The notes beneath the pieces are model-generated. The model worked only from the letters and a program-made list of their open reading frames with translations. It made no database searches and was not told the DNA's origin. The translations under genes were made by a program, and so were the position numbers. A DNA stretch of 64,000 bases from positions 62,001 to 126,000 of the forward strand of contig NZ_JAGQCD010000007.1 of NCBI RefSeq assembly GCF_024345975.1, read 5' to 3'. This stretch comes from Cyanobium sp. Cruz-8D1. Its GTDB lineage: Bacteria; Cyanobacteriota; Cyanobacteriia; PCC-6307; Cyanobiaceae. Positions 1-64,000 of this stretch are shown here, piece by piece (the first letter of the stretch is position 1; every line of letters begins with the position of its first letter).

Positions 1-575
1 GCACCGCCGCCGTAGAAGGCCATCGCCAGGCCCGCCAGCAGGATGAACAGGGAGCTGCCGGCGGTGTAGAGGATGAACTTGGTGGCGGCGTACTGGCGCT
101 TCTTGCCGCCCCAGATGGCCAGGAGCAGGTACACCGGCAGCAGTTCAAGCTCCCAGGCCAGGAAGAACAGGAGCATGTCCTGCACGGCAAACACGGCGAT
201 CTGGCCGCCGTCCATGGCCAGGAGCAGGAAGTAGAAGAGCTTCGGCTTGAAGGTCACCGGCCAGGCCGCCAGGCAGGCCAGGGAGGTGATGAAGCTGGTG
301 AGCAGGATCAACGGCATGGAGATGCCATCGGCCCCCACCGACCAGGCCAGGCCCAGATCGGGCAGCCACTGCACCCGCTCCACCAGCTGCAGTCCGGGGT
401 CGGCAGGGTCGTAGCCGCGCAGGTAAGCCCCCACGGTCACCAGGAAAGTGGTGAGCGCCACGCCGAGGGCGTACCAGCGCACCTGCTTGCCATCGCCCTT
501 GTCGGGAACGAAGGGGATCAGCAGAGCGGCGCCGATCGGGAACAGAATCGCGGTGCTCAGCCAGGGAAAGGGCAC
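1..575 (-). CDS. ndhD: NAD(P)H-quinone oxidoreductase chain 4 (NdhD1 type), N-terminal part
   Basis: Membrane proton-pumping subunit of cyanobacterial NDH-1, acting in respiration and cyclic electron flow at the thylakoid. Only the first ~191 codons are inside the window; the rest runs off base 1. The translation has closely packed hydrophobic segments and typical NdhD stretches such as [16 protein letters not shown] and [15 protein letters not shown] chose the GTG at 573-575 because the protein then begins [15 protein letters not shown], matching the usual NdhD1 N-terminus; the frame stays open further upstream. It follows ndhF by 87 nt on the same strand, the usual ndhF1-ndhD1 order of the NDH-1L complex. 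Confidence 0.93.
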
Positions 576-662
576 AGAACGGTGCTGTCCATCTGGCCGG
601 AGTGTAGAAATCCCGGCCTCCACAACACCCACCGCATGGGCGTTGTCACACACAGAGGGGGC

Positions 663-2675
663 TCAGCCGAAGGCGCTGAACAGCAGCACCAGGCCGATGA
701 CCCCGCCGAACACGATCAGGGCATAAAACTGGACGCGGCCGGTCTCGAAGTACTTCAGCCCCTCGCCACTGCCCAGGGTGAGCAGGCCGGTCAGGTTGAC
801 CACCCCATCCACCACCTTGGAGTCGACGTCGAGCACCTGGCGGGCCAGCCGGCGGCTGCCCTGCACGAAGATCTTCTCGTTGATGGCATCGAGGTACCAC
901 TTGTTGGCCAGGAACCGGTTGATCGCCGGGAAGCGTCCCGCCACGGCGGTGCCAAGGTCGATGCGGTGGAGGGCGTAGGCCAGCACCGCCAGGCCGATGC
1001 CGAGGCTGGAGATGGCCACCGAAGCCCCGGCCAGGGGCAGGAACTCCCCCCAGCTGAAATGCTCGGCCACCTCGGCGGCTTCAACGGGATCGACGAGGTG
1101 GCCGAAGCGGCTGTTCCAGGGGGTGCCGAGCAGACCGATCAGCACCGAAGGGACCGCCAGCACCACCAGCGGGGCGGCCATCTGCCAGCCGGATTCGTGC
1201 GGATGGCTGGCGTGACCGTGGTGGCCGTCCTCTGTGGACTCCGGAGTGGCCTGGCCCGCAGCGCTGAGCAACTGGGCACGGAGGCCGGCGTCAAGGCCGC
1301 GGAAGGGCCCCTCGAAGGTGAGGAAGTAGAGCCGGAACATGTAGAAGGCGGTCATCCCGGCGGTCAGGAAGCCCATCGCCCACAGCAGCGGGAAGCTGTT
1401 GAAGGCCTGGCCGAGGATCTCGTCCTTGCTCCAGAAGCCCGCCAGGGGAGGGATGCCGCTGATCGCGATGCAGCCCACCAGGAAGGTGGCGGAGGTGATC
1501 GGCATGTGTTTCCTGAGGCCGCCCATCAGGCGCATGTCCTGGGCCAGCACAGGCTCGTGGCCCACCACCTCCTCCATGGCATGGATCACCGAGCCGGAGC
1601 CGAGGAAGAGCATCGCCTTGAAGAAGGCGTGGGTGACGAGGTGGAACATGCCCGCCACCGGGGCCCCGCAGCCCATGGCCAGCATCATGTAACCCAGCTG
1701 GGAGACGGTGCTGTAGGCCAGCCCCTTCTTGAGATCCATCTGGGTGAGGGCAATGGTGGCGCCCAGAAACAACGTGATGGTGCCGATCACGGCGATCACC
1801 AGCTGCACCTGCGGAAAAGGCTCGTAGACCGGCTGCAGGCGGGCCACCAGGAAGACGCCGGCCGCCACCATGGTGGCCGCGTGGATCAGGGCCGAGATGG
1901 GGGTGGGGCCCTCCATGGCATCGGGCAGCCACACGTGCAGGGGGAACTGGGCCGACTTTGCCATCGGTCCCATGAACACCAGCAGGCAGAGGAGAACGGC
2001 CACCCCCGTGGGCAGGCCGCCGCCGGCCACGGCCGCCGAGAGCCGCTCGCCGATCTCCTCGAAGCCGAAGCTGCCGGTGGCCCAGAACAGGCCCAGGATC
2101 CCCAGCAGCAGGCCGAAGTCGCCGACCCGGTTGACGACGAAAGCCTTCTGGGCGGCGTTGGCGGCGGCGTCCCGGTCGTACCAGAAGCCCACCAGCAGGT
2201 AGGAGCACATGCCCACCAGCTCCCAGAACACGTAGATCTCGAGCAGGTTGGGGCTGATCACCAGCCCGAGCATCGAGCTGCTGAACAGGGCCAGATAGGT
2301 GAAGAAACGGACGTAGCCCTTGTCGTGGACCATGTAGCCGTCGGAATAGACCATCACCAGCAGGGCGATGGTGGTGACCAGCGACAGCATCACGGCCCCC
2401 AGCGCATCCACCCGGAAGCCCATCTGCAGATGGAAGCTGCCGGCGCCGGCCCAGTCGAACAGCACTTCGGTGCCGCCCGCTCCCGCCAGTTGTTCGGCCA
2501 GGATCGCGAAGCTGAGCACCGCAGCCATGCCCACGCTGGTGATCAGCAGCAACGCCACCGGCTTGCGCAGGCGGTTGACGGTGCGGTTGAAGGTGATCAG
2601 CCCCAGGCCGGTGAGGCAGGCCCCCAGCAGGGGGAGCACTGGGATCAGCCAGGCAAGTTCGGAAGCGGAGGGCAT
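663..2675 (-). CDS. ndhF: NAD(P)H-quinone oxidoreductase subunit 5 (NdhF1)
   Basis: Large antiporter-like membrane subunit of NDH-1, pumping protons while plastoquinone is reduced. The 670-residue product has the family length and multiple transmembrane helices. It carries the conserved antiporter core (for example FFTYLALFSSSMLGLVISPN and GPMAKSAQFPLHVWLPDAMEGPT) and a C-terminal extension typical of NdhF1. The start ATG at 2675 gives MPSASELAWLIPVLPLLGA; an upstream in-frame extension has no membrane character and is not credible. ndhD lies directly downstream. The Z-ISO gene is upstream on the same strand, so a common transcript is possible. Confidence 0.96.
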   Translation of the reverse strand: MPSASELAWLIPVLPLLGACLTGLGLITFNRTVNRLRKPVALLLITSVGMAAVLSFAILAEQLAGAGGTEVLFDWAGAGSFHLQMGFRVDALGAVMLSLVTTIALLVMVYSDGYMVHDKGYVRFFTYLALFSSSMLGLVISPNLLEIYVFWELVGMCSYLLVGFWYDRDAAANAAQKAFVVNRVGDFGLLLGILGLFWATGSFGFEEIGERLSAAVAGGGLPTGVAVLLCLLVFMGPMAKSAQFPLHVWLPDAMEGPTPISALIHAATMVAAGVFLVARLQPVYEPFPQVQLVIAVIGTITLFLGATIALTQMDLKKGLAYSTVSQLGYMMLAMGCGAPVAGMFHLVTHAFFKAMLFLGSGSVIHAMEEVVGHEPVLAQDMRLMGGLRKHMPITSATFLVGCIAISGIPPLAGFWSKDEILGQAFNSFPLLWAMGFLTAGMTAFYMFRLYFLTFEGPFRGLDAGLRAQLLSAAGQATPESTEDGHHGHASHPHESGWQMAAPLVVLAVPSVLIGLLGTPWNSRFGHLVDPVEAAEVAEHFSWGEFLPLAGASVAISSLGIGLAVLAYALHRIDLGTAVAGRFPAINRFLANKWYLDAINEKIFVQGSRRLARQVLDVDSKVVDGVVNLTGLLTLGSGEGLKYFETGRVQFYALIVFGGVIGLVLLFSAFG

Positions 2676-2772
2676 CCTGGAGGCTCTATTGGGGCGAGTG
2701 TAGGCAGGCCCACCGGAATGCCCTCGCCTCTGTGGGGGCGTGCCCATCGACCCCGGTCGGTGGGCGGGAGCT

Positions 2773-3525
2773 TCAGCCCAGCCAGTGAGCCAGGGCGGTG
2801 CGCGAGAAGGTGGTGGCGCCAAGGCCGATCCAGCGGTGGGCCCACCACAGCACACCAATGGCGATGACGATCCCCAGCTGGGAGGGCCGCAGGAATTCCG
2901 CCGCCACCAGCGTCTGACGGCCATCCAGAACTGCGGCGAAGGGAAACACCGATGTGGCGGCCCGCAGCTCCTCGAAGGCCGGCCCGAAACGGTGGCGCAG
3001 GCGACGGTCCCCGTTCCAGACGGCGAACAGGTGGTGGCCGATCAGGCCCACGCAGGCCACAAGCGTGAAGCTGGTGCCGATCCAGAGCAGGTGGGTGGCG
3101 CACCAGAGCACCTGACCCACCGCCTGGGGATGGCGGCTCACCCGGATGATCCCCGTGGCATAGAGCCGCACCTGGGGCTTCTGCACGGCGGGAATCTCCA
3201 GCAGGTTGTAGGTGGCCGGATACAGAAACAGAAAACTGACCGCCGTGCCGGTCCAGACCAGCGGCACCACCCAGGCCTGCTCCTGCAGGTTCCAGAGCCT
3301 CAGGCCGTCGTAGCGGTGAGCCAGGAAGTAGCCCACCACCACCACCGCCGAGGGGATGCTCAGGCCGGCGAACAGCAGCCGCCAGAGCCGGGCCCCGATG
3401 CGCGCCTCCCCCCAGACCCTCAGGGAGGCGCCGCCGCTGTGGATCAGGGCGAACAGGACCAGCAGGGCCAGCATCACGACACTGCTGTGCTGGGGGTCCG
3501 CCGTCAGCAGGGGAAGCGAGGGCAT
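2773..3525 (-). CDS. ziso: 15-cis-zeta-carotene isomerase (Z-ISO, NnrU family)
   Basis: Isomerises 9,15,9'-tri-cis-zeta-carotene to the 9,9'-di-cis form between phytoene desaturase and zeta-carotene desaturase. It is an integral membrane haem protein in plants. The 250-residue sequence has about six hydrophobic segments. It closely follows the plant Z-ISO signature: HSGGASLR near residue 29, RVSRHPQAVGQVLWCATHLLWIG at 128-150 (His132, His145), then GLIGHHLFAVWNGDRR and SVFPFAAVLDGRQ. These histidines are the haem-ligand candidates. Generic pipelines would call it only NnrU family. The other desaturation genes lie at 5.9, 7.3 and 43.8 kb. Confidence 0.88.
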   Translation of the reverse strand: MPSLPLLTADPQHSSVVMLALLVLFALIHSGGASLRVWGEARIGARLWRLLFAGLSIPSAVVVVGYFLAHRYDGLRLWNLQEQAWVVPLVWTGTAVSFLFLYPATYNLLEIPAVQKPQVRLYATGIIRVSRHPQAVGQVLWCATHLLWIGTSFTLVACVGLIGHHLFAVWNGDRRLRHRFGPAFEELRAATSVFPFAAVLDGRQTLVAAEFLRPSQLGIVIAIGVLWWAHRWIGLGATTFSRTALAHWLG

Positions 3526-3644
3526 GGGGGTGCGGCGTCCGGGAGCGGATGTGACAGGCCGATTCTTGCCACCGGGCAGGCCCCCTAGAGTTCATCACGG
3601 CCTGCCGGCTCCGGCGAACGGTCCCCCCGAGGCCTCCCCGACCC

Positions 3645-4646
3645 ATGGCAGATCTGCCTTTCACCCTCGACCAGCTCCGCATCCTGCGGGCCATCGCCAG
3701 TGAGGGCAGCTTCAAGAAAGCGGCCGACAGCCTGTATGTCACCCAGCCGGCGGTGAGCCTGCAGATCCAGAACCTGGAGAAGCAGCTCGATGTGTCCTTG
3801 TTCGACCGCGGCGGCCGCAAGGCCCAGCTCACCGAAGCCGGCCACCTGCTGCTCAGCTACTGCGACCGGATCCTGAGCCAGTGCCAGGAGGCCTGCCGGG
3901 CCCTCGACGACCTCCATAACCTGCGCGGCGGCTCCCTGGTGGTGGGGGCGAGCCAGACGACGGGCACGTATCTGATGCCCCGCATGATCGGCCTGTTCCG
4001 CCAGAAGTACCCCGACGTGGCGGTGCAGCTGCAGGTGCACAGCACCCGCCGCACCGGCTGGAGCGTGGCCAACGGGCAGATCGACCTGGCGATCATCGGC
4101 GGTGAACTGCCGGCGGATCTCAACGACCTGCTGCAGGTGGTGCCCTACGCCAATGACGAACTCGCCCTGGTGCTGCCCCCCAAGCATCCCCTCGCCCGGC
4201 TGCCCGAGCTCACCAAGGACGATCTCTACCGCCTGGGATTCGTCTGCCTCGACGCCCAGTCGACCACCCGCAAGATGGTGGACCAGCTGCTGAGCCGCTC
4301 CAAGCTTGACGTGCAGCGGCTCAAGATCGAAATGGAGCTCAACTCCTTCGAGGCCATCAAGAACGCTGTCCAGGCGGGGCTGGGGGCGGCGTTCCTGCCG
4401 GTGGTGTCGATCGAGCGGGAGTTGGCCGCCGGCACCCTGTACCGCCCCCAGGTGGCCGACCTGATGGTGCGGCGCCAGCTGAAGCTGATCACCCATCCGG
4501 CCCGCTATTGCTCCCGGGCCGCCGACGCCTTCCGCCGCGAGGTGCTGCCGGTGTTTGCCAGCCCAGACAGCCCCCTGCGCCAGGTGCAGGCCTCGCCGGG
4601 GCTGGCCGAACGCAACGGCCTCAGAACTGATCGGCCTCCGGTGTGA
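3645..4646 (+). CDS. rbcR: LysR-type transcriptional regulator (RbcR/CbbR type)
   Basis: Predicted DNA-binding regulator of carbon fixation genes. Residues 1-65 form the LysR winged helix-turn-helix ([18 protein letters not shown], then [20 protein letters not shown]). Residues from about 95 form the effector-binding domain, opening with [19 protein letters not shown]. The 333-residue length and the conserved text fit the RbcR/Ycf30 group rather than NdhR or CmpR. It is divergent from Z-ISO across 119 nt, which probably contains both promoters. The last 26 nt overlap the convergent DUF3172 gene. The target genes are not shown by the sequence. Confidence 0.85.
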
Positions 4647-5358
4647 GGCCGACGGCGTCATCGGCGGCACCGGCGACCCCCCTGGTCTGGAACTTGTTGC
4701 CGGAGATGTCGGTCTGGTAGACGCAGCGGACGACGGGTTTGTCGCGCACCGAGCCGATGTAGGCGAAGGTGTTCATGCGTTGCTTGCACTGGCGCATCTG
4801 CTCAGCGGTCACCGCCCCTTCCTTCTGCAGCACCGACCAGTTCTCCCGGCGGATGACGCAACCGGGCTGGAGGGTCGGCTGGGTCACGAAGCTGCTGCTC
4901 GGGTTCATCGTGGTGTACAGCTCGATGTCCATCACGAAGGCGCTGGCGCCCCACTGTTTGCAGAATTCGGGGTCGGGCACGGCCATGTCGAGCTGCTGGG
5001 CACTGGCGATGTTGCCCTGGTTGCCCTGGGTGGTGCTGGTCACGGCGCTGCCGATGCCGATGCCCACCACCAGCACCCCCGCCAGCACCGCCACGGTGGC
5101 GACGTTCAGCTGAATGTTGGGGCCGCCGCCGCTCGGGGGACCGCCGCCGTTGCCGGAGGGAGGACGGCCGCCACCACCACCGCCGTTCATCTCCCGACGC
5201 CCCTTGGCCCCGGTGCGGGGATCCTCCCGGCGCCCGTAGCCCGTGGAAAAGCGGTCGGTGCGCTCGTCGTAACGATCGGCGCGGGGGTCGTAGCGGTCGG
5301 GCCGCACGTCATAGCCGCCCGGCTCGGGTCGGCCACTGCTGCTGCGGGAGCGGGTCAC
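4621..5358 (-). CDS. DUF3172 family protein with one membrane helix
   Basis: Cyanobacterial protein of unknown function, 245 residues. The N-terminal ~55 residues are Arg/Asp/Tyr-rich, followed by a Gly/Pro-rich linker. One hydrophobic helix follows (near 85-108, [22 protein letters not shown]). The globular C-terminal domain contains four or five cysteines ([29 protein letters not shown]). The start is GTG and overlaps the ndhM stop by 4 nt (GTGA), so translation is probably coupled to ndhM. The context hints at an NDH-1 or thylakoid role, but that is inference. Confidence 0.85.
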
Positions 5359-5702
5359 AGGATTTCCGGGCTGCGGGGCAGGCCCATCGAATAATTGAGC
5401 ACCCGGGCCTCAGGGTTGTAGCTCACCTCGCCGGCCTGGAGCATCTGGCGCACCAGGCCTTCCAGTTCGGAGCCGATGCGGCGCAGGCTGTAGTCGCTGA
5501 GTTCCTGGCCGGCCTGGGCCGCCACCAGCTGCCTGAACTGGCTGCGCACCTTTTCGAGGGCGGCCTCGTCCCAGAGGAACTCGTTGTCGGGATCGATGTC
5601 GAGGGTCAGCTGGTCCGGGTCGGGGATGAGATCGTCGTTCTCCACCCGCGCCGTGAACAGGCGGATGTGGCGAGTGGTGGACTTGAGCAGCGTCTCGACC
5701 AT
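5355..5702 (-). CDS. ndhM: NAD(P)H-quinone oxidoreductase subunit M
   Basis: Small hydrophilic, oxygenic-phototroph-specific subunit of the NDH-1 peripheral arm. The 115-residue product [18 protein letters not shown]... [19 protein letters not shown] has the family length and its conserved C-terminal motif. ATG at 5702 was chosen; the open frame extends far upstream, but that is antisense shadow of the carotenoid gene. It is divergent from crtP across 165 nt, and its stop overlaps the DUF3172 start. Confidence 0.93.
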
Positions 5703-8215
<2,513 letters not shown>

Positions 8216-8249
8216 AGCGGCGTTCCATCGGCCAGGCCCAGGGGCGGTC

Positions 8250-9212
8250 TCAGGGCTGATCCCCGAGTGCCAACCACTCCTTCAGCACCGGGTTCACCAG
8301 GGAGGGATTCTCGTCATGGGGGCAGTGACCGAGGCCGGGCAGGATCCGCAGGTCACGTACGGCGGCAAAAGCCCCGGCCCAGCGCCTGGCCTCGGCTACC
8401 GGCTCCCATGGATCCGCCTCGCCCCAGAGCAGCCGGACCGGAATGGTCAGTTCCGCCAGCATGTCCGGGGCCAGGCGGTCGCGGAAGAGGTTGATGAACC
8501 CCCGGAAGCTCTCCTCGGCACCCGGGCTGCGCGCCGGCGTCAGCAGCAACTGCACCAGTTGGTCATCGACGCCGCGGCCCGTGGGGTAGGCGACGGCCAG
8601 AACCCTGCGGATCACGCCGGGATTGGCCACCCAGCGGAACAGCCGGCCCGTGAGCCAGCGCTGACGCACCAGGCGCTTCAGCTGGGGCCGGCCGATCCGG
8701 CGCAGCGGAGGCTGCTCGCTCAGGCGGCGGTCGTCCAGGCTGCGCTGGGCGCAGTCGATCAGGATCACCTGGCTGGCGTCGTCCCCGAGTCTGGCGGCCG
8801 CGGCGAGGGCCACGACGCCCCCGATCGAATTGCCGACGAGCTGGACTGGCGTGCCGATCACCTCCCGCACGAAGGCCGCCACCTGATCGGCCCACAGATC
8901 GATGCCGTAGCGCAGCGCCAGACCGTCATCCGGTTCGCCCTCGAGGCGTGAGGGGGGCTTGCTGCTGGCCCCGAAGCCGACCAGATCAATGGCGAAGACG
9001 GGACGGTTGCCCGACAGTGGCGGCAGGTTGTGGCGCCAGTGTTCCTTGCAGGCGCCGAAGCCATGAATCAGAAGCACGGGCAACTCCCCGGCTTGGGCCG
9101 GCGCCGCAGGCGCGCTGCGGGCGTAGCTCACCGTCTGCCCCTGCCACGACCAGGTGCCCAGCCAGTCCGCCGGGAAAATCGTGCCGCCGCTGGCCTGGGG
9201 AGTGGAGGGCAT
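8250..9212 (-). CDS. Alpha/beta fold hydrolase
   Basis: Predicted serine hydrolase of 320 residues. It has the oxyanion region LLIHGFGACKEHWRHN (around 47-62), the nucleophile elbow VGNSIGGVV (Ser129), an acid-residue region LLWGEADPWEP and the catalytic His in LPGLGHCPHDENP. The family includes esterases, dehalogenases and chlorophyll-degradation enzymes such as pheophytinase. Its overall form resembles cyanobacterial homologues of plastid hydrolases, but the substrate cannot be read from the sequence. It is convergent with crtB, with a 34-nt gap. Confidence 0.85.
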   Translation of the reverse strand: MPSTPQASGGTIFPADWLGTWSWQGQTVSYARSAPAAPAQAGELPVLLIHGFGACKEHWRHNLPPLSGNRPVFAIDLVGFGASSKPPSRLEGEPDDGLALRYGIDLWADQVAAFVREVIGTPVQLVGNSIGGVVALAAAARLGDDASQVILIDCAQRSLDDRRLSEQPPLRRIGRPQLKRLVRQRWLTGRLFRWVANPGVIRRVLAVAYPTGRGVDDQLVQLLLTPARSPGAEESFRGFINLFRDRLAPDMLAELTIPVRLLWGEADPWEPVAEARRWAGAFAAVRDLRILPGLGHCPHDENPSLVNPVLKEWLALGDQP

Positions 9213-9325
9213 GGCGCTTGGTGACAGTGGCGTGAGAGGAGTCCTGTCCGACGGTTCCGATGCCTGGAGGGGGAAAGGACCCCCTAGGCAAGCGACTGTC
9301 CTACGCCACTCAAGCGGCCCTGGCC

Positions 9326-9754
9326 TCAGACCGCGGCTTTCTGGTTGGCCAGCAGGTTCTTGAGCTTGGCCAGTTCGCCGGCCCAGCGGGGATCGGGGGC
9401 GCCTTCACCGACGGCGTCGGCATGCACCACCTTGTTGACGCTCTTGCGGGCGGCCGTGGGGGCGCTGCCGGGGCGACGATCGGCGCCGGCGGCGGGGCGG
9501 CTGTCCCGGCGCTGCTCGGAGATCTCGATGCGCAGGGTGCTGCCACCGAAGTCCTTGCCGTTGAGCTGGGCGATCACCGCCTCGGCCTGGGCCAGATCCT
9601 CAACGTTGGCAAAGCCGAAGCCCCGGCAGCTGCCGGTCTCGCGGTCGTTCACCGCCTTGAAACGCACCCCCTCTCCCACGCTCGAGAAGAGAGCTTCCAG
9701 CTCTTTGGCATCAAAGGTTTGCGGCAGATTGCCGACATAGAGACGAACGCTCAT
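9326..9754 (-). CDS. RNA-binding protein with one RRM domain (cyanobacterial Rbp type)
   Basis: Single RNA recognition motif at residues 1-85. It has RNP2 near RLYVGNLP (4-11) and RNP1 as CRGFGFANV (around 44-52). This is the cyanobacterial Rbp family, implicated in cold response and mRNA localisation. The tail (about 90-142) is basic and Ala-rich rather than Gly-rich, ending in a short helical LAKLKNLLANQK. ATG at 9754 was chosen because it directly begins MSVRLYVGNLP; the longer open frame adds a Pro/Phe stretch of no known kind. 142 residues. Confidence 0.9.
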   Translation of the reverse strand: MSVRLYVGNLPQTFDAKELEALFSSVGEGVRFKAVNDRETGSCRGFGFANVEDLAQAEAVIAQLNGKDFGGSTLRIEISEQRRDSRPAAGADRRPGSAPTAARKSVNKVVHADAVGEGAPDPRWAGELAKLKNLLANQKAAV

Positions 9755-9822
9755 GGGGAGGGGGCTCGGGAAAGGGAAAAAAGCTCTGGCAGGCGGTGCG
9801 ATCACGCCATTGCATTCAGCAG

Positions 9823-11151
9823 TTAATCACGCCGAGGGTCCGCTTCCCTTGCCTCGCCCTGGCAACCCAGCCACACCTGGGCGGCAGCAACGACCTCTTC
9901 GGTCAGTCGCGTATCCGCCAACTCCGCTGTGTCCGTCGCTGCCTTTTTGCCCAATCGGTCGAAGGCCCGTTCGGCTGTGAGGTGGTCGATCAGCTGGCCG
10001 AGCCGGGGGCCTGGGGGGATGGCCAGCAGCTGTTGCAGGCGGCTTCCATCCAGGGGCGGCCGGGGGTGGAACAGGCGATCCGCCGGATCCCGCCAGCGGC
10101 CCATGGCCAGCTGCGCCGCCTGCGGATCCAGATGCAGCAGCAGGGCGGGCAGCTCCTCTTCCAGCTGGCGCTGCAGGGCCAGCCGCTCCGCTTCGGCCAG
10201 GGCCTCCAGCGCCAGAGCACCGGCGGGCCCTGGCGTCTGCCGGAGATGGCCGAGCCATTGCCGCAGCCGCTGGCAGCGCTGCTGCAGCCGGCGACTGGCC
10301 CGCAGCCCTTCCAGGCTCGGGCCATCCAGTACGGCCGCCAGCCGTGCCAGCGGCAGGGCCCAGGCCGCCTCGGCGGGAGTGAGGCCGCAAGTTTCCGGCC
10401 GCTGGGGCCCCAGGCTCGCCAGCGGCGCCTCGGGCCCGTCGGCGGCCCCCCAGGGCTGGAGCAGGCCCGCCTCCAGGGCCTGCTCCAGCCCCCGGTGCCC
10501 CTGGGCAGAGGCCACCAGGCGCTCCAGTTCCGCCAGCACCCGTTCCCCGGCCACGGCGGTGATCCGCTGCCGGTGGCGCCGGATCAGCTCCCAGGTGGCT
10601 GGAGCGATGGCGAAGTCCAGTTCGCAGGCCAGCCGCACCCCCCGCAGCAACCGCAGCGGGTCGTCGAGCAGGTTGGCCTCGCTGATCGCCACCAGCCGGC
10701 GCGCGGCCAGATCCTGGAGGCCACCGCAGGGGTCGATCAGTCGCAGATCGGCGGCCGCTCGGCTGTCCAGTGCCAGCCCCCCCAGGGGCAGGGCGATGGC
10801 GTTGGCGGTGTAGTCGCGGCGGGTCAGATCGGCCCTGAGATCGTTACCGGCGCAACGGGCCAGGTCGATCGTCCAGCCCTTCAGCACCAGCCGGGCGATC
10901 GAACGTTCCTTGTCAAGCACCACACAGGTGCCACCGAACTGCCGTCCCAGGCGCCGGGCCAGGTCGATGGCGTCGCCGGGCACCACCAGGTCGAGATCCG
11001 GCTGGGCGACCAGCCGACCCAGCAGGCCGTCCCGGACCGCCCCCCCCACCAGCGCCGTGCCCTCCGGCAGCTGGTCGGGGGGCACAGGCCAGCGCTCCGG
11101 TGCCAGGGCCCGCCACAGTTCCGAGACTTGACGTCCCGGCTCGCACGCCAC
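9823..11151 (-). CDS. cca: CCA tRNA nucleotidyltransferase
   Basis: Class II nucleotidyltransferase adding CCA to tRNA 3' ends; the tRNA-Asn in this window lacks an encoded CCA. The active site is visible as LVGGAVRDGLLGRL, then DLDLVVPGDA (the catalytic Asp pair), followed by the conserved LTRRDYTANAIA. The C-terminal half is Leu/Arg-rich and helical. I use GTG 11151, which leaves 28 nt to the divergent ycf34 start. The ATG at 11187 would extend the product by 12 residues and overlap ycf34. About 442 residues. Confidence 0.9.
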   Translation of the reverse strand: MACEPGRQVSELWRALAPERWPVPPDQLPEGTALVGGAVRDGLLGRLVAQPDLDLVVPGDAIDLARRLGRQFGGTCVVLDKERSIARLVLKGWTIDLARCAGNDLRADLTRRDYTANAIALPLGGLALDSRAAADLRLIDPCGGLQDLAARRLVAISEANLLDDPLRLLRGVRLACELDFAIAPATWELIRRHRQRITAVAGERVLAELERLVASAQGHRGLEQALEAGLLQPWGAADGPEAPLASLGPQRPETCGLTPAEAAWALPLARLAAVLDGPSLEGLRASRRLQQRCQRLRQWLGHLRQTPGPAGALALEALAEAERLALQRQLEEELPALLLHLDPQAAQLAMGRWRDPADRLFHPRPPLDGSRLQQLLAIPPGPRLGQLIDHLTAERAFDRLGKKAATDTAELADTRLTEEVVAAAQVWLGCQGEAREADPRRD

Positions 11152-11179
11152 AATGGGCGCCCTGCTGGGCCGCGGCGGC

Positions 11180-11437
11180 ATGTGCATCTGCGTGGATTGC
11201 CACTGGGTCGAGCGTTGTCAGGCCTACCACGCGGTCGAGCGTCAGCACGGCGTCGCCCACCTCACCATGAGCCCCGATTTCAGCCCCCGGCAGCCGCGCA
11301 TTCACGTGCAGGTGCTCGATCTCGACGCTGCCACGGCCAGTGTCGGGGTGGAGTGGGACGTGCGGGCCTGCTCCGATTTCAACTCCGATCCGGGCCGCTG
11401 GCGCCGCTGGCGCCCCGACGGCCCCCTGCCGTCATGA
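11180..11437 (+). CDS. ycf34: Ycf34 family iron-sulfur protein
   Basis: Small protein of 85 residues conserved in cyanobacteria and red algal plastids. Ycf34 is reported to bind an Fe-S cluster and to affect photosynthetic electron transport. The sequence begins MCICVDCHWVERC, giving Cys2, Cys4, Cys7 and Cys13 as the ligand cluster, followed by MSPDFSPRQPRIHV and VEWDVRACSDF. It overlaps tsaB by 4 nt (ATGA), so the two are translationally coupled. Confidence 0.9.
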   Translation: MCICVDCHWVERCQAYHAVERQHGVAHLTMSPDFSPRQPRIHVQVLDLDAATASVGVEWDVRACSDFNSDPGRWRRWRPDGPLPS

Positions 11438-12093
11438 CGGGCCTGCCCGATCCGGACGGCCGCCCCTGGCTGCTGGCCCTGCACAGCTCCAGCGACAGCC
11501 TCGGCGTGGGGCTGCAGCGCCTCGGGGCGACACAGCCGGAGCGGCTGGAGAGCTTCCCCCTGGGCCGCTCCCTCTCCAATGGGCTGTTCGACTGCCTGGA
11601 ATCGGTGCTGCCGGCCAGCGCCTGGCCCCAGCTGGGTCGCCTGGCGGTGGCCACCGGCCCCGGTGGCTTCACCGGCACCCGCCTGACGGTGGTGCTGGCC
11701 CGCACCCTGGCTCAGCAGCTGGCCCTGCCCCTCGATGGCATCAGCAGCTTCCACCTGATGGCCCGCCGCCTGCTCGCCGGTCCCCAGCCGCCCAGCGCGG
11801 CGGGTCCCTTCTGGTTGCTGCAGGAGCTGCCCCGTCGCGGCGTGGTGGCGGGGCTCTATGGCGCCGACCCGGGCCTGCCCGGCGGTGTGGTCGAGCTGGA
11901 GGCCCCGAGGCTCCACCGCGGCCGTGACGCCCTGGCCCCCTTCCCCATCCAGCCGGGTGAGGTGCGCTTGCCGGAGGACGTGATCCAGTTGCTCGGCTTC
12001 AGTGCCGCCAGCGCCGCCGCAGGCCTGGGCGCCCCCTGGCAGCCGGTGCTGCCCCTCTACCCCACCAGTCCGGTGGAGGCGCTCCCATGTTGA
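11434..12093 (+). CDS. tsaB: tRNA threonylcarbamoyladenosine biosynthesis protein TsaB
   Basis: Non-catalytic partner that stabilises TsaD in t6A37 synthesis on ANN-decoding tRNAs. The 219-residue protein shows the ASKHA-type N-terminus (LLALHSSSDSLGVGLQ) and the diagnostic TGPGGFTGTRLTVVLARTLAQQL. ATG 11434 overlaps the ycf34 stop. The downstream YdcF-like gene overlaps it by 7 nt. Confidence 0.92.
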   Translation: MTGLPDPDGRPWLLALHSSSDSLGVGLQRLGATQPERLESFPLGRSLSNGLFDCLESVLPASAWPQLGRLAVATGPGGFTGTRLTVVLARTLAQQLALPLDGISSFHLMARRLLAGPQPPSAAGPFWLLQELPRRGVVAGLYGADPGLPGGVVELEAPRLHRGRDALAPFPIQPGEVRLPEDVIQLLGFSAASAAAGLGAPWQPVLPLYPTSPVEALPC

Positions 12094-12794
12094 GCCGCCC
12101 CGGACCCCATCCCCGGCCCCGCCGCCGCTCGCGTCGCCCGGCCAGCACTGAGCCGACGCCGGCGGGTCCTCCCCAGCGGACGAACCGCCGCGCCCCCCCC
12201 GCCCCGCGGCGACCTGGCCGGGGCCGGGGCGTGCTGGTGGGCTTGGCGGGCCTGGCTCTGCTGTGGCTGTCCCGGGGGGTGTGGTGGCCGACGCCGCCGC
12301 CGCCCCAGATGATCCTGGTGCTGGGGGGCGATGCCGATCGGGAGGCGGCCGCTGCCCGCCTGGCCCGTAGCGATGGGCTGCCGGTGGTGGTCACCGGCGG
12401 CACCAACCCCGAGTACGCCCACTGGCTGTTCCAGCAGAAGGAGGGCCTGCCCTCTCGCCAGGTCCAGCTCGACTATCGGGCCCGGGACACGGTGTCCAAC
12501 TTCACCTCCCTGGTCGACGATCTGCGCAAGTCCCGGATCCGTCACGCCCTGCTCGTCACCTCCACCGATCACATGGAACGGGCTCTGCTGGTGGGACGGA
12601 TCGTGGCCGGCAGCCGCGGCATTCACCTCACCCCGGTGCCTGTCCCCTGCGGCGAGCTTTGCGTCGTCGAGGGCCGCAGGCGCTTGTGGGGCGATGGCGC
12701 CAGGGCGGCCCTGTGGGTGGTCAGCGGCCAGGACATCAGGCCGTGGGTGGAAGAGCGGGTGGCTCCCTGGCTGGAGAAAGCAGGCTTCCGCTGA
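12087..12794 (+). CDS. YdcF/SanA family (DUF218) membrane-anchored protein
   Basis: 235 residues with a long Arg/Pro-rich N-terminal tail (1-48) and one membrane helix (about 49-66). The DUF218 domain contains MILVLGGDADREAAAARLA, VVVTGGTNPEYA, DYRARDTVSNFTSL and LLVTSTDHMERA. YdcF/SanA proteins act in envelope or vancomycin-barrier functions, but their biochemistry is unclear. The last 59 nt overlap the convergent acyltransferase gene. Confidence 0.85.
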   Translation: MLSRPGPHPRPRRRSRRPASTEPTPAGPPQRTNRRAPPAPRRPGRGRGVLVGLAGLALLWLSRGVWWPTPPPPQMILVLGGDADREAAAARLARSDGLPVVVTGGTNPEYAHWLFQQKEGLPSRQVQLDYRARDTVSNFTSLVDDLRKSRIRHALLVTSTDHMERALLVGRIVAGSRGIHLTPVPVPCGELCVVEGRRRLWGDGARAALWVVSGQDIRPWVEERVAPWLEKAGFR

Positions 12795-13461
12795 TCGGGC
12801 CGAGGTCCAGCATCCTGTTGATCTGCTCCTGGGCGGCCCGGGTCACCGCCTCCAGGTCGGGGCGCCGCCGGGAGGCCGGGGGAGGGATCGGCGTGCCGAT
12901 GCGGATGTGGATCGGCACCAGCCGGGGCCCATGGCCGCCTGCTCCCAGGGCCCGGTGGCTGTTGATGATCGCCACCGGCAGCAGCGGCACCCCAGCGCGG
13001 GCCGCCAGCAGGGCCGCCCCTGGCTGGGGCCGATTGACGCGGCCATCCGCCTGGCGGGTGCCGTCCAGGAAGACGCCGGTGGCCCAGCCCTGCAGCAGCC
13101 GGTCGGTGGCGGTGCGGATCGCTTCCCGGTCGCCGGCGCCGCGCTCGACCGGGTAGGCGCCGCAGGCCCGGATGATCGGCCCCAGCAGCGGCACCCGGAA
13201 CAGCTCCGCCTTGGCCATGAAAGCCACGGGCCTGCCCAGGGCATGGCCCAGCAGCGGTGGATCCAGGTGGGAACCATGGTTGGCCACGACCACCACGGCC
13301 CCCTCCAGGGGCACGTGGTCGTTGCCGGTGGTCTGGCCCCGGAACAGCACCCGGAAGACGGGAAACACCAGCAGGTAGCTGATCAGCCGGTAGGTCAGGC
13401 TCGGCTTTGGCGTGCTCAGCAGGGCGGGGGGATCGGCCGGTGGCCGGCGGCGGCGTCTCAC
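12736..13461 (-). CDS. plsC: 1-acyl-sn-glycerol-3-phosphate acyltransferase (PlsC family)
   Basis: Makes phosphatidic acid by acylating lysophosphatidic acid at the membrane. The catalytic block is NHGSHLDPPLL (His62, Asp67). The second motif is FLDGTRQADG rather than the usual FPEGTRS, a mild variation. The 241-residue protein starts at GTG 13461, overlapping the fabD stop by 4 nt. As last gene of rpaB-plsX-fabH-fabD-plsC it fits phospholipid initiation. Its 3' end overlaps the convergent YdcF-like gene. Confidence 0.88.
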   Translation of the reverse strand: MRRRRRPPADPPALLSTPKPSLTYRLISYLLVFPVFRVLFRGQTTGNDHVPLEGAVVVVANHGSHLDPPLLGHALGRPVAFMAKAELFRVPLLGPIIRACGAYPVERGAGDREAIRTATDRLLQGWATGVFLDGTRQADGRVNRPQPGAALLAARAGVPLLPVAIINSHRALGAGGHGPRLVPIHIRIGTPIPPPASRRRPDLEAVTRAAQEQINRMLDLGPISGSLLSPAREPPALPPTA

Positions 13462-14366
13462 TGGCCCAGGTCGCCCGAGCCGGCGATCTGGGCGGTGCCG
13501 AGCCCGGGGCAGCTGCGCTTGATCAGGCCACTGAGCACGTTGCCGGGGCCGATCTCCACCGCGGTGGTGATGCCGGCGCTCTGCAGGCGTTCCATGGTTT
13601 CGCGCCAGCGCACCCCCATGGTCATCTGCTGGCGCAGGCGTTCCTTGAGCACCGAGGCGGCGGTTTCGGGCCTGGGATCGGCGTTGCTGAGCACGGGGAT
13701 CCGGGCGTCGGCGAAGGGCACCGCCTCCAGTTCGGCCGCGAAGGCGGCGGCGGCGGCGGCCATGAAGGGGGAATGGAAGGCGCCGGAGACGGCCAGGGGG
13801 ATGGCCCGTTTGCAGCGCACCGTGGCGCTGACGCTGGCCACCGCCTCCGGCGTGCCGGAGAGCACCACCTGGGCGGCGCTGTTGTCGTTGGCGATGACCA
13901 CCCCCTCGGTGGCCGCCACCACCCGCTCCAGCTCGTCGCGGTCGAAGCCCATCACGGCGGTCATGGCGCCGCCGCCGGCGGCGGCCATCAGTTCGCTGCG
14001 GCGGCGCAGCAGCTTCAGGCCGGTCTCGGCATCGAAGACCCCGGCGGCGTAGAGGGCCACCAGCTCGCCCAGGCTGTGGCCCGCCACCAGCTGGGCCGTG
14101 CGGCCCTGCCGGTGCAGTTCGTCCACCAGCAGGCTCTCGACCACGAACAGGGCCGGCTGGGTGTTGCGGGTGTCGTTGAGATCGCTGGGTTCGCCCGGGT
14201 CCCCGCTGCCGCCGGCTTCAGACCCGGCGCAGATGGCCAGCAGGTCGCGGCCGAGCAGGGCTGAGGCCCGATCAAAGCGCTCCCGGGCGCCAGGCAGGTC
14301 GATCACCCCCTCGGCCATGCCCGGCTTCTGCGAACCCTGTCCCGGAAACACCCAGGCGATGGCCAT
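13458..14366 (-). CDS. fabD: Malonyl-CoA:ACP transacylase
   Basis: Transfers malonyl from CoA to ACP for fatty acid elongation in the cytoplasm. The 302-residue protein has FPGQGSQKPGM (7-17), the active-site serine in GHSLGE (Ser98), and SGAFHSPFM carrying the catalytic His. It lies 27 nt after fabH and overlaps plsC by 4 nt. Confidence 0.96.
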   Translation of the reverse strand: MAIAWVFPGQGSQKPGMAEGVIDLPGARERFDRASALLGRDLLAICAGSEAGGSGDPGEPSDLNDTRNTQPALFVVESLLVDELHRQGRTAQLVAGHSLGELVALYAAGVFDAETGLKLLRRRSELMAAAGGGAMTAVMGFDRDELERVVAATEGVVIANDNSAAQVVLSGTPEAVASVSATVRCKRAIPLAVSGAFHSPFMAAAAAAFAAELEAVPFADARIPVLSNADPRPETAASVLKERLRQQMTMGVRWRETMERLQSAGITTAVEIGPGNVLSGLIKRSCPGLGTAQIAGSGDLGQ

Positions 14367-14393
14367 GCAAGCCTCCCGTGCAACGGCAGGAGA

Positions 14394-15449
14394 TTAGGGC
14401 TCGGCTGGCGGGCGGCCGGGACCGCTCCAGCGGAACAGGGCGGCCCCCCAGCTGAGGCCGGCACCGAAGCCGCTGCTGGCGATCAGGTCACCGACGCCCA
14501 CCCGCCCATCGCGGACCGCTTCATCAAGCATCAGGGGGATCGTGGCGGCGGAGGTGTTCCCATAGGCCGAGAGATTGCTGAGCACCCGCTCGGCGGGCAT
14601 GGCGAAGCGGTCGGCCACCGCATCGAGGATGCGCTGGTTGGCCTGATGCAGCAACAGCCAGTCCACATCCGAGGCGGCGGTGCCGGTGGCCTCCAGCAGC
14701 TCGGCCAGCACGGCGGGCACTTCCCGTACGGCGAACTTGTAGACCTCCTGGCCGTTCATGTGGATCGGCGCGAAGCCCCCCACCTGGGCGGAGAGGTCTG
14801 CCACCAGGGGCCGGTGCTCGGCCACCTGGGCCAGGGTGAGGCAGGCGTTGCGGCTGCCATCCGAGCGCATGCGGAAGCCCACCAGGGCGTCGTCGGCAGG
14901 GTCGCAGGCCTGGACGGCCAGGGCACCGGCGCCATCGCCGAAGAGCACGCAGGTGCGGCGATCGTCCCAGTCGAGCCAGCGGCTGAGCTGGTCGGCGCCG
15001 ATCACCAGCACCCGCTGCATCGTGCCGCCGTGGATGTACTGGGCCGCCGTGATCAGGGCGAACAGGAAGCCACTGCAGGCCGCCGTGAGATCGAAGGCCA
15101 CCGCCCGGTGGGCGCCCAGGGCCGCCTGGACCCGGGGGGCGGTGCCGAACAGGTCGTCGGGGCTGGAGGTGGCCAGCAGGATCAGATCCACTTCATCAGG
15201 AGCCCAGCCCGCATGGGCCAGGGCCGCCCGGCCGGCTTCGGCGGCCAGGCTGGTGACAGTCTCGCCGGGGCCAGCCACGCGCCGGGCGCCGATGCCGGTG
15301 CGGCTGCGGATCCAGCCGTCGTTGGTGTCGACCCGCTCGCTCAGCTGGTCGTTACTGATGCTGGCGGCGGGGAGAGCGCGTCCACAACCCACCAGAGCCA
15401 TCCCCCGCAAGGCGGCCGTGGTCACCGTCTTGTCCGAGCCGAGCGGCAC
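14394..15449 (-). CDS. fabH: Beta-ketoacyl-ACP synthase III
   Basis: Initiates type II fatty acid synthesis by condensing acetyl-CoA with malonyl-ACP. The catalytic Cys lies in LTAACSGFLF (Cys125), the His in LLLHQANQRI and the Asn in SAYGNTSAAT. The product is 351 residues. A start at an internal codon near ALRGMALVG would shorten it by about 14 residues to the typical length. It lies 25 nt downstream of plsX, as in many bacterial plsX-fabH-fabD operons. Confidence 0.95.
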   Translation of the reverse strand: MPLGSDKTVTTAALRGMALVGCGRALPAASISNDQLSERVDTNDGWIRSRTGIGARRVAGPGETVTSLAAEAGRAALAHAGWAPDEVDLILLATSSPDDLFGTAPRVQAALGAHRAVAFDLTAACSGFLFALITAAQYIHGGTMQRVLVIGADQLSRWLDWDDRRTCVLFGDGAGALAVQACDPADDALVGFRMRSDGSRNACLTLAQVAEHRPLVADLSAQVGGFAPIHMNGQEVYKFAVREVPAVLAELLEATGTAASDVDWLLLHQANQRILDAVADRFAMPAERVLSNLSAYGNTSAATIPLMLDEAVRDGRVGVGDLIASSGFGAGLSWGAALFRWSGPGRPPAEP

Positions 15450-15474
15450 CCATTCGGTTCACAGGTGGGCACAG

Positions 15475-16836
15475 TCAACCACAGGTCGTTGCCACTCCGG
15501 CGCTCCCCTCGCCGAGGGCGTGCAGGTCGTCCATGACGCCGTGGCTGGCGGCGGAGTGGGCCAGCCGCAGGGCGCTAACCACCGAAAGCGCCCGGCTGCT
15601 GCCGTGGCCGATCACGCAGATGCCGTCGACCCCGAGAAGCAGGGCGCCGCCGTGCTCGGCGTGGTCGAGGCGCTTCTTGATCCGCACCAGGTTGCTGCGC
15701 AGGAACGCCGAGCCCACCTTGCCCCGGCGCCCCCGGGGCAGCTCGGCCCGCAGCACGTCCAGCAGGACGCTGCCCACCGACTCAAGGAACTTCAGCAGCA
15801 CGTTGCCGGTGAAGCCGTCGCAGACCACCACGTCGAAGTCCCCGGAGAGGATGTCGCGACCCTCGCAGTTGCCGGCGAAGACGAAGCGCTCGTCGCCCGC
15901 CAGCAGCGGATGGGTGCGCAGGCAGAGGTCGTTGCCCTTGCACTCCTCCTCGCCGATGTTCACCAGGCCGATGCGGGGCCGTTTCACCTGCAGCACGTCG
16001 CGGCTGTAGATGTTCCCGAGCAGGGCGAACTGATGCAGCCACTCGGGCTTGCAGTCCATGTTGGCCCCCACGTCGAGCACCAGCACCTGCTGGCTGGGGT
16101 CCTTGGTGGGGAACAGGGCGCCGATGGCGGGCCGATCGATGCCCGCCAGCCGGCCGAGGCGGAAGATCGCGGCGGCCATCACCGCACCTGAGTTGCCGGC
16201 GGAATAGACGGCGGTGGCCTCACCCTTCTTGACCAGATCCATGGCCACATTGATGCTGGCGTCGCGCTTGCGGCGCACCACCGTGGCCTCCTCGTGCATG
16301 CCCACCGAGGGGCCGCTGGGCACCAGTTCGATCAGGCCGTGCTGCACCGCCTCTTCAAGGTCGTGGCCCAGGCCCATCGCCGCCACCGCCAAGCGCAGCG
16401 GCTCCGGCTCGGCCACGAAGCGGATGCGCAGGGGCAGCAGGCCCACCGCCCTCAGACATCCCTCCAGGATCGGGCCTGGGGCGTGGTCTCCGCCCATGCC
16501 GTCGACGGCGACCCAGAGGCGCTGCCGGTCATCGATGCCGCCGCCGCTGTGGTTCCCCTGCTGGAGACGCCGCAGCGGATCGAAGACGAAGGGCTGGAGC
16601 ACGGAGCCCGCCACGTTGGTGGCAGCGCCGGCCATGCTGCCCGCCACCGAGACGGCCCCCGAGGCGGCCCCCGAGGCCGTGGCGGTGGCGGTGCCCACCA
16701 GGCTGGTGACGGCCGCATTGCGCCGGTACCAGATCACCAGACGGCGGATCGTGCGGTTGGGTTTGGGGCGGTTGGAGGCGAAGCGGCGACCGTCGCGCCC
16801 CCCGCCTTCAGGATCCTTCGGTGGCAACGGGTTCAA
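15475..16836 (-). CDS. plsX: Phosphate acyltransferase PlsX with N-terminal extension
   Basis: Converts acyl-ACP to acyl-phosphate for glycerolipid synthesis. The core starts near residue 107 with VAVDGMGGDHAPG and includes MHEEATVVRRKRDASI, VYSAGNSGAVMA, VLDVGANMDCKPEWL and VVVCDGFTGNVLLKFLE. The 453-residue product has ~105 extra N-terminal residues: a basic segment, then an Ala/Gly/Ser-rich region (41-82) that could be membrane-active. The start at 16836 overlaps the rpaB 3' end by 29 nt. A later start is possible, but the conserved-looking RRLVIWYRRNAAVTSLVG argues for the long form. Confidence 0.92.
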   Translation of the reverse strand: MNPLPPKDPEGGGRDGRRFASNRPKPNRTIRRLVIWYRRNAAVTSLVGTATATASGAASGAVSVAGSMAGAATNVAGSVLQPFVFDPLRRLQQGNHSGGGIDDRQRLWVAVDGMGGDHAPGPILEGCLRAVGLLPLRIRFVAEPEPLRLAVAAMGLGHDLEEAVQHGLIELVPSGPSVGMHEEATVVRRKRDASINVAMDLVKKGEATAVYSAGNSGAVMAAAIFRLGRLAGIDRPAIGALFPTKDPSQQVLVLDVGANMDCKPEWLHQFALLGNIYSRDVLQVKRPRIGLVNIGEEECKGNDLCLRTHPLLAGDERFVFAGNCEGRDILSGDFDVVVCDGFTGNVLLKFLESVGSVLLDVLRAELPRGRRGKVGSAFLRSNLVRIKKRLDHAEHGGALLLGVDGICVIGHGSSRALSVVSALRLAHSAASHGVMDDLHALGEGSAGVATTCG

Positions 16837-17554
16837 CGATGCGCTGGAACAGATAGCCGGTGCCCCGGGCCGTGAGGATCAGCTCGGGGTTGGCTGGATC
16901 ATCCTCCAGTTTGGAGCGCAGCCGCGAGATGTGGACATCCACCACGCGGGTGTCCACGTGACGCTCGGGGGTGTAGCCCCACACCTCCTTGAGGATCTCG
17001 CCCCGGCTGAAGGGTTCGCCGGAGCGGCTCACCAGCAGCTCCAGCAGGCTGAACTCCATCCCGGTGAGACGGATGCGCTCGTCGCCCCGGTACACCTGCC
17101 GCTTGTTGGTGTCGATGCGGAGATCGCCGACCTGGATCACGCCGGAATTGGGGATTCCGGCGCCGGGGTCCTTCTCGACCCGCCGCAGCACGCAGCGGAT
17201 GCGGGCCTCCAGCTCCTTGGGGCTGAAGGGCTTGACGACGTAGTCGTCGGCCCCGAGCTCGAGGCCCGTGATGCGGTCGGCCACGTCACCGAGGGCGGTG
17301 AGCATCACGATCGGCACATCGGACTCCTTGCGCAGCTCCTGGCAGACGCCGTAGCCATCGAGCTTGGGCATCATCACGTCGAGGACCACCAGGTCCGGCA
17401 GGACACGGTGGAACGCCTCGATGGCCTCCTCGCCGTCGCAGGCGGTGACCACCTGATAGCCGATCATCGAGAGGCGCGTCTCGAGGATCCGGCGAATGCT
17501 GGCCTCGTCATCGACGACGAGGATCGTTTCCTTGGCGGTGGGGGAGGCCGTCAT
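16808..17554 (-). CDS. rpaB: OmpR-family response regulator RpaB (Ycf27)
   Basis: Essential cyanobacterial regulator that binds HLR1 sites and controls high-light and photosystem genes; its usual kinase is NblS/Hik33. The receiver domain (about 10-125) has the acidic pocket DDE, phospho-acceptor Asp in VVLDVMMPKLDGYG, and Lys in DDYVVKPFSPKELEAR. The winged-helix effector contains GMEFSLLELLVSRSGE and RHVDTRVVDVHISRLR. 248 residues from ATG 17554; an ATG eight codons upstream looks spurious. It heads the lipid operon and runs into plsX. Confidence 0.95.
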   Translation of the reverse strand: MTASPTAKETILVVDDEASIRRILETRLSMIGYQVVTACDGEEAIEAFHRVLPDLVVLDVMMPKLDGYGVCQELRKESDVPIVMLTALGDVADRITGLELGADDYVVKPFSPKELEARIRCVLRRVEKDPGAGIPNSGVIQVGDLRIDTNKRQVYRGDERIRLTGMEFSLLELLVSRSGEPFSRGEILKEVWGYTPERHVDTRVVDVHISRLRSKLEDDPANPELILTARGTGYLFQRIVEPVATEGS

Positions 17555-17657
17555 TGCGCGGCGAGGACAATGCAACACGGATCCGCCCTACTGAACCGGC
17601 CGGAAGGTCGCGAATTCACCGAACGCCACCTTTCTTCATACACCCCGCTCGCTTGCC

Positions 17658-19115
17658 TTGGCCCGTCCCGGTTCCTCGTTCGTCTGCCAGGCCTGTGGGG
17701 CCAGGACGCGGCAGTTCTTCGGCCGCTGCTCCGGCTGCGGTGGCTGGAACACGCTGGTGGAGCAGAGCGAGCCGAGTGCGGACACACGCCGCCGCCGCCC
17801 GGTGGCCGATACGGCTGCTCCGGCACCGGGCCGTCCCAGCCGCTCCGAACCGATCCAGGCCGTGGGGGACCGGCCCCTGCAGCGCCTGGCCAGCGGCTAT
17901 GGCGAGCTGGACCGGGTACTGGGCGGCGGCCTGGTGCCTGGCTCCCTGGTGCTCCTGGGGGGTGATCCGGGCATCGGCAAGAGCACCCTGCTGCTGCAGA
18001 GCGCCCGGGCCATGGCCTCCCGGGCCGTGGTGCTCTACGTCAGTGCCGAGGAGTCGGCCCAGCAGGTGAAGCTGCGCTGGCGGCGCCTGGCCGAGGACGC
18101 CCCTGGCGAAGCGGCGGAGGCTGGCGAAGGCGAAGGCGGCGATGGTGAGGGTCTGCGCCTGCTGGCGGAGACCGATCTGGAGCTGGTGCTGCAGGAACTG
18201 GAGACCCTGCGGCCCCAGGTGGCGATCATCGACAGCATCCAGGCCCTGCATGACGCCGAGCTGGGCAGTGCCCCCGGCTCGGTGTCCCAGGTGCGGGACT
18301 GTGCCGCCGCCCTGCAGCGGATCGCCAAACGCCAGCACACCGCCCTGGTGCTGGTGGGGCACGTCACCAAGGAGGGGATGCTGGCGGGTCCCAAGGTGCT
18401 TGAGCACCTGGTGGATGCGGTGCTCACCTTCGAAGGGGACCGCTTCGCCAGCCACCGGCTGCTGCGGGCCGTGAAGAATCGCTTCGGCGCCACCCACGAG
18501 CTGGGGGTGTTCGAGATGCAGGGTGCCGGGCTGGTGGAAGTGAGCAACCCCAGCGAGCTGTTCCTGGCCGGGGATGGACCCAGCCCCGGCACCGCCACGA
18601 TCGTGGCCTGTGAGGGCACCCGCCCGCTGCTGGTGGAGGTTCAGGCCCTGGTCAGCCCCACCAGCTACGCCAGCCCGCGGCGCACCGCCACCGGCATCGG
18701 CACCAACCGCCTGCACCAGATCCTGGCGGTGTTGGAGAAGCACATGGGTCTGCCCCTCTCGCGCTTCGACTGCTACCTGGCGGTGGCCGGTGGCCTTGAG
18801 GTGGAGGAGCCGGCGGCGGATCTGGGGGTCGCGGCCGCCGTGGTGGCCAGTTACCGCGACCTCACCCTGCCGGCGGGCACCGTGCTGCTGGGGGAACTGG
18901 GCCTGGGCGGCCAGCTGCGGCCCGTGGGCCAGTTGGAGTTGCGCCTGCAGGAGGCGGCCCGGCTGGGCTTTTCCCGGGCCGTGGTGCCCCGCGGTAGCGG
19001 CCTGGGGCCGGTGGCGGCCAGCCTCGGCCTGCAGCTGCTGGAGGCGGCCACGGTCGCCGAAGCCCTGGTGGCCGGCCTGGGGGTCAACCCCGACCAGTCG
19101 GAAGCAGACGTCTGA
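17658..19115 (+). CDS. radA: DNA repair protein RadA
   Basis: RecA-like ATPase that assists branch migration in recombination. The N-terminal zinc finger uses Cys10, Cys13, Cys24 and Cys27. The ATPase domain has Walker A in LGGDPGIGKSTLLLQ, a Walker B region in VAIIDSIQAL and the RadA-specific KNRFGATHELGVFEM. The C-terminal Lon-like domain contains LEVEEPAADLGVAAAVVAS. At 485 residues it is near family length, with an added Gly/Glu-rich loop (EAGEGEGGDGEG). Its stop abuts the ycf3 stop with no spacer. Confidence 0.96.
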   Translation: MARPGSSFVCQACGARTRQFFGRCSGCGGWNTLVEQSEPSADTRRRRPVADTAAPAPGRPSRSEPIQAVGDRPLQRLASGYGELDRVLGGGLVPGSLVLLGGDPGIGKSTLLLQSARAMASRAVVLYVSAEESAQQVKLRWRRLAEDAPGEAAEAGEGEGGDGEGLRLLAETDLELVLQELETLRPQVAIIDSIQALHDAELGSAPGSVSQVRDCAAALQRIAKRQHTALVLVGHVTKEGMLAGPKVLEHLVDAVLTFEGDRFASHRLLRAVKNRFGATHELGVFEMQGAGLVEVSNPSELFLAGDGPSPGTATIVACEGTRPLLVEVQALVSPTSYASPRRTATGIGTNRLHQILAVLEKHMGLPLSRFDCYLAVAGGLEVEEPAADLGVAAAVVASYRDLTLPAGTVLLGELGLGGQLRPVGQLELRLQEAARLGFSRAVVPRGSGLGPVAASLGLQLLEAATVAEALVAGLGVNPDQSEADV

Positions 19116-19637
19116 TCAGAAATACACGTCGACGTTGCTGCGGCCGGAGGACTTGAGCCAGTTCTCGATGTCCAGATAGCCGCCCGGGTAGAGCCGCACG
19201 GCCTTGGTCCAGTAGGTGGCGGCCTCGTCGAACCAGCGGTCGGCGGCGTCCTGGTCGCCGGTTTCCTCGGCCAGCCGGCCCCACTTCTCGTAGATCAGCC
19301 CCATGTTCTTGAGGCAGGAGGGGGAGTTGGCGTTGGCGTCGAGCGACTGGCGGTAGAAGTCGAGGGCCTTGTTCTCCTCGCCATTGCTCATGAAGATAAT
19401 CGCCATGTTCTTGAGGATCTCGCCCCGGTCGATGCTGTTCTCTTCAAGCTTCAGGGCTTCTTCGTAGTTTTCGAGGGCCTCGGCGTAGTCGCCGTCGTTC
19501 TGGGCCGACAGACCGTCGCGGTAATAGACGTACGCCTCCTTCGCCTTGGGATCGATCGGCAGCAGCTTGACGATCAGGTCGGCCATGACCGTGAAGCTCT
19601 TGTCGATGAAGTTGTCGTTGCGCTGCGAGCGGGGCAA
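19116..19637 (-). CDS. ycf3: Photosystem I assembly protein Ycf3
   Basis: TPR protein of the thylakoid surface needed to assemble photosystem I. TPR units are visible as [28 protein letters not shown], then [26 protein letters not shown] and [15 protein letters not shown] choose the TTG at 19637, because the product is then 173 residues beginning [20 protein letters not shown], exactly the family norm. An ATG at 19664 would add nine residues. Confidence 0.94.
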
Positions 19638-19740
19638 GGGTCGAGATCCGGATCGTGCCTCCATCCTGCCTCGGGCGGCCGAAGGGGTGGTGGCTCCCTA
19701 GCCTGGGGCGCCGGTCCGTGATCGCCCCGGCACCCCCTGC

Positions 19741-22137
19741 GTGAGCGCCACCCCCCTTGCCACCGCTTCCGAGCCCTTGCTCCTCGATGTGGAGGGCATG
19801 AAGTGCGGCGGCTGCGTGCGTGCCGTGGAGCAGCGCCTGCTGCAGACCAAGGGCGTGCGCCAGGCCAGCGTCAACCTGCTCACCCGCACGGCCTGGGTCG
19901 ATCTGGAGCCACGCACCGACGATCCCGATGGCGTCACCGTGGACCCCCTGCCCGCCCTGCTGGGCAGCCTTGAGGGCCTGGGCTTCCAGGCCCGGCTGCG
20001 TTCCCAGGCCCTGGAGCCGGCCAGCCAACGGCAGCGGCGTCAGGCCGACCAGTGGTGGCGCCACTGGCGCCAGCTGCTCGTGGCCCTGCTGCTGCTGCTG
20101 GTCTCTGGGCTGGGCCACCTGGCAGAGGCCGGCCAGCTGCCCTGGCGCGGTCCTTGGCAGCTGCTGGGCAGCCCCTGGTTCCATGCCCTGGTGGCCACGC
20201 TCGCCCTGGCCGTTCCGGGCCGGCCGATCCTGATCCGGGGGGTGCGTTCGGCGCTGGCCGGGGTGCCCGGCATGGACAGCCTGGTGGGGCTGGGCGTGGC
20301 CAGCGCCTACCTCTCCAGCCTGGTGGGCTGGCTATGGCCGGCCAGCGGTTGGCCCTGCTACTTCAACGAGCCGGTGATGCTGCTGGGCTTCGTCCTCACC
20401 GGTCGCTTCCTCGAGGAACGGGCCCGCTATCGCACCGGTCGGGCCATCGAGGAACTGAGTGCCCTCCAGCCCGACCATGCCCTGCTGCTGCTGGGCGACG
20501 GTCCCCCCCGCCAGGTCCGGGTTGGGGGGCTGCGTCCGGGCGACCGGCTGAGGCTGCTGCCTGGGGACCGGGTGCCGGTGGATGGGGTGGTGCTGGAAGG
20601 CCGCTCCAGCATGGATGCCTCCAGCCTCACCGGCGAACCCCTGCCGCGCTCCGTGGCTCCTGGCAGTGAGCTGGCCGCCGGCCTGCTCAATCTGGACGGG
20701 TCCCTGGTGCTGGAGGTGCAGCGCAGCGGTGCCGAGAGCGCCATTGCCCGCATCGTGCACCTGGTGGAGCGGGCCCAGGCCCGCAAGGCCCCGATCCAGG
20801 GGCTGGCCGACCGGATCGCCGGCCGCTTCACCCTGGTGGTGCTGGCCCTGGCGGTGGCCACCCTGCTGTTCTGGTGGTTGTGGGGCAGCCAGCACTGGCC
20901 CGAGGTGCTGCTCACGGTCGCTGCAGCCGGCCATGGCGCCCATGGCCATGGGGATGTCGCCAGCCCCGCCACCCCCTTCAGCCTCGGGTTGCAGCTGGCC
21001 ATCGCCGTGCTGGTGGTGGCCTGTCCCTGCGCCCTGGGTCTGGCCACACCGACGGCCATCACCGTGGGCTCCGGCCTGGCGGCCCGCTCGGGCCTGTTGT
21101 TCCGCGGCGGTGACGCCATCGAAACCGCCTCCCGGCTGGAGGCGGTGCTGTTCGACAAAACCGGCACCCTCACCGTCGGTCGCCCCCTGGTGACGGCCGT
21201 CCGGGTGATCGGGGCCGCGGCTGGAAGCCCGGCGGAGGCGGCCGAGGCCGAGCGACTGGTGCAGCTGGCGGCCAGCCTTGAGCAGCACAGCCGCCATCCC
21301 CTGGCCCACGCCGTCCTTCAGCAGGCCCAGTGCCAGGGGCTGCCCCTGCTGTCCGTCGCCGAGGCCCTGACGCACCCCGGGGAAGGGGTGCAGGGCCAGG
21401 TGCAAGGCTCCGGGCAGGTGCAGGTGGGCCGGCTGGCCTGGCTGGCCCGCACCGGTGTGGCGATGAACCCCGGCCTTGAGGCCCTCCAGCAGGACCTGGA
21501 GGCCGATGGCGCCAGCCTGCTGGCGGTGGCCAGCGACGGACGGCTGCTGGGACTCCTGGCCGTGGAAGACCAGCCCCGCGCCGATGCCGCCGCCACCCTG
21601 GCCAGCCTGCGGCAGCAGGGGCTGCGGCTCGGGCTGCTCAGCGGCGACCGGCGGGCGAGCGTCGAGGGCCTGGGCCGCCGCCTCGGCTTGCGCCCCGAAG
21701 AGCTGGCCTGGGACCTGCGGCCCGAGCAGAAGCTGGAACGGCTCCTGCTGGCCCACCGCCAGGGGGCCGTGGCGATGGTGGGGGACGGGGTGAACGATGC
21801 GCCCGCCCTGGCCGCCGCCGATCTCGGCATCGCCGTCGGAACGGGCACCCAGATCGCCCAGGAGAGTGCGGCGCTGGTGGTGATGGGCGAGGGCCTCGAC
21901 GGCATCGTCCGGGCCCTGGAGATCGCCCGGCGCACCATGGCCAAGGTGCGCCAGAACCTGGCCTGGGCCTTCGGCTACAACCTGATCGTGCTGCCGATCG
22001 CCGCCGGGGTGCTGCTGCCGGGCTTCGGCCTGCGCCTCTCACCCGAGCTGGCGGCCCTGCTGATGGCCTTCAGTTCCATCACCGTGGTCGGTAATGCCCT
22101 GCTGCTGCAGACCAGCCTGAAGGATCGGTCGTCATGA
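19741..22137 (+). CDS. Copper-transporting P1B-type ATPase (CtaA/PacS/CopA family)
   Basis: Membrane pump moving copper, in cyanobacteria either across the cell membrane or into thylakoids for plastocyanin. The N-terminal metal-binding domain has GMKCGGC (Cys22, Cys25). The transport site is VVACPCALGLATPTAI, the phosphorylation site FDKTGTLTVG, the hinge MVGDGVNDAPALAAADLG, and the actuator motif SLTGEPLP. A His-rich loop (GHGAHGHGD) precedes the CPC helix. 798 residues from a GTG start. The CtaA versus PacS assignment is not resolved. The tmk gene overlaps its stop by 4 nt. Confidence 0.93.
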   Translation: MSATPLATASEPLLLDVEGMKCGGCVRAVEQRLLQTKGVRQASVNLLTRTAWVDLEPRTDDPDGVTVDPLPALLGSLEGLGFQARLRSQALEPASQRQRRQADQWWRHWRQLLVALLLLLVSGLGHLAEAGQLPWRGPWQLLGSPWFHALVATLALAVPGRPILIRGVRSALAGVPGMDSLVGLGVASAYLSSLVGWLWPASGWPCYFNEPVMLLGFVLTGRFLEERARYRTGRAIEELSALQPDHALLLLGDGPPRQVRVGGLRPGDRLRLLPGDRVPVDGVVLEGRSSMDASSLTGEPLPRSVAPGSELAAGLLNLDGSLVLEVQRSGAESAIARIVHLVERAQARKAPIQGLADRIAGRFTLVVLALAVATLLFWWLWGSQHWPEVLLTVAAAGHGAHGHGDVASPATPFSLGLQLAIAVLVVACPCALGLATPTAITVGSGLAARSGLLFRGGDAIETASRLEAVLFDKTGTLTVGRPLVTAVRVIGAAAGSPAEAAEAERLVQLAASLEQHSRHPLAHAVLQQAQCQGLPLLSVAEALTHPGEGVQGQVQGSGQVQVGRLAWLARTGVAMNPGLEALQQDLEADGASLLAVASDGRLLGLLAVEDQPRADAAATLASLRQQGLRLGLLSGDRRASVEGLGRRLGLRPEELAWDLRPEQKLERLLLAHRQGAVAMVGDGVNDAPALAAADLGIAVGTGTQIAQESAALVVMGEGLDGIVRALEIARRTMAKVRQNLAWAFGYNLIVLPIAAGVLLPGFGLRLSPELAALLMAFSSITVVGNALLLQTSLKDRSS

Positions 22138-22787
22138 GCGGACGCTTCCTGGTGCTGGAAGGCATCGACGGCTGCGGCAAGTCCACCCAGATCGAGGCCC
22201 TGCACGCCTGGCTGCCGGCCAGTGGCCTGATGGCGCCCGGCGCCCGCCTGGTGGTGACGCGGGAACCCGGCGGCACGGCCCTGGGCCAGGCCCTGCGTTC
22301 CCTGCTGTTGCGGCCGCCCGAGGCTGCCGCCCCCTGCAGCCTCAGCGAGCTGATGCTCTACGCCGCCGACCGGGCCCAGCATGTGGAGAAGTGCCTGCGT
22401 CCGGCCCTGGCCGCCGGCGACTGGGTGCTTTGCGATCGCTTCAGCGGCTCCACCGCCGCCTACCAGGGCTACGGCCGCGGCCTCCCCCTGCCAACGATCC
22501 TCCAGCTCGAGGCCCTGGCCACCGGTGGTCTGGCGCCCGATCTCACCCTCTGGCTCGACCTGCCCCTGGCCGGCTCCCTGCGGCGCCGCGGCGATCGGCC
22601 CGCCGACCGGATCGAGGCCGCCGGCGAGGCCTTCCTGCAGCGGGTCAGCGATGGCTTCGCCACCCTGGCCGGCCAGAGGGGCTGGCAGCGGGTCGCGGCC
22701 GGCGGGCCCATCGAGGAGGTCACGGAGCTCTGCCGCGCCCTGATCAGGGAACACCTGGGCGCCCCCGGGGGGCATGGCCATGGCTGA
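22134..22787 (+). CDS. tmk: Thymidylate kinase
   Basis: Phosphorylates dTMP to dTDP. The 217-residue protein has the P-loop LEGIDGCGKSTQ (7-18), the DR motif CDRFSGSTAAYQGYGRG, and the LID region RRRGDRPADRIEA. ATG 22134 overlaps the ATPase stop (ATGA). holB begins inside its last codons, forming a replication pair tmk-holB as in many bacteria. Confidence 0.96.
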   Translation: MSGRFLVLEGIDGCGKSTQIEALHAWLPASGLMAPGARLVVTREPGGTALGQALRSLLLRPPEAAAPCSLSELMLYAADRAQHVEKCLRPALAAGDWVLCDRFSGSTAAYQGYGRGLPLPTILQLEALATGGLAPDLTLWLDLPLAGSLRRRGDRPADRIEAAGEAFLQRVSDGFATLAGQRGWQRVAAGGPIEEVTELCRALIREHLGAPGGHGHG

Positions 22788-23739
22788 GCTGTTCGCCGAT
22801 CTGGTCGGCCAGCCGCAGGCGGTGGGGCTGCTGACGGCCGCCCTCGATCGCCAGAGGCTGGCGCCGGCCTACCTGTTCGTGGGGGCCGATGGGGTGGGCC
22901 GCCGATTGGCGGCCCTGCGTCTGCTGGAGGGGGTGCTGGCCGGTGGCACCGCCGGATCGGTGCCGTTGCGGCGGCGCCTGGCGGAGGGCAACCATCCCGA
23001 CCTGCTCTGGGTCGAGCCCACCTACCTGCACCAGGGCCGGCTGGTGAAGGCCTCCGAGGCCGAGGTCCAGGGGATCAGTCGCCGCAGCCCCCCCCAGCTG
23101 CGCCTGGAGCAGGTACGGGAGGTGACCCGTTTCCTGGCCCGCCGCCCGGTGGAGGGGGGCCGCTCCCTGGTGGTGCTGGAGACGGCCGAAGCGATGGCCG
23201 AAGCGGCCGCCAATGCCCTGCTCAAGACCCTCGAGGAACCCGGCCACGGCCTGCTGATCCTGCTCACGGCGACCCCGGACCGGCTGCTGAGCACCATCCG
23301 CTCCCGCTGCCAGACCATTCCCTTCGCCCGTCTGCCCCCCGCCTTAGTGCGCGAGGTGCTGGAGCGCCTGCCGCTGGCGGATGGGGAACCGCAGGCGCCC
23401 ATGGCGGATCCCCCTGAATTGCTCGAACTGGCCGCCGGCTCCCCAGGAGCCCTGCTGCGCCACCGACGGGTCTGGCAGGGCCTGCCGGAGGGGCTGGCGG
23501 AACGGCTTCTGGCCCTGGGCCGGGAGCCGATGGAGGCCCTGGGCCTCGCCCGGGACCTCAGCGAAGCCCTCGACGGGGAACAGCAGCTCTGGTTGCTCGA
23601 CTGGTGGCAGCTGCACCTCTGGAGGCAGCGCCTGGAGCCGGCGCCGCTGCGGCGCCTCGAACAGTTGCGCAGCCACCTGCTGGCCTACGTGCAACCCCGG
23701 CTGGCCTGGGAGGTGGCCCTGCTCGACCTGGGCCGCTGA
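22774..23739 (+). CDS. holB: DNA polymerase III subunit delta'
   Basis: Clamp-loader stator subunit. The 321-residue protein has the AAA+ fold, with LAPAYLFVGADGVGRRLAALRLLEG where Walker A should be. The invariant Lys is replaced by Arg, as expected for a delta' that does not hydrolyse ATP. It also has the sensor region NALLKTLEEPGHGLLILLTATPDRLLSTIRSRCQ. It overlaps tmk by 14 nt; ATG 22780 is an alternative start. Confidence 0.92.
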   Translation: MAMAELFADLVGQPQAVGLLTAALDRQRLAPAYLFVGADGVGRRLAALRLLEGVLAGGTAGSVPLRRRLAEGNHPDLLWVEPTYLHQGRLVKASEAEVQGISRRSPPQLRLEQVREVTRFLARRPVEGGRSLVVLETAEAMAEAAANALLKTLEEPGHGLLILLTATPDRLLSTIRSRCQTIPFARLPPALVREVLERLPLADGEPQAPMADPPELLELAAGSPGALLRHRRVWQGLPEGLAERLLALGREPMEALGLARDLSEALDGEQQLWLLDWWQLHLWRQRLEPAPLRRLEQLRSHLLAYVQPRLAWEVALLDLGR

Positions 23740-23795
23740 GGCGGTAGTGAGCGTCACGGCATGAACCCGCTCCCACATCGCGATGGGCCGAGGAA

Positions 23796-24587
23796 TCAGC
23801 CCGCTTCGTTGCTCTTGATCGAGGCCTCCAGCCGAGCCTGCCTGGCGTCGTGGACGATGGTGGCGAGGGGTTCCATCTGATCGTTGGAGGGCAGCTCCAG
23901 GCAGTAGCCGGCGCCGTAGACGGTCTTGATGAAGCGGGGCTTGCGGGGGTCGGGTTCAAGCTTGGTGCGCAGGTGCCGAACGTGGACCCGGATCGTTTCG
24001 ATGTCGTCGTCGGGCTCGTAACCCCAGACCTCCTTCAGGATCAGGGAGGGGGCGACGGTCTGGCCGTGGCGCTGCAGCAGGCAGTGGAGGAGTTCGAACT
24101 CCGTATGGGTGAGGCGCACGGGGGCATCGAACCAGATGGCCTCAAAGCGCTCGGGCACGAGGGTGAGGGAGCTGAAGCTGAGGATCTCGTTGTGCTTGGT
24201 GGAGAGGGGAGCCCGCTCGCTGCGGCGCAGCAGGGCCTTGACCCTGACCATGAGCTCCTCGAGATCGAAGGGCTTGGTGAGGTAGTCATCGGCGCCCGAA
24301 TTGAACCCGCTGACCTTGTCCTTGGTGCTGCCGAGGGCGGTGAGCATCAGGATGGGGATCTTGGCCGTGCGCTCGTCGCGCCGCAGACGCTGACAGAGGG
24401 TGAGACCGTCGACTTTTGGGAGCATCAGGTCGAGCAGGATGACATCGGGGCTGTACTGAACGGCGAGGGCCTGGCCCTTGATGCCGTCCTCAGCGCGCTG
24501 CACGTCGAAGCCCCCGTGCTCGAGATGGCCGGCGACCAGATCGCGCATGTCGCCGTCATCTTCGATGAGCAGGATGGAGGGCTTCAT
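23796..24587 (-). CDS. rpaA: OmpR-family response regulator RpaA (circadian output)
   Basis: Master output regulator of the cyanobacterial clock, phosphorylated by SasA; also named for phycobilisome association. The receiver (3-120) has [10 protein letters not shown], acceptor Asp in [16 protein letters not shown], and [16 protein letters not shown]. The winged helix includes [20 protein letters not shown] and [19 protein letters not shown]. The C-terminal tail [16 protein letters not shown] is typical of RpaA rather than other OmpR regulators. 263 residues. Convergent with holB. Confidence 0.94.
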
Positions 24588-24759
24588 GGGTGGGGTCGTG
24601 GCGTCGGTGGTGCTTCTGGAGGGAGCACAAGTGACGGGAGACTACATTTTCGCCGTTTTCGCTGACCCGTGCGGAGATCCCGACGGACCCCGCTCATCAG
24701 GCTGCTCCTGCCGCTGTTGTCACAGGGCAGGACGCCCGCAATCGGGTGGATGAAAAAAA

Positions 24760-24831
24760 CTCCCCGGGCGGGATTCGAACCTGCGACCAATCGGTTAACA
24801 GCCGACCGCTCTACCACTGAGCTACCGAGGA
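24760..24831 (-). tRNA. tRNA-Asn (GTT)
   Basis: 72-nt cloverleaf on the minus strand beginning TCCTCGGTAGCTCAGTGG. The acceptor stem TCCTCGG pairs with CCGGGGA, with one T-G pair. The anticodon loop CTGTTAA reads GTT, and the T-loop GGTTCGAATC is standard. No 3' CCA is encoded; the next bases form a T-run (the A-run at 24753-24759 on the plus strand), consistent with a terminator-like end. Confidence 0.97.
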
Positions 24832-24859
24832 AAACACCGGAAACCCGGCTCAGATGACC

Positions 24860-25561
24860 TTACCTTTCGGCCCCGCCGACGGGCAAGGGGGCCAGGGAGC
24901 GGCGCAGGCTTGCGCCGCTCTGCCAGGGGCCGATCGCCCCGGCTTCCATGCGGGCGGCCCCGTCGCAGCGCTCAAGTTCCTCAAGGCGGTGGGTGATCCA
25001 CAGCGCGGTGAGGGGTGCGGCTCCCCGGTGACACAGCCGATGGATCAGCTCCAGCACCTCATTCTGGCTTTCTGGATCCAGCAGGGCCGTGGGTTCATCG
25101 AGCAGCAACAGCGACGCGTCGCTGGCCAAGGCGCCGGCAATCGCCAGGCGTTGCTTCTGGCCGCCACTCAGGGTGTGGATGGGACGTTGCTGCAGGCCGC
25201 TCAGGCCCACCTGGGCCAGGGCCGAGGCCACCCGGGCGGCACGCTCGCCGGCGTCGAGACCCTCGGGGAGGGCCAGCTGCAGGTCACTGCCGCAACTGGG
25301 CAGCAGCAGCTGATGGTCGGGGTTCTGGAACACAAGGGCGGGCCTGCCCTGGCAGGTGATGGTCCCCTCGCTGGGCGTGAGCAGGCCGGTGATCAGACGC
25401 AGCAGGGTGCTCTTGCCGCTGCCGTTGCTGCCGACGAGCATCCACAGGCCCGGCCCCGGAATCCGAAGCCGGCACTGGTGAAGGGCCTGACGGCCCTGAC
25501 CCCAGCCGAAGCTGAGCCCTTCGATGCGTAGGGGCGGCTCGGCCGGCGCAGGCCTTGTCAA
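24860..25561 (-). CDS. ABC transporter ATP-binding protein (CbiO/EcfA-like, orphan)
   Basis: Single ATPase domain of 233 residues with Walker [16 protein letters not shown]-loop [13 protein letters not shown], signature [15 protein letters not shown], Walker [14 protein letters not shown] and H-loop WITHRLEEL. The Q-loop text resembles energy-coupling factor and cobalt/nickel ATPases. No permease is nearby, so the substrate is unknown. The start is TTG 25561, overlapping the UPF0367 stop by 4 nt, which suggests translational coupling. Confidence 0.87.
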
Positions 25562-25821
25562 GGCTCGAAGCTGAAGCCAGGCCGCTTGCCGCCGCCGGCG
25601 ACCGCCGACTTCTCATACATCTGGACGGCCACGATCTCACCGCTCAGAAGGCTGACCCGCTTCTGCTCGTCCTTCTCGCAGGTCAGCTCAAGCACCTTGG
25701 GGTGGCCGTTCTCGAGGGCCTGACGCACTTCGCCGTAAAGGGCCTGGGCGGCGTCCAGCTCCTTGCGCTGAACGGCAACGGGCATGGGGCTGAGCCGGAG
25801 GGAGATCTCGACGACGTACAT
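25558..25821 (-). CDS. UPF0367 family protein
   Basis: Cyanobacterial protein of 87 residues with no known function. It begins [20 protein letters not shown] and ends KRPGFSFEP, both hallmarks of the family. ATG 25821 was preferred over an upstream ATG at 25869 because it gives the family's usual N-terminus. The sequence is soluble. It is coupled to the orphan ABC ATPase and divergent from psbD. Confidence 0.9.
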
Positions 25822-25982
25822 GTAAGACGGGGAGGGCTGGCCCAGCCACTCTGGCGAATCGTGGGCCACCGAGGAGCCGATGAGTAGTTGTGCTCATTCC
25901 TGCGGGGCTGGGCCGCGGTCGGCCGCACAAAAAGGCGGTTGTCTTTTACGATCCTCGTGTAACGCTTCGTGAAGCTCCTCCC

Positions 25983-27041
25983 ATGACGATCGCCTTAGGG
26001 CGTGCACCGGCCACCCGTGGATGGTTCGACGTCCTCGACGACTGGCTCAAGCGCGACCGCTTCGTTTTCGTGGGCTGGTCCGGTCTGCTGCTGTTCCCCA
26101 CGGCCTATCTGGCCCTGGGCGGCTGGCTCACCGGCACCACCTTCGCCACCTCCTGGTACACCCACGGCATTGCCAGCAGCTACCTGGAGGGATGCAACTT
26201 CCTCACCGCTGCCGTCAGCACCCCCGCGGATGCCATGGGGCATAGCCTGCTGCTGCTCTGGGGCCCGGAAGCCCAGGGTGACTTCGTGCGCTGGATCCAG
26301 CTCGGCGGCCTCTGGCCCTTCGTGGCCCTGCACGGTGCCTTCGCCCTGATCGGCTTCATGCTGCGCCAGTTCGAGATCGCCCGTCTGGTCGGCATCCGCC
26401 CTTACAACGCCATCGCCTTCTCCGGCCCGATCGCGGTTTTCGTCAGCGTCTTTCTGATGTACCCGCTGGGTCAGAGCAGCTGGTTCTTCGCTCCCTCCTT
26501 CGGGGTGGCGGCGATCTTCCGCTTCCTGCTGTTCCTGCAGGGTTTCCACAACTGGACCCTGAACCCCTTCCACATGATGGGCGTGGCCGGCATCCTCGGC
26601 GGTGCCCTCCTCTGTGCCATCCATGGCGCGACGGTGGAGAACACCCTGTTTGAGGACAGCGACCAGGCCAACACTTTCAAGGCGTTCGAGCCCACCCAGG
26701 AAGAGGAGACCTACTCGATGGTCACCGCCAACCGCTTCTGGAGCCAGATCTTCGGGATCGCCTTCTCCAACAAGCGCTGGCTGCACTTCTTCATGCTGTT
26801 CGTGCCAGTGATGGGTCTGTGGACCAGCAGCATCGGCATCATCGGCCTGGCCCTCAACCTGCGGGCCTACGACTTCGTCAGCCAGGAGATCCGCGCCGCG
26901 GAGGATCCTGAATTCGAAACGTTCTACACCAAGAACATCCTGCTCAACGAAGGTCTGCGCGCCTGGATGGCTCCCGCCGACCAGCCGCACGAAAACTTCA
27001 TCTTCCCTGAAGAGGTTCTGCCCCGCGGCAACGCGCTCTGA
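25983..27041 (+). CDS. psbD: Photosystem II D2 protein
   Basis: Reaction-centre subunit of photosystem II that binds P680 chlorophyll, pheophytin and the QA plastoquinone. The 352-residue product begins [24 protein letters not shown] and ends PRGNAL, essentially canonical, with five helices. ATG 25983 gives exact family length. There is no overlapping psbC; the gene is followed by an intrinsic terminator 20 nt later. It is therefore a monocistronic copy like psbD2, and a psbDC operon is expected elsewhere. Confidence 0.98.
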
Positions 27042-27060
27042 TCTTTTCCCTTTCATCCAC

Positions 27061-27086
27061 AGGCCCCCTCCCAGGGGCCTTTTTTA
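27061..27086 (+). terminator. Intrinsic terminator of psbD
   Basis: Stem AGGCCCC / GGGGCCT with a 6-nt loop followed by a run of six Ts, 20 nt after the psbD stop codon. Confidence 0.9.
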
Positions 27087-27362
27087 TTGGCCCCCCTCAC
27101 CCCCGCTGCTGCGACGATCCGCTCGGCGCTGGCCCAAAAAGCTGGTTACGATGGGCGAGTTCCGTCAGCAGTGACGTGGTGATCGACGGAAACGCCTGAT
27201 TGGAGTCCATCGCGACTTCCGGCCCTGTGGTGCTCATTCCGTGCAAGCGGATGCAGTGGGTACCACGTCCGGTGTGTTTTGGTGATTCTTCTTTTTCCTG
27301 TCGTTTTTCGTTCTCGCCGCAGGCGTCGCCGGCTGGCATCCAACCCACAGGAGGAGGTGTCC

Positions 27363-27416
27363 ATGACCCCAAGTTGTCCCATCAAGGGTCTGCTGATCGC
27401 GGAGAATGCCGGCTGA
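27363..27416 (+). CDS. Possible 17-residue micropeptide
   Basis: ATG at 27363 is preceded by AGGAGGAGGTG (27349-27359) at ideal spacing, one of the best ribosome-binding sites in the window. The encoded peptide is MTPSCPIKGLLIAENAG, followed by TGA. No plus-strand gene follows for kilobases, so it is not an obvious leader peptide. It has no known homologue that I recognise; expression is unproven. Confidence 0.35.
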   Translation: MTPSCPIKGLLIAENAG

Positions 27417-27471
27417 TCACGGCTGCTAACTCCTGATCCATCGGTTTCGCGCCAGAGCGGACCCGGCGAGA

Positions 27472-27522
27472 GCCCCCGACATCGTGTTCCCCAGGTTCCC
27501 TGGAGATCACGATGTCGGGGGC
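27472..27522. repeat. Perfect 15-bp inverted repeat (long hairpin)
   Basis: GCCCCCGACATCGTG at 27472-27486 is exactly complementary to CACGATGTCGGGGGC at 27508-27522. The 21-nt centre can extend the stem imperfectly (CCCCAGG/CCTGGAG). No T-run follows on either side, so it is not a standard terminator. It could be an RNA structure, a protein-binding site or a remnant of a small mobile element. Confidence 0.75.
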
Positions 27523-27607
27523 ATCGTTCATGGAGCGCGCGGTTTCGGGGGCACTCTGTCGGGTCTGATCGCTCTGTCCTGTCAGGCCAGACAGAGAGCG
27601 GTTTCAA

Positions 27608-28552
27608 TCAAGCGCCCACCCCTTCACCGTCATTTCCCTGGCGAGCCAGCACCAGCACTCCCACCGCGGTGGGCAGCAGCACGGTGCACACCCGCAGCAC
27701 CAGGGTGACCGCCAGAGCGGCCGCTCGATCGACGCCGAAGGCCACCGCCAGGCCGATGGCCGTGGCCTCCGCCGTGCCGACCCCTGCCGGCAGGAAGGAA
27801 AGGACGCCGCCGAGGGCCATCGCCGTGCGGATCACGGCGGCCTGGGTCAGGGCCAGGGGATCCCCCAGCATCTGGAGGAGGCCCATCAGCGCCGCCGCCT
27901 CAATCAGCCACACCAGTGCCGCCAGGGCGGTGCCCACCAGCAGGGGCCAGGGTCGCAGCAGCCGGCGCAGACGGCCCACCGCTCCAAGGGCTTCCCGCAG
28001 CAGCCGGGTCAGTCCCCTCCAGCGCCGATGGGCCGGCAGCCGGTCGAGGAACGCTTCCAGGCGTCGCAGGGCGGCGGGGTGGGTCAGCAGCCAGGCGCCG
28101 ATGGCCAGGGTTCCACCGCCGGCCACAAGGGCAGGCAGGACGCGGCCCCCTAGCCCCCAGGCCAGCACCAGCAGGGCTCCGGCCAGGTCCGTCACCCGCT
28201 CCGCCAGGGTCACCCCCACGCCCACCTGCATCGGGATGCCGTGGCGACGCTGCAGCCATAGCCCGCGCAGGGCCTCGCCGCTGCGGCCTGGAGCGGCCAC
28301 CAGGGCGAGGCCGGCCGCGTAGATCCGGCAGCTGGGACGCCAGGGCAGGGGGTGTCCCAGCTGCCTGAGATAAAACTGCCAGCGCTGAAACAGCAGCAGG
28401 TAGCCCAGGGCCACCAGCGCCGCCACCAGTCCCCAGCACCACCAGGGCAGCGCCGCCAGGGAGCGCATCACGTCGGCGAAGCCGAACCAGAAGCTGAGCC
28501 CCAGGTAGAGGACCAGGGTGGCCACCAGCCCCAGGAACCAGCGCTTCTGCAT
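27608..28552 (-). CDS. Lysylphosphatidylglycerol synthase-type transmembrane (flippase-like) protein
   Basis: Polytopic membrane protein, about 314 residues from ATG 28552, with seven or eight hydrophobic segments. It shows the UPF0104/LPG synthetase TM-domain pattern (AAPGRSGEALRGLWLQRRHG, VTLAERVTDLAGALLVL, LSFLPAGVGTAEATAIGL). No LPG synthase catalytic domain is attached, so a lipid or glycan-carrier transport role is more likely. A GTG at 28594 or an ATG at 28636 would lengthen it and, for the latter, overlap the upstream gene. It ends a run of envelope glycosylation genes. Confidence 0.82.
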   Translation of the reverse strand: MQKRWFLGLVATLVLYLGLSFWFGFADVMRSLAALPWWCWGLVAALVALGYLLLFQRWQFYLRQLGHPLPWRPSCRIYAAGLALVAAPGRSGEALRGLWLQRRHGIPMQVGVGVTLAERVTDLAGALLVLAWGLGGRVLPALVAGGGTLAIGAWLLTHPAALRRLEAFLDRLPAHRRWRGLTRLLREALGAVGRLRRLLRPWPLLVGTALAALVWLIEAAALMGLLQMLGDPLALTQAAVIRTAMALGGVLSFLPAGVGTAEATAIGLAVAFGVDRAAALAVTLVLRVCTVLLPTAVGVLVLARQGNDGEGVGA

Positions 28553-28604
28553 CAGCGGCAGGGGCGACGCCGGGGGCACAGACGTGGGGTGCACTCCGGC
28601 GCGC

Positions 28605-30008
28605 TCATGGTGTGAAGCGCAGCTTCTGGGCGGCATAGAGACACATCCTCGCCAGGATCAGCCCCTCCTTCACATGGGCGATGTTGGAGCTGCCATAACT
28701 GCGCTCCTGGTACCGCACCGGCACCTCCACGATCTTGAGATTCAGCTTGGAGGCGCCGAAGAGCAGGTCGAAATCGCCGAAGGGGTCGAAGTCGCCGAAG
28801 TAGGCCCGCCCGGCCTTGAGGCGCTCGTAGTCGGCCTTCCAGATCACCTTGGTGCCGCAGAGGGTGTCCTTCAGCCGCTGGCGCAGCAGCCAGGAGAAGG
28901 CCGCGGCGAAGAAACGGTTGGCGGCCGTGTTCAGCGGTGGCATGGCGGCGCTGGTTCGGGGGTACACCAGCCGGCAGCCATTGACGAACTCCCCCCGTCC
29001 CTCGGCCAGGGCCTTGTAGAAGCGGGGCAGGTCTTCGGGGCGCACGGTGAGATCCGCATCCAGGATCATCAGCACCTCCCCTTCGGCCTGATCGAAGCCC
29101 AGCCAGACAGCATCCGCCTTGCCGCGGCCGCTCTGGCGCAGGGCGCGCAGCTGCAACGGGCCGCTATAGGCCGCGCAGACCCGCTCGATTTCCGCCCAGG
29201 TGTCATCGGAGGAGTGCCCTTCGACGAACAGCACCTCGGTGGCCGACCCCAGCAGGGGCATGCGGTCGATCGCGGCGGCGATGTTGCCCGCCTCGTTGCG
29301 GGCCGGGATCACCACACTGACACTGGGCCTGCGCTGGGCCGGGGTGGCAGGACGGGCCACCAGCCAGTGGGTGAGCCCGAACTGCTCCAGCACGGGCAGC
29401 TGGCTCAGCCAGCGGTTGGCCAGGGGGGCCAGCAGGGGGATCCGGCGGGGCAGCAGGCAGCGATGGCCCTGCTTGAGCACCTCCCAGCCGGCCAGATCGA
29501 GCAGGTTCTGCACGTCCCTGGGGGTGAGCCAGCTCTCGGGGGGCTGGGGTTGCCGCAGACCCAGGCTTTCCGCCGTCTTCAGCAGGGGCTGCCACAGCCA
29601 GTTGTGGAAACTCACCACCAGCCGGGTGCGGTCATGGCAGAACGCCGCCAGCCGCTCGATCACCCCCTGGACGTCCTCGAGGGTGTTGAGGGTGTTGGCG
29701 ACCAGAATCACATCGAAGGGTTCGCTCTCCCCGATCGCCTCCGGGGTGATGGCCGCCGCTTCGGCGCAGACGATGCGCAGATGGGGATGGGCCGCCCGGG
29801 CGGCGGCGGCAATGGCGGGGTCGCGCTCGATGCCCACCCCGTGGCTCGGGTGGGTGGCGGCCAGCAGATCCCCCAGACCGCAGCCGATCTCGAGCACCCT
29901 CAGGCCCGGAGCGACCAGCACCTGGTGCAGACGGTCCAGGTCCGCGTAATAGGCGCGGTTGCGGCGGTGGAACCGTTGCAGTCCCTCGGGCTCGAGCGTG
30001 CCGTTCAT
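28605..30008 (-). CDS. Bifunctional class I methyltransferase / family 2 glycosyltransferase
   Basis: Two-domain protein of 467 residues. Residues ~1-210 form a SAM-dependent methyltransferase (VLEIGCGLGDLLAATHP, around 38-54). Residues from ~230 form a GT2 domain with VSVVIPARNEAGNIAAAID, the metal-binding DADLTV and a DPFGDFDLLFGA stretch, resembling dolichol-phosphate-mannose-synthase-like enzymes. It likely modifies a lipid-linked or surface glycan. It overlaps the upstream GT39 gene by 4 nt, indicating co-translation. Confidence 0.87.
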   Translation of the reverse strand: MNGTLEPEGLQRFHRRNRAYYADLDRLHQVLVAPGLRVLEIGCGLGDLLAATHPSHGVGIERDPAIAAAARAAHPHLRIVCAEAAAITPEAIGESEPFDVILVANTLNTLEDVQGVIERLAAFCHDRTRLVVSFHNWLWQPLLKTAESLGLRQPQPPESWLTPRDVQNLLDLAGWEVLKQGHRCLLPRRIPLLAPLANRWLSQLPVLEQFGLTHWLVARPATPAQRRPSVSVVIPARNEAGNIAAAIDRMPLLGSATEVLFVEGHSSDDTWAEIERVCAAYSGPLQLRALRQSGRGKADAVWLGFDQAEGEVLMILDADLTVRPEDLPRFYKALAEGRGEFVNGCRLVYPRTSAAMPPLNTAANRFFAAAFSWLLRQRLKDTLCGTKVIWKADYERLKAGRAYFGDFDPFGDFDLLFGASKLNLKIVEVPVRYQERSYGSSNIAHVKEGLILARMCLYAAQKLRFTP

Positions 30009-32449
30009 CGCAGCAGGGCCAGGGTGCCGGCCACGTCCAGCCGCAGGCCGCTGGCCACGGCCCGCAGCGTCCGCAGGGTGCGGTTGCCGGGGTCGAGTCG
30101 GGCGGCGGCATCGAGCGCCACCTGGGCCTGGCCGGGGTGGAAGCGGTAGAGCTGCACGAAGCCGAGGGCCATCAGGGCATGGGGATTGGTGGGTTCGAGG
30201 GACACGATGCGCTGCAGGGTGTCGACGGCCCCATCGGCGTGCCGCTGCAGCGCCTGGGCCAGGGCCAGACCATAGAGGTCCTCCAGATCGCCCTCACCGG
30301 CGTCGGGCGGGCGCTCCTGGAGCCGGACCTGCAGCAGTCGCTCCCCCTGGGCCAGGTAGGTCTGCTGGGGATCGCGCTGGTTGATCTGTCCCACTTGCTG
30401 GAACAGGAGATCCAGATCACCCCGACGCAGCAACCTCCCCAGCGCGAGCAGCTGGTCGATGCGGTTGGGGGGCGCCCCGCTGTCTCGCCCACCGGCGCCG
30501 TCAGCACCCGCCGCCACCGTCAGCGTCAGCGGCGCACTGCGCAGGGCCAGCGGGCGCCCCTGGCCGTCGGTGGCGCGGGCCCGCAGCCGGTAGGTCCCGT
30601 CGGGCAGCCCGGCCGGCACCACCAGGGCCAGCCGTTCGCGGACCTCCAGGCAGGCCGCCGTGCCGGCGCGCACCATGCCCTGGCCGATGCCGCGGTCGTG
30701 GCGCCAGTCCGGCCGCCAGTCGAGCAGCAGCAGGCCGTCCTGCAGCGCCGCCGCCGGCCCCCGCAGGCGGCTCAGCAGCACCGCCTCGCTGCCCGGCCGC
30801 AGGGGGGAGGGCGGCTCGACGCTGAGATCCAGCTGGAGGCTGGGATCCGGCCCGCAGGCCACCGGTGTCACCTCCAGGCTGAGCTGCCGCCGCTCGAAGA
30901 GTTCGGCGCTGCTGCCGTCGGGCAGGGGCCAGCGGCCGGCGGCCTGGAACGCCGGCGAGCGGCGCACCATCCCATCGAGGGTGGCCTGGCGCGCGTCGCT
31001 CATCACCCCTTGATCGCCCCCCTTGAGCAGGAACCAGTCGAAGCCGGCCAGGTCGCCGTCGAGCTGGTCGAGGGGAGCCACGGTCTGGCGGGCGGCGACG
31101 CGGAAGTCCTGACGGCGACCTTCGGCGTCGAGGTTGAAGGCGTTCAGGCCCTGGCTGTCGGGCAGCACCGCCAGGGTGGAGAGCTGGTGCGGACTGCGCT
31201 GCCGGATCGTGGCAACGATCGCCTCCAGGGGCCAGGAGGGGCCTGAGATGGGGGGGCGCGGCGGGAACCCGGTGGGGTTGGCTGCCAGGGCGAACTGGCT
31301 GGCCAGGGCCCCCCAGACCCCGATCCCCAGCACCGCCAGCCGCCAGGCGGTTGTCCAGCGCCCGGCGGCCGAGGCCAGCACGATTCCCAGGCCGAGGCAC
31401 AGCTGGGGAACCAGGGGCAGCACGAAGCGGAAATCCTTGGTGCTCATCAGGGTGGCCAGCAGCAGGGCCCCGAGCGGAAAGCTCAGCCACCAGGCGATCT
31501 GTGGCCAGGGCCAACGGGAGGCTGGGGTGCGGCGGCGGGTCCACCAGCTCAGCAACCCTCCCGCCACCACCACCGCCACCAGGGCGGCCCCGGCCATCGT
31601 GGGCAGCAGGCGTGGGTAAAACAGCCAGCCCGCCAGGGTGTTGGCCTCCAGGCCGTCCTGATACAGCACCCCCCACTGGCGGGCCTTGTTGACGGTGGAG
31701 AGGATCGTCAACCAGTTCTGGCTCCACCAGGGCCAGGCCATGGCCGTGGCGGCGGCGGCGGCCAGCAGCAGCTGGGCCAGCCGGCCGAAGCGGGTTTTCC
31801 GGCCGCGCTGGAGCAGGGGAACGAGGGCCATCCACACCAGGCCCAGCAGGGGCAGCCAGAGCAGCACCAGGCCGGTCGGGCGTGTCAGAACGACGGCCCC
31901 GAGGCCCAGGCCGCCGCCCAGGCTCCAGAGCCAGGGGTGCCGGGGGCGGGCGAGCACACGCACGGTCAGCAGCCACCAGGTGGCGGTGAGAACGGCCGTC
32001 AGGCTGAAATCGATCAGATAGTCGCTGCGCTGGTTGAGCAGGGCCGGGGAGATGCCGCAGAGAAAGGCGGCCCAGAGGCCGGCGGCCCGGCTGTGGGCCA
32101 GACGACCCAGGCCGTACAGGCTCCCCAGCAGCAGCGCCTGGAACAGGCCGTTGGAGAGGATCGCGCTGCCATAGCCAGGCCCCAGCAGGCTGAACACCGG
32201 TGCCGTCACCAGATAGGTGAAGGGCCCCCGGTAGGTGGGGGTTTCGGCCCAGAGCCGCTGCCACCAAAGCGGATCCAAGGGAGCGGCCTCGCCGAGTACC
32301 TGCCACACCCCCAGGGCGCGGCTCAGGTGTTCCCCCTGATCCCAGGCCGGCGGCTGGTCGTGGCGTTGCAGCCAGAGGACATCAACGAGCAGCCCCGCCA
32401 GCCACAACCCCAGCAGGATCCAACCGTCCCGACCGCGCGCCAGCCTCAT
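30005..32449 (-). CDS. GT39-type membrane glycosyltransferase with C-terminal TPR region
   Basis: 814-residue protein from ATG 32449. The N-terminus has about ten membrane helices with the luminal acidic motif DQGEHLSRAL after the first helix, as in PMT/ArnT-type enzymes that use polyprenyl-phosphate sugars. A soluble domain follows (about 430-690). The last ~110 residues are TPR-like (AVDTLQRIVSLEPTNPHALMALGF, ARLDPGNRTLRTLRAV). Acceptor and sugar are unknown. Start and stop overlap neighbours by 4 nt on both sides. Confidence 0.83.
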   Translation of the reverse strand: MRLARGRDGWILLGLWLAGLLVDVLWLQRHDQPPAWDQGEHLSRALGVWQVLGEAAPLDPLWWQRLWAETPTYRGPFTYLVTAPVFSLLGPGYGSAILSNGLFQALLLGSLYGLGRLAHSRAAGLWAAFLCGISPALLNQRSDYLIDFSLTAVLTATWWLLTVRVLARPRHPWLWSLGGGLGLGAVVLTRPTGLVLLWLPLLGLVWMALVPLLQRGRKTRFGRLAQLLLAAAAATAMAWPWWSQNWLTILSTVNKARQWGVLYQDGLEANTLAGWLFYPRLLPTMAGAALVAVVVAGGLLSWWTRRRTPASRWPWPQIAWWLSFPLGALLLATLMSTKDFRFVLPLVPQLCLGLGIVLASAAGRWTTAWRLAVLGIGVWGALASQFALAANPTGFPPRPPISGPSWPLEAIVATIRQRSPHQLSTLAVLPDSQGLNAFNLDAEGRRQDFRVAARQTVAPLDQLDGDLAGFDWFLLKGGDQGVMSDARQATLDGMVRRSPAFQAAGRWPLPDGSSAELFERRQLSLEVTPVACGPDPSLQLDLSVEPPSPLRPGSEAVLLSRLRGPAAALQDGLLLLDWRPDWRHDRGIGQGMVRAGTAACLEVRERLALVVPAGLPDGTYRLRARATDGQGRPLALRSAPLTLTVAAGADGAGGRDSGAPPNRIDQLLALGRLLRRGDLDLLFQQVGQINQRDPQQTYLAQGERLLQVRLQERPPDAGEGDLEDLYGLALAQALQRHADGAVDTLQRIVSLEPTNPHALMALGFVQLYRFHPGQAQVALDAAARLDPGNRTLRTLRAVASGLRLDVAGTLALLR

Positions 32450-34011
32450 CGGGCCCTTCCTGACGCTTCGGCTAGCACCCAGGGCTCCAGCTCGGGGGCC
32501 TGCAGCCGCACGGGCCATCCGGCCGGCAGCTCCTGACGCCGGATCCACACCCGCTCCCCTGGAGGAACCTGCTCCGGCGCTCCGAGGCGGGACATCAGCC
32601 TGGGGCTGGCCAGGGCCACCAGGATCAGCCCCGCGTGTTCCCCGCCGCTCAGGGGCGTGCCGGCGGCGGCGGCAATGGGCCCGGCCGCCAGGGCCGCCGC
32701 CGCCTCAGGGCGTGCCAGGGCCTGCCGTTGGAGGGGGCTTCTGTCCGTGAACAGGCCAGCCTGAACGAGCACGGCCAGGGCCAGCCAGGGACCGATCAGC
32801 AGGGCCCCCAGTCGGCGCCGGCCACGGCCGCACCAGGGCACCAGGGCCCAGGCCAGCCCCAGGCATCCCGCCGCCACGGCAAACAGAGCCGGCGCCGGCG
32901 CGAGGGCGGCCACCCCATTGGCCACCAGGACCCCGGCAGGCGTTCCCGGCCACAGCACCAACGCCGCCACCAGGACCAGGACAACTCCCAGGCCACCAAT
33001 GCCCAGGCTGGCCCAGCGGCCAGGTTTGCCGTCTCCGCGGCTCCAGGAGCGCAGGCCGGCTGTTGCCGCCAGGGCGACAAAAGGGGTGAGCTGCAACCCG
33101 TAATAGGTGGTCTTGGTACGGAAGGCGCTGAGAAGAAGCAGCATCAGCAGCGGATAGAGGAGTAACAGCAGGCGCCGGGTCCGGTCCATGGGCGCGCCCA
33201 GCCAGCCGCACCAGCCCGCCAGGGCGAACAGGCTCCAGGGGAACGTGTTGGCTGGCAGGCTCCAGAGGTAATAGAGCGGACCGGCGCTGTAGACGTCGCT
33301 CTCCGAGAGGTAGAGCAGCTTCTGCCAAAGGCCCGCCACCACCGGCAGACCGAGCACCTTCAGACTCAGGCCCAGCCAGAGGGCCACCGGCAGCCAGCCC
33401 AGGGTGAGGCTGAGCCAGAAGGCGGGCCGGCGCAGCACGGGCCGGCGCTCCAGCAGGGCCAAGGGCAGCAGGGCCAGCACGGGGAGCGCCACCATGAAGC
33501 CCTTGATCAGGAAGGCCGGGCCGATCCAGAGTCCGGCCAGAATCGTCCAGTGCCGTTGAGGGCTGTCACCGGCCCTCAGCAGGGCCAGGATTCCCAGCAG
33601 CTCCAGGGCCAGCAGCGGCATGTCCTGGCCGGCCAGGTGGGCATAGTCGAGCCACAGGGGGGTGAGCGCCAGCACGGCCGCAGCGAGCCAGCCGCTGCGC
33701 TCGCCACCCAGCAGTTGCCGGGCCAGGGCCGCCGTCAGCAGCAGGGAGGCCACGGCGGCGACCAGGGACGGCAGATGGGCCACCCAGGAGGCCACGCCCA
33801 GCAGCCGGTAGGCCGCGGCGATCAGCCAGGGCAGGCCGATGCTGCGATCGAAGACGACCTGGTCCCACCAGGGGGGAGCCAGCCACTGGCCGCTCTCGGT
33901 GATCCAGCGGGCCTGCAGGGCGTAGTAGCCCTCGTCGTGGGCCAGGAAGCTGCGCGGCGCCGCCGTCAGCAACAGGGGCAGGAAGGGCAGCGTCGCCCAC
34001 AGGGCCTTCAT
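32446..34011 (-). CDS. ArnT-like membrane glycosyltransferase (GT39/GT83)
   Basis: Polytopic protein of 521 residues from ATG 34011 (MKALWATLPFLPLLLTA). The acidic motif FLAHDEGYYALQARWI lies near 23-38, followed by GQWLAPPWWDQVVFDRSIGLPWL and DRTRRLLLLLYPLLML. This is typical of dolichyl/undecaprenyl-phosphate sugar transferases. An ATG at 34065 would add 18 non-hydrophobic residues. It is first of four minus-strand genes that look like a surface-glycan operon. The substrate is not inferable. Confidence 0.85.
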   Translation of the reverse strand: MKALWATLPFLPLLLTAAPRSFLAHDEGYYALQARWITESGQWLAPPWWDQVVFDRSIGLPWLIAAAYRLLGVASWVAHLPSLVAAVASLLLTAALARQLLGGERSGWLAAAVLALTPLWLDYAHLAGQDMPLLALELLGILALLRAGDSPQRHWTILAGLWIGPAFLIKGFMVALPVLALLPLALLERRPVLRRPAFWLSLTLGWLPVALWLGLSLKVLGLPVVAGLWQKLLYLSESDVYSAGPLYYLWSLPANTFPWSLFALAGWCGWLGAPMDRTRRLLLLLYPLLMLLLLSAFRTKTTYYGLQLTPFVALAATAGLRSWSRGDGKPGRWASLGIGGLGVVLVLVAALVLWPGTPAGVLVANGVAALAPAPALFAVAAGCLGLAWALVPWCGRGRRRLGALLIGPWLALAVLVQAGLFTDRSPLQRQALARPEAAAALAAGPIAAAAGTPLSGGEHAGLILVALASPRLMSRLGAPEQVPPGERVWIRRQELPAGWPVRLQAPELEPWVLAEASGRAR

Positions 34012-34125
34012 GGGCGGCACTCTGGCAGCACCCCCGGGTACCGGACGTTGTGTTTTCTGGCACATGGTGACTGGATGGTCAGGCCCACCTGGGTGATTGT
34101 GCGACAGGCGCATTGCGCCATTTCC

Positions 34126-34134
34126 GTGTGAGGA
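34126..34134 (+). promoter_or_regulatory. GTGTGAGGA leader site of porin A (Yfr1-complementary, overlaps RBS)
   Basis: Nine bases ending 4 nt before the porin ATG. They are the exact complement of UCCUCACAC in the conserved Yfr1 sRNA core and include the GAGGA that would serve as Shine-Dalgarno. The same 9-mer precedes the other two porin copies. Yfr1 repression of porin mRNAs is reported for Prochlorococcus; its action here is inferred. Confidence 0.6.
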
Positions 34135-34138
34135 ACCC

Positions 34139-35911
34139 ATGAAACTCTTCCAGCAACTGCTGGTTGCACCTGCAGCCCTTGGCCTGCTCGCCCCTGTGGC
34201 GGTCCAGGCCGCTGAGCTCAACATCGATGGCGTCAACAAGTACGCCGCCGAGGAGCAAGTCACCAGCATCAACCAGTTTTCCGACGTCAAGCCCACCGAC
34301 TGGGCCTTCCAGGCGCTGTCGAACCTGATCGAGCGCTACGGCTGCGTCGCCGGCTACCCGAACGGCACCTACAAAGGCGGCCAGGCCATGACCCGCTACG
34401 AAGCGGCGGCCCTGCTGAACGCCTGTCTCGACCGGATCACCGAAGTGACCGACGAGCTCAAGCGCCTGATGGCCGAGTTCGAGAAGGAACTCGCCGTGCT
34501 GCGCGGCCGAGTCGATGGCCTGGAGGCCAAGGTGGGTGAGCTCGAGGCCACCCAGTTCTCCACCACCACGAAGCTGACCGGTAAGGCCACCTTCATCATG
34601 GGTGCCAACAGCTACGGCGGTAACGCCCGAATCAGCCCTGCGGCTTCTGCTTTCTTCGGGACTTCGGCCGCCACAATCGCTCCTAACGGTGTGATCACTC
34701 CTGGTGTTCCGATCCTCCCCGTTGGGAGTTCCTGGTCGAATCGGGCCAATCAGGCCCAGGGCGCCACGGCGTTCAACTACGACATCCAACTCAACTTCGA
34801 CACCAGCTTCACCGGCAAGGACCTGCTGCGCACCCGCCTGCGCGCCGGTAACTTCGCTGATGGCCCATGGGCCGGCGGTCCGGTCGTTGGCCTGAACGCC
34901 ACGGAAATTGCCTTCGAAGAGAACTGCGGCACCGGCGCCGACTGCGGTGACGTGGTCGCCATCAACCGCCTCTTCTACCAGTTCCCCCTGGGCAGCAACT
35001 TCACCGCCACCGTCGGTGGCCGCGTGCGTCAGGACGACATGCTCGCCGTGTGGCCTTCTGCCTACCCGGCTGACACCGTCCTCGATATCTTCACCTACGC
35101 CGGTGCTCCCGGTGCCTACAGCCTCAACCTGGGTGCTGGTGGTGGTCTGTGGTGGAAGAGCGGCGGCTTCAGCGTCAGCGCCAACTACGTTTCCGCCAAC
35201 GGTGACTCGGGTAACCCGATCGCTGGTACCGCCAACTGCGGTGGCATCGGCAACGCCTGTTCCGCCCAGACGGGCACGGCCCAAGTCGCTTACACCGGCT
35301 CCAACTGGGGTCTCGCGGCGGCCTACACCTACTCCTCGGGTGGTGCAGGTACCTATGCCGGCAACGCCACGCCTCTGGCCAACACCCTCTTCTTGAACGC
35401 GAACGCCACCAACTCGGTGGGCATCAGCGGCTACTGGCAGCCCAGCAACTCCGGTTGGGTTCCCTCCATCAGCACCGGCTGGGGCATCAACACCAACAAC
35501 TTCAACGGCACCAACTTCGCCGACGGGGGGATCGTCTCCACCACCGGGATCACGAAGGCCACCAGCCAGTCCTGGTACGTGGGTCTGCAGTGGGATGACG
35601 TGTTCATCAAGGGCAACGCCGCCGGTATGGCCGTCGGTCAGCCCACCTTCCTCACGGCTGTCAGCGGTGGCAACGCCGTCTTCGGTGGTCCTGCCACCGC
35701 CACCGCCATTGTTGATGGCAACTATGCCTGGGAGTGGTGGTACAAGTTCCAGGTCACCGACAACATCAGCGTGACTCCGGCCCTCTACTACCTGAGTGCT
35801 CCTCTAGGTCAGGTCTCCAAGAACGTCGGTATTGGCGGCGTTCCTACTGGTGCTGGCGGAAGCGATTTCAACAACTTCGGCGCCTTCGTCAAGACCACCT
35901 TCAAGTTCTGA
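34139..35911 (+). CDS. Iron uptake porin, SLH plus OprB type (copy A)
   Basis: Outer-membrane beta-barrel of 590 residues. A signal peptide (1-24, MKLFQQLLVAPAALGL then VQA) is followed by an SLH domain (about 46-100, QFSDVKPTDWAFQALSNLIERYG). Next come a coiled coil (about 100-140, EVTDELKRLMAEFEKELAVLRGRVDGLEAKVGELE) and a Gly/Asn/Thr-rich OprB-like barrel ending in the outer-membrane signature TTFKF. The SLH domain would bind peptidoglycan-linked polymer. Cyanobacterial homologues conduct inorganic ions including iron. It is the first of three related loci in tandem. Confidence 0.93.
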   Translation: MKLFQQLLVAPAALGLLAPVAVQAAELNIDGVNKYAAEEQVTSINQFSDVKPTDWAFQALSNLIERYGCVAGYPNGTYKGGQAMTRYEAAALLNACLDRITEVTDELKRLMAEFEKELAVLRGRVDGLEAKVGELEATQFSTTTKLTGKATFIMGANSYGGNARISPAASAFFGTSAATIAPNGVITPGVPILPVGSSWSNRANQAQGATAFNYDIQLNFDTSFTGKDLLRTRLRAGNFADGPWAGGPVVGLNATEIAFEENCGTGADCGDVVAINRLFYQFPLGSNFTATVGGRVRQDDMLAVWPSAYPADTVLDIFTYAGAPGAYSLNLGAGGGLWWKSGGFSVSANYVSANGDSGNPIAGTANCGGIGNACSAQTGTAQVAYTGSNWGLAAAYTYSSGGAGTYAGNATPLANTLFLNANATNSVGISGYWQPSNSGWVPSISTGWGINTNNFNGTNFADGGIVSTTGITKATSQSWYVGLQWDDVFIKGNAAGMAVGQPTFLTAVSGGNAVFGGPATATAIVDGNYAWEWWYKFQVTDNISVTPALYYLSAPLGQVSKNVGIGGVPTGAGGSDFNNFGAFVKTTFKF

Positions 35912-35929
35912 TCCTTCAGGATCAATCCC

Positions 35930-35936
35930 CCTCACA
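35930..35936 (+). promoter_or_regulatory. CCTCACA motif in the 3' region of porin A
   Basis: This motif lies between a small stem-loop right after the stop (GATCC TTCA GGATC) and the terminator. It is complementary to TGTGAGG in the porin leaders. Equivalent motifs lie after copies B and C. Confidence 0.45.
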
Positions 35937-35952
35937 AACTGTCCTCCCACGG

Positions 35953-35980
35953 GCCCGGCTGCTTTCAGCCGGGCTTTTTT
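35953..35980 (+). terminator. Intrinsic terminator of porin A
   Basis: Stem GCCCGGCTG / CAGCCGGGC with a CTTT loop, followed by six Ts. Confidence 0.93.
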
Positions 35981-36105
35981 GTGTCGGCCAACCATCTGAT
36001 TCCGGCCGTTGACGTGAAGGTTGCTTCGAGCTGGCTTGCCGCTTGCAGGCCAAGAAACAAGCCGTAGATTTCGCCTTGTTCCAGAAAGGAACAGCACTCC
36101 TTAGT

Positions 36106-36114
36106 GTGTGAGGA
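36106..36114 (+). promoter_or_regulatory. GTGTGAGGA leader site kept at the shrunken porin copy B
   Basis: Same 9-mer as in front of porins A and C. In copy B it is followed almost immediately by sequence equal to codon ~64 of porin A (ATCGAGCGCTA), so the start codon, signal peptide and first half of the SLH domain are gone while the leader survives. Confidence 0.6.
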
Positions 36115-36117
36115 ATC

Positions 36118-36918
36118 GAGCGCTATGGCTGCGTCGCCGGCTACCCGGACGGCACCGACAAAGGCGGCCAGGCCATGACCCGGTTTGAGGCGGCGGCCCT
36201 GCTGAACGCCTGCCTCGACCGGATCACGGAAGTGACCGACGAGCTGAAGCGGCTGATGGCCGAGTTCGAGAAGGAACTCGCCGTGCTGCGCGGCCGGGTG
36301 GATGGCCTGGAGGCCTGGGTGGGTGAGCTGGAAGCGGCCCAGTTCTCCACCACCACCAAGCTGACCGGTAAGGCCAGCTTCAGCATCGGCCCCATCGGCG
36401 ACGGCGTGGGCGATGTCCCCAACACCTGGGCGAACCAGGCGTGTCAGACCCAGGGCGCCACGGCGTTCAACGACGACATCCAGCTCAACGTCGACACGAG
36501 CTTCACCGGCAAGGACCTGCTGCGCACCCGCCTGCGCGCCGGTCACTCTGCCCAGTCTCCCTTCGGCGGCCCCAGCGTCGGCCTGAACGCCTCGGAAGCC
36601 GGCTTCGAAGTGTTCTGCGGCACCCCCAACTGCGGTGGCATCGGCAACGCCTGTTCCGCCCAGACGGGTACGGCCCAGATCGCCAGCACCGTTTCCAACT
36701 GGGGAATCGCGGCGGCTTACACCGACTCTTCGGGCGGTGCCGGCCCCTACAGCGGCAACGGCACGCCGCTGGCCACGATCTTCCAGACCACCGCCACCGC
36801 TAGCGTGGATGGCAACTACGCCTGGGAGTGGTGGTCCAAGTTTCAGGTCACCGACAACATCAATGGCAACGACTTCAATAACTCCGGCGGCTTCCTCAAG
36901 ACCACTTTCAAGTTCTGA
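36118..36918 (+). pseudogene. Shrunken iron uptake porin (copy B), no signal peptide, several in-frame deletions
   Basis: Homology to copy A starts at ERYGCVAGYP with no start codon; the first in-frame ATG is 36175. The SLH remnant, coiled coil, start of the barrel and the final TTFKF are kept. Large internal barrel parts are missing: between FCGT and NCGGIGNACSAQTG, between TPLA and the TASVDGNYAWEWW segment, and after VTDNI. All joints stay in frame and the frame is open to the TGA at 36918. Without export signal it cannot be a normal porin. A 17-codon ORF from 36125 ends in an ATGA overlap with ATG 36175. Confidence 0.8.
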
Positions 36919-36935
36919 TCCTTCAGGATCCCTTT

Positions 36936-36945
36936 CTCCTCACAC
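36936..36945 (+). ncRNA. Yfr1-like CTCCTCACAC core in the 3' region of copy B (candidate 3'UTR-derived sRNA, about 36917-36986)
   Basis: After the copy B stop come a small stem-loop (GATCC TTCA GGATC), an unpaired pyrimidine-rich stretch containing CTCCTCACAC, and a strong terminator hairpin with T-run. That is the layout of the Yfr1 sRNA. The core pairs perfectly over 9 nt with all three GTGTGAGGA leader sites. The genuine yfr1 gene is usually near guaB/trxA and is not in this window. No transcript evidence is available. Confidence 0.4.
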
Positions 36946-36959
36946 CAACCTCAACGTTT

Positions 36960-36986
36960 ACCGGCTGCTGTGCAGCCGGTTTTTTT
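36960..36986 (+). terminator. Intrinsic terminator after porin copy B
   Basis: Stem ACCGGCTGC / GCAGCCGGT with a TGT loop, followed by a seven-T run (the last pairing T included). Confidence 0.93.
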
Positions 36987-37331
36987 CGTCCCTGTGACCG
37001 GAACCGATTCCGTCCCCGCTCTCTGGTGGTGGCCGTTGGGCATCCTGCCGCGGGGCTTGCCCCTGTTGATGGCAGGACCAGTAAGACCCTTCCTGCGAGG
37101 TCCTCTGGCGCCCCGGGCCAGTCGAGCGGCGTGCGCGGCGGTCCGATCCAGGTCCACTTCCGCTTCTGATTCTTCCTCCCACCGCTTCAGCACCGGTTCG
37201 AGCGGGGCGTTCGGCGGGCCCCCTGCCCCGTCATGTCAGCTGCGATACAAGCCGGTGTGATGCGGCCTTGCTGCGGGGCCTATGGATTCCGATACCTTTG
37301 CGCCTTCCCCTTCGCGGGAATTCCTCTTTTG
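36987..37331. other. Spacer between porin copies B and C
   Basis: No recognised gene. A minus-strand frame (about 36951-37193, GTG start) reads LKRWEEESEAEVDLDRTAAHAARLARG, which looks more protein-like than chance. However, it runs antisense through the copy B terminator and matches no family I know. The promoter of copy C should lie in the AT-richer 37260-37331 part. Confidence 0.4.
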
Positions 37332-37340
37332 GTGTGAGGA
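37332..37340 (+). promoter_or_regulatory. GTGTGAGGA leader site of porin C (Yfr1-complementary, overlaps RBS)
   Basis: Identical 9-mer ending 3 nt before the ATG of porin C. The flanks differ from those of copy A (GGTGTGAGGACCAATG), so the 9-mer itself is what has been conserved. Confidence 0.6.
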
Positions 37341-37343
37341 CCA

Positions 37344-39170
37344 ATGAAACCCTTCCAGCAACTTCTGCTGGCGCCGGTAGCCCTTGGGCTGCTGTCGCCA
37401 CTTGCCGCTTCCGCCGGTGAGATCGCCCCCACCCAGAGGGCAGAGATCTCCACCTACATGGAGCAGCAGGACATCGATCGCTTCAAGGCCTGGGAAGCTC
37501 AGAACCAGGTCACGAGCGTCAACCAGTTTTCCGACGTCAAGCCCACCGACTGGGCTTTCCAGGCCCTTTCCAACCTGGTGGATCGTTACGGCTGCGTCGC
37601 CGGCTATCCCAATGGCACCTTCAAGGGCGGCCAGGCCATGACCCGGTTTGAGGCGGCGGCCCTGCTGAACGCCTGCCTCGACCGCATCACGGAAGTGACC
37701 GACGAGCTCAAGCGGCTGATGGACGAGTTCGAGAAGGAACTCGCCGTGCTGCGCGGCCGGGTGGATGGCCTGGAGGCCAAGGTGGGTGAGCTGGAAGCCA
37801 CCCAGTTCTCCACCACCACCAAGCTCCAGGGTGATGCCGTCTTCGTGATCGGCGCCAACAGCTTCGGCGGCAGCCAGGGCAACCCGAACACCGCGGCCTT
37901 CCTGCCCTTGGGTGCTAACCCCAACAGTGCGTTGCCGGCCACCAACGCCAATGCGAACCGCTTCCCCGCCAACAATCGCCGCGACTGGGGGGGCACGGTG
38001 TTCAACTATGACCTCCGCCTCAACCTCCTCACCAGCTTCACCGGTAAGGACCTGCTCTACACCCGTCTGCGGGCCGGCAACTTCCAGAACAGCCCCTTCG
38101 GAGGCAACCCCTACAACCTGATGGCCCTGGATCGGGCCTTCTCCTCCAACGTGGGCAGTGCTGCCGGCAGCACCGGCAACGACATCGTTTCTATCGATCG
38201 TCTGTACTACCGCTTCCCGATCGGCCGCGACTTCACGGCCCTTCTCGGCGCCAAAGCCCGGAACACCGAGTTCCTGGCCGTGACGCCCTGGTTTTACAAC
38301 AGCGGCATCCTTGATGTCTTCACCCTGCACGGTGCCCCCGGCACCTACAACAAGGCCACCGGTTCCACCTTCGGCCTGATGTGGAAACAGAACGTCAAAA
38401 AAGGTAAGCCCTTCTTTGCTCTTTCGACGGCTTACGTCGCCCCCAGGGGCGACAACGGCAACCCCAACCAGGGTGGTCTGCTGACTGAGCGCAGTGGCGG
38501 CACCTGGACCACCCAGGCCGGCATCGCTGGCAAGCAATGGCGTTTCGCCTTTGCCTGGAGCTATGTCCAGTGTGGAACCAACTTCCGCAGGGGCACCCAG
38601 TTCGCCCAGCCTGGCGTGGACTGCACCAACATCACCACCCCCGCTGGAATCGAGAACAACGGCGGCAGTGCCTCCTACTCCAACAACTTCGCCACGACCC
38701 TGGCCTGGCAGCCCAAAAAGAGCGGCTGGCTCCCCTCCATCAACCTGGGCTGGGGCTACAACGCCTTGACCCAGCCGGAGCTGAACCCACTGACCTCCGC
38801 GGTTCGGGTCGGACGCACCACGGTGAACCTTCCCAACGGCTTCAGCCGGGTCCCCACCTTCAGTGAGTCGACCAACCGCGCCGCCAGCCAGTCCTGGAGC
38901 GTGGGCCTGCAATGGTCCGACGTGTTCATGAAGGGCAATGCCCTCGGCATGGCTGTGGGTCAGCCGGTGTTCGCCACCTCGCTGCGCAACGGCGAAACCC
39001 CCCAGGACGGCAACTACGCCTGGGAGTGGTGGTATCGGTTCCAGGTCACCGACAACATCAGCGTGACCCCGGCTCTGTTCTATCTGAGCCGCCCCAACGG
39101 TCAGTTCACCACCGCTGGCCAGTCGAGCAGCGTGCTCGGCGCCCTGATCCAGACCCAGTTCAAGTTCTGA
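37344..39170 (+). CDS. Iron uptake porin, SLH plus OprB type (copy C)
   Basis: 608-residue paralogue of copy A. The signal peptide MKPFQQLLLAPVALGLLSPLAASA is followed by an acidic insert (MEQQDIDRFKAWEAQ) not present in A. The SLH and coiled-coil region is nearly identical to A, while the OprB barrel is much more diverged; it ends QTQFKF. The near-identical 5' halves and diverged 3' halves suggest gene conversion or selection on the SLH part. It has its own terminator. Confidence 0.93.
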   Translation: MKPFQQLLLAPVALGLLSPLAASAGEIAPTQRAEISTYMEQQDIDRFKAWEAQNQVTSVNQFSDVKPTDWAFQALSNLVDRYGCVAGYPNGTFKGGQAMTRFEAAALLNACLDRITEVTDELKRLMDEFEKELAVLRGRVDGLEAKVGELEATQFSTTTKLQGDAVFVIGANSFGGSQGNPNTAAFLPLGANPNSALPATNANANRFPANNRRDWGGTVFNYDLRLNLLTSFTGKDLLYTRLRAGNFQNSPFGGNPYNLMALDRAFSSNVGSAAGSTGNDIVSIDRLYYRFPIGRDFTALLGAKARNTEFLAVTPWFYNSGILDVFTLHGAPGTYNKATGSTFGLMWKQNVKKGKPFFALSTAYVAPRGDNGNPNQGGLLTERSGGTWTTQAGIAGKQWRFAFAWSYVQCGTNFRRGTQFAQPGVDCTNITTPAGIENNGGSASYSNNFATTLAWQPKKSGWLPSINLGWGYNALTQPELNPLTSAVRVGRTTVNLPNGFSRVPTFSESTNRAASQSWSVGLQWSDVFMKGNALGMAVGQPVFATSLRNGETPQDGNYAWEWWYRFQVTDNISVTPALFYLSRPNGQFTTAGQSSSVLGALIQTQFKF

Positions 39171-39188
39171 TCCTCCGGTTTCACCCTT

Positions 39189-39195
39189 CCTCACA
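39189..39195 (+). promoter_or_regulatory. CCTCACA motif in the 3' region of porin C
   Basis: The sequence TTCCTCACAACC sits between the stop codon and the terminator; TCCTCACA pairs over 8 nt with TGTGAGGA in the porin leaders. The position matches copies A and B. Confidence 0.45.
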
Positions 39196-39202
39196 ACCCC
39201 CT

Positions 39203-39229
39203 GCCCCCCCTCAAGGGGGGCTTTTTTTT
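39203..39229 (+). terminator. Intrinsic terminator of porin C
   Basis: Stem GCCCCCC / GGGGGGC with a short CTCAA-type loop, followed by eight Ts. Confidence 0.93.
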
Positions 39230-39285
39230 GGACGCCGGCGGGCTGGCCCATCGGCGATGCTGGGTCCAGACGGCGCTGCCAGCGC

Positions 39286-39963
39286 ATGGCCAGGACCCCA
39301 GCCGACCACTACGCCACCCTTGGGGTCCCCCCCGGGGCCACCACCGCCGAGATCAAGGCCGCCTACCGAGCCCTCGTCAAACGGCATCACCCGGATGCCG
39401 GCGGTGATCAGCGCACGATCCTGGCCCTCAATGCCGCCTGGGAGGTGCTCAGGGACGGCGACCGTCGCCGCCATTACGACCACGGCTCCGGCCTGGGGGT
39501 GGCGGTTCCGCCGCGCCCCGGTGGACATGGTTCAGGCCCACGCCGTGGCGCCGGGGCGGCCAGCGACGAGGAACTTCTGGGCTGGCTCCAGCAGGTGTAC
39601 GTGCCGATTGATCGGTTGATCGGCCAGGTGATCAACCCCTTCCCGGCCCAGCTGCGCTCCCTGGCGGCCGACCCCTACGACGACGAGCTGATGGAGGTCT
39701 TCTGCGCCTTTCTCGAACAGAGCCGCTCGCGGATGGAGAAAGTGGAAGCCCTCTACCGCTCCCGGGCCTGCCCGGCGGCGGCGAGGGGATTCGGCCTCAG
39801 CCTCTACCACTGCCTCAGCCAGGTGCAGGATGCCCTGGTGGAGCTGGAGCGTTACACCATGGGCTACGTGGACAGCTACCTGCATGACGGCAAGGAGATG
39901 CTGCGCGAAGCCCGGCTGCGCCGCAGCCGGCTGAAGGAGGAACGGCGCCGGGTGGAGCTTTAG
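39286..39963 (+). CDS. J-domain (DnaJ-like) protein
   Basis: 225 residues. The N-terminal J domain (about 6-68) has YATLGVPPGATTAEIKAAYR and the essential HPD motif in KRHHPDAGGDQ. A Gly/Pro linker follows, then a helical C-terminal domain (EELLGWLQQVYVPIDRLIGQ, DPYDDELMEVFCAFLEQSR) ending in a basic helix. It would recruit a DnaK partner; the client is unknown. Its stop overlaps the ndhO stop by 4 nt (convergent). Confidence 0.9.
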   Translation: MARTPADHYATLGVPPGATTAEIKAAYRALVKRHHPDAGGDQRTILALNAAWEVLRDGDRRRHYDHGSGLGVAVPPRPGGHGSGPRRGAGAASDEELLGWLQQVYVPIDRLIGQVINPFPAQLRSLAADPYDDELMEVFCAFLEQSRSRMEKVEALYRSRACPAAARGFGLSLYHCLSQVQDALVELERYTMGYVDSYLHDGKEMLREARLRRSRLKEERRRVEL

Positions 39964-40205
39964 GCGGCGGGCATCGCCTCGAGCTGGTCGAGCCGCAACC
40001 ACACATCAGGAACGGGCCGGCTCCAGCGCAGCTGGGCGTAACTCCCCTGGATGGCAAGGATCTCCCCGGGCCCCTCAAACAGGTAGCTAGGGGCCACCGG
40101 ATCACTGGCTCCCGCCTCAAGGCTGTTGGTGTAGGCCGTCCTGTTCACCCTTACCAGGGCACCCTTCTTGAGGCTCAAGGCAGCGGCAGGCGTGGAGTCA
40201 GCCAT
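39960..40205 (-). CDS. ndhO: NAD(P)H-quinone oxidoreductase subunit O
   Basis: Small peripheral NDH-1 subunit found only in oxygenic phototrophs. The 81-residue product from ATG 40205 has LKKGALVRVNRTAY, SYLFEGPGEILAIQGSYAQLRW and PDVWLRLDQLE, the family signature with its SH3-like fold. The upstream in-frame ATG at 40259 would add 18 unlikely residues. It is divergent from the epimerase gene. Confidence 0.93.
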   Translation of the reverse strand: MADSTPAAALSLKKGALVRVNRTAYTNSLEAGASDPVAPSYLFEGPGEILAIQGSYAQLRWSRPVPDVWLRLDQLEAMPAA

Positions 40206-40282
40206 CTTGGGAAGGTGCGATCGGCCCAGGGTAGGGCTGCCGGAACCTAACCTCGGCACTGGACTGCGACGGACCTGTAGGC

Positions 40283-41218
40283 ATGCGATTGCTTCTGCTC
40301 GGATGCACGGGTTTCGTCGGCCGGGAGCTGGTGCCGTTCCTGCTCAATCTTGGTCACCAGCTCACCCTGGTGAGCCGGCGGCCCCGGCCGGCCAGCGAGG
40401 CGGCCGATCCCAGGATCACCAACCTCTGCTTCGATCTTGCCGATCCGGCCAGCTGGTGCCAGCCCCCGTTGCTCGAGGCCCTGGCAGCGGCCGATGGGGT
40501 GGTCAACCTGGCCGGGGAGTCGATTGCCGATCAGCGCTGGACGCCTGCCTACCGCCAGCGCCTGCTCGATAGCCGCCTGGTCACCACCTCGCAGCTGGTG
40601 CGGGCGATGGCGGGGCTGGCCAAGCCTCCCTCGGTGCTGGTGAGCGGATCGGCGGTGGGCTACTACGGCACGAGCCTGGACGGGTGCTTCACGGAAGCCA
40701 GCCCGCCGGGCGACGATTTCCTGGCCCGACTCTGCGCCCGCTGGGAAGCCGCCACCCAGGTCGCCCCTGAGGCCTGCCGCGTTGTGGTGTTGCGGGTCGG
40801 CATCGTCATCGGAGCCGATGGCGGGGCCCTCGGCAAGATGCTGCCCGTGTTTCGGGCCGGGTTCGGCGGGCCGGTGGGCAGCGGCCAGCAATGGATGAGC
40901 TGGATTCAACGCCACGATCTCTGCCGGCTGATCGCCACTGCCCTGGAAGACGTCGCCTACGCCGGCCCCTATAACGCCGTGGCACCGGAGCCCACCCGGA
41001 TGGCGATTTTCGCCTCCACCCTCGGCCGCGTCCTGGGACGGCCCAGCCTGCTGCCCGTGCCTGGCCCCCTGCTGCAACTGCTGCTCGGTGATGGCGCCAA
41101 GGTGGTGCTGGAGGGGCAGCAGGTCAGGCCCGAACGGCTGCTCGCCCAGGGCTTCCACTTCCAGTTCACCGACCTCAGCGCTGCCCTCGCCGCTGCCACC
41201 AGCCCAGAGCACCGCTGA
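40283..41218 (+). CDS. TIGR01777-type SDR epimerase (SulA/YfcH-like)
   Basis: Extended SDR NAD(P)-binding protein of 311 residues with MRLLLLGCTGFVGRELVPFL at the N-terminus. It also has GVVNLAGESIADQRWTPAYRQ and SGSAVGYYGTS (catalytic Ser and Tyr). The C-terminal DUF1731-like end contains VLEGQQVRPERLLAQGFHFQ. The family includes plant GC1/SulA, linked to plastid division, but substrate and role are unsettled. It overlaps the convergent small membrane gene by 44 nt. Confidence 0.9.
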   Translation: MRLLLLGCTGFVGRELVPFLLNLGHQLTLVSRRPRPASEAADPRITNLCFDLADPASWCQPPLLEALAAADGVVNLAGESIADQRWTPAYRQRLLDSRLVTTSQLVRAMAGLAKPPSVLVSGSAVGYYGTSLDGCFTEASPPGDDFLARLCARWEAATQVAPEACRVVVLRVGIVIGADGGALGKMLPVFRAGFGGPVGSGQQWMSWIQRHDLCRLIATALEDVAYAGPYNAVAPEPTRMAIFASTLGRVLGRPSLLPVPGPLLQLLLGDGAKVVLEGQQVRPERLLAQGFHFQFTDLSAALAAATSPEHR

Positions 41219-41435
41219 GCAGCGCTGCGGCCATCAGCAGGCCGATCGCCGGGGTGAACAGCGGTTGCCACAGCTGCTGGAAGAGTTCCAGGGGCCCGTC
41301 CAGCTGCTGGCCATGCAGCACCACCGCTACGGCGAAGAAGAGGGCTCCGGCCAGCACGAGGAAGACATCGGCCACCAGCACGATGTCGAGGACGCGGCGC
41401 AGCTGGGCGCCGGGGCCCGTGGCGGGAGTGCTCAT
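41175..41435 (-). CDS. Small two-helix membrane protein
   Basis: 86 residues with two hydrophobic helices (about 18-41 LVADVFLVLAGALFFAVAVV and 59-78 LFTPAIGLLMAAALLSGA). They are separated by a short polar loop (HGQQLDGPLELFQQLWQ), with a basic end (WWQRRGQR). No family recognised; the layout suggests a conserved picocyanobacterial membrane protein. It overlaps the epimerase 3' end. Confidence 0.65.
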   Translation of the reverse strand: MSTPATGPGAQLRRVLDIVLVADVFLVLAGALFFAVAVVLHGQQLDGPLELFQQLWQPLFTPAIGLLMAAALLSGALGWWQRRGQR

Positions 41436-41503
41436 GCCGTTGGGGTGAACCGGGAGGAGGCGGAAATCCCGGCTGTGCCCAAACCTAAACTCGTCCGGAC
41501 TTG

Positions 41504-42727
41504 GTGTCCCGTGTGCCCCGTTCCCCTGCTCCCAGGATCCTGCTGATCAGCAACGGTCATGGGGAGGATCTCAATGGGGGGTTGATCGCCGATGGTCTGC
41601 GCCAGTGTTCGCCCGGGCTGGAACTGGCGGCCCTGCCGATCGTCGGCGCCGGCTCGGCCTATGGAGGCCGGGGTCTGCCGCTCCTGTTCCAGGGCCGGAC
41701 CCTGCCGTCCGGAGGCATGGTGTACCAGGGCCTCAACATCTGGAAGGATCTGGCGGCCGGCTGGCTGCAGCAGAGCGTGGCGCAGCTCTGGATCGCCTGG
41801 CGCCAGGGCCGTCACTACGACCTGGTGGTCAGCATCGGTGACCATGTCCCCCTGATCTTCGCCCTGCTCACCGGGCGGCCGACGGTGGTGTTCCTGGTCT
41901 CCACCTCAAGCTTTTACGAGGGCCGGCTGCGGCTCTCCGCCCTCACCCGCTGGTGTTGCCGCCGCCGGCGGGTGCGGCTGGTGCTGACCCGTGATGCCTT
42001 CACCGCCACCGACCTCCAGGCCCAGGGCCTGGCCAAGGCCCTGTTCCTTGGTTACCCGATCATGGATCTGCCCGCCCCTGACCCCGGCCAGGTGGCCCGG
42101 CTGCCGGGCAGCCGCACCCTGGCGCTGGTGCCCGGCAGCCGCTTCCCGGAGGCGCTGCACAATCTGGTGCTGATGCTGCGTCTCTGCAGCCAGCTGGGGG
42201 GCCTGGTCGGGGATGGCCGCTGGCGTTTTCTCGTCGCCGTGGTGGAGAGCCCGAACTGGCGGCAGCTGGAACCCATGGCCGCGTCGATCGGCTGGCATCT
42301 GTCCGATGGGGTGCTGCGCTCCGCCGCCGCCGATCTCGAGGTGCAGCTGCTTCCGGGCGCCCTGGCGTCGATTCTGGCTGCCAGTGATCTGGTGGTGGGC
42401 ATGGCCGGCACCGCTGTGGAGCAGGCGGTGGGCTTCGGACGGCCGGTGGTGCAGCTGGTGGGACGCGGCCCCCAGTTCAGCTATGCCTTCGCCGAATCCC
42501 AGATGCGGCTGCTGGGTCCCACCGTCCACACCGTGGGGCGGCGTCCGGCCAAGAGCGACGAGCTTGAGCAGGCCGCCGGGCTGATTCTGCGCCTGCTGGC
42601 CGACACCGATCTGCCGGAACGCTGTGCGCTGGCCGCCGTTGAGCGGGTCGGGCCAGCGGGGGGCTCGCGGCGCATCGCTGAAGCCGTGCTCGACACCCTC
42701 GCCCAGGGCCGGCCCGCGCTCAGCTGA
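41504..42727 (+). CDS. Lipid-A-disaccharide synthase-related protein (TIGR03492 type)
   Basis: About 407 residues, GT-B-like fold. It begins RILLISNGHGEDLNGGLIADGL and contains VSIGDHVPLIFALLTGRP, TLALVPGSRFPEALHNL, ASDLVVGMAGTAVEQAVGFGRPVVQL. This is a cyanobacterial and plant-plastid family related to LpxB but separate from it; activity is unproven. The start is unclear: TTG 41501, GTG 41504 or GTG 41513 all fit. The last 8 nt overlap the convergent TPR gene. Confidence 0.87.
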   Translation: MSRVPRSPAPRILLISNGHGEDLNGGLIADGLRQCSPGLELAALPIVGAGSAYGGRGLPLLFQGRTLPSGGMVYQGLNIWKDLAAGWLQQSVAQLWIAWRQGRHYDLVVSIGDHVPLIFALLTGRPTVVFLVSTSSFYEGRLRLSALTRWCCRRRRVRLVLTRDAFTATDLQAQGLAKALFLGYPIMDLPAPDPGQVARLPGSRTLALVPGSRFPEALHNLVLMLRLCSQLGGLVGDGRWRFLVAVVESPNWRQLEPMAASIGWHLSDGVLRSAAADLEVQLLPGALASILAASDLVVGMAGTAVEQAVGFGRPVVQLVGRGPQFSYAFAESQMRLLGPTVHTVGRRPAKSDELEQAAGLILRLLADTDLPERCALAAVERVGPAGGSRRIAEAVLDTLAQGRPALS

Positions 42728-43136
42728 GCCAGGCCTTCACCTTCTCCAGGGCCTGCCAGCCTGGCCGCCGCTGCAGGCCATCGGCGATCGAGCCCTGCAG
42801 TTCGCCCGCCAGCTCGGGGGCCATCAGCATCACGCGCTTGACCACGTCGATGTGCTCCCTGACCCCCTTGGCGCCGGTCTCCAGCATCGCCACGCTCAGG
42901 TTGATGCGGGCCTGGGGGTCCTGGGGATTGAGTTTCACCGCGTTGCGGGCCGAGGGCAGCGCCGCCTGGGGTTGGTCGAGCAGCAACTGCAACCAGGCCA
43001 GGCAGGTCCAGCCCGCCGACTGGCGCGGTTCCTGGGCCGTGATCTGCAGGAACTCATCAATCAGGTCTTCGGGCGCCGCCCCCTGCTGGTAGCGGGCGAT
43101 GGCCTGGTCGAAGCGGGAGTCCTGCGGGGCCGTCAT
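42720..43136 (-). CDS. Small TPR-repeat protein
   Basis: 138 residues with helical repeats of TPR type (FDQAIARYQQGAAPEDLIDEFLQI, SAGWTCLAWLQLLLDQPQAALPSARNAVKLNPQDPQARINLSVAML). It also has a C-terminal region HIDVVKRVMLMAPELAGELQGSI. Likely a soluble interaction protein. ATG 43136 is preferred to ATG 43181, which would add a Pro-rich leader. Confidence 0.82.
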   Translation of the reverse strand: MTAPQDSRFDQAIARYQQGAAPEDLIDEFLQITAQEPRQSAGWTCLAWLQLLLDQPQAALPSARNAVKLNPQDPQARINLSVAMLETGAKGVREHIDVVKRVMLMAPELAGELQGSIADGLQRRPGWQALEKVKAWLS

Positions 43137-43214
43137 GGCGGCGGGGGGTGGCTGAAGGGGTTCGTCAGACTCCCACGCCATGGGGCCGTGGCGCCACCGA
43201 CGGGGGGGCCGGCC

Positions 43215-43625
43215 TCAGACAGCGAAGGAGCTGCCGCAGCCGCAGGTCTGGGACGCGTTGGGGTTAGTGAAGTTGAAGCCGCCGCCGATCAGGGCCGAAG
43301 AGAAATCCAGCTGCATGCCATAGATGTACAGCAGGCTCTTGGGGTCACAGACCACCCGGAAACTCGGGGCACCGGCGGGTTCGTAGGTGTAGGTCTCGTC
43401 GTCGCCAAGGATCTCCGCGCCCTCGATGAAATCCATCGTGTAGCTCATGCCGCTGCAGCCGCCGGAGCGCACGCCCACCCGCAGCACCTTGTCGCCCCCC
43501 TGCGAGGCCATCAGGGTGCCGAGCTGGCGCATGGCGGGCTCGGTGATCAGGATGCCCTTGCCGTCCACGCCGGCGGTGGCTGTGACGGCTGCTGTGGCGC
43601 TGGGGGTCTGAACGGGGCTGCTCAT
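43215..43625 (-). CDS. A-type iron-sulfur carrier (HesB/IscA/SufA family)
   Basis: 136-residue Fe-S cluster carrier or scaffold. The three ligand cysteines are present: Cys57 in VRSGGCSGMSY and Cys128/Cys130 in QTCGCGSSF. The first ~20 residues are Ala/Thr-rich and not part of the fold. ATG 43625 was chosen. It is divergent from crtQ across 129 nt. Whether it is SufA or IscA in role is not shown. Confidence 0.93.
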   Translation of the reverse strand: MSSPVQTPSATAAVTATAGVDGKGILITEPAMRQLGTLMASQGGDKVLRVGVRSGGCSGMSYTMDFIEGAEILGDDETYTYEPAGAPSFRVVCDPKSLLYIYGMQLDFSSALIGGGFNFTNPNASQTCGCGSSFAV

Positions 43626-43754
43626 CGGGCGTTGGGGGGTCGGATGGGAGGGATCGGGCCGCCGGACGACGCGGTGAGAGTCCACTCTATGGAGATCCAT
43701 CCTCGGTGGGTAGGCTCCAGTCCATAGAGTCAGGATCTTCGCGGGACTCCAAGG

Positions 43755-45230
43755 GTGCGGGTTGCCATCGTGGGTGCGGGTCTGGCCGGTCTGAGTGCGG
43801 CCGTCGATCTGGTCGACGCCGGTCATGCGGTGGACCTCTACGAATCCCGCCCGTTCATGGGGGGCAAGGTCGGCAGCTGGGAGGACCCGGACGGCAACCA
43901 CATCGAGATGGGGCTGCACGTCTTCTTTTTCAACTACGCCAACCTTTTCGCCCTGATGCGCAAGGTGGGTGCCTTCGACAACCTTCTGCCCAAGGAGCAC
44001 TGGCACCTGTTCGTCAACCGCGGCGGGGACCTGCGGGCCCTGGATTTCCGTTTTCCCGTGGGGGCTCCGTTCAACGGCCTCAAAGCCTTTTTCACCACGT
44101 CCCAGCTTGACTGGATCGACAAGCTGCGCAATGCCCTGGCGCTCGGCACCAGTCCGATCGTCCGGGGGCTGGTCGATTACGACGGGGCCATGACGGTGAT
44201 CCGCTCGCTGGATGCGATCAGTTTCCAGCAATGGTTTCTGAGCCATGGGGGCAGCTCCAGGAGCCTGAAGAGGCTGTGGAACCCGATTGCCTACGCGCTG
44301 GGATTCATCGACTGCGAGGCTATCTCGGCCCGCTGCATGCTCACCATCTTCATGATGTTCGCCTCCAAAACGGAGGCCTCCAAGCTCAACCTGCTCAAGG
44401 GGTCCCCCCACCGCTGGCTGACCGGTCCGATCCTCGACTACATCCAGGCCCGCGGTGGCCGCCTGCACCTGCGCCACCGGGTCAGCGAGGTCCGCCACGA
44501 GGAGCGCGACGGCCAGACCGTCGTCACCTCTCTGTTGCTGGGCACCCCGGAGGGCGAAAAGCGGGTGGAGGCCGACGTCTACCTGGCCGCCTGCGACGTG
44601 CCCGGAGCCCAGCGGCTGCTGCCCCAGGCCTGGCGCCGTTTCCCTGAGTTCGCCGCCATCGACCGACTGGAAACGGTGCCGGTGGCCACCGTGCAGCTCC
44701 GTTACGACGGCTGGGTGACCGAATTGGGTGACGGGGCCGGCCCCCAGGCCCGCCGCGCCGATCTGAGCCGCCCGACCGGTCTCGACAATCTGCTTTACAC
44801 GGCCGATGCCGACTTCAGCTGCTTCGCCGATCTGGCCCTGGCCAGCCCGGCCGATTACCGGCGGGAGGGGCTGGGCTCCCTGCTGCAGTGCGTGCTCACC
44901 CCGGGGGATCCCTGGATCCCGTTGAAAACCGAGGAGATCGTCGCCCACACCGATCGCCAGGTGCGTGAATTGTTTCCCTCGGCCGCGGGGTTGCAGCTCG
45001 TCTGGAGCAACGTGGTGAAACTGGCCCAGTCGCTCTATCGGGAAGCCCCCGGCATGGAGCCCTTCCGCCCCGACCAGCGCACCCCCGTGGCCAATTTCTT
45101 TCTCGCCGGCAGCTACACCCGCCAGGACTACATCGACTCGATGGAAGGGGCCACGATGAGCGGTCGACTGGCGGCCGCTGCGATCCTTAACCAGCCCGTG
45201 GCCCTGGCCACCTGCGCGGCGGTGGCCTAG
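43755..45230 (+). CDS. crtQ: 9,9'-di-cis-zeta-carotene desaturase
   Basis: Plant-type FAD desaturase turning zeta-carotene via neurosporene into tetra-cis-lycopene. The 491-residue protein starts at GTG with [19 protein letters not shown]. It has the family text [33 protein letters not shown] and the C-terminal [26 protein letters not shown]. It is related to CrtP at 5.9 kb, but the [12 protein letters not shown] region places it with ZDS/CrtQ. An SRPBCC gene follows 10 nt later. Confidence 0.96.
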
Positions 45231-45240
45231 GAGCGAACCC

Positions 45241-45675
45241 ATGGGCAAATGGCTCGAGCACAGCGTCACCACGGAGATCCAGGCCCCGGTGGCCCGGGTC
45301 TGGGAGGTGTGGAGCGATCTGGAGGCCATGCCCCGCTGGATGCGTTGGATCGAATCGGTCGTCACCCTCGACGACCCCGACCTCACCGACTGGACGCTGG
45401 CGGCCCAGGGCTTCCGTTTCCATTGGAAGGCCCGGATCACCGAGCGGGTCCACTTGCAGAGGCTGCACTGGGAATCGGTGGGTGGCCTGCCGACCAAGGG
45501 GGGCGTGCGCTTCTATCCCCTCGGGCCCGACCGCACGGCCGTCAAGCTCACAGTGAGCTATGAACTGCCTGGTGCGCTTGCGCCCCTGATGGAACCCACC
45601 ATCATGGGGGGCATCGTCACCAGAGAATTGCAGGCCAACCTTGACCGATTTCGCGACCTGGTGGAGAAAGGGTGA
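45241..45675 (+). CDS. SRPBCC (START/Bet v1-like) ligand-binding protein
   Basis: 144-residue protein with the polyketide cyclase/COQ10-like fold. It begins WLEHSVTTEIQAPVARVWEVWSDLEAMPRWMRWIESV, later LKLTVSYELPG-like text and a long C-terminal helix (IMGGIVTRELQANLDRFRDLVE). Such proteins bind hydrophobic ligands. Placement 10 nt after crtQ on the same strand suggests a carotenoid or quinone ligand; that is inference. Confidence 0.88.
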   Translation: MGKWLEHSVTTEIQAPVARVWEVWSDLEAMPRWMRWIESVVTLDDPDLTDWTLAAQGFRFHWKARITERVHLQRLHWESVGGLPTKGGVRFYPLGPDRTAVKLTVSYELPGALAPLMEPTIMGGIVTRELQANLDRFRDLVEKG

Positions 45676-46183
45676 AAGCCGCTTTAACCTCTGGGCGCTG
45701 GCTCCCCTCTTGCTGGTCGGATGCGCTGCCGCGCCCACGGTGGAAGCCCCACCGCCGTCGGCTCCGCCCAGGCCGGCCCCTGCCGCAGTGGCCTCAGGGG
45801 CCGTACCCGCTGGGCTGACCCCTCTGCCCACCTCCCAGCAGGTGGTAGCGGCCTTCCCTCTGGGCCGCAAGGATCCTTTCGGTGCTCTGGTGCCGCAGCT
45901 GGTTCCGGGGTCGGCGGCAGCCGCGGCCGGCGCTGGGGCGGCCGCATCGCTCCCTCCACCGGCCTTTCTGCAGGACTTCCGCGTCACCGGCGTGATTGAC
46001 AGCGGCGGCCAGCGCGAAGCGGTGGTGACCTACAAGCAACTCAGCGGCAGCCTGCGCCGGGGCGACCGGGGTGGCCGCAACACCGATCTGCTGCCCGCCG
46101 GCTGGAGCGTGGCTGCGGTGGATGTGGCCAACGGTCAGCTGATCCTGCAGAGCGGCAGTCGCAAGGTCAAGGTCGACCTCTGA
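45641..46183 (+). CDS. Putative lipoprotein, PilP-like
   Basis: About 180 residues. From TTG 45641 the N-terminus has a signal with lipobox LLVGC (Cys28), a Pro/Ala-rich linker, then GRKDPFGALVP. The small domain FRVTGVIDSGGQREAVVTYKQLSG...GDRGGRNTDLLPAGWSVAAVDVANGQLILQ follows. The DPF motif plus beta-rich end resembles PilP/GspC-type pilotin partners. No pilus gene is adjacent, so this is only a fold-level suggestion. It overlaps the SRPBCC gene by 35 nt. Confidence 0.65.
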   Translation: MTDFATWWRKGESRFNLWALAPLLLVGCAAAPTVEAPPPSAPPRPAPAAVASGAVPAGLTPLPTSQQVVAAFPLGRKDPFGALVPQLVPGSAAAAAGAGAAASLPPPAFLQDFRVTGVIDSGGQREAVVTYKQLSGSLRRGDRGGRNTDLLPAGWSVAAVDVANGQLILQSGSRKVKVDL

Positions 46184-46970
46184 GGGCCAGGCTGCAGGCC
46201 GCCACCAGACCCTCCAGGTCGTGGGGATCCGCTTCCCCATCCACCCGTCCGAGCCGCTCCAGGCAGCGGCGGCTGGTCTGGGGGCCGATGGAGATCACCT
46301 GCACCCCCTCCAGCTGCTGGATCCAGGCGTCGCCGAAGCTGCCGGCCAGCAGCTGGGCGGTGTGCTCCACGGTCTTACCGCTGCTGAACGTGATGGCATC
46401 GAGCCCGCGCCGATCCAGGGCCTGCAGCGCCCCGGTGGGTAGCCCCGCCGGACAGCGCGTTTCGTAGGCGGCCACCTCCACCACCCGGGCGCCGGCGGCG
46501 GCGAAGGCTTCGGCCAGCAGCGTGCGCCCACCACTCTGCACCCGCGGCAGCAGCAGCCGCTGCCCCCAGCCCGACACGGGGAAGTGCTCGATCAGGCTGT
46601 CGGCCACAAACGCTGGGGGCACGAAATCGGCGGGGGCTCCCAGGTCTTCCAGCGTCTGGGCGGTCTTGCGGCCCACCGCGGCCAGCCGGACCCCCCTGGG
46701 CCTGCGGGCCAGGCAGGCCCCCCGCCGCAGCAGCCGCTGCTCCACCGCGTCCACCCCGTTGGCGCTCGAGAAGACGATCCAGTGGAACTGGTCGAGTTCC
46801 GCCAAGGCATCGTCGAGGGGGCCCCAGAGATCGGGGGGACCGATCACGAGGGCCGGAAGGTCGATGACGCTGGCCCCGGCCTGCTCGAACAGCTGGCGGG
46901 CGGCGCCCAGCTGGGTTTCGGCCCGGGTCACGGCGACGATCCGGCCCGCCAGTGGCAGTGGGCTGTCCAT
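46167..46970 (-). CDS. hemD: Uroporphyrinogen-III synthase
   Basis: Cyclises hydroxymethylbilane to uroporphyrinogen III for haem, chlorophyll and bilins. The 267-residue protein has the weakly conserved HemD pattern: RIVAVTRAETQLGAARQLFEQAGA, IVFSSANGVDAVEQRL, VGRKTAQTLEDLG and AITFSSGKTVEHTAQLL. It overlaps the preceding glycosyltransferase stop by 1 nt (TGATG). Its 3' end overlaps the convergent lipoprotein gene by 17 nt. Confidence 0.9.
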   Translation of the reverse strand: MDSPLPLAGRIVAVTRAETQLGAARQLFEQAGASVIDLPALVIGPPDLWGPLDDALAELDQFHWIVFSSANGVDAVEQRLLRRGACLARRPRGVRLAAVGRKTAQTLEDLGAPADFVPPAFVADSLIEHFPVSGWGQRLLLPRVQSGGRTLLAEAFAAAGARVVEVAAYETRCPAGLPTGALQALDRRGLDAITFSSGKTVEHTAQLLAGSFGDAWIQQLEGVQVISIGPQTSRRCLERLGRVDGEADPHDLEGLVAACSLALRGRP

Positions 46971-48163
46971 CAGGCGTCCAGCCGGACGAGGGCGCCGGCC
47001 CGTTGGGCCAGTTCCAGGGCCTGCTGGGGCTGGCCCTGGCTTTCCAGCAGGGCGATCGCCCGGCGGAAGCCATCCCTGGCCCCGGCAATGTCGCCCGCCA
47101 GCAGCAGGGCGGCCGCCAGGTTGCGCTGGGCGTCGGCGTGCAGCGGTGCCAGGGCCAGGGCCTGCCGGTAGGCGCTGATCGCCTCCAGCAGCCGGCCCCG
47201 CTGGCGCTCGATCAGGCCCAGGTTGAACCAGGCCAGGGGCAGCTCCGGGCAGAGGCGGGTCACGTCCGCCGTCAGGGCCGCCGCCTCCTCCAGGGCCCCC
47301 TGGCGCATCAGCAGGGCCCCGAGGTTGAGCCGGGCCCCCAGGGTGAGTCGCTCCTCCAGGGGCAACGCCAGGGCCTGGCGGTAGAGGGCCGCGGCGGCGG
47401 CGGGCTCCCCAGGGCTGCGGGCGATGGCGAGGTGGAGCAGCAGTTCGTAGTGCTCAGCAAGCGACCCGCTACCGACCCGGGCCAATCCCTCCTCCAGCAG
47501 GGCGATGCCCCTGGCGCGCTGGCCCTGGCTCACCTCCAGGGCGCCGAGCTTGGCGCAGGCGTAGGGGTCACCGGGCCTGGTGGCCAGCTCCGCCTCCATG
47601 GCCTGGCGCAGGCGCTCGGCCTTGCCGGAGGCCGCCAGCAGCTCTGGGCGGTAGCCCCCGTGCCCCAGGGCCGGCTCCCCACAGGCCAGCACCTGCCAGT
47701 GGGGCTCCTGCTCCAGTAAAGCGGCCACGCTGTCGTCGACCATGGCGTGGTAGCGGCGGCTCCAGCGGATGGCGGGATGGCGGCGGAACAGGCGGCTGAC
47801 ACTGGAGAAAGGGGACTGGGCGGCCCCCACTTCCTGACGCAGCAGGTTGATCAGCAGCACCTGGGGCTGCTCCATCAGGGCCCGCAGCGGCGAGCGGGCT
47901 TCGGGCCGCAGCCACTCGTCGGCATCCAGCACCAGCACCCAATCGCCCCGCACCAGATCCAGGGCGTGGTTGCGGGCAGGGGCGAAGTCCCCCGGCCAGG
48001 CCAGGAGGTGCACGCTGGCGCCGCAGCTGGCGGCGATCGCTGCCGTGTCGTCGTCGGACCCGGTGTCCACCACCACCATCTCGTCCACGAAGCCGGCCAC
48101 CGACTGCAGGCAGCGCTCCAGCCGCTCCGCTTCGTTGCGCACGATCATCGACAGACTCAGCAT
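46970..48163 (-). CDS. Family 2 glycosyltransferase with TPR repeats
   Basis: 397 residues from ATG 48163. The N-terminal GT2 domain begins MLSLSMIVRNEAERLERCL and has VVVDTGSDDDTAAIA, PGDFAPARNHAL and VLVLDADEWL. From residue ~190 there are TPR units (LGALEVSQGQRARGIALLEEGLA, LGALLMRQGALEEAAALTADV, FNLGLIERQRGRLLEAISAYRQAL). This SunS/WaaE-like glycosyltransferase plus TPR layout is common in cyanobacteria. The acceptor is unknown. Confidence 0.88.
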   Translation of the reverse strand: MLSLSMIVRNEAERLERCLQSVAGFVDEMVVVDTGSDDDTAAIAASCGASVHLLAWPGDFAPARNHALDLVRGDWVLVLDADEWLRPEARSPLRALMEQPQVLLINLLRQEVGAAQSPFSSVSRLFRRHPAIRWSRRYHAMVDDSVAALLEQEPHWQVLACGEPALGHGGYRPELLAASGKAERLRQAMEAELATRPGDPYACAKLGALEVSQGQRARGIALLEEGLARVGSGSLAEHYELLLHLAIARSPGEPAAAAALYRQALALPLEERLTLGARLNLGALLMRQGALEEAAALTADVTRLCPELPLAWFNLGLIERQRGRLLEAISAYRQALALAPLHADAQRNLAAALLLAGDIAGARDGFRRAIALLESQGQPQQALELAQRAGALVRLDA

Positions 48164-48215
48164 CGGCGCTGCGGGGCAGGACAGACGTGCCAGGAGGCTA
48201 GGTGCCGGTGAGGGC

Positions 48216-49871
48216 TCAGTCGGTGAAGTCCACCCCAACGGCTGCGCCGGGCGCCGTGCCGCCGCTTGGCTTCGGACCGAAGCCGAGGCGCCCCAGCAGC
48301 TCGCCCTGGGCCAGGGCCATCTGGCCCGGAGACCAGGCGGCCGGCAGATCCGGCTCCAGCAGCGGCTGCAGGGCCTGCCAGGCATAGGGGCTGCCATACA
48401 CGGCCAGGCCCGCCAGTCGGCCGGCCGCCTGGAGCTGGCGGATCACCGCCGGCCAGGGATCCGGGCCGTCGGCCCGGCCGCGGAACGGGTTGCCGCGCAC
48501 GAACAGCTGCAGCAGCACCGGCCCCTCGCCCAGCCGCTCCAGGGCCAGGGGGGCCTCCCCATCGCCGCTCCAGGGGGAGGGTCCCTGGCCGTCGATCAGG
48601 CAGGGCCGCAGTCCTGCGGCCGCCGGCAGGGCCAGGGCCGGAGCGCCCGCCGGCAGGAACGGGCAGCCCAGGCTGTTGTCGAGCCGGATCAGGTTCACCC
48701 CGGGGCCGCTGCGCACCGGGCCCCGTCCCCGCTGGTCCAGGCTGCGTTGCACCAGCTCCAGCGCCAGGGCCTGGTCGGCGGCGGAGGGGCCATTGCTGAG
48801 GCCGCCCAGGGGGGCAGGGGCGCTGGGGTCATCGCCGGCGGGGCAGCGCCCCAGGGCCAGGCGCCGCCGCTCCAGGCTGGCCTGCAGCCGCTCCAGGCTC
48901 AGCCTGCCGCTGTGGACGGCCGCCACGATGGCGTCGATCGCCCCGCCCGCATCGCCGGGCATCAGCACCAGGTCGGCCCCCGCCTCCAGGGCCAGCACGG
49001 CGGCCTGGGAGGCGCCGTAGCGGCCGGCGATCGCTTCCATCACCAGGGCGTCGGTGACGATCAGCCCTTCGAAACCGAGCTCCTCGCGCAGCAGACCCGT
49101 GAGCACCGCCCGCGACAGGGTGGCCGGGTGCTCGGCATCGAGGGCCGGCAGCAGCAGGTGGGCGGTCATCACCGCGGCCACCTCAGCCGTGATGGCGTCC
49201 CGGAATGGCGGCAGCTCCACGGCCTCCAGGCGGGCGCGACTGTGCGGCAGCAGGGGCAATTCCAGGTGGGAGTCGCTGGCGGTGTCGCCGTGCCCGGGGA
49301 AGTGCTTGGCGCAGGCGAGCACCCCTTCGGCCTGGGCGCCGCGGCAGAAGGCGGCGGCCAGGGCACCGGCGGTCGCCGGGTCTTCGCCCCAGGCCCGCAC
49401 GTTGATCACCGGGTTGGCCGGGTTGTTGTTGACATCGCAGACCGGGGCGAGCACCCAGTTGAGCCCGAGCTGGCGGGCCTCCCGGCCCGTGCAGGCCCCG
49501 TAACGCCGGGCCAGATCCAGGGCCAGGGCGGGGTCTGTGGCGTGGATCCCTGCCAGGGCCAGGGGTGGCACCAGCCAGCTGGCCCCCTCAAAGCGCTGGC
49601 CCACCCCCTCCTCCACATCGGCGCAGAGCAGCAGGGGCTCCCTGGCCCAGGCCGCCAGCTGGCGTGTGCGCAGCCGCACTTCACCAGCACTGCCGCCCAG
49701 CAGGATCACCCCGCCCACCCCGCGCCGCAGCAGGCGCTGCAGGCTGGCGTTGTCCAGTTCCCAGCGGGGATAGCGCCGCTGGCCATCGGCCGGATGGCCG
49801 CTGCAGCGCACCACCAGCAGGGCGGCGACGGTGCGATCCAGGCTCGGTTGTGGATCGAAGAACGCAGCCAT
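48216..49871 (-). CDS. Glycoside hydrolase family 3 (beta-N-acetylhexosaminidase, NagZ-like)
   Basis: 551 residues. The NagZ signature KHFPGHGDTASDSHLELP is present, preceded by NWVLAPVCDVNNNPANPVINVRAWGEDP and followed by VIVTDALVMEAIAGRYG-like text with the nucleophile Asp. It probably removes GlcNAc from muropeptides or other glycans in recycling. It is longer than E. coli NagZ by a C-terminal domain of ~200 residues. Nine nt separate it from rbfA. Confidence 0.9.
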   Translation of the reverse strand: MAAFFDPQPSLDRTVAALLVVRCSGHPADGQRRYPRWELDNASLQRLLRRGVGGVILLGGSAGEVRLRTRQLAAWAREPLLLCADVEEGVGQRFEGASWLVPPLALAGIHATDPALALDLARRYGACTGREARQLGLNWVLAPVCDVNNNPANPVINVRAWGEDPATAGALAAAFCRGAQAEGVLACAKHFPGHGDTASDSHLELPLLPHSRARLEAVELPPFRDAITAEVAAVMTAHLLLPALDAEHPATLSRAVLTGLLREELGFEGLIVTDALVMEAIAGRYGASQAAVLALEAGADLVLMPGDAGGAIDAIVAAVHSGRLSLERLQASLERRRLALGRCPAGDDPSAPAPLGGLSNGPSAADQALALELVQRSLDQRGRGPVRSGPGVNLIRLDNSLGCPFLPAGAPALALPAAAGLRPCLIDGQGPSPWSGDGEAPLALERLGEGPVLLQLFVRGNPFRGRADGPDPWPAVIRQLQAAGRLAGLAVYGSPYAWQALQPLLEPDLPAAWSPGQMALAQGELLGRLGFGPKPSGGTAPGAAVGVDFTD

Positions 49872-49879
49872 GGGGCGGC

Positions 49880-50332
49880 TCAGGCCTCGGTCTCAGAGTC
49901 GGTGTCGGTGTCGCCCGCCGGATCCACGGGTTCCGCTTCGGCCATCGACTCCTCGCCCTCCTCGCCACCGCGCTCGCGCCGTTCGGCCTCCAGGCGCTGC
50001 AGCAGCCCCAGCACCGTGTTGCCCTTCTCCAGCCCCCGGTCGTGGACGAAGGCCACTTCCGGTGTGCGGCGCATCTTGAGGCGGCGGCCCAGTTCCCCCT
50101 TCACGTAGACGGAGGCCGCCTTCAGGCCGTCCATGGCCACGTCCTGGTCCTCGGCGCTGCCGAAGATGCTCACGAAGATCTTGCAGTGCTGCAGATCGCC
50201 AGCCACCTCGACGCTGGTGACACTCACCATGCCGTGCTGGACCCGCTCATCCTTGATGCCGCTCATCAGCAACTCGCTCACTTCGCGGCGGATCAGGGCC
50301 GCTACCCGTTCCACCCGTCGGCTCTGTGCCAT
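49880..50332 (-). CDS. rbfA: 30S ribosome-binding factor A
   Basis: Maturation factor for 16S rRNA in the 30S subunit. The KH-like domain shows [50 protein letters not shown] and [24 protein letters not shown]. An acidic C-terminal tail (about 120-150) is added. 150 residues; it lies 2 nt after ycf33. Confidence 0.95.
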
Positions 50333-50334
50333 GA

Positions 50335-50541
50335 CTACGAAACCGACCCGGGTTGCACCATGGCACGCAGCACCAGGCTGAGGCTGACCATCCCGCTGAT
50401 CAGCGCGCCCACCAGGGCCACCGCCGTCACAGGGTTGCTGCGCCGCCGGGCCAGGGGTTCAAACACCGAGTTGAACACCCCCAGGCTGAAGGCGATCAGA
50501 TAGCGCGGATAGCGGGTCACATTGACGAAAAACTCTTTCAT
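50335..50541 (-). CDS. ycf33: Ycf33/DUF751 family membrane protein
   Basis: 68 residues from ATG 50541. It begins [30 protein letters not shown] and has a second hydrophobic segment ([26 protein letters not shown]). This is the DUF751/Ycf33 family of cyanobacteria and algal plastids, function unknown. It heads the ycf33-rbfA-GH3-glycosyltransferase-hemD run. Confidence 0.85.
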
Positions 50542-50616
50542 GGCCTTGGCGGCGGTCCTGGTCGGATGCTGGCTACTCTGCCGCCCGGGGCCACGTACAG
50601 CCGTCAGCGAGGGTCC

Positions 50617-51336
50617 ATGGAGCTGCATCAGTTCAGACATTCCGCCTTCTGCGAGAAGGTGAGGCTTTTGCTGGCCCGCAAAGGTCTGGAGGCCACCATC
50701 GTGGAGGTGACCCCCGGCCTGGGCCAGCTGGAGCTGTTCCGTCTCTCCGGTCAGCGCCAGGTGCCGGTGCTGGTCGACGGCGGTGAGGTGATCCCCGATT
50801 CCACCGCCATCGCCCTGCACCTGGAGGCCAGCCACCCGCAGCCGCCCCTGCTGCCGGCCGATCCGATCGCCCGCGCCAGGGTGCTGCTGCTGGAGGACTG
50901 GGCCGACACCGCCCTGGCCCGGGGCGCCCGCCTGGCCCTGCTCCAGGCGGCGGCCAGCGACCCGGTGCTGCGCACGGCCCTGCTGCCCGAGGCCACCCCA
51001 GGCCCCCTGCGCGATCTGGTGGCAGCCCTGCCAGGGGGCCTGATCGGCTCCGCCACCGAGGCGATGCGCGACCTGCTGGGGCCCTGTGAGGTGCGCCAGC
51101 TGCACCGCAGCCTTGAGCAGCTCGCCCTGCTCGTGGCCCAGCGCCCCTACCTGGAGGGCGACGACCTCACCCTGGCCGACCTCGCCGTGGCCGCCCAGCT
51201 TTACCTGCTGAAGTTCCCCGTCTGTGCCGGTGCGCCCCTGGCGGGGCGGGGTGTCGAAGGCATCGCCGACAACCCCGTGCTCGAGCCCCTGTTCGCCTGG
51301 CGGGATCGGCTGCTCGCCGAGGTCGGGCGGGACTGA
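50617..51336 (+). CDS. Glutathione S-transferase family protein
   Basis: 239 residues. The thioredoxin-like N-terminal domain (MELHQFRHSAFCEKVRLLLARKGL, QRQVPVLVDGGEVIPDSTAIALHLE) is followed by an all-helical C-terminal domain (YLEGDDLTLADLAVAAQLYLL). The SAFCEK site is GST-like with a Ser/Cys. The substrate is unknown. ATG 50617 was chosen for the typical N-terminus. Confidence 0.9.
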   Translation: MELHQFRHSAFCEKVRLLLARKGLEATIVEVTPGLGQLELFRLSGQRQVPVLVDGGEVIPDSTAIALHLEASHPQPPLLPADPIARARVLLLEDWADTALARGARLALLQAAASDPVLRTALLPEATPGPLRDLVAALPGGLIGSATEAMRDLLGPCEVRQLHRSLEQLALLVAQRPYLEGDDLTLADLAVAAQLYLLKFPVCAGAPLAGRGVEGIADNPVLEPLFAWRDRLLAEVGRD

Positions 51337-51371
51337 GGTTCTCCGCCCCATCGAGCGTCCCACCCGCCAGG

Positions 51372-51656
51372 ATGGGCTTCGCCGCTGACCTGGCCTTGTC
51401 CGATCCGCTGCTGCGGGAGCTTGACCACTTCGTGGTGCTGGAGCCCGGCCAGGGCGAGCGCATTCTCACGGCGGCCGAAACCCTTGTGTGGCTGGCCTCC
51501 CACGTGGAGGCCCTGGGCGATCCGCCTGCCGACCTGGCCGATCTGGCCGATCCGGAAGCCCGGGCCGTTCGGCTGCTCGACACCGCCTGCGAACTGGAGC
51601 TGGCGCCCGGATGCTCGATCCAGTGGTTCGCGGTGCGGCTGGAGCCCCCCGCCTGA
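51372..51656 (+). CDS. Small conserved-looking hypothetical protein
   Basis: 94-residue acidic protein, predicted helical (MGFAADLALSDPLLRELDHFVVLEPGQGERILTAAETLVWLASHVEAL), ending with QWFAVRLEPPA. No membrane segment and no family recognised. It lies 35 nt after the GST gene on the same strand. Confidence 0.7.
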   Translation: MGFAADLALSDPLLRELDHFVVLEPGQGERILTAAETLVWLASHVEALGDPPADLADLADPEARAVRLLDTACELELAPGCSIQWFAVRLEPPA

Positions 51657-51682
51657 GGGCCACTGTGGGGTTTGGTCCGGGC

Positions 51683-52282
51683 TCAGGCGGGGTCTTCTGG
51701 GGCCTGGCGGGGGTCGCGCAGCACCGAGGGCAGGGCATCGAGCACCTGCAGCGCCACCTCGGCGGGGAGGCCCCCCTGCTGCGCCACGGTCAGGTCGGCC
51801 TGGGCGTAGAGCGGCCGGCGCTCGCGCAGCAGGGCCTCCAGGCGGGCGGCGGGATCGGGCGCGTCGAGCAGGGGCCGGGGGGTGGGATCGGCGGCCAGAC
51901 GCCGCAGCAGTTCCGCCTCGGGGGCCTCGAGCCACACCACCACCCCCTGGCGCATGTGACCCCAGTTTTCCGGCCGGGTGACCACCCCACCGCCGGTGGC
52001 CACCACCAGGGAATGCCAGCTGGCGATGCCATTGAGCACGGTGGTTTCCAGGGCGCGGAAAGCCGCCTCGCCATCGCGGGTGAAGATCTCGGCGATCGGC
52101 CGGCCGGCGGCCTCCGCCAGGGTGACGTCGGCATCGATGAAGCGATAGCCGAGGGCTTCGGCCAGCGGCCGCCCCACGGCGCTCTTGCCGGCCCCCATCA
52201 TTCCCACCAGGTAGATGTTGAGGCCATCGAGGCGGCGGGCCAGGGCCCGGTGGCTGGGGGAAGCGGTGGCATCAGGGGCCAT
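51683..52282 (-). CDS. aroK: Shikimate kinase
   Basis: Phosphorylates shikimate in aromatic amino acid synthesis. The P-loop is VGMMGAGKSAVGRPLAEALG, followed by FIDADVTLAEAAGRPIAEIF (shikimate-binding Asp) and VVATGGGVVTRPEN (Gly-rich motif). A basic loop ERRPLYAQADLTV ends the core. 199 residues from ATG 52282; the ~20 residues before the core are poorly conserved. Confidence 0.95.
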   Translation of the reverse strand: MAPDATASPSHRALARRLDGLNIYLVGMMGAGKSAVGRPLAEALGYRFIDADVTLAEAAGRPIAEIFTRDGEAAFRALETTVLNGIASWHSLVVATGGGVVTRPENWGHMRQGVVVWLEAPEAELLRRLAADPTPRPLLDAPDPAARLEALLRERRPLYAQADLTVAQQGGLPAEVALQVLDALPSVLRDPRQAPEDPA

Positions 52283-52345
52283 GGGGTCGCGGTCGGCGGC
52301 GGTCCTGACCCCGTTTCTAGGATGGGCGTCCCCTGGGCCTCGGCG

Positions 52346-53308
52346 ATGACCGCAACCCGGTTGACCGCCCCTCCCGCGGCACCCTCCCCCACCCCCGCCG
52401 CCCACGGGCGCGGCCGGCCCTGCGTGATCACACGCCGGGCCACCTTCAGTGCCAGCCATCTCTACTGGCTGCCGGAGCTGGACGAGGCCGAGAACACCCG
52501 TCGCTTCGGCCGCTGCAGCCTGGCCCCTGGCCATGGCCACAACTACGAGCTCAGCGTGGCGATGGGTGGTCCCCTCGACGGCGACGGCATGGTCCTCAAC
52601 CTCTCCGACGTCAAGCACGCCATCCGACGGGAGGTGACGGACCCCCTCGACTTCCGTTTCCTTAACGATGTCTGGCCGGAGTTCGACCTCTCCCGGCCCG
52701 AGGGGCGGTTGCCCACCACCGAAGCCCTGCTGCTGGCCATCCGCGAGCGGCTGGCCCCCCACCTGCCGCTGGTGGCCCTGCGGCTCCACGAACAAACCAA
52801 CCTCTGGGCCGACGTGCTCTGCGGTCCCACCATCGATCCCATGGAAGCCTTCCTCTCGATCCGCACCCACTTCGCCGCGGCCCACCGCCTGGCCCGACCC
52901 GAGCTCAGCCAGAGCGAAAACGAGGCGATCTACGGCAAGTGCGCCCGCCCCCACGGCCACGGCCACAACTACCTGCTCGACGTCACCGTGCGGGGTCCGA
53001 TCGATGCACGCACCGGCATGGTCTGCGACCTGGCCGCGCTGCAGCAGCTGGTGGCCGACCTGGTGGTGGAGCCCTTCGACCACACCTTCCTGAACAAGGA
53101 CGTGGAGCACTTCGCCGGCTGCGTTCCCACGGCCGAGAACATTGCTCTCCATATCGCCGACCTGCTCAGTGCCCCGATCGCGGCCACCGGCGCCCGGCTG
53201 CACAAAGTGCGGTTGCAGGAGAGCCCCAACAACGCCGCCGAGGTCTTCGCCGAGACTCCCCAGCTGGAGATGCTGCCGGCGGCCCTCGAAGCGCTTGCGG
53301 CCGTTTGA
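52346..53308 (+). CDS. Tandem-domain 6-pyruvoyl/6-carboxy-tetrahydropterin synthase family protein
   Basis: 320 residues with two PTPS domains in one chain. Domain 1 (about 27-160) has zinc ligands His38, His63, His65 and Cys57, but Phe103 where the catalytic His of the Asp-His pair should be (PLDFRFLND). Domain 2 (about 170-300) has His180, Cys199, His205, His207 and an intact FDHTFLN (Asp245-His246), plus Glu292. So domain 2 looks catalytically complete and domain 1 modified. Roles could be in pterin or queuosine synthesis. The next gene overlaps its stop. Confidence 0.88.
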   Translation: MTATRLTAPPAAPSPTPAAHGRGRPCVITRRATFSASHLYWLPELDEAENTRRFGRCSLAPGHGHNYELSVAMGGPLDGDGMVLNLSDVKHAIRREVTDPLDFRFLNDVWPEFDLSRPEGRLPTTEALLLAIRERLAPHLPLVALRLHEQTNLWADVLCGPTIDPMEAFLSIRTHFAAAHRLARPELSQSENEAIYGKCARPHGHGHNYLLDVTVRGPIDARTGMVCDLAALQQLVADLVVEPFDHTFLNKDVEHFAGCVPTAENIALHIADLLSAPIAATGARLHKVRLQESPNNAAEVFAETPQLEMLPAALEALAAV

Positions 53309-54015
53309 GTCCGGCGGCAGCGGCGGCTCCCCGCCCTAACAGCCCTCGGCCCGAGCTGCGGCTCGTGCTGGCCGTGAGCCTCGACGGTCGCCTCGCCCCG
53401 GCCGAAGGCGGGGCCGCTCAGTTAGGTGGTGCCGGTGATCGGCAGGTGCTGGAGGAGGCGCTGGCCTGGGCGGATGCCGTCCTGGTAGGAGCCGAGACCC
53501 TGCGGCGTCACGGTGGCACTTGTCTGATCCACCGGCCCCCGCTGCTCGAGGCCCGCCGCCGCCAGGGCCGCTCCGCCCAGCCGATCGCCATCGCGGTCAG
53601 CCGCAGCGGCCGGTTGCCCGCCGTTCTGCCTTTCTTCCGCCAGCCCCTGGTCCGCTGGCTGCTGCAGGCCTCTCCGCTGCCCCCCGCTGCCCCTGCGGTG
53701 GGCTTCGAGCGTCACTTACCCCTGCAGGGCTGGCGCCAGGCCCTGGAGGCTCTGGTGGGGTTGGGGCAGCGACGGCTCGTGGTGCTGGGGGGGGCGCAGC
53801 TGGCGGCCTCCCTGGCCGCCGAAGACCTGCTCGATGAACTCCAGCTCACGGTCTGCCCCCGGCTGCTCGGAGGGGCCCATGGCTGGTTGCCGGCCGAGGC
53901 CCGGGTGGCCCCGCAGGCCCGCGCCGGCTGGCGGCTGGTGGAGCACCGGGCGCTGCCGGGGGACGAACTGCTGCTGCGCTGGCGGCGCCCCGAGAATCAG
54001 GGCGCGACCTCCTGA
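53305..54015 (+). CDS. RibD C-terminal-like / dihydrofolate reductase-type reductase
   Basis: 236 residues. It starts at TTG 53305 (TTGA overlap with the PTPS stop), with RLVLAVSLDGRLAPAEGG, ADAVLVGAETLRRHG and LVVLGGAQLAASLAAEDLLDELQLTVCPRLLGG, typical of the RibD reductase fold. No deaminase domain is attached. It would reduce a pyrimidine or pterin with NADPH. The PTPS neighbour supports a pterin role, but riboflavin synthesis is possible. Confidence 0.85.
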   Translation: MSPAAAAAPRPNSPRPELRLVLAVSLDGRLAPAEGGAAQLGGAGDRQVLEEALAWADAVLVGAETLRRHGGTCLIHRPPLLEARRRQGRSAQPIAIAVSRSGRLPAVLPFFRQPLVRWLLQASPLPPAAPAVGFERHLPLQGWRQALEALVGLGQRRLVVLGGAQLAASLAAEDLLDELQLTVCPRLLGGAHGWLPAEARVAPQARAGWRLVEHRALPGDELLLRWRRPENQGATS

Positions 54016-54440
54016 AGGCCGAGGCTGCCGCTGCCGAAACGCTTGCCCAGTTCCCGCAGCGGCATGTCCCGCAGGCTGTCGGTGGGGAGGCCGAACATCC
54101 TGGCCAGGCAGCGTTTGACCACCTCTTCGCTGTCATCGCCGAAGCGGCCGCTCACCATTTCGGTGAGCACCCCCAGGCTGCGGCCGCTGTTGTCGGTCTC
54201 CTCGATCAGGCATTTGCTGGTGGGCACCGCCAGCTTGCGGCAGGGATCCTGCAGGCTTTTCTCCAGGTCTGCCCTGCCGGCGGAGGCCGTCTCCACGCAG
54301 ACCCGTGTGAGCTGGTTCTCCAGCTGGGGACGCAGCAGCAGCAGCACCGGCCGCAGCAGCCCGGCCCTGGCCGGCAACGGAGGCAGGACCAGCGCCGTGG
54401 CCGCCGTCAGGAGCATCAGGATCCGCAGGGGCTTGGCCAT
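53997..54440 (-). CDS. Secreted/periplasmic hypothetical protein
   Basis: 147 residues with a signal peptide (about 1-26, ILMLLTAATALVLPPLPARA). The mature region has four cysteines (VCVE, DPCRK, KCLIEE, RCLARM) that could form disulfides. It ends with EVVKRCLARMFGLPTDSLRDMPLRELGKRFG. No known family recognised. It overlaps the RibD-like gene by 19 nt and is divergent from the GNAT-type gene. Confidence 0.72.
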   Translation of the reverse strand: MAKPLRILMLLTAATALVLPPLPARAGLLRPVLLLLRPQLENQLTRVCVETASAGRADLEKSLQDPCRKLAVPTSKCLIEETDNSGRSLGVLTEMVSGRFGDDSEEVVKRCLARMFGLPTDSLRDMPLRELGKRFGSGSLGLQEVAP

Positions 54441-54520
54441 GGCGGGGCAAGGACGCTCGGTCGCAGGGAGTCAACCGTTAGTTTTGCGCCTGCCCCGTCC
54501 CCCCTGCGTCGCCACCGGCC

Positions 54521-55750
54521 ATGGCCGAGCTGCAAGTTTGCTGGCACAAGGCAACGCAGGACATCCCTGAAGACCAGTGGCAGGCCTTGGTGGGGGGCGA
54601 CGGTGGGCCGCTGGGAGCGGCCGTGGATCGCCCGTTCTATGGCTGGCGCTGGTTGCACCACCTGGAGGCCAGCGGCAGCATTGTGCCCCGCCAGGGCTGG
54701 CAGCCCTGCCATCTGGGGCTCTGGCGTCAGGGGCGGCTGGTGGCCCTGGCGCCCCTGTATCTGAAGGGCCACAGCTACGGGGAGTTTGTCTTCGACCAAT
54801 CCTTCGCCCAGCTGGCCGGTCAGCTGGGCCTGCGCTATTACCCTAAGCTCGTCGGCATGAGTCCGGTGAGTCCGGTGCAGGGCTACCGCTTCCATGTGGC
54901 GCCCGGGGAAGACGCCGCCGCCCTGACCGCGTTGATGCTGGCGGAGATCGACACGTTCTGCCGCCGGCAGCGCATTCTCAGCTGCAATTTTCTCTATGTG
55001 GATCCGGCCTGGCAGCCCCTGGCGGAGGCCGCCGGCTGCGCGCTTTGGATCAACCAGCAGAGCGAATGGCGCAATCCGGGCCATGGGGATTTCGAGGCCT
55101 ATCTGGCCAGCTTCAATGCCAACCAGCGGCGCAACATCCGCCGCGAACGCCGCTCGGTGGCGGAGGCGGGCCTGACCGTCACGCCCCTGGCTGGAGAAGA
55201 CATCCCACCGCCGCTGCTGGAGCGGATGCACGGGTTCTACGAACAGCACTGCAGCCGCTGGGGACCCTGGGGCAGCAAGTACCTCACGGAGTCCTTCTTC
55301 CAAGCGGCCGCCACCGACCTGCGCCAGCACCTGGTGCTGTTCAGTGCCCATCGGGGCGAGCCGATGCAGCCCCTGGCGATGTCGCTCTGTGTGCACGATG
55401 CCACCGGCCTCTGGGGCCGCTACTGGGGCAGTGACATCGAACTCGACAACCTGCACTTCGAAGTCTGCTACTACGCCCCGATCGCCTGGGCCATCGAGCG
55501 GGGGCTGGAGAGCTTCGATCCCGGGGCCGGCGGCAACCACAAACGGCGCCGTGGCTTCGTGGCCCAGCCCCGGGCCAGCCTGCACCGCTGGTACGACCCC
55601 CGCTTCGACGCCATCCTGCGGGACTGGCTGCCGGGCGCCAACCAGGAGATGCACCAGGCGATCGCGGCGATGAACGCCGAACTCCCTTTCACCGCTGCCT
55701 ACGATCCCCCCCATGCACCGCGACCCGTACCCACGCCTGAACCTGGATGA
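54521..55750 (+). CDS. GNAT/FemAB-like acyltransferase (peptidogalycan biosynthesis, DUF482)
   Basis: 409 residues. The sequence has PFYGWRWLHHLEASGS, GHSYGEFVFDQSFAQLAGQLG, YYPKLVGMSPVSPVQGYRF, and NQRRNIRRERRSVAEAGL. The acceptor part is RYWGSDIELDNLHFEVCYYAPIAWAIERGLESFDPGAGG. This is the DUF482 family annotated as peptidogalycan biosynthesis; the reaction is not known. Its last 38 nt overlap the DUF4346 gene. Confidence 0.88.
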   Translation: MAELQVCWHKATQDIPEDQWQALVGGDGGPLGAAVDRPFYGWRWLHHLEASGSIVPRQGWQPCHLGLWRQGRLVALAPLYLKGHSYGEFVFDQSFAQLAGQLGLRYYPKLVGMSPVSPVQGYRFHVAPGEDAAALTALMLAEIDTFCRRQRILSCNFLYVDPAWQPLAEAAGCALWINQQSEWRNPGHGDFEAYLASFNANQRRNIRRERRSVAEAGLTVTPLAGEDIPPPLLERMHGFYEQHCSRWGPWGSKYLTESFFQAAATDLRQHLVLFSAHRGEPMQPLAMSLCVHDATGLWGRYWGSDIELDNLHFEVCYYAPIAWAIERGLESFDPGAGGNHKRRRGFVAQPRASLHRWYDPRFDAILRDWLPGANQEMHQAIAAMNAELPFTAAYDPPHAPRPVPTPEPG

Positions 55751-56096
55751 GGCGCTCTCGCAGCGTTTCATCGCCCTCGACCCCTCGGGCTATTTCCTGA
55801 TCACAGTGGATGCCGCCGCCGGCGAGCTGGTGGCCGAGCACTACGCCAACGGCATCGATGAGCGGGGCTTGGCCACCGACCCCGACACCGGCGAGGTGAT
55901 CAGCTGTCGGGGCAGCGATCCCCGCGTGCCCATGGCCATCTACCGGGGCCGCACCGCCAAGGAACTCGGCATCGCCCTCACCGAGGCAGAGGGCCCCCAT
56001 CCCCTGTCGAGGCTGGACCATGCCCTCTACCTGGGTCGGGAGCTCCAGAAGGCCGAGTTCTGCCTCGTGCAGGGCTTGCCCTATGAACAGGACTAG
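55713..56096 (+). CDS. DUF4346 domain protein
   Basis: 127-residue soluble protein (MHRDPYPRLNLDEALSQRFIALDPSGYFLI, HYANGIDERGLATDPDTGEVI, HPLSRLDHALYLGRELQKAEFCL). This domain is known in cyanobacteria alone or attached to pterin-binding proteins; function unknown. It is co-oriented with and overlaps the DUF482 gene, and overlaps the convergent radical SAM gene by 4 nt. Confidence 0.8.
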   Translation: MHRDPYPRLNLDEALSQRFIALDPSGYFLITVDAAAGELVAEHYANGIDERGLATDPDTGEVISCRGSDPRVPMAIYRGRTAKELGIALTEAEGPHPLSRLDHALYLGRELQKAEFCLVQGLPYEQD

Positions 56097-57703
56097 GCAG
56101 GCTGAAGTTCGCGGCTGGTTTCGCGGGAGCCTTCGGGTGGTTCCGGGGGCAGGGCGGCGAGCTGGTCCTCGATTTCGCGGGTCACCACGCCCCGGTACTC
56201 CTGGAAGTGCTCGTTGTGGGCAAGGGTCACCAGGAACTGCTCCAGGTTGTTGGGGTTGCGGCGGGCGATGGTCAGCAGGGAACGCCAGAAACGGCCACGG
56301 GTGTCACGCTTCAGGCCCTGACGCCAGATCACGATCAAGAGGGCGCGGACATCGGTCCAGCTGGGCAGGCTGGCCTTGCCGAAGGCCGCCGCAGGCACGA
56401 ACTGCTGCCAGCGGGGCTGGCCCATCTTCAGGTAATAATGCGTGACCCGGTCGATGTAGGCGTTGGGTTCGTAGAGGCGGCAGAAGGCATCCACGTACTC
56501 ATTGGCGATCTGACGGATCGGCCGGGTGGGCACGAAGTTGAGCAGGTTGGTCTGGTTGACGCCTTTGGCGTCGGTTTTCTCCTGCACCAGACGGCCCTCT
56601 TTTTCCAGCCGATGCCAGAGGCCCGTGTTGGGCAGGGCCTGCAGCATGCCCATCATTGCGGCGGGGATGCCGGTGCGACTGACGAATTCCACGATCCGAT
56701 CGCCGGCGCCCTGCTTCTCGCCATCGAAGCCGATGATGAATCCCGCCATGACGCGGATGCCGTAGGAGGTAATCCGGTCAACAGATTCCTCCAGCGAACT
56801 GCGGGTGTTCTGCAGTTTGCCGGCGGTCGCAAGGCTGGCCTCATCGGGCGTCTCGATACCGAGGAAGACGCTGTCAAAGCGGGCCTCCGCCATCATCTGC
56901 ATCATGTCCTCGTCGGCGGCGAGATCCACCGAGGCTTCGGTGGCAAAGCTGAAGGGGTAGCCGTGGGCAACCTGCCAGCGCTTGATCTCGGGCAGCAGCA
57001 ACTTGGCGTTGCGCTTGTTGCCGATGAAGTTGTCGTCCACCAGGAAGATGGAGCGGCGCCAGCCGAGGTCGTACAGGTACTGGAGTTCGGCCACCAGCTG
57101 ATCAGGAGCCTTGGTGCGGGGTTTGCGGCCGTACAACACAATGATGTCGCAGAATTCGCACTGGAACGGGCAGCCCCTAGAGAACTGCACCGACATGGAG
57201 TCGTAGGCGTCCAGCTCGAGCAGGTCGAAGCGGGGGATGGGGGTGCCGGTGACGTCCGGCTTTTCCCCATCGGCACTGAATCGGCCCTGACGATCGCCGC
57301 GTTCAATGGCCTCGATGAACATTGGCAGGGTGATTTCCCCCTCGTCGAGCACCTTGAAGTCGGCCAACTTAAGTTCAGGCGCGTCTGGGGTGGAGCTGGC
57401 GAAGGGGCCGCCCACCGCCACCGGCAGACCCCGCTGCTTGGCCCTGGCGATCTGGGCGGCCATGTCGGCCTTCTGAACGATCATCCCGGAGATCACCACC
57501 AGTTCCGCCCAGTTCCACTCCGCTTCGGTTACCTCCCGGACGTTGCGATCCACCAGCTTCATCTCCCAAGTCTGGGGCAGCAGGGCGGCCACGGTGACCA
57601 TTCCGAGCGGCGGTAGGAGCACCTTCCGGTTCACCAGCTCGAGAATCTTTTCGTAGCTCCAGAACGTCTTCGGGAATTCGGGATAGATGAAAAGGGTGCG
57701 CAT
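56093..57703 (-). CDS. B12-binding-domain radical SAM protein (DUF4070, HpnR/BchE-like)
   Basis: 536 residues. An N-terminal cobalamin-binding-like domain (VLLPPLGMVTVAALLP...) is followed by the radical SAM cluster motif SRGCPFQCEFCDI (CxxxCxxC), then YLYDLGWRRSIFLVDDNFIGN and ETPDEASLATAGKLQNTR. The C-terminal DUF4070 region ends YRGVVTREIEDQL. It resembles hopanoid C3-methylase-type and anaerobic cyclase-type enzymes. No hopanoid genes are nearby, so the substrate is open. Confidence 0.88.
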   Translation of the reverse strand: MRTLFIYPEFPKTFWSYEKILELVNRKVLLPPLGMVTVAALLPQTWEMKLVDRNVREVTEAEWNWAELVVISGMIVQKADMAAQIARAKQRGLPVAVGGPFASSTPDAPELKLADFKVLDEGEITLPMFIEAIERGDRQGRFSADGEKPDVTGTPIPRFDLLELDAYDSMSVQFSRGCPFQCEFCDIIVLYGRKPRTKAPDQLVAELQYLYDLGWRRSIFLVDDNFIGNKRNAKLLLPEIKRWQVAHGYPFSFATEASVDLAADEDMMQMMAEARFDSVFLGIETPDEASLATAGKLQNTRSSLEESVDRITSYGIRVMAGFIIGFDGEKQGAGDRIVEFVSRTGIPAAMMGMLQALPNTGLWHRLEKEGRLVQEKTDAKGVNQTNLLNFVPTRPIRQIANEYVDAFCRLYEPNAYIDRVTHYYLKMGQPRWQQFVPAAAFGKASLPSWTDVRALLIVIWRQGLKRDTRGRFWRSLLTIARRNPNNLEQFLVTLAHNEHFQEYRGVVTREIEDQLAALPPEPPEGSRETSRELQPA

Positions 57704-57870
57704 GCTGCAGGTGAGTTGTGGAGGGGCCGTGGGCGATTGCGCGGCGGCGGAAAGGGTGTCTTGAGCAGGTTCCGCTGCGTCGCAACCTTAGGAGGTTTCG
57801 GGAAATATCTGGTCGTTCTACCGCCTCCTGCCAGGCCGTGGGGGTGGGAGGGGGCGGATCCTCTGCTGTA

Positions 57871-57990
57871 ATGAACTGGTTCCTCGCAGCAGCGGCCGTG
57901 GGTGTGGTGATTTATCTGGCGCTCGTCGGTGGCGGGCTCACCGCCGCCTTCCTGGCCACCGTCGTGCTCAAGGGCGTCAGGCTGATCTGA
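57871..57990 (+). CDS. Single-helix 39-residue membrane protein, possible PetL (cytochrome b6f subunit VI)
   Basis: The peptide is almost one hydrophobic helix (MNWFLAAAAVGVVIYLALV, then [20 protein letters not shown]). Size, single helix and C-terminal LKGVRLI resemble PetL, which typically ends in LRAIKLI-like text. PetL is otherwise very variable, so this is a suggestion only. The last 14 nt overlap the convergent MFS gene. No strong Shine-Dalgarno immediately precedes the ATG. Confidence 0.5.
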   Translation: MNWFLAAAAVGVVIYLALVGGGLTAAFLATVVLKGVRLI

Positions 57991-59206
57991 GCCTGAGCGC
58001 TCCGTTCCGCCCGAGTTCCAGCACGCCCACCACCAGCCCCAGGCCGCCGAGCAGGGCGAAGGTGGCCTGGAGTCCCATGGTCACCGTCAACGCGGCGGCC
58101 ACCAGGCCACTCACCCCGCCCCCGCCCAGGAAGGCAATCTGCCCCAGGCCGGCCATGCGGCCGCGCAGGGCCATGGGTGCCCCCACCTGGAGGATCAGGC
58201 TGGAACCGGCCAGCAGGCCGGCCGTACCGGCGCCGATCAACAGCGCCATCGCCAGGGCCGTCGGGCCGCCATTGGCCGTGGCCATCCCCAGCTGAGCCAG
58301 GGACACCACCACGGCGCAACCCCCCAGCAGCAGCACCGGTCGTTGGCTGAGGGCGGCGCTGTTGCGCTGCAGCACCACCCCGCCGGCGATGCTGCCGGCC
58401 GCCAGCACGCTGGTGAACAGGCCGAGGTCCTGCGGCGAGGGGCCAATCACTTCGGCGGCGATCAGGGGGGCCAGGCCCGGATGGAAGAAGCCCACCAGGC
58501 AGGCCACGGTGGTGAAGCGCAGCACATGGCGCAGGGTCGAACCGCACTCCCGCCAGGCGGCCCCGAGGCTGGCCCCTTCCCCCCCGGCGCTGCGCTGCTC
58601 CAGCTCCCGGTGGGGCCGCAGCAGCCAGATCACGGTGGCGATCGGCACCAGATAAGTTGCCGCATCGATCGCCAGGGCCATGGCGGGCCCGGAGAGGGCC
58701 ACGAGCCAGCCCCCCAGGGGAGGGCCCACCAGCTTGCCGACATTGAACACGACTGAGAAGCTGGCCAGATAGGGCGCCACCTGCTCCGGCCGTTCCACCA
58801 GCAGGGAGCAGTACTTGCTGCGGGCTGTGAGCTCAAAGGAGCTGGAGACGCCCACCACCAGCGTGCTCAGAAGCAGCAGGACCACCTGCCCCGTTCCCTG
58901 CAGCAAGGGAATGGCCAGGGCCCCCAGGGTGGCCCCGCCGAACAGACCCCACTGGGAGCGGATCAGCATGGTTTCGCAGCCCAGCCGATCCGTGAGCACC
59001 CCCGCCCGGCCGCTGACCAGGAGGCTGGGCAGGGCCAGGGCGGCGAAATGCAGGGCCAGCAACAGCGGATTGCCGGTGCCGGCCATCAGGATCCAGCCCT
59101 TGGCCGTCAGCCCGGCAAAGGATCCGGAGGTGCTCAGGCCGGAGGCGACGAGGAAGAGGGGGCGCTGGTGCCGTTGCAGCCAGCCGGCTCCGGGGCTGGG
59201 GCTCAA
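57977..59206 (-). CDS. Major facilitator superfamily transporter
   Basis: 409 residues with about twelve hydrophobic helices and the MFS signature [20 protein letters not shown] in the loop after TM2. It has drug-exporter-like character (MFS_3/enterobactin exporter group), but the substrate is unknown. The start is TTG 59206, giving a 4-nt overlap (TTGA) with rimO, so expression is probably coupled. Confidence 0.88.
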
Positions 59207-60597
59207 GCCCCGCTCCGCGTTGTGGCCTGGGCCTCACGCACCATGGCGCCGGCCCCCACCACCTCGCCGCGCAGGTCGTAGGTGTCGGCCGCGGTGATCC
59301 GCACCGGCACCATCGTCCCCGGCGCTGCGCAGAGTCCGCCCTCACCAGGACTGACATGCACCTCGCCGTCCACCTCAGGGGCGAAGCGGGCGCAACGGCC
59401 CAGCATCTCGCCAGTGGTGGGGTTCTCCTGCTCAATCAGCACGTCCACGATGCGGCCCACCCAGGCGGCGTTGCGAGCGGCGGCGATCGGTTGCTGCAGG
59501 GCCATCAGCCGGTCCCGCCGCTCACTGGCGATCTCAGGCGGCACCGGATCGTCGAGCTCGGCGGCGGCGGTGCCGTCCTCGGGGGAGAAGCTGAACACGC
59601 CGACGTGATCGAAACGCTGCTCGGCCACGAACGCCAGCAGATGCTCAAAATGGGCCTCGGTCTCACCGGGGAAGCCGACGATGAAGGTGGTGCGCAGCAC
59701 GGCGTCCGGCAGTTGCTCGCGGATGCGCTGCAGCAGGGCGCCGTTGACCCCGGTCTGCCAGGGACGGTTCATGGCCCGCAGCACCTCCGGGTGGCTGTGC
59801 TGCAGGGGCAGGTCCAGGTAGGGCAGCACGTTGGGAACGTCCCGGTAGGCGGCGAGCACGGTGTCGGTGAGGCCGGTGGGATAGGCGTAGTGGACCCGGA
59901 TCCAGGGAATCTCCACCTCCCCGAGGGCCCGCAGCAGGTCGTCAAGCCGCGGTTTGCCATAGAGATCCAGCCCGTAATTGGTGGTGATCTGGCTGATCAG
60001 GATCAGCTCCTTCACGCCCTGGGCGGCCAGCTGGTGGGCTTCGGCCACGATCGATTCGATCGGGCGGGAGCGCTGGTCGCCCCGCAGCCTGGGGATGATG
60101 CAGAAGGCGCAGCGGTAGTCGCAGCCTTCGGCCACCTTGAGGTAGGCCACCGCCTCGGAGGTGGTGCGGTAGCGGGGCAGGTGTTCGTCGCCCACGAAGG
60201 TGGGCACCGCGCTGACCCTGTTGACCCGCTCCCCGGCCTCAACCCGCTCCAGCACCTCCACGATGTGCTGGTAGTCGCCGGTGCCGACGATCGCCCGCGC
60301 CTCCGGCAGGGAGTCCAGCAGCTCCTGCTGAAAATGCTGGGCCAGGCAGCCGGCGATGATCAGTTCCTTGCCCTGTTCGGCCAGTTCCACCAGGGTGCGC
60401 ACCGATTCGGCGCGGGCGTCCTGGATGAAGCTGCAGGTGTTGACCACCACCACCCGTGCCTCGCTTTCGTCGGCGCTGACGCCGTAGCCGGCCTCCGCCA
60501 GCAGGCCGAGCATGTGCTCCGTGTCCACCCGGTTCTTCTCACAACCCAGGTGGGTGAAGGCCACGGTGGGCCGTTCTTGGCTGGGCTGGGGAGACAT
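59203..60597 (-). CDS. rimO: Ribosomal protein S12 methylthiotransferase
   Basis: Radical SAM enzyme adding a methylthio group to Asp of S12. The N-terminal UPF0004 domain has [28 protein letters not shown] and IIAGCLAQ (three cysteines for an auxiliary cluster). The radical SAM motif is [13 protein letters not shown], and TRAM-like sequence ends the protein. The QDA and HLGCEKN text is RimO rather than MiaB. 464 residues. The poly-G tract lies 17 nt upstream. Confidence 0.95.
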
Positions 60598-60613
60598 GCT
60601 GTTGCGGGTGAAA

Positions 60614-60626
60614 GGGGGGGGGGGGG
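60614..60626. repeat. Homopolymeric G13 tract in the rimO / VKOR intergenic region
   Basis: Thirteen consecutive Gs on the plus strand, 17 nt upstream of the rimO start and about 98 nt upstream of the VKOR start. Such tracts slip during replication and could vary rimO leader length. Confidence 0.9.
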
Positions 60627-60723
60627 ACGGTCCGGCTTGCCGGCATCAAGAGAGTGGGCGCCAACGCCGATCTCCACCCTATGCAAGCCCCCGCGGCTGC
60701 GAGAATCGCCCCACGACTCGTCC

Positions 60724-61662
60724 GTGCCTGTGACTTCCACCCGCCTCGCCAGCCGCCTCACCAATCGCCGCCGACCCGAGCCGGGTCGCCGCTGGGCGCG
60801 GGTGGTGATGGCCGTGCTGGCCACGATCGGTGTGATCGACACCGCTGCGATCACCCTGAACCGCTGGGGCGTGATCGGCAACCTCAGTTGCCCCGGCGGC
60901 GCCGAGGGCTGCGACAAGGTGCTCAACAGCCCCTGGGGGAGTGTCTTCGGCCAGCCCCTCTCCCTGTTCGGCTTCCTGGCCTATGGCTCGGTGCTGGTGA
61001 TGGCGTTGCTGCCGCTGGTGCTGAAGGGCGAGGCCCGCACCAGCGTCAATGGACTCAGCTGGTGGGGCCTGTTCCTGCTCAGCGCCGGCATGGCGATCTT
61101 CAGCCTGGTGCTGGTGGGGGTGATGGCCTTTCAGATCAAGGCCTTCTGCACCTTCTGTCTGATGTCGGCCGTCATCAGTCTGTCGTTGTTCGTGCTGAGC
61201 CTGATCGGCGGAGAGTGGGAGGACACCGGCGCCTTGCTCTTCCGCGGTGTCCTCACCGTCCTGGCCGTTGGTCTGATCGGCCTCGGCTGGGCCACCTCCC
61301 TCAACCGCCCCGAGGCCACCACCGGCCCCGGCATGGCCCGGCCGGTGGTCGCTGCCAGCACCCCGGCCACCCTGGCCCTCGCCGAGCACCTCACCAGCAC
61401 CGGCGCCGCCATGTATTCGGCCTACTGGTGCCCCCATTGCCACGACCAGAAGGAGCTCTTCGGCAAGGAGGCCACGGCCAAGCTCAAGATCATCGAGTGC
61501 GCGCCCGATGGCCGCGACAACCAGGCGGCGCTCTGCGCCAGCAAGAACATCCAGGGCTTCCCCACCTGGGAAATCAAGGGCCAGCTGGATTCCGGCCAGA
61601 AGACCCTCGCCCAGCTCGCCGCCTTGAGCGGCTACAGGGACCCCGCAGCCCCCGCCAACTGA
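60724..61662 (+). CDS. Vitamin K epoxide reductase-thioredoxin fusion (disulfide formation)
   Basis: 312 residues from GTG 60724. The VKOR domain has four to five helices with loop cysteines Cys56 and Cys63 (NLSCPGGAEGCDKVL) and the active-site CxxC FCTFC (Cys142, Cys145). The C-terminal lumen-facing thioredoxin-like domain has YWCPHCHDQKELFG. In cyanobacteria and chloroplasts (LTO1) this fusion oxidises lumenal thiols and supports photosystem II assembly. GTG 60730 is an alternative start. Confidence 0.94.
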   Translation: MPVTSTRLASRLTNRRRPEPGRRWARVVMAVLATIGVIDTAAITLNRWGVIGNLSCPGGAEGCDKVLNSPWGSVFGQPLSLFGFLAYGSVLVMALLPLVLKGEARTSVNGLSWWGLFLLSAGMAIFSLVLVGVMAFQIKAFCTFCLMSAVISLSLFVLSLIGGEWEDTGALLFRGVLTVLAVGLIGLGWATSLNRPEATTGPGMARPVVAASTPATLALAEHLTSTGAAMYSAYWCPHCHDQKELFGKEATAKLKIIECAPDGRDNQAALCASKNIQGFPTWEIKGQLDSGQKTLAQLAALSGYRDPAAPAN

Positions 61663-61674
61663 GGCGCGCTCCCC

Positions 61675-63339
61675 TCAGCTCTGGCCCACCGGACCGGTGA
61701 AGGGGGATCGGCCCCGTCGCTGCATCGTGTGACGACGCCAGAACAGCTGGGGGGCAGGGGCATCGGTGCGGTAATGGCCGCCCCGGCTCTCCCCCCGGAA
61801 GGCGGCGGCCTCCATCAGCAGTTCCGCCAGCACCAGCCGCTGGCGCAGATCCTGAAGCAGCAGCAGGCGGTGGCTCTGGTCGGGCGTCAGCTGCAGTTCC
61901 TGGCCGGGCGGCAGGTCGTGGGCCCGGCGCAGCAGGGGAGACCGTTCGTGGCCGGAGCGTTGGCTGCGGACCCGGCCCAGGGCACCGATGAGATCCACCC
62001 CGCGCCGCTCCACCCCGGCCACCTGCCAGCACAGCCGGCGCAGGTCGCCGATCGCCGCGATCAGGCTGGCCTCATCGGGGCTCGACAGAACCTCAGCCCG
62101 GTTCAGCTGCGGGGCCGCGATGGGCGTGCCCCGCGGCGCAGGCGGCAGGGGCTGGGGTCGCAGATGGCGCAGCCGGCGGGCGAAGACCAGGCATTCCATC
62201 AGCGAGTTGCTGGCCAGGCGGTTGGCCCCGTGCACCCCGGTGCTGGCCACCTCCCCCACCGCGTAGAGGCCGCTCAGGCTGGTGGCGGCCTCCAGGTCGG
62301 TGCCGACGCCCCCCATCCAGTAGTGGGCGGCCGGGGCGACGGGAATCGGGGCGTCGCAGGGCGAAAGCCCCAGCTCTCGGCAGCGGCGCAGGATGGTCGG
62401 GAACTGGCGTTCCAGCCGTTCGCGGCCCACCGGCCGCAGGTCGAGCCAGAGATGGGTCACCCCCTGCTCCGCCATGCAGCGAGCCAGGGCGCGGCTCACC
62501 TGGTCACGGGGGGCCAGATCGCCCCCCTCCAGCTGTGCCACCGGAGAATGGCCGCCGTCGTCGAAGAGTCGCGCCCCTTCGCCGCGCACGGCTTCGCTGA
62601 TCAGGAAATGGGGGGCGTCCGGCAGCATCAGCGCCGTGGGGTGGAACTGCACGAACTCCAGGTCCCGCACCCTGGCGCCGGCGCTCCAGGCCATGGCCAC
62701 GCCATCGCCGCTGGCCTGGGTCGGGTTGGTGGTGTGGGCAAACAGATGGCCGCCGCCACCACTGGCCAGCACCACCGCACCGGCCCGCAGCCAGCGCAGG
62801 TAATTCCCCTCGAGCACCTGCAGCCCGACGCAGCGGCCGTCCTCCACCCACAGTTGCAGGGCGGGGATTCCCTTGCGTTGCTCTAGCCCCGGCCGGCGCC
62901 GCACTTCCCGCTCCAGGGCATCCACCAGGGCGCCGCCAGTGCGGTCCTGGGCATGCAGCACCCGGCGGTGGCTGTGGGCGGCTTCGAGGGTGGTGCTCAG
63001 ACCCTGAGGGGTGCGGTCGAAGGCCATGCCCAGTTGCACGAGCCGCTCGACACAGGCTGGTGCCTCCCGCACCAGCACCTCCACCGCCTCCGGATCGCAC
63101 AGGCCGGCACCGGCCTTGAGCGTGTCGGCGACATGGCTGGCGAAGCTGTCCTCGGCTCCGGTGACGGCGGCGATGCCGCCCTGGGCCCAGCGGCTGGCGG
63201 AGGGGGGGCTGCTGGATTTGCTCAGCAGCAGCACCCGCAGGTGGGGGGGCAACTCCAGGCAGGTCATCAGTCCTGCGGCGCCACTGCCCACTACCACCAC
63301 GTCCCAGTGGGGGGCCATGCGCGGATCCGGCTCATCCAA
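61675..63339 (-). CDS. nadB: L-aspartate oxidase
   Basis: First enzyme of de novo NAD synthesis, oxidising aspartate to iminoaspartate with FAD. Motifs are DVVVVGSGAAGLMTCLEL, SASRWAQGGIAAV, HTTNPTQASGDGVAMAWSAG, FHPTALMLP and GEVASTGVHGANRLASNSLMECLVF. The 554-residue product starts at ATG 63339; ATG 63318 would remove seven residues. It is convergent with the VKOR gene, with only 12 nt between. Confidence 0.94.
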   Translation of the reverse strand: MDEPDPRMAPHWDVVVVGSGAAGLMTCLELPPHLRVLLLSKSSSPPSASRWAQGGIAAVTGAEDSFASHVADTLKAGAGLCDPEAVEVLVREAPACVERLVQLGMAFDRTPQGLSTTLEAAHSHRRVLHAQDRTGGALVDALEREVRRRPGLEQRKGIPALQLWVEDGRCVGLQVLEGNYLRWLRAGAVVLASGGGGHLFAHTTNPTQASGDGVAMAWSAGARVRDLEFVQFHPTALMLPDAPHFLISEAVRGEGARLFDDGGHSPVAQLEGGDLAPRDQVSRALARCMAEQGVTHLWLDLRPVGRERLERQFPTILRRCRELGLSPCDAPIPVAPAAHYWMGGVGTDLEAATSLSGLYAVGEVASTGVHGANRLASNSLMECLVFARRLRHLRPQPLPPAPRGTPIAAPQLNRAEVLSSPDEASLIAAIGDLRRLCWQVAGVERRGVDLIGALGRVRSQRSGHERSPLLRRAHDLPPGQELQLTPDQSHRLLLLQDLRQRLVLAELLMEAAAFRGESRGGHYRTDAPAPQLFWRRHTMQRRGRSPFTGPVGQS

Positions 63340-63414
63340 GCGGCTGCTTCACCCCTTTACACCCTGCTTTGTGGTGGAGAGCCTATGGGACGGGCGGCGG
63401 CCGTCCTGCCGCCA

Positions 63415-63443
63415 ACAAAAAAACCGTCGTATTGACGACGGTT
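63415..63443 (-). terminator. Intrinsic terminator of psbU
   Basis: On the minus strand the stem AACCGTCGT / ACGACGGTT with a CAAT loop is followed by a T-run (As at 63417-63423 on the plus strand), 55 nt after the psbU stop. Confidence 0.92.
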
Positions 63444-63497
63444 CGCAGACGATGGATTGAGCTGGGGCGGCAGGGGCCCGGCCCCAGATCCGCAGGC

Positions 63498-63875
63498 TCA
63501 GCGATAGACGCCGTCATTGATGCGATCGAAGCCTTCGTTGAGGGCAATCGCGGGCGGGGTCACGGTGAAGTTGTCTTTGTACTTGTTGAAGAGCTCCCGC
63601 TGGCGGTCCGTCAGCTCCAGCTCCAGCACGTCGTCGACGTTCTCGTAGGGACCACCGAGGACGATCTTGCCGGCCAGGGTCGGATACATGCCGGGGTATT
63701 GCTGGAAACGGCGGACCGAGGCGTTGTTGAGATCCACCTTGCCGCCGCTCTCGGCAATCTTGTCGTCGATCTCGTTGCGGCGCTCCGCAGCGAGGGCGGC
63801 ACCGGGCAGAAGCAGGGTAACGAGCAGACCAGCCAGGACCACACCACTCATCAACCAGGCAAGCAGCCGCTTCAT
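63498..63875 (-). CDS. psbU: Photosystem II 12 kDa extrinsic protein PsbU
   Basis: Lumenal extrinsic subunit that stabilises the oxygen-evolving complex. 125 residues. A signal peptide (about 1-29, LLAWLMSGVVLAGLLVTLLLPGAALA) precedes the mature region NEIDDKIAESGGKVDLNNASVRRFQQYPGMYPTLAGKIV, with helix-hairpin-helix type elements and ending NEGFDRINDGVYR. ATG 63875 sits behind AAAAGGAG at good spacing; a GTG one codon upstream is less likely. Confidence 0.95.
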   Translation of the reverse strand: MKRLLAWLMSGVVLAGLLVTLLLPGAALAAERRNEIDDKIAESGGKVDLNNASVRRFQQYPGMYPTLAGKIVLGGPYENVDDVLELELTDRQRELFNKYKDNFTVTPPAIALNEGFDRINDGVYR

Positions 63876-64000
63876 CACGACACTCCTTTTAGGGATAGAA
63901 CCAGGGGACCCTGGCAGGGACAGGGCGGTGATCCGCAGACCACCCGTGCAACGTTACAGAAAGCCCCGTGGTCTCTCTCGGCAGGCGGCCTTGCTTTTGC

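Follow-up and report, generated by a model that had tools for sequence, protein, structure and literature searches.

An exposed motif on the 3' tails of picocyanobacterial porin mRNAs suggests that porin messages may help to switch themselves off

The window considered here, a stretch of 64,000 nucleotides of Cyanobium sp. Cruz-8D1 DNA, contains a tandem array of three SLH-OprB-type porin genes: A, a shrunken copy B, and C. Downstream of the shrunken copy lies a short sequence resembling the core of Yfr1, a small RNA reported to act through this core against the mRNAs of porins and of other outer-membrane proteins, which it represses in Prochlorococcus and Nostoc (parts of PMC6778093 and PMC6974561), and the question raised by the locus is what such a sequence is doing behind a porin gene. 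An earlier note on this DNA had treated the element as something peculiar to a locus that has lost its protein. The best reading is a lineage-specific element of the Yfr1/Yfr10 type in the 3'UTR of Yfr1's own targets, and genome comparison shows a genuine, conserved feature that goes with Yfr1-type porin leaders. Pfam recognises OprB and SLH in A and C and only the OprB part in B, and the features of the array are as follows.

34126..34134, + strand: leader of A, GTGTGAGGA, upstream of the ATG at 34139, a Yfr1-type target site (sequence)
34139..35911, + strand: porin A (SLH + OprB), 590 aa (translation; Pfam OprB, SLH)
35909..35924, + strand: stem spanning the stop codon of A (predicted fold)
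35930..35936, + strand: anti-leader motif CCTCACA in the 3'UTR of A (sequence; CTCAC kept in the alignment of relatives)
35951..35980, + strand: terminator of A (sequence, terminator search)
36106..36114, + strand: leader of B, GTGTGAGGA, without a close in-frame start 3' of it (sequence)
36112..36918, + strand: truncated porin copy B, frame open (translation, Pfam)
36917..36930, + strand: stem-loop of B, GATCC-TTCA-GGATC (stem search, fold)
36936..36945, + strand: anti-leader motif CTCCTCACAC in the 3'UTR of B, 10/11 of the Yfr1 core (sequence, fold)
36960..36986, + strand: terminator of B (sequence, fold)
37332..37340, + strand: leader of C, GTGTGAGGA, upstream of the ATG at 37344 (sequence)
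37344..39170, + strand: porin C (SLH + OprB), 608 aa (translation; Pfam)
39189..39195, + strand: anti-leader motif CCTCACA in the 3'UTR of C (sequence; CTCAC kept in the alignment of relatives)
39203..39229, + strand: terminator of C (sequence, fold)

The stop codon of B (TGA, 36916-36918) is followed directly by a 5-bp stem (36917-36930), as the earlier note had observed, and the layout that it described, a stem, an open CTCCTCACAC, and a terminator, is seen in the sequence and fits the predicted fold. The terminator has a stem at 36960-36980 with nine pairs (seven GC) and a T-run to 36986. The fold predicted for 36913-36989 consists of stem, open core, and terminator and is more stable than all of 200 shuffles (z -4.15), much of this stability being due to the terminator. 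A core that is single-stranded between two stems, the 3' one being the terminator, is thus predicted for B, and for A and C the prediction is less distinct: in the fold obtained for 35909-35985, which extends beyond the T-run, the final letters of the A motif are paired, and the fold of copy C is unremarkable (z -1.09). No sigma-70-like promoter site was found in 35600-37400, a weak test in which shuffles also yielded only 0.1. The 10-mer CTCCTCACAC at 36936-36945 is the sole copy in the window, where 0.15 would be expected by chance; on its own it is weak evidence because 15 of 100 shuffles contain at least one copy. The whole genome holds nine copies and five of the reversed word. Elsewhere in this genome (contigs C21 and C22) CTCCTCACAC lies shortly upstream of the starts of related genes at three loci (L015, L016, and L017), the product of L016 resembling a Rad52-type annealing protein.

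The resemblance to Yfr1 does not make the element a yfr1 gene, a candidate that was rejected since RF01116 gives no match here and the genome's own Yfr1 match is located elsewhere. A scan of the window returned only a tRNA and no RF01116 match above the gathering score, and none was found in 35800-37100 at E<=5. The single match to the Yfr1 model in this genome lies at G000:C43:17099-17155 (65.1 bits), upstream of a gene read from its sequence as a thioredoxin gene; the window element lies between porins and does not share the guaB-yfr1-trxA synteny. The earlier note had equated the sequence at B with the Yfr1 core, and 10 of the letters agree (UCUCCUCACAC, 10/11), but the full 11-nt core ACUCCUCACAC is absent since B begins with U; A (CCCCCUCACAA) and C (CUUCCUCACAA) each match 8/11. 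Rfam models gave no match at the gathering score at any of eight loci (L097, five hairpin-form loci, one hairpin variant, and one locus of the non-porin family), and the window does not show the loop placement typical of Yfr10, the stem at copy B having p 0.985. What stands of the Yfr1-type interpretation is a Yfr1-type core, a Yfr1-like layout, and complementarity to the leaders; identity with Yfr1 itself does not.

All three tandem porins have CCTCACA between the stop codon and the terminator and TGTGAGGA in the leader, including A (motif at 35930) and C (39189), where the motif had previously been missed. Since the coding copies carry it as well, the feature is a property of porin 3'UTRs and not of the broken copy. 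CCTCACA occurs 10 times on both strands of the window, the chance level (10.3 expected), three of these being the porin 3'UTRs and three the leaders on the opposite strand. At this rate the probability that 3/3 porin 3'UTRs carry it by chance is about 2e-7, a figure that is overstated because the copies are paralogues. At the loci examined, leader and motif are both missing from the other porins of this genome (on contigs C39, C98, and C47). Counting ATG starts only, TGTGAGG stands shortly before an ATG 27 times in the genome, and the frames of more than 200 codons among these matches are both intact porins and four further ones. The full GTGTGAGGA precedes an ATG only in these two porins and in one 26-codon frame. 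The proposed tie to a locus without protein is not supported: the motif occurs generally in the porin 3'UTRs of the clade, and in the close relative L024 copy B is missing between A and C.

The absence of B from L024 also bears on whether the element of copy B is now idle, B being a decaying duplicate that has inherited an ordinary porin 3'UTR, which has somewhat less than an even chance of being correct. Copy B lacks a signal peptide, a near-leader start, and much of the barrel; its first in-frame ATG is at 36175, and the out-of-frame ATG at 36124 after its leader opens an ORF of only 17 aa. Decay would also agree with a second remnant between B and C, a porin C-terminal relic at 37111-37173 (63 nt, 78% identical to 39112-39174), which points to the probable loss of one or more further porin copies from the array. 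However, the frame of B is open and its motif is the longest Yfr1-core match of the three, and these too are compatible with chance. Copy B as a neutral pseudogene and copy B as a locus that still makes RNA are about as likely.

The conservation of the motif was examined in 204 distinct porin 3' ends (210 before duplicates were removed) from 74 named loci among the matches listed and from 34 genomes of 27 genera. For the loci, 111 of 124 porin-like ORFs were kept (those that end in F.F and have sufficient 3' sequence); the genome set comprised 105 rows, two of them partial and omitted, and the remaining 103 frames gave 93 after odd-ended and short-3' frames and duplicates were dropped. Porin starts and leaders were assigned by rule, and the TGTGAGG leader was present in 112 of the 204, absent from 25, and not judged in 67, copy B among the last. 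Within 150 nt after the stop codon CTCACA is found in 57/112 leader-positive porins versus 6.9 in dinucleotide shuffles. Without any motif being preselected, CTCACA, CCTCACA, and CTCACACA rank first among the 6-, 7-, and 8-letter words of these 112 3'UTRs, ahead of terminator words, and the controls are low (reversed word ACACTC, 7; minus-strand TGTGAG, 2). Chance was rejected for the motif as a class on the strength of its conservation and this word enrichment, although the single 10-mer is not rare. A background of non-porin ORFs (34/406 with CTCACA) is contaminated, because antisense ORFs over porins place the reverse complement of the leader downstream.

In the window and nine close relatives (among the matches listed; porin C 78-98% identical) the motif has no strong enclosing stem. 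CTCAC is invariant in this open form in 12/12 A-type and 14/14 C-type 3'UTRs, flanked by sequence that varies in length and letters, and it is the only invariant run of five columns apart from those of the terminator. The motif shows the position expected of an OppZ/CarZ-like element, between the stop codon and the gene's own intrinsic terminator, and a T-run follows in 67/77 cases at a median of 37 nt. Conservation downstream of the porins of relatives, the absence of which would have spoken against the earlier note, is strong, and the element itself has withstood that comparison. Leaders of the next gene in tandem arrays were rejected as the source of the signal, only 28 of 78 motif-bearing 3'UTRs having a leader within 600 nt downstream (10 of the 78 have less than 600 nt of downstream sequence).

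The motif is associated with the GTGTGAGG leader. Only 1/25 leader-negative porins carries CTCACA as against the 57/112 (Fisher 7.5e-6, too strong a value because the genes are related and relatedness inflates the counts), and this single porin (L160) has a near-leader, GTGTGAGA, that is one letter off. In the unjudged set, 20/67 have the motif. It is absent from 55/112 leader-positive porins, including all 13 from genomes of <=2.0 Mb. As a separate observation on the leader, CCTC stands within 25 nt upstream of GTGTGAGG in 53/112 cases (L032, L033, L036, L038, L040, and others), so that a small stem formed within the leader could mask its start site.

Complementarity between the B core and all three leaders, as previously claimed, is present, the longest perfect runs of the B segment being 9 nt with leader A, 9 nt with leader B, and 12 nt (TTGGTGTGAGGA) with leader C; none of the 44 other non-overlapping reading frames of the window exceeds 7 nt. 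The C segment forms perfect runs of 8-9 nt with the leaders, and one other frame has 8. The A segment reaches only 7 nt, which 8/44 other frames equal or exceed. With their own leaders the runs are 7 (A-A), 9 (B-B), and 8 (C-C), so each segment is complementary to its own start region, A not above background. Ranked by raw duplex energy against the 44 other frames, a porin leader comes first in one combination alone, the B segment with leader C; this segment ranks 18th with leaders A and B, the A segments 24th-39th, and the C segments 13th-34th. Apart from that one combination the energy ranking is not selective, which speaks against the pairing idea. The letters that follow CTCAC are A in 57 cases versus 5.9 expected, G in 15 versus 5.6, C in 15 versus 9.2, and T in 9 versus 7.3, and CTCACGC occurs 13 times versus 2.0. 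A or G, and then C, is as predicted because the leader GUGUGAGG allows A-U or G-U pairs followed by C-G.

These letters also bear on a sponge, in which the motif would bind Yfr2-type RNAs, near-complements of the Yfr1 core, and so free or spare Yfr1. Yfr1 and Yfr10 are reported to bind Yfr2 (in a part of PMC6778093), CTCACC variants exist at L029 and L030, and the genome has a sub-threshold Yfr2-like RNA containing GGTGAGGAG. This RNA, the only Yfr2-like match in the genome, is found at L097 (C13:54726-54795; Cyano-1, 36.1 bits, cut-off 41) and has a terminator-like tail. Its motif would prefer CTCACC, however, which is hardly enriched (the 15 versus 9.2 above), unlike CTCACA and CTCACGC, so that the letters favour pairing with porin leaders over pairing with the Yfr2-like motif of the same genome. 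A sponge would also leave the tie to leader-bearing porins unexplained, and it is quite unlikely.

The same A/G-then-C letters would be favoured if the motif worked only in cis, folding onto the leader of its own mRNA in a 5'-3' closed loop that hides the start or stabilises the message, with no small RNA involved, and the tracking of motif and leader within the same gene (57/112 versus 1/25) would be explained as well. A 3'UTR does not, however, prefer its own leader (-17.46 versus -17.42 kcal/mol for mixed pairs, permutation p 0.42). If the core is shared, no advantage of own pairs is expected in any case, and trans action is as readily allowed as cis. Against cis action are also the layout of hairpin loop and terminator, which is like that of the free sRNAs Yfr1 and Yfr10, and the retention of the motif by copy B, which has no usable start codon; an exclusively cis role is unlikely. 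Improbable is a protein site, that is, a motif bound by a chaperone or nuclease or used for processing, which would set mRNA stability and make the complementarity to the leader secondary. Display in a single strand or a loop would suit a protein too, but nothing would oblige a protein site to match the complement of the leader exactly, or to prefer only A or G opposite the leader U. A bare anti-SD match would not contain the CACAC half.

The motif is found in two forms, open between stop and terminator in the closest relatives and in a hairpin loop in other relatives. An enclosing stem at p<=0.02 relative to flank shuffles is found in 22/85 occurrences versus 1.7 expected, the placement of CTCACA in the loop being given by construction of the search. 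These 22 have 18 distinct inner stems, and CTCACA is both preceded and followed by C in 22/22, compared with 43 and 37 of the 63 others. The stem is maintained by compensatory change: in an alignment of 13 sequences (A4) double changes occur at 8/8 pairs, with 36 double-change cells versus 10.4 in shuffles, and sliding the pairing partner abolishes the covariation signal. A4 comprises the 13 of the 22 class I sequences whose loops align gap-free, and its percentage paired is biased because the class was chosen for pairing, so that 22/85 is the fairer test.

A covariance model of the hairpin (R1) is specific for porin 3' ends. When 200 Cyanobiaceae genomes were searched at E<=0.05, it gave 54 matches, spread over 47 genomes and nine genera, and 29/29 matches with E<1e-3 and 42/54 with E<=0.05 are at porin 3' ends, as placed by fetched sequence or porin coordinates (L252, L273, and L278 were judged by eye; a broken frame lies upstream of L278, and L273 has CCTCGCACAC in the loop). 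Some seed sequences come from the searched genomes, and finding these again is circular, but this does not apply to where the matches lie. The genome of the window has no R1 match under strict filters with 37 candidates scored per genome, a setting that may miss the hairpin in a genome where it is present. The 12 remaining matches comprise eight of a second family, two (L286 and L288) of one element, and two (L283 and L287) in regions of overlapping long open frames. The second hairpin family, GGGYYGCACTCCTCACAYCGCRGCCC, has the longer Yfr1 core ACTCCTCACA[CT] in its loop (at the centres of loci L276, L277, and L289-L294) and is found in five genomes of one genus with up to three copies per genome, some just upstream of a small reading frame (MAGFSVFFCDAQRCSIQPVRAMD...); it is perhaps a Yfr10-type RNA. 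The element at the centre of L286 and L288 is a 37-nt hairpin with CCCTCACACAG in the loop; it appears to occupy one and the same position in two genomes, both from the genus of the window, and has no adjoining porin.

The distribution of leader and motif gives an indication of their relative age. Outside the Cyanobiaceae, 42 porin frames from 38 regions include 24 with the TGTGAGG leader and four with CTCACA in the 3'UTR, and the 3' element is therefore not general there. In the family genome sample CTCACA accompanies the leader in 0/13 porins from genomes of <=2.0 Mb versus 10/27 from larger ones, a small-genome count that leaves out 26 further porins whose leader was not assessed. A widespread leader and a restricted 3' motif suggest an old Yfr1 site to which the 3' mimic was added later. 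Two porins outside the Cyanobiaceae (L378 and L382) combine the leader with CCTCACAC or CCTCACAA in the 3'UTR; these pairs are perhaps independent gains or chance. It is possible, if rather doubtful, that the Yfr1 targets of the clade each grew a 3'UTR mimic of their own, in two forms, which would make every porin mRNA a target of the repressor and at the same time its source, and that a porin gene whose coding part is lost, as happened to copy B, can become a pure Yfr1-like RNA gene, a possible origin for the scattered genes of the Yfr10 type.

The mimic, the sponge, and the 3'UTR sRNA that the earlier note had offered as roles are indistinguishable by sequence. In the preferred reading, porin mRNAs would display the anti-leader Yfr1 core CCUCACAC openly, between stop and terminator or in a hairpin loop, and a terminator-ended 3' fragment of roughly 60-110 nt would be released, perhaps by RNase E. 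Like Yfr1, the fragment would pair with porin mRNAs, both its own and those of paralogues, at their GUGUGAGGA start region and reduce their translation, a negative feedback proportional to porin transcription that would be added to the nearly constitutive Yfr1. We infer the transcript, its processing and release, and repression by the 3' fragment from the features of the element; the chances are about even that the B element is an instance of a conserved porin 3'UTR RNA element, found in a Cyanobium/Synechococcus-type subset of the Cyanobiaceae, whose released fragment lowers porin translation. A transcript of copy B, if made, would be almost purely regulatory because leader B no longer drives porin synthesis.

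The regulatory interest of such an arrangement is that Yfr1 is an abundant, nearly constitutive RNA; if the target mRNAs contained a mimic of the Yfr1 core, repression would be linked to porin transcription and to cross-talk between paralogues. A part of PMC6974561 asks how the effect of Yfr1 on its targets is tuned. A limited look at the literature did not turn up the motif in connection with porin 3'UTRs, and the available portions of PMC7368042 and PMC5069720 contain nothing on porin 3'UTRs. The element would be a case of an sRNA motif moved into the 3'UTRs of its own regulon, with a testable evolutionary series that runs from leader only (other cyanobacteria) through leader with open motif and leader with hairpin to an RNA-only pseudogene.

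Among known RNAs, Yfr1 itself (RF01116, guaB-trxA locus) has the core CUCCUCACAC open between a stem and a terminator and complements porin leaders, its reported targets. The porin element differs in lying within the 3'UTRs of the targets, in having several copies per genome and other flanks, and in lacking a covariance-model match. The hairpin class resembles Yfr10 and other Yfr1-motif RNAs (Yfr18, Yfr104, and Syr5) in carrying the motif in the loop of a hairpin with a variable stem, an arrangement reported for Yfr10 in a part of PMC6778093. In the same portion, however, the Yfr10 genes of HL Prochlorococcus are placed upstream of Yfr2, not in porin 3'UTRs, and the porin loop core is CCTCACAC without the constant ACU. 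The sequence ACTCCTCACAC was found at 35 places in ten genomes, none agreeing with porin coordinates. Yfr21 of Prochlorococcus MED4 is listed between PMED4_12671 and the porin PMM1121, all on one strand, in parts of PMC2518516 and PMC2897979, from which a position downstream of PMM1121 is inferred; unlike the porin element, it is given there as 205 nt long, undetected by Northern, and without reported homologues. ApcZ of Synechocystis is likewise a cyanobacterial sRNA from an mRNA 3' end, but it acts on another gene (ocp), and no link to the Yfr1 core was found in the portion of PMC8136909 consulted. The closest functional parallel is provided by OppZ and CarZ of Vibrio cholerae, in which a 3'UTR sequence pairs with its own transcript and inhibits translation (as described in a part of PMC7398697), the feedback proposed here. 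OppZ and CarZ are experimentally shown and made by RNase E (same source), whereas the porin element is known from sequence alone, and only the porin motif is common to a separate and widely conserved sRNA. The porin element would most likely work through an RNA that is released from the 3'UTR and damps porin translation, much as OppZ and CarZ act on their own operons.
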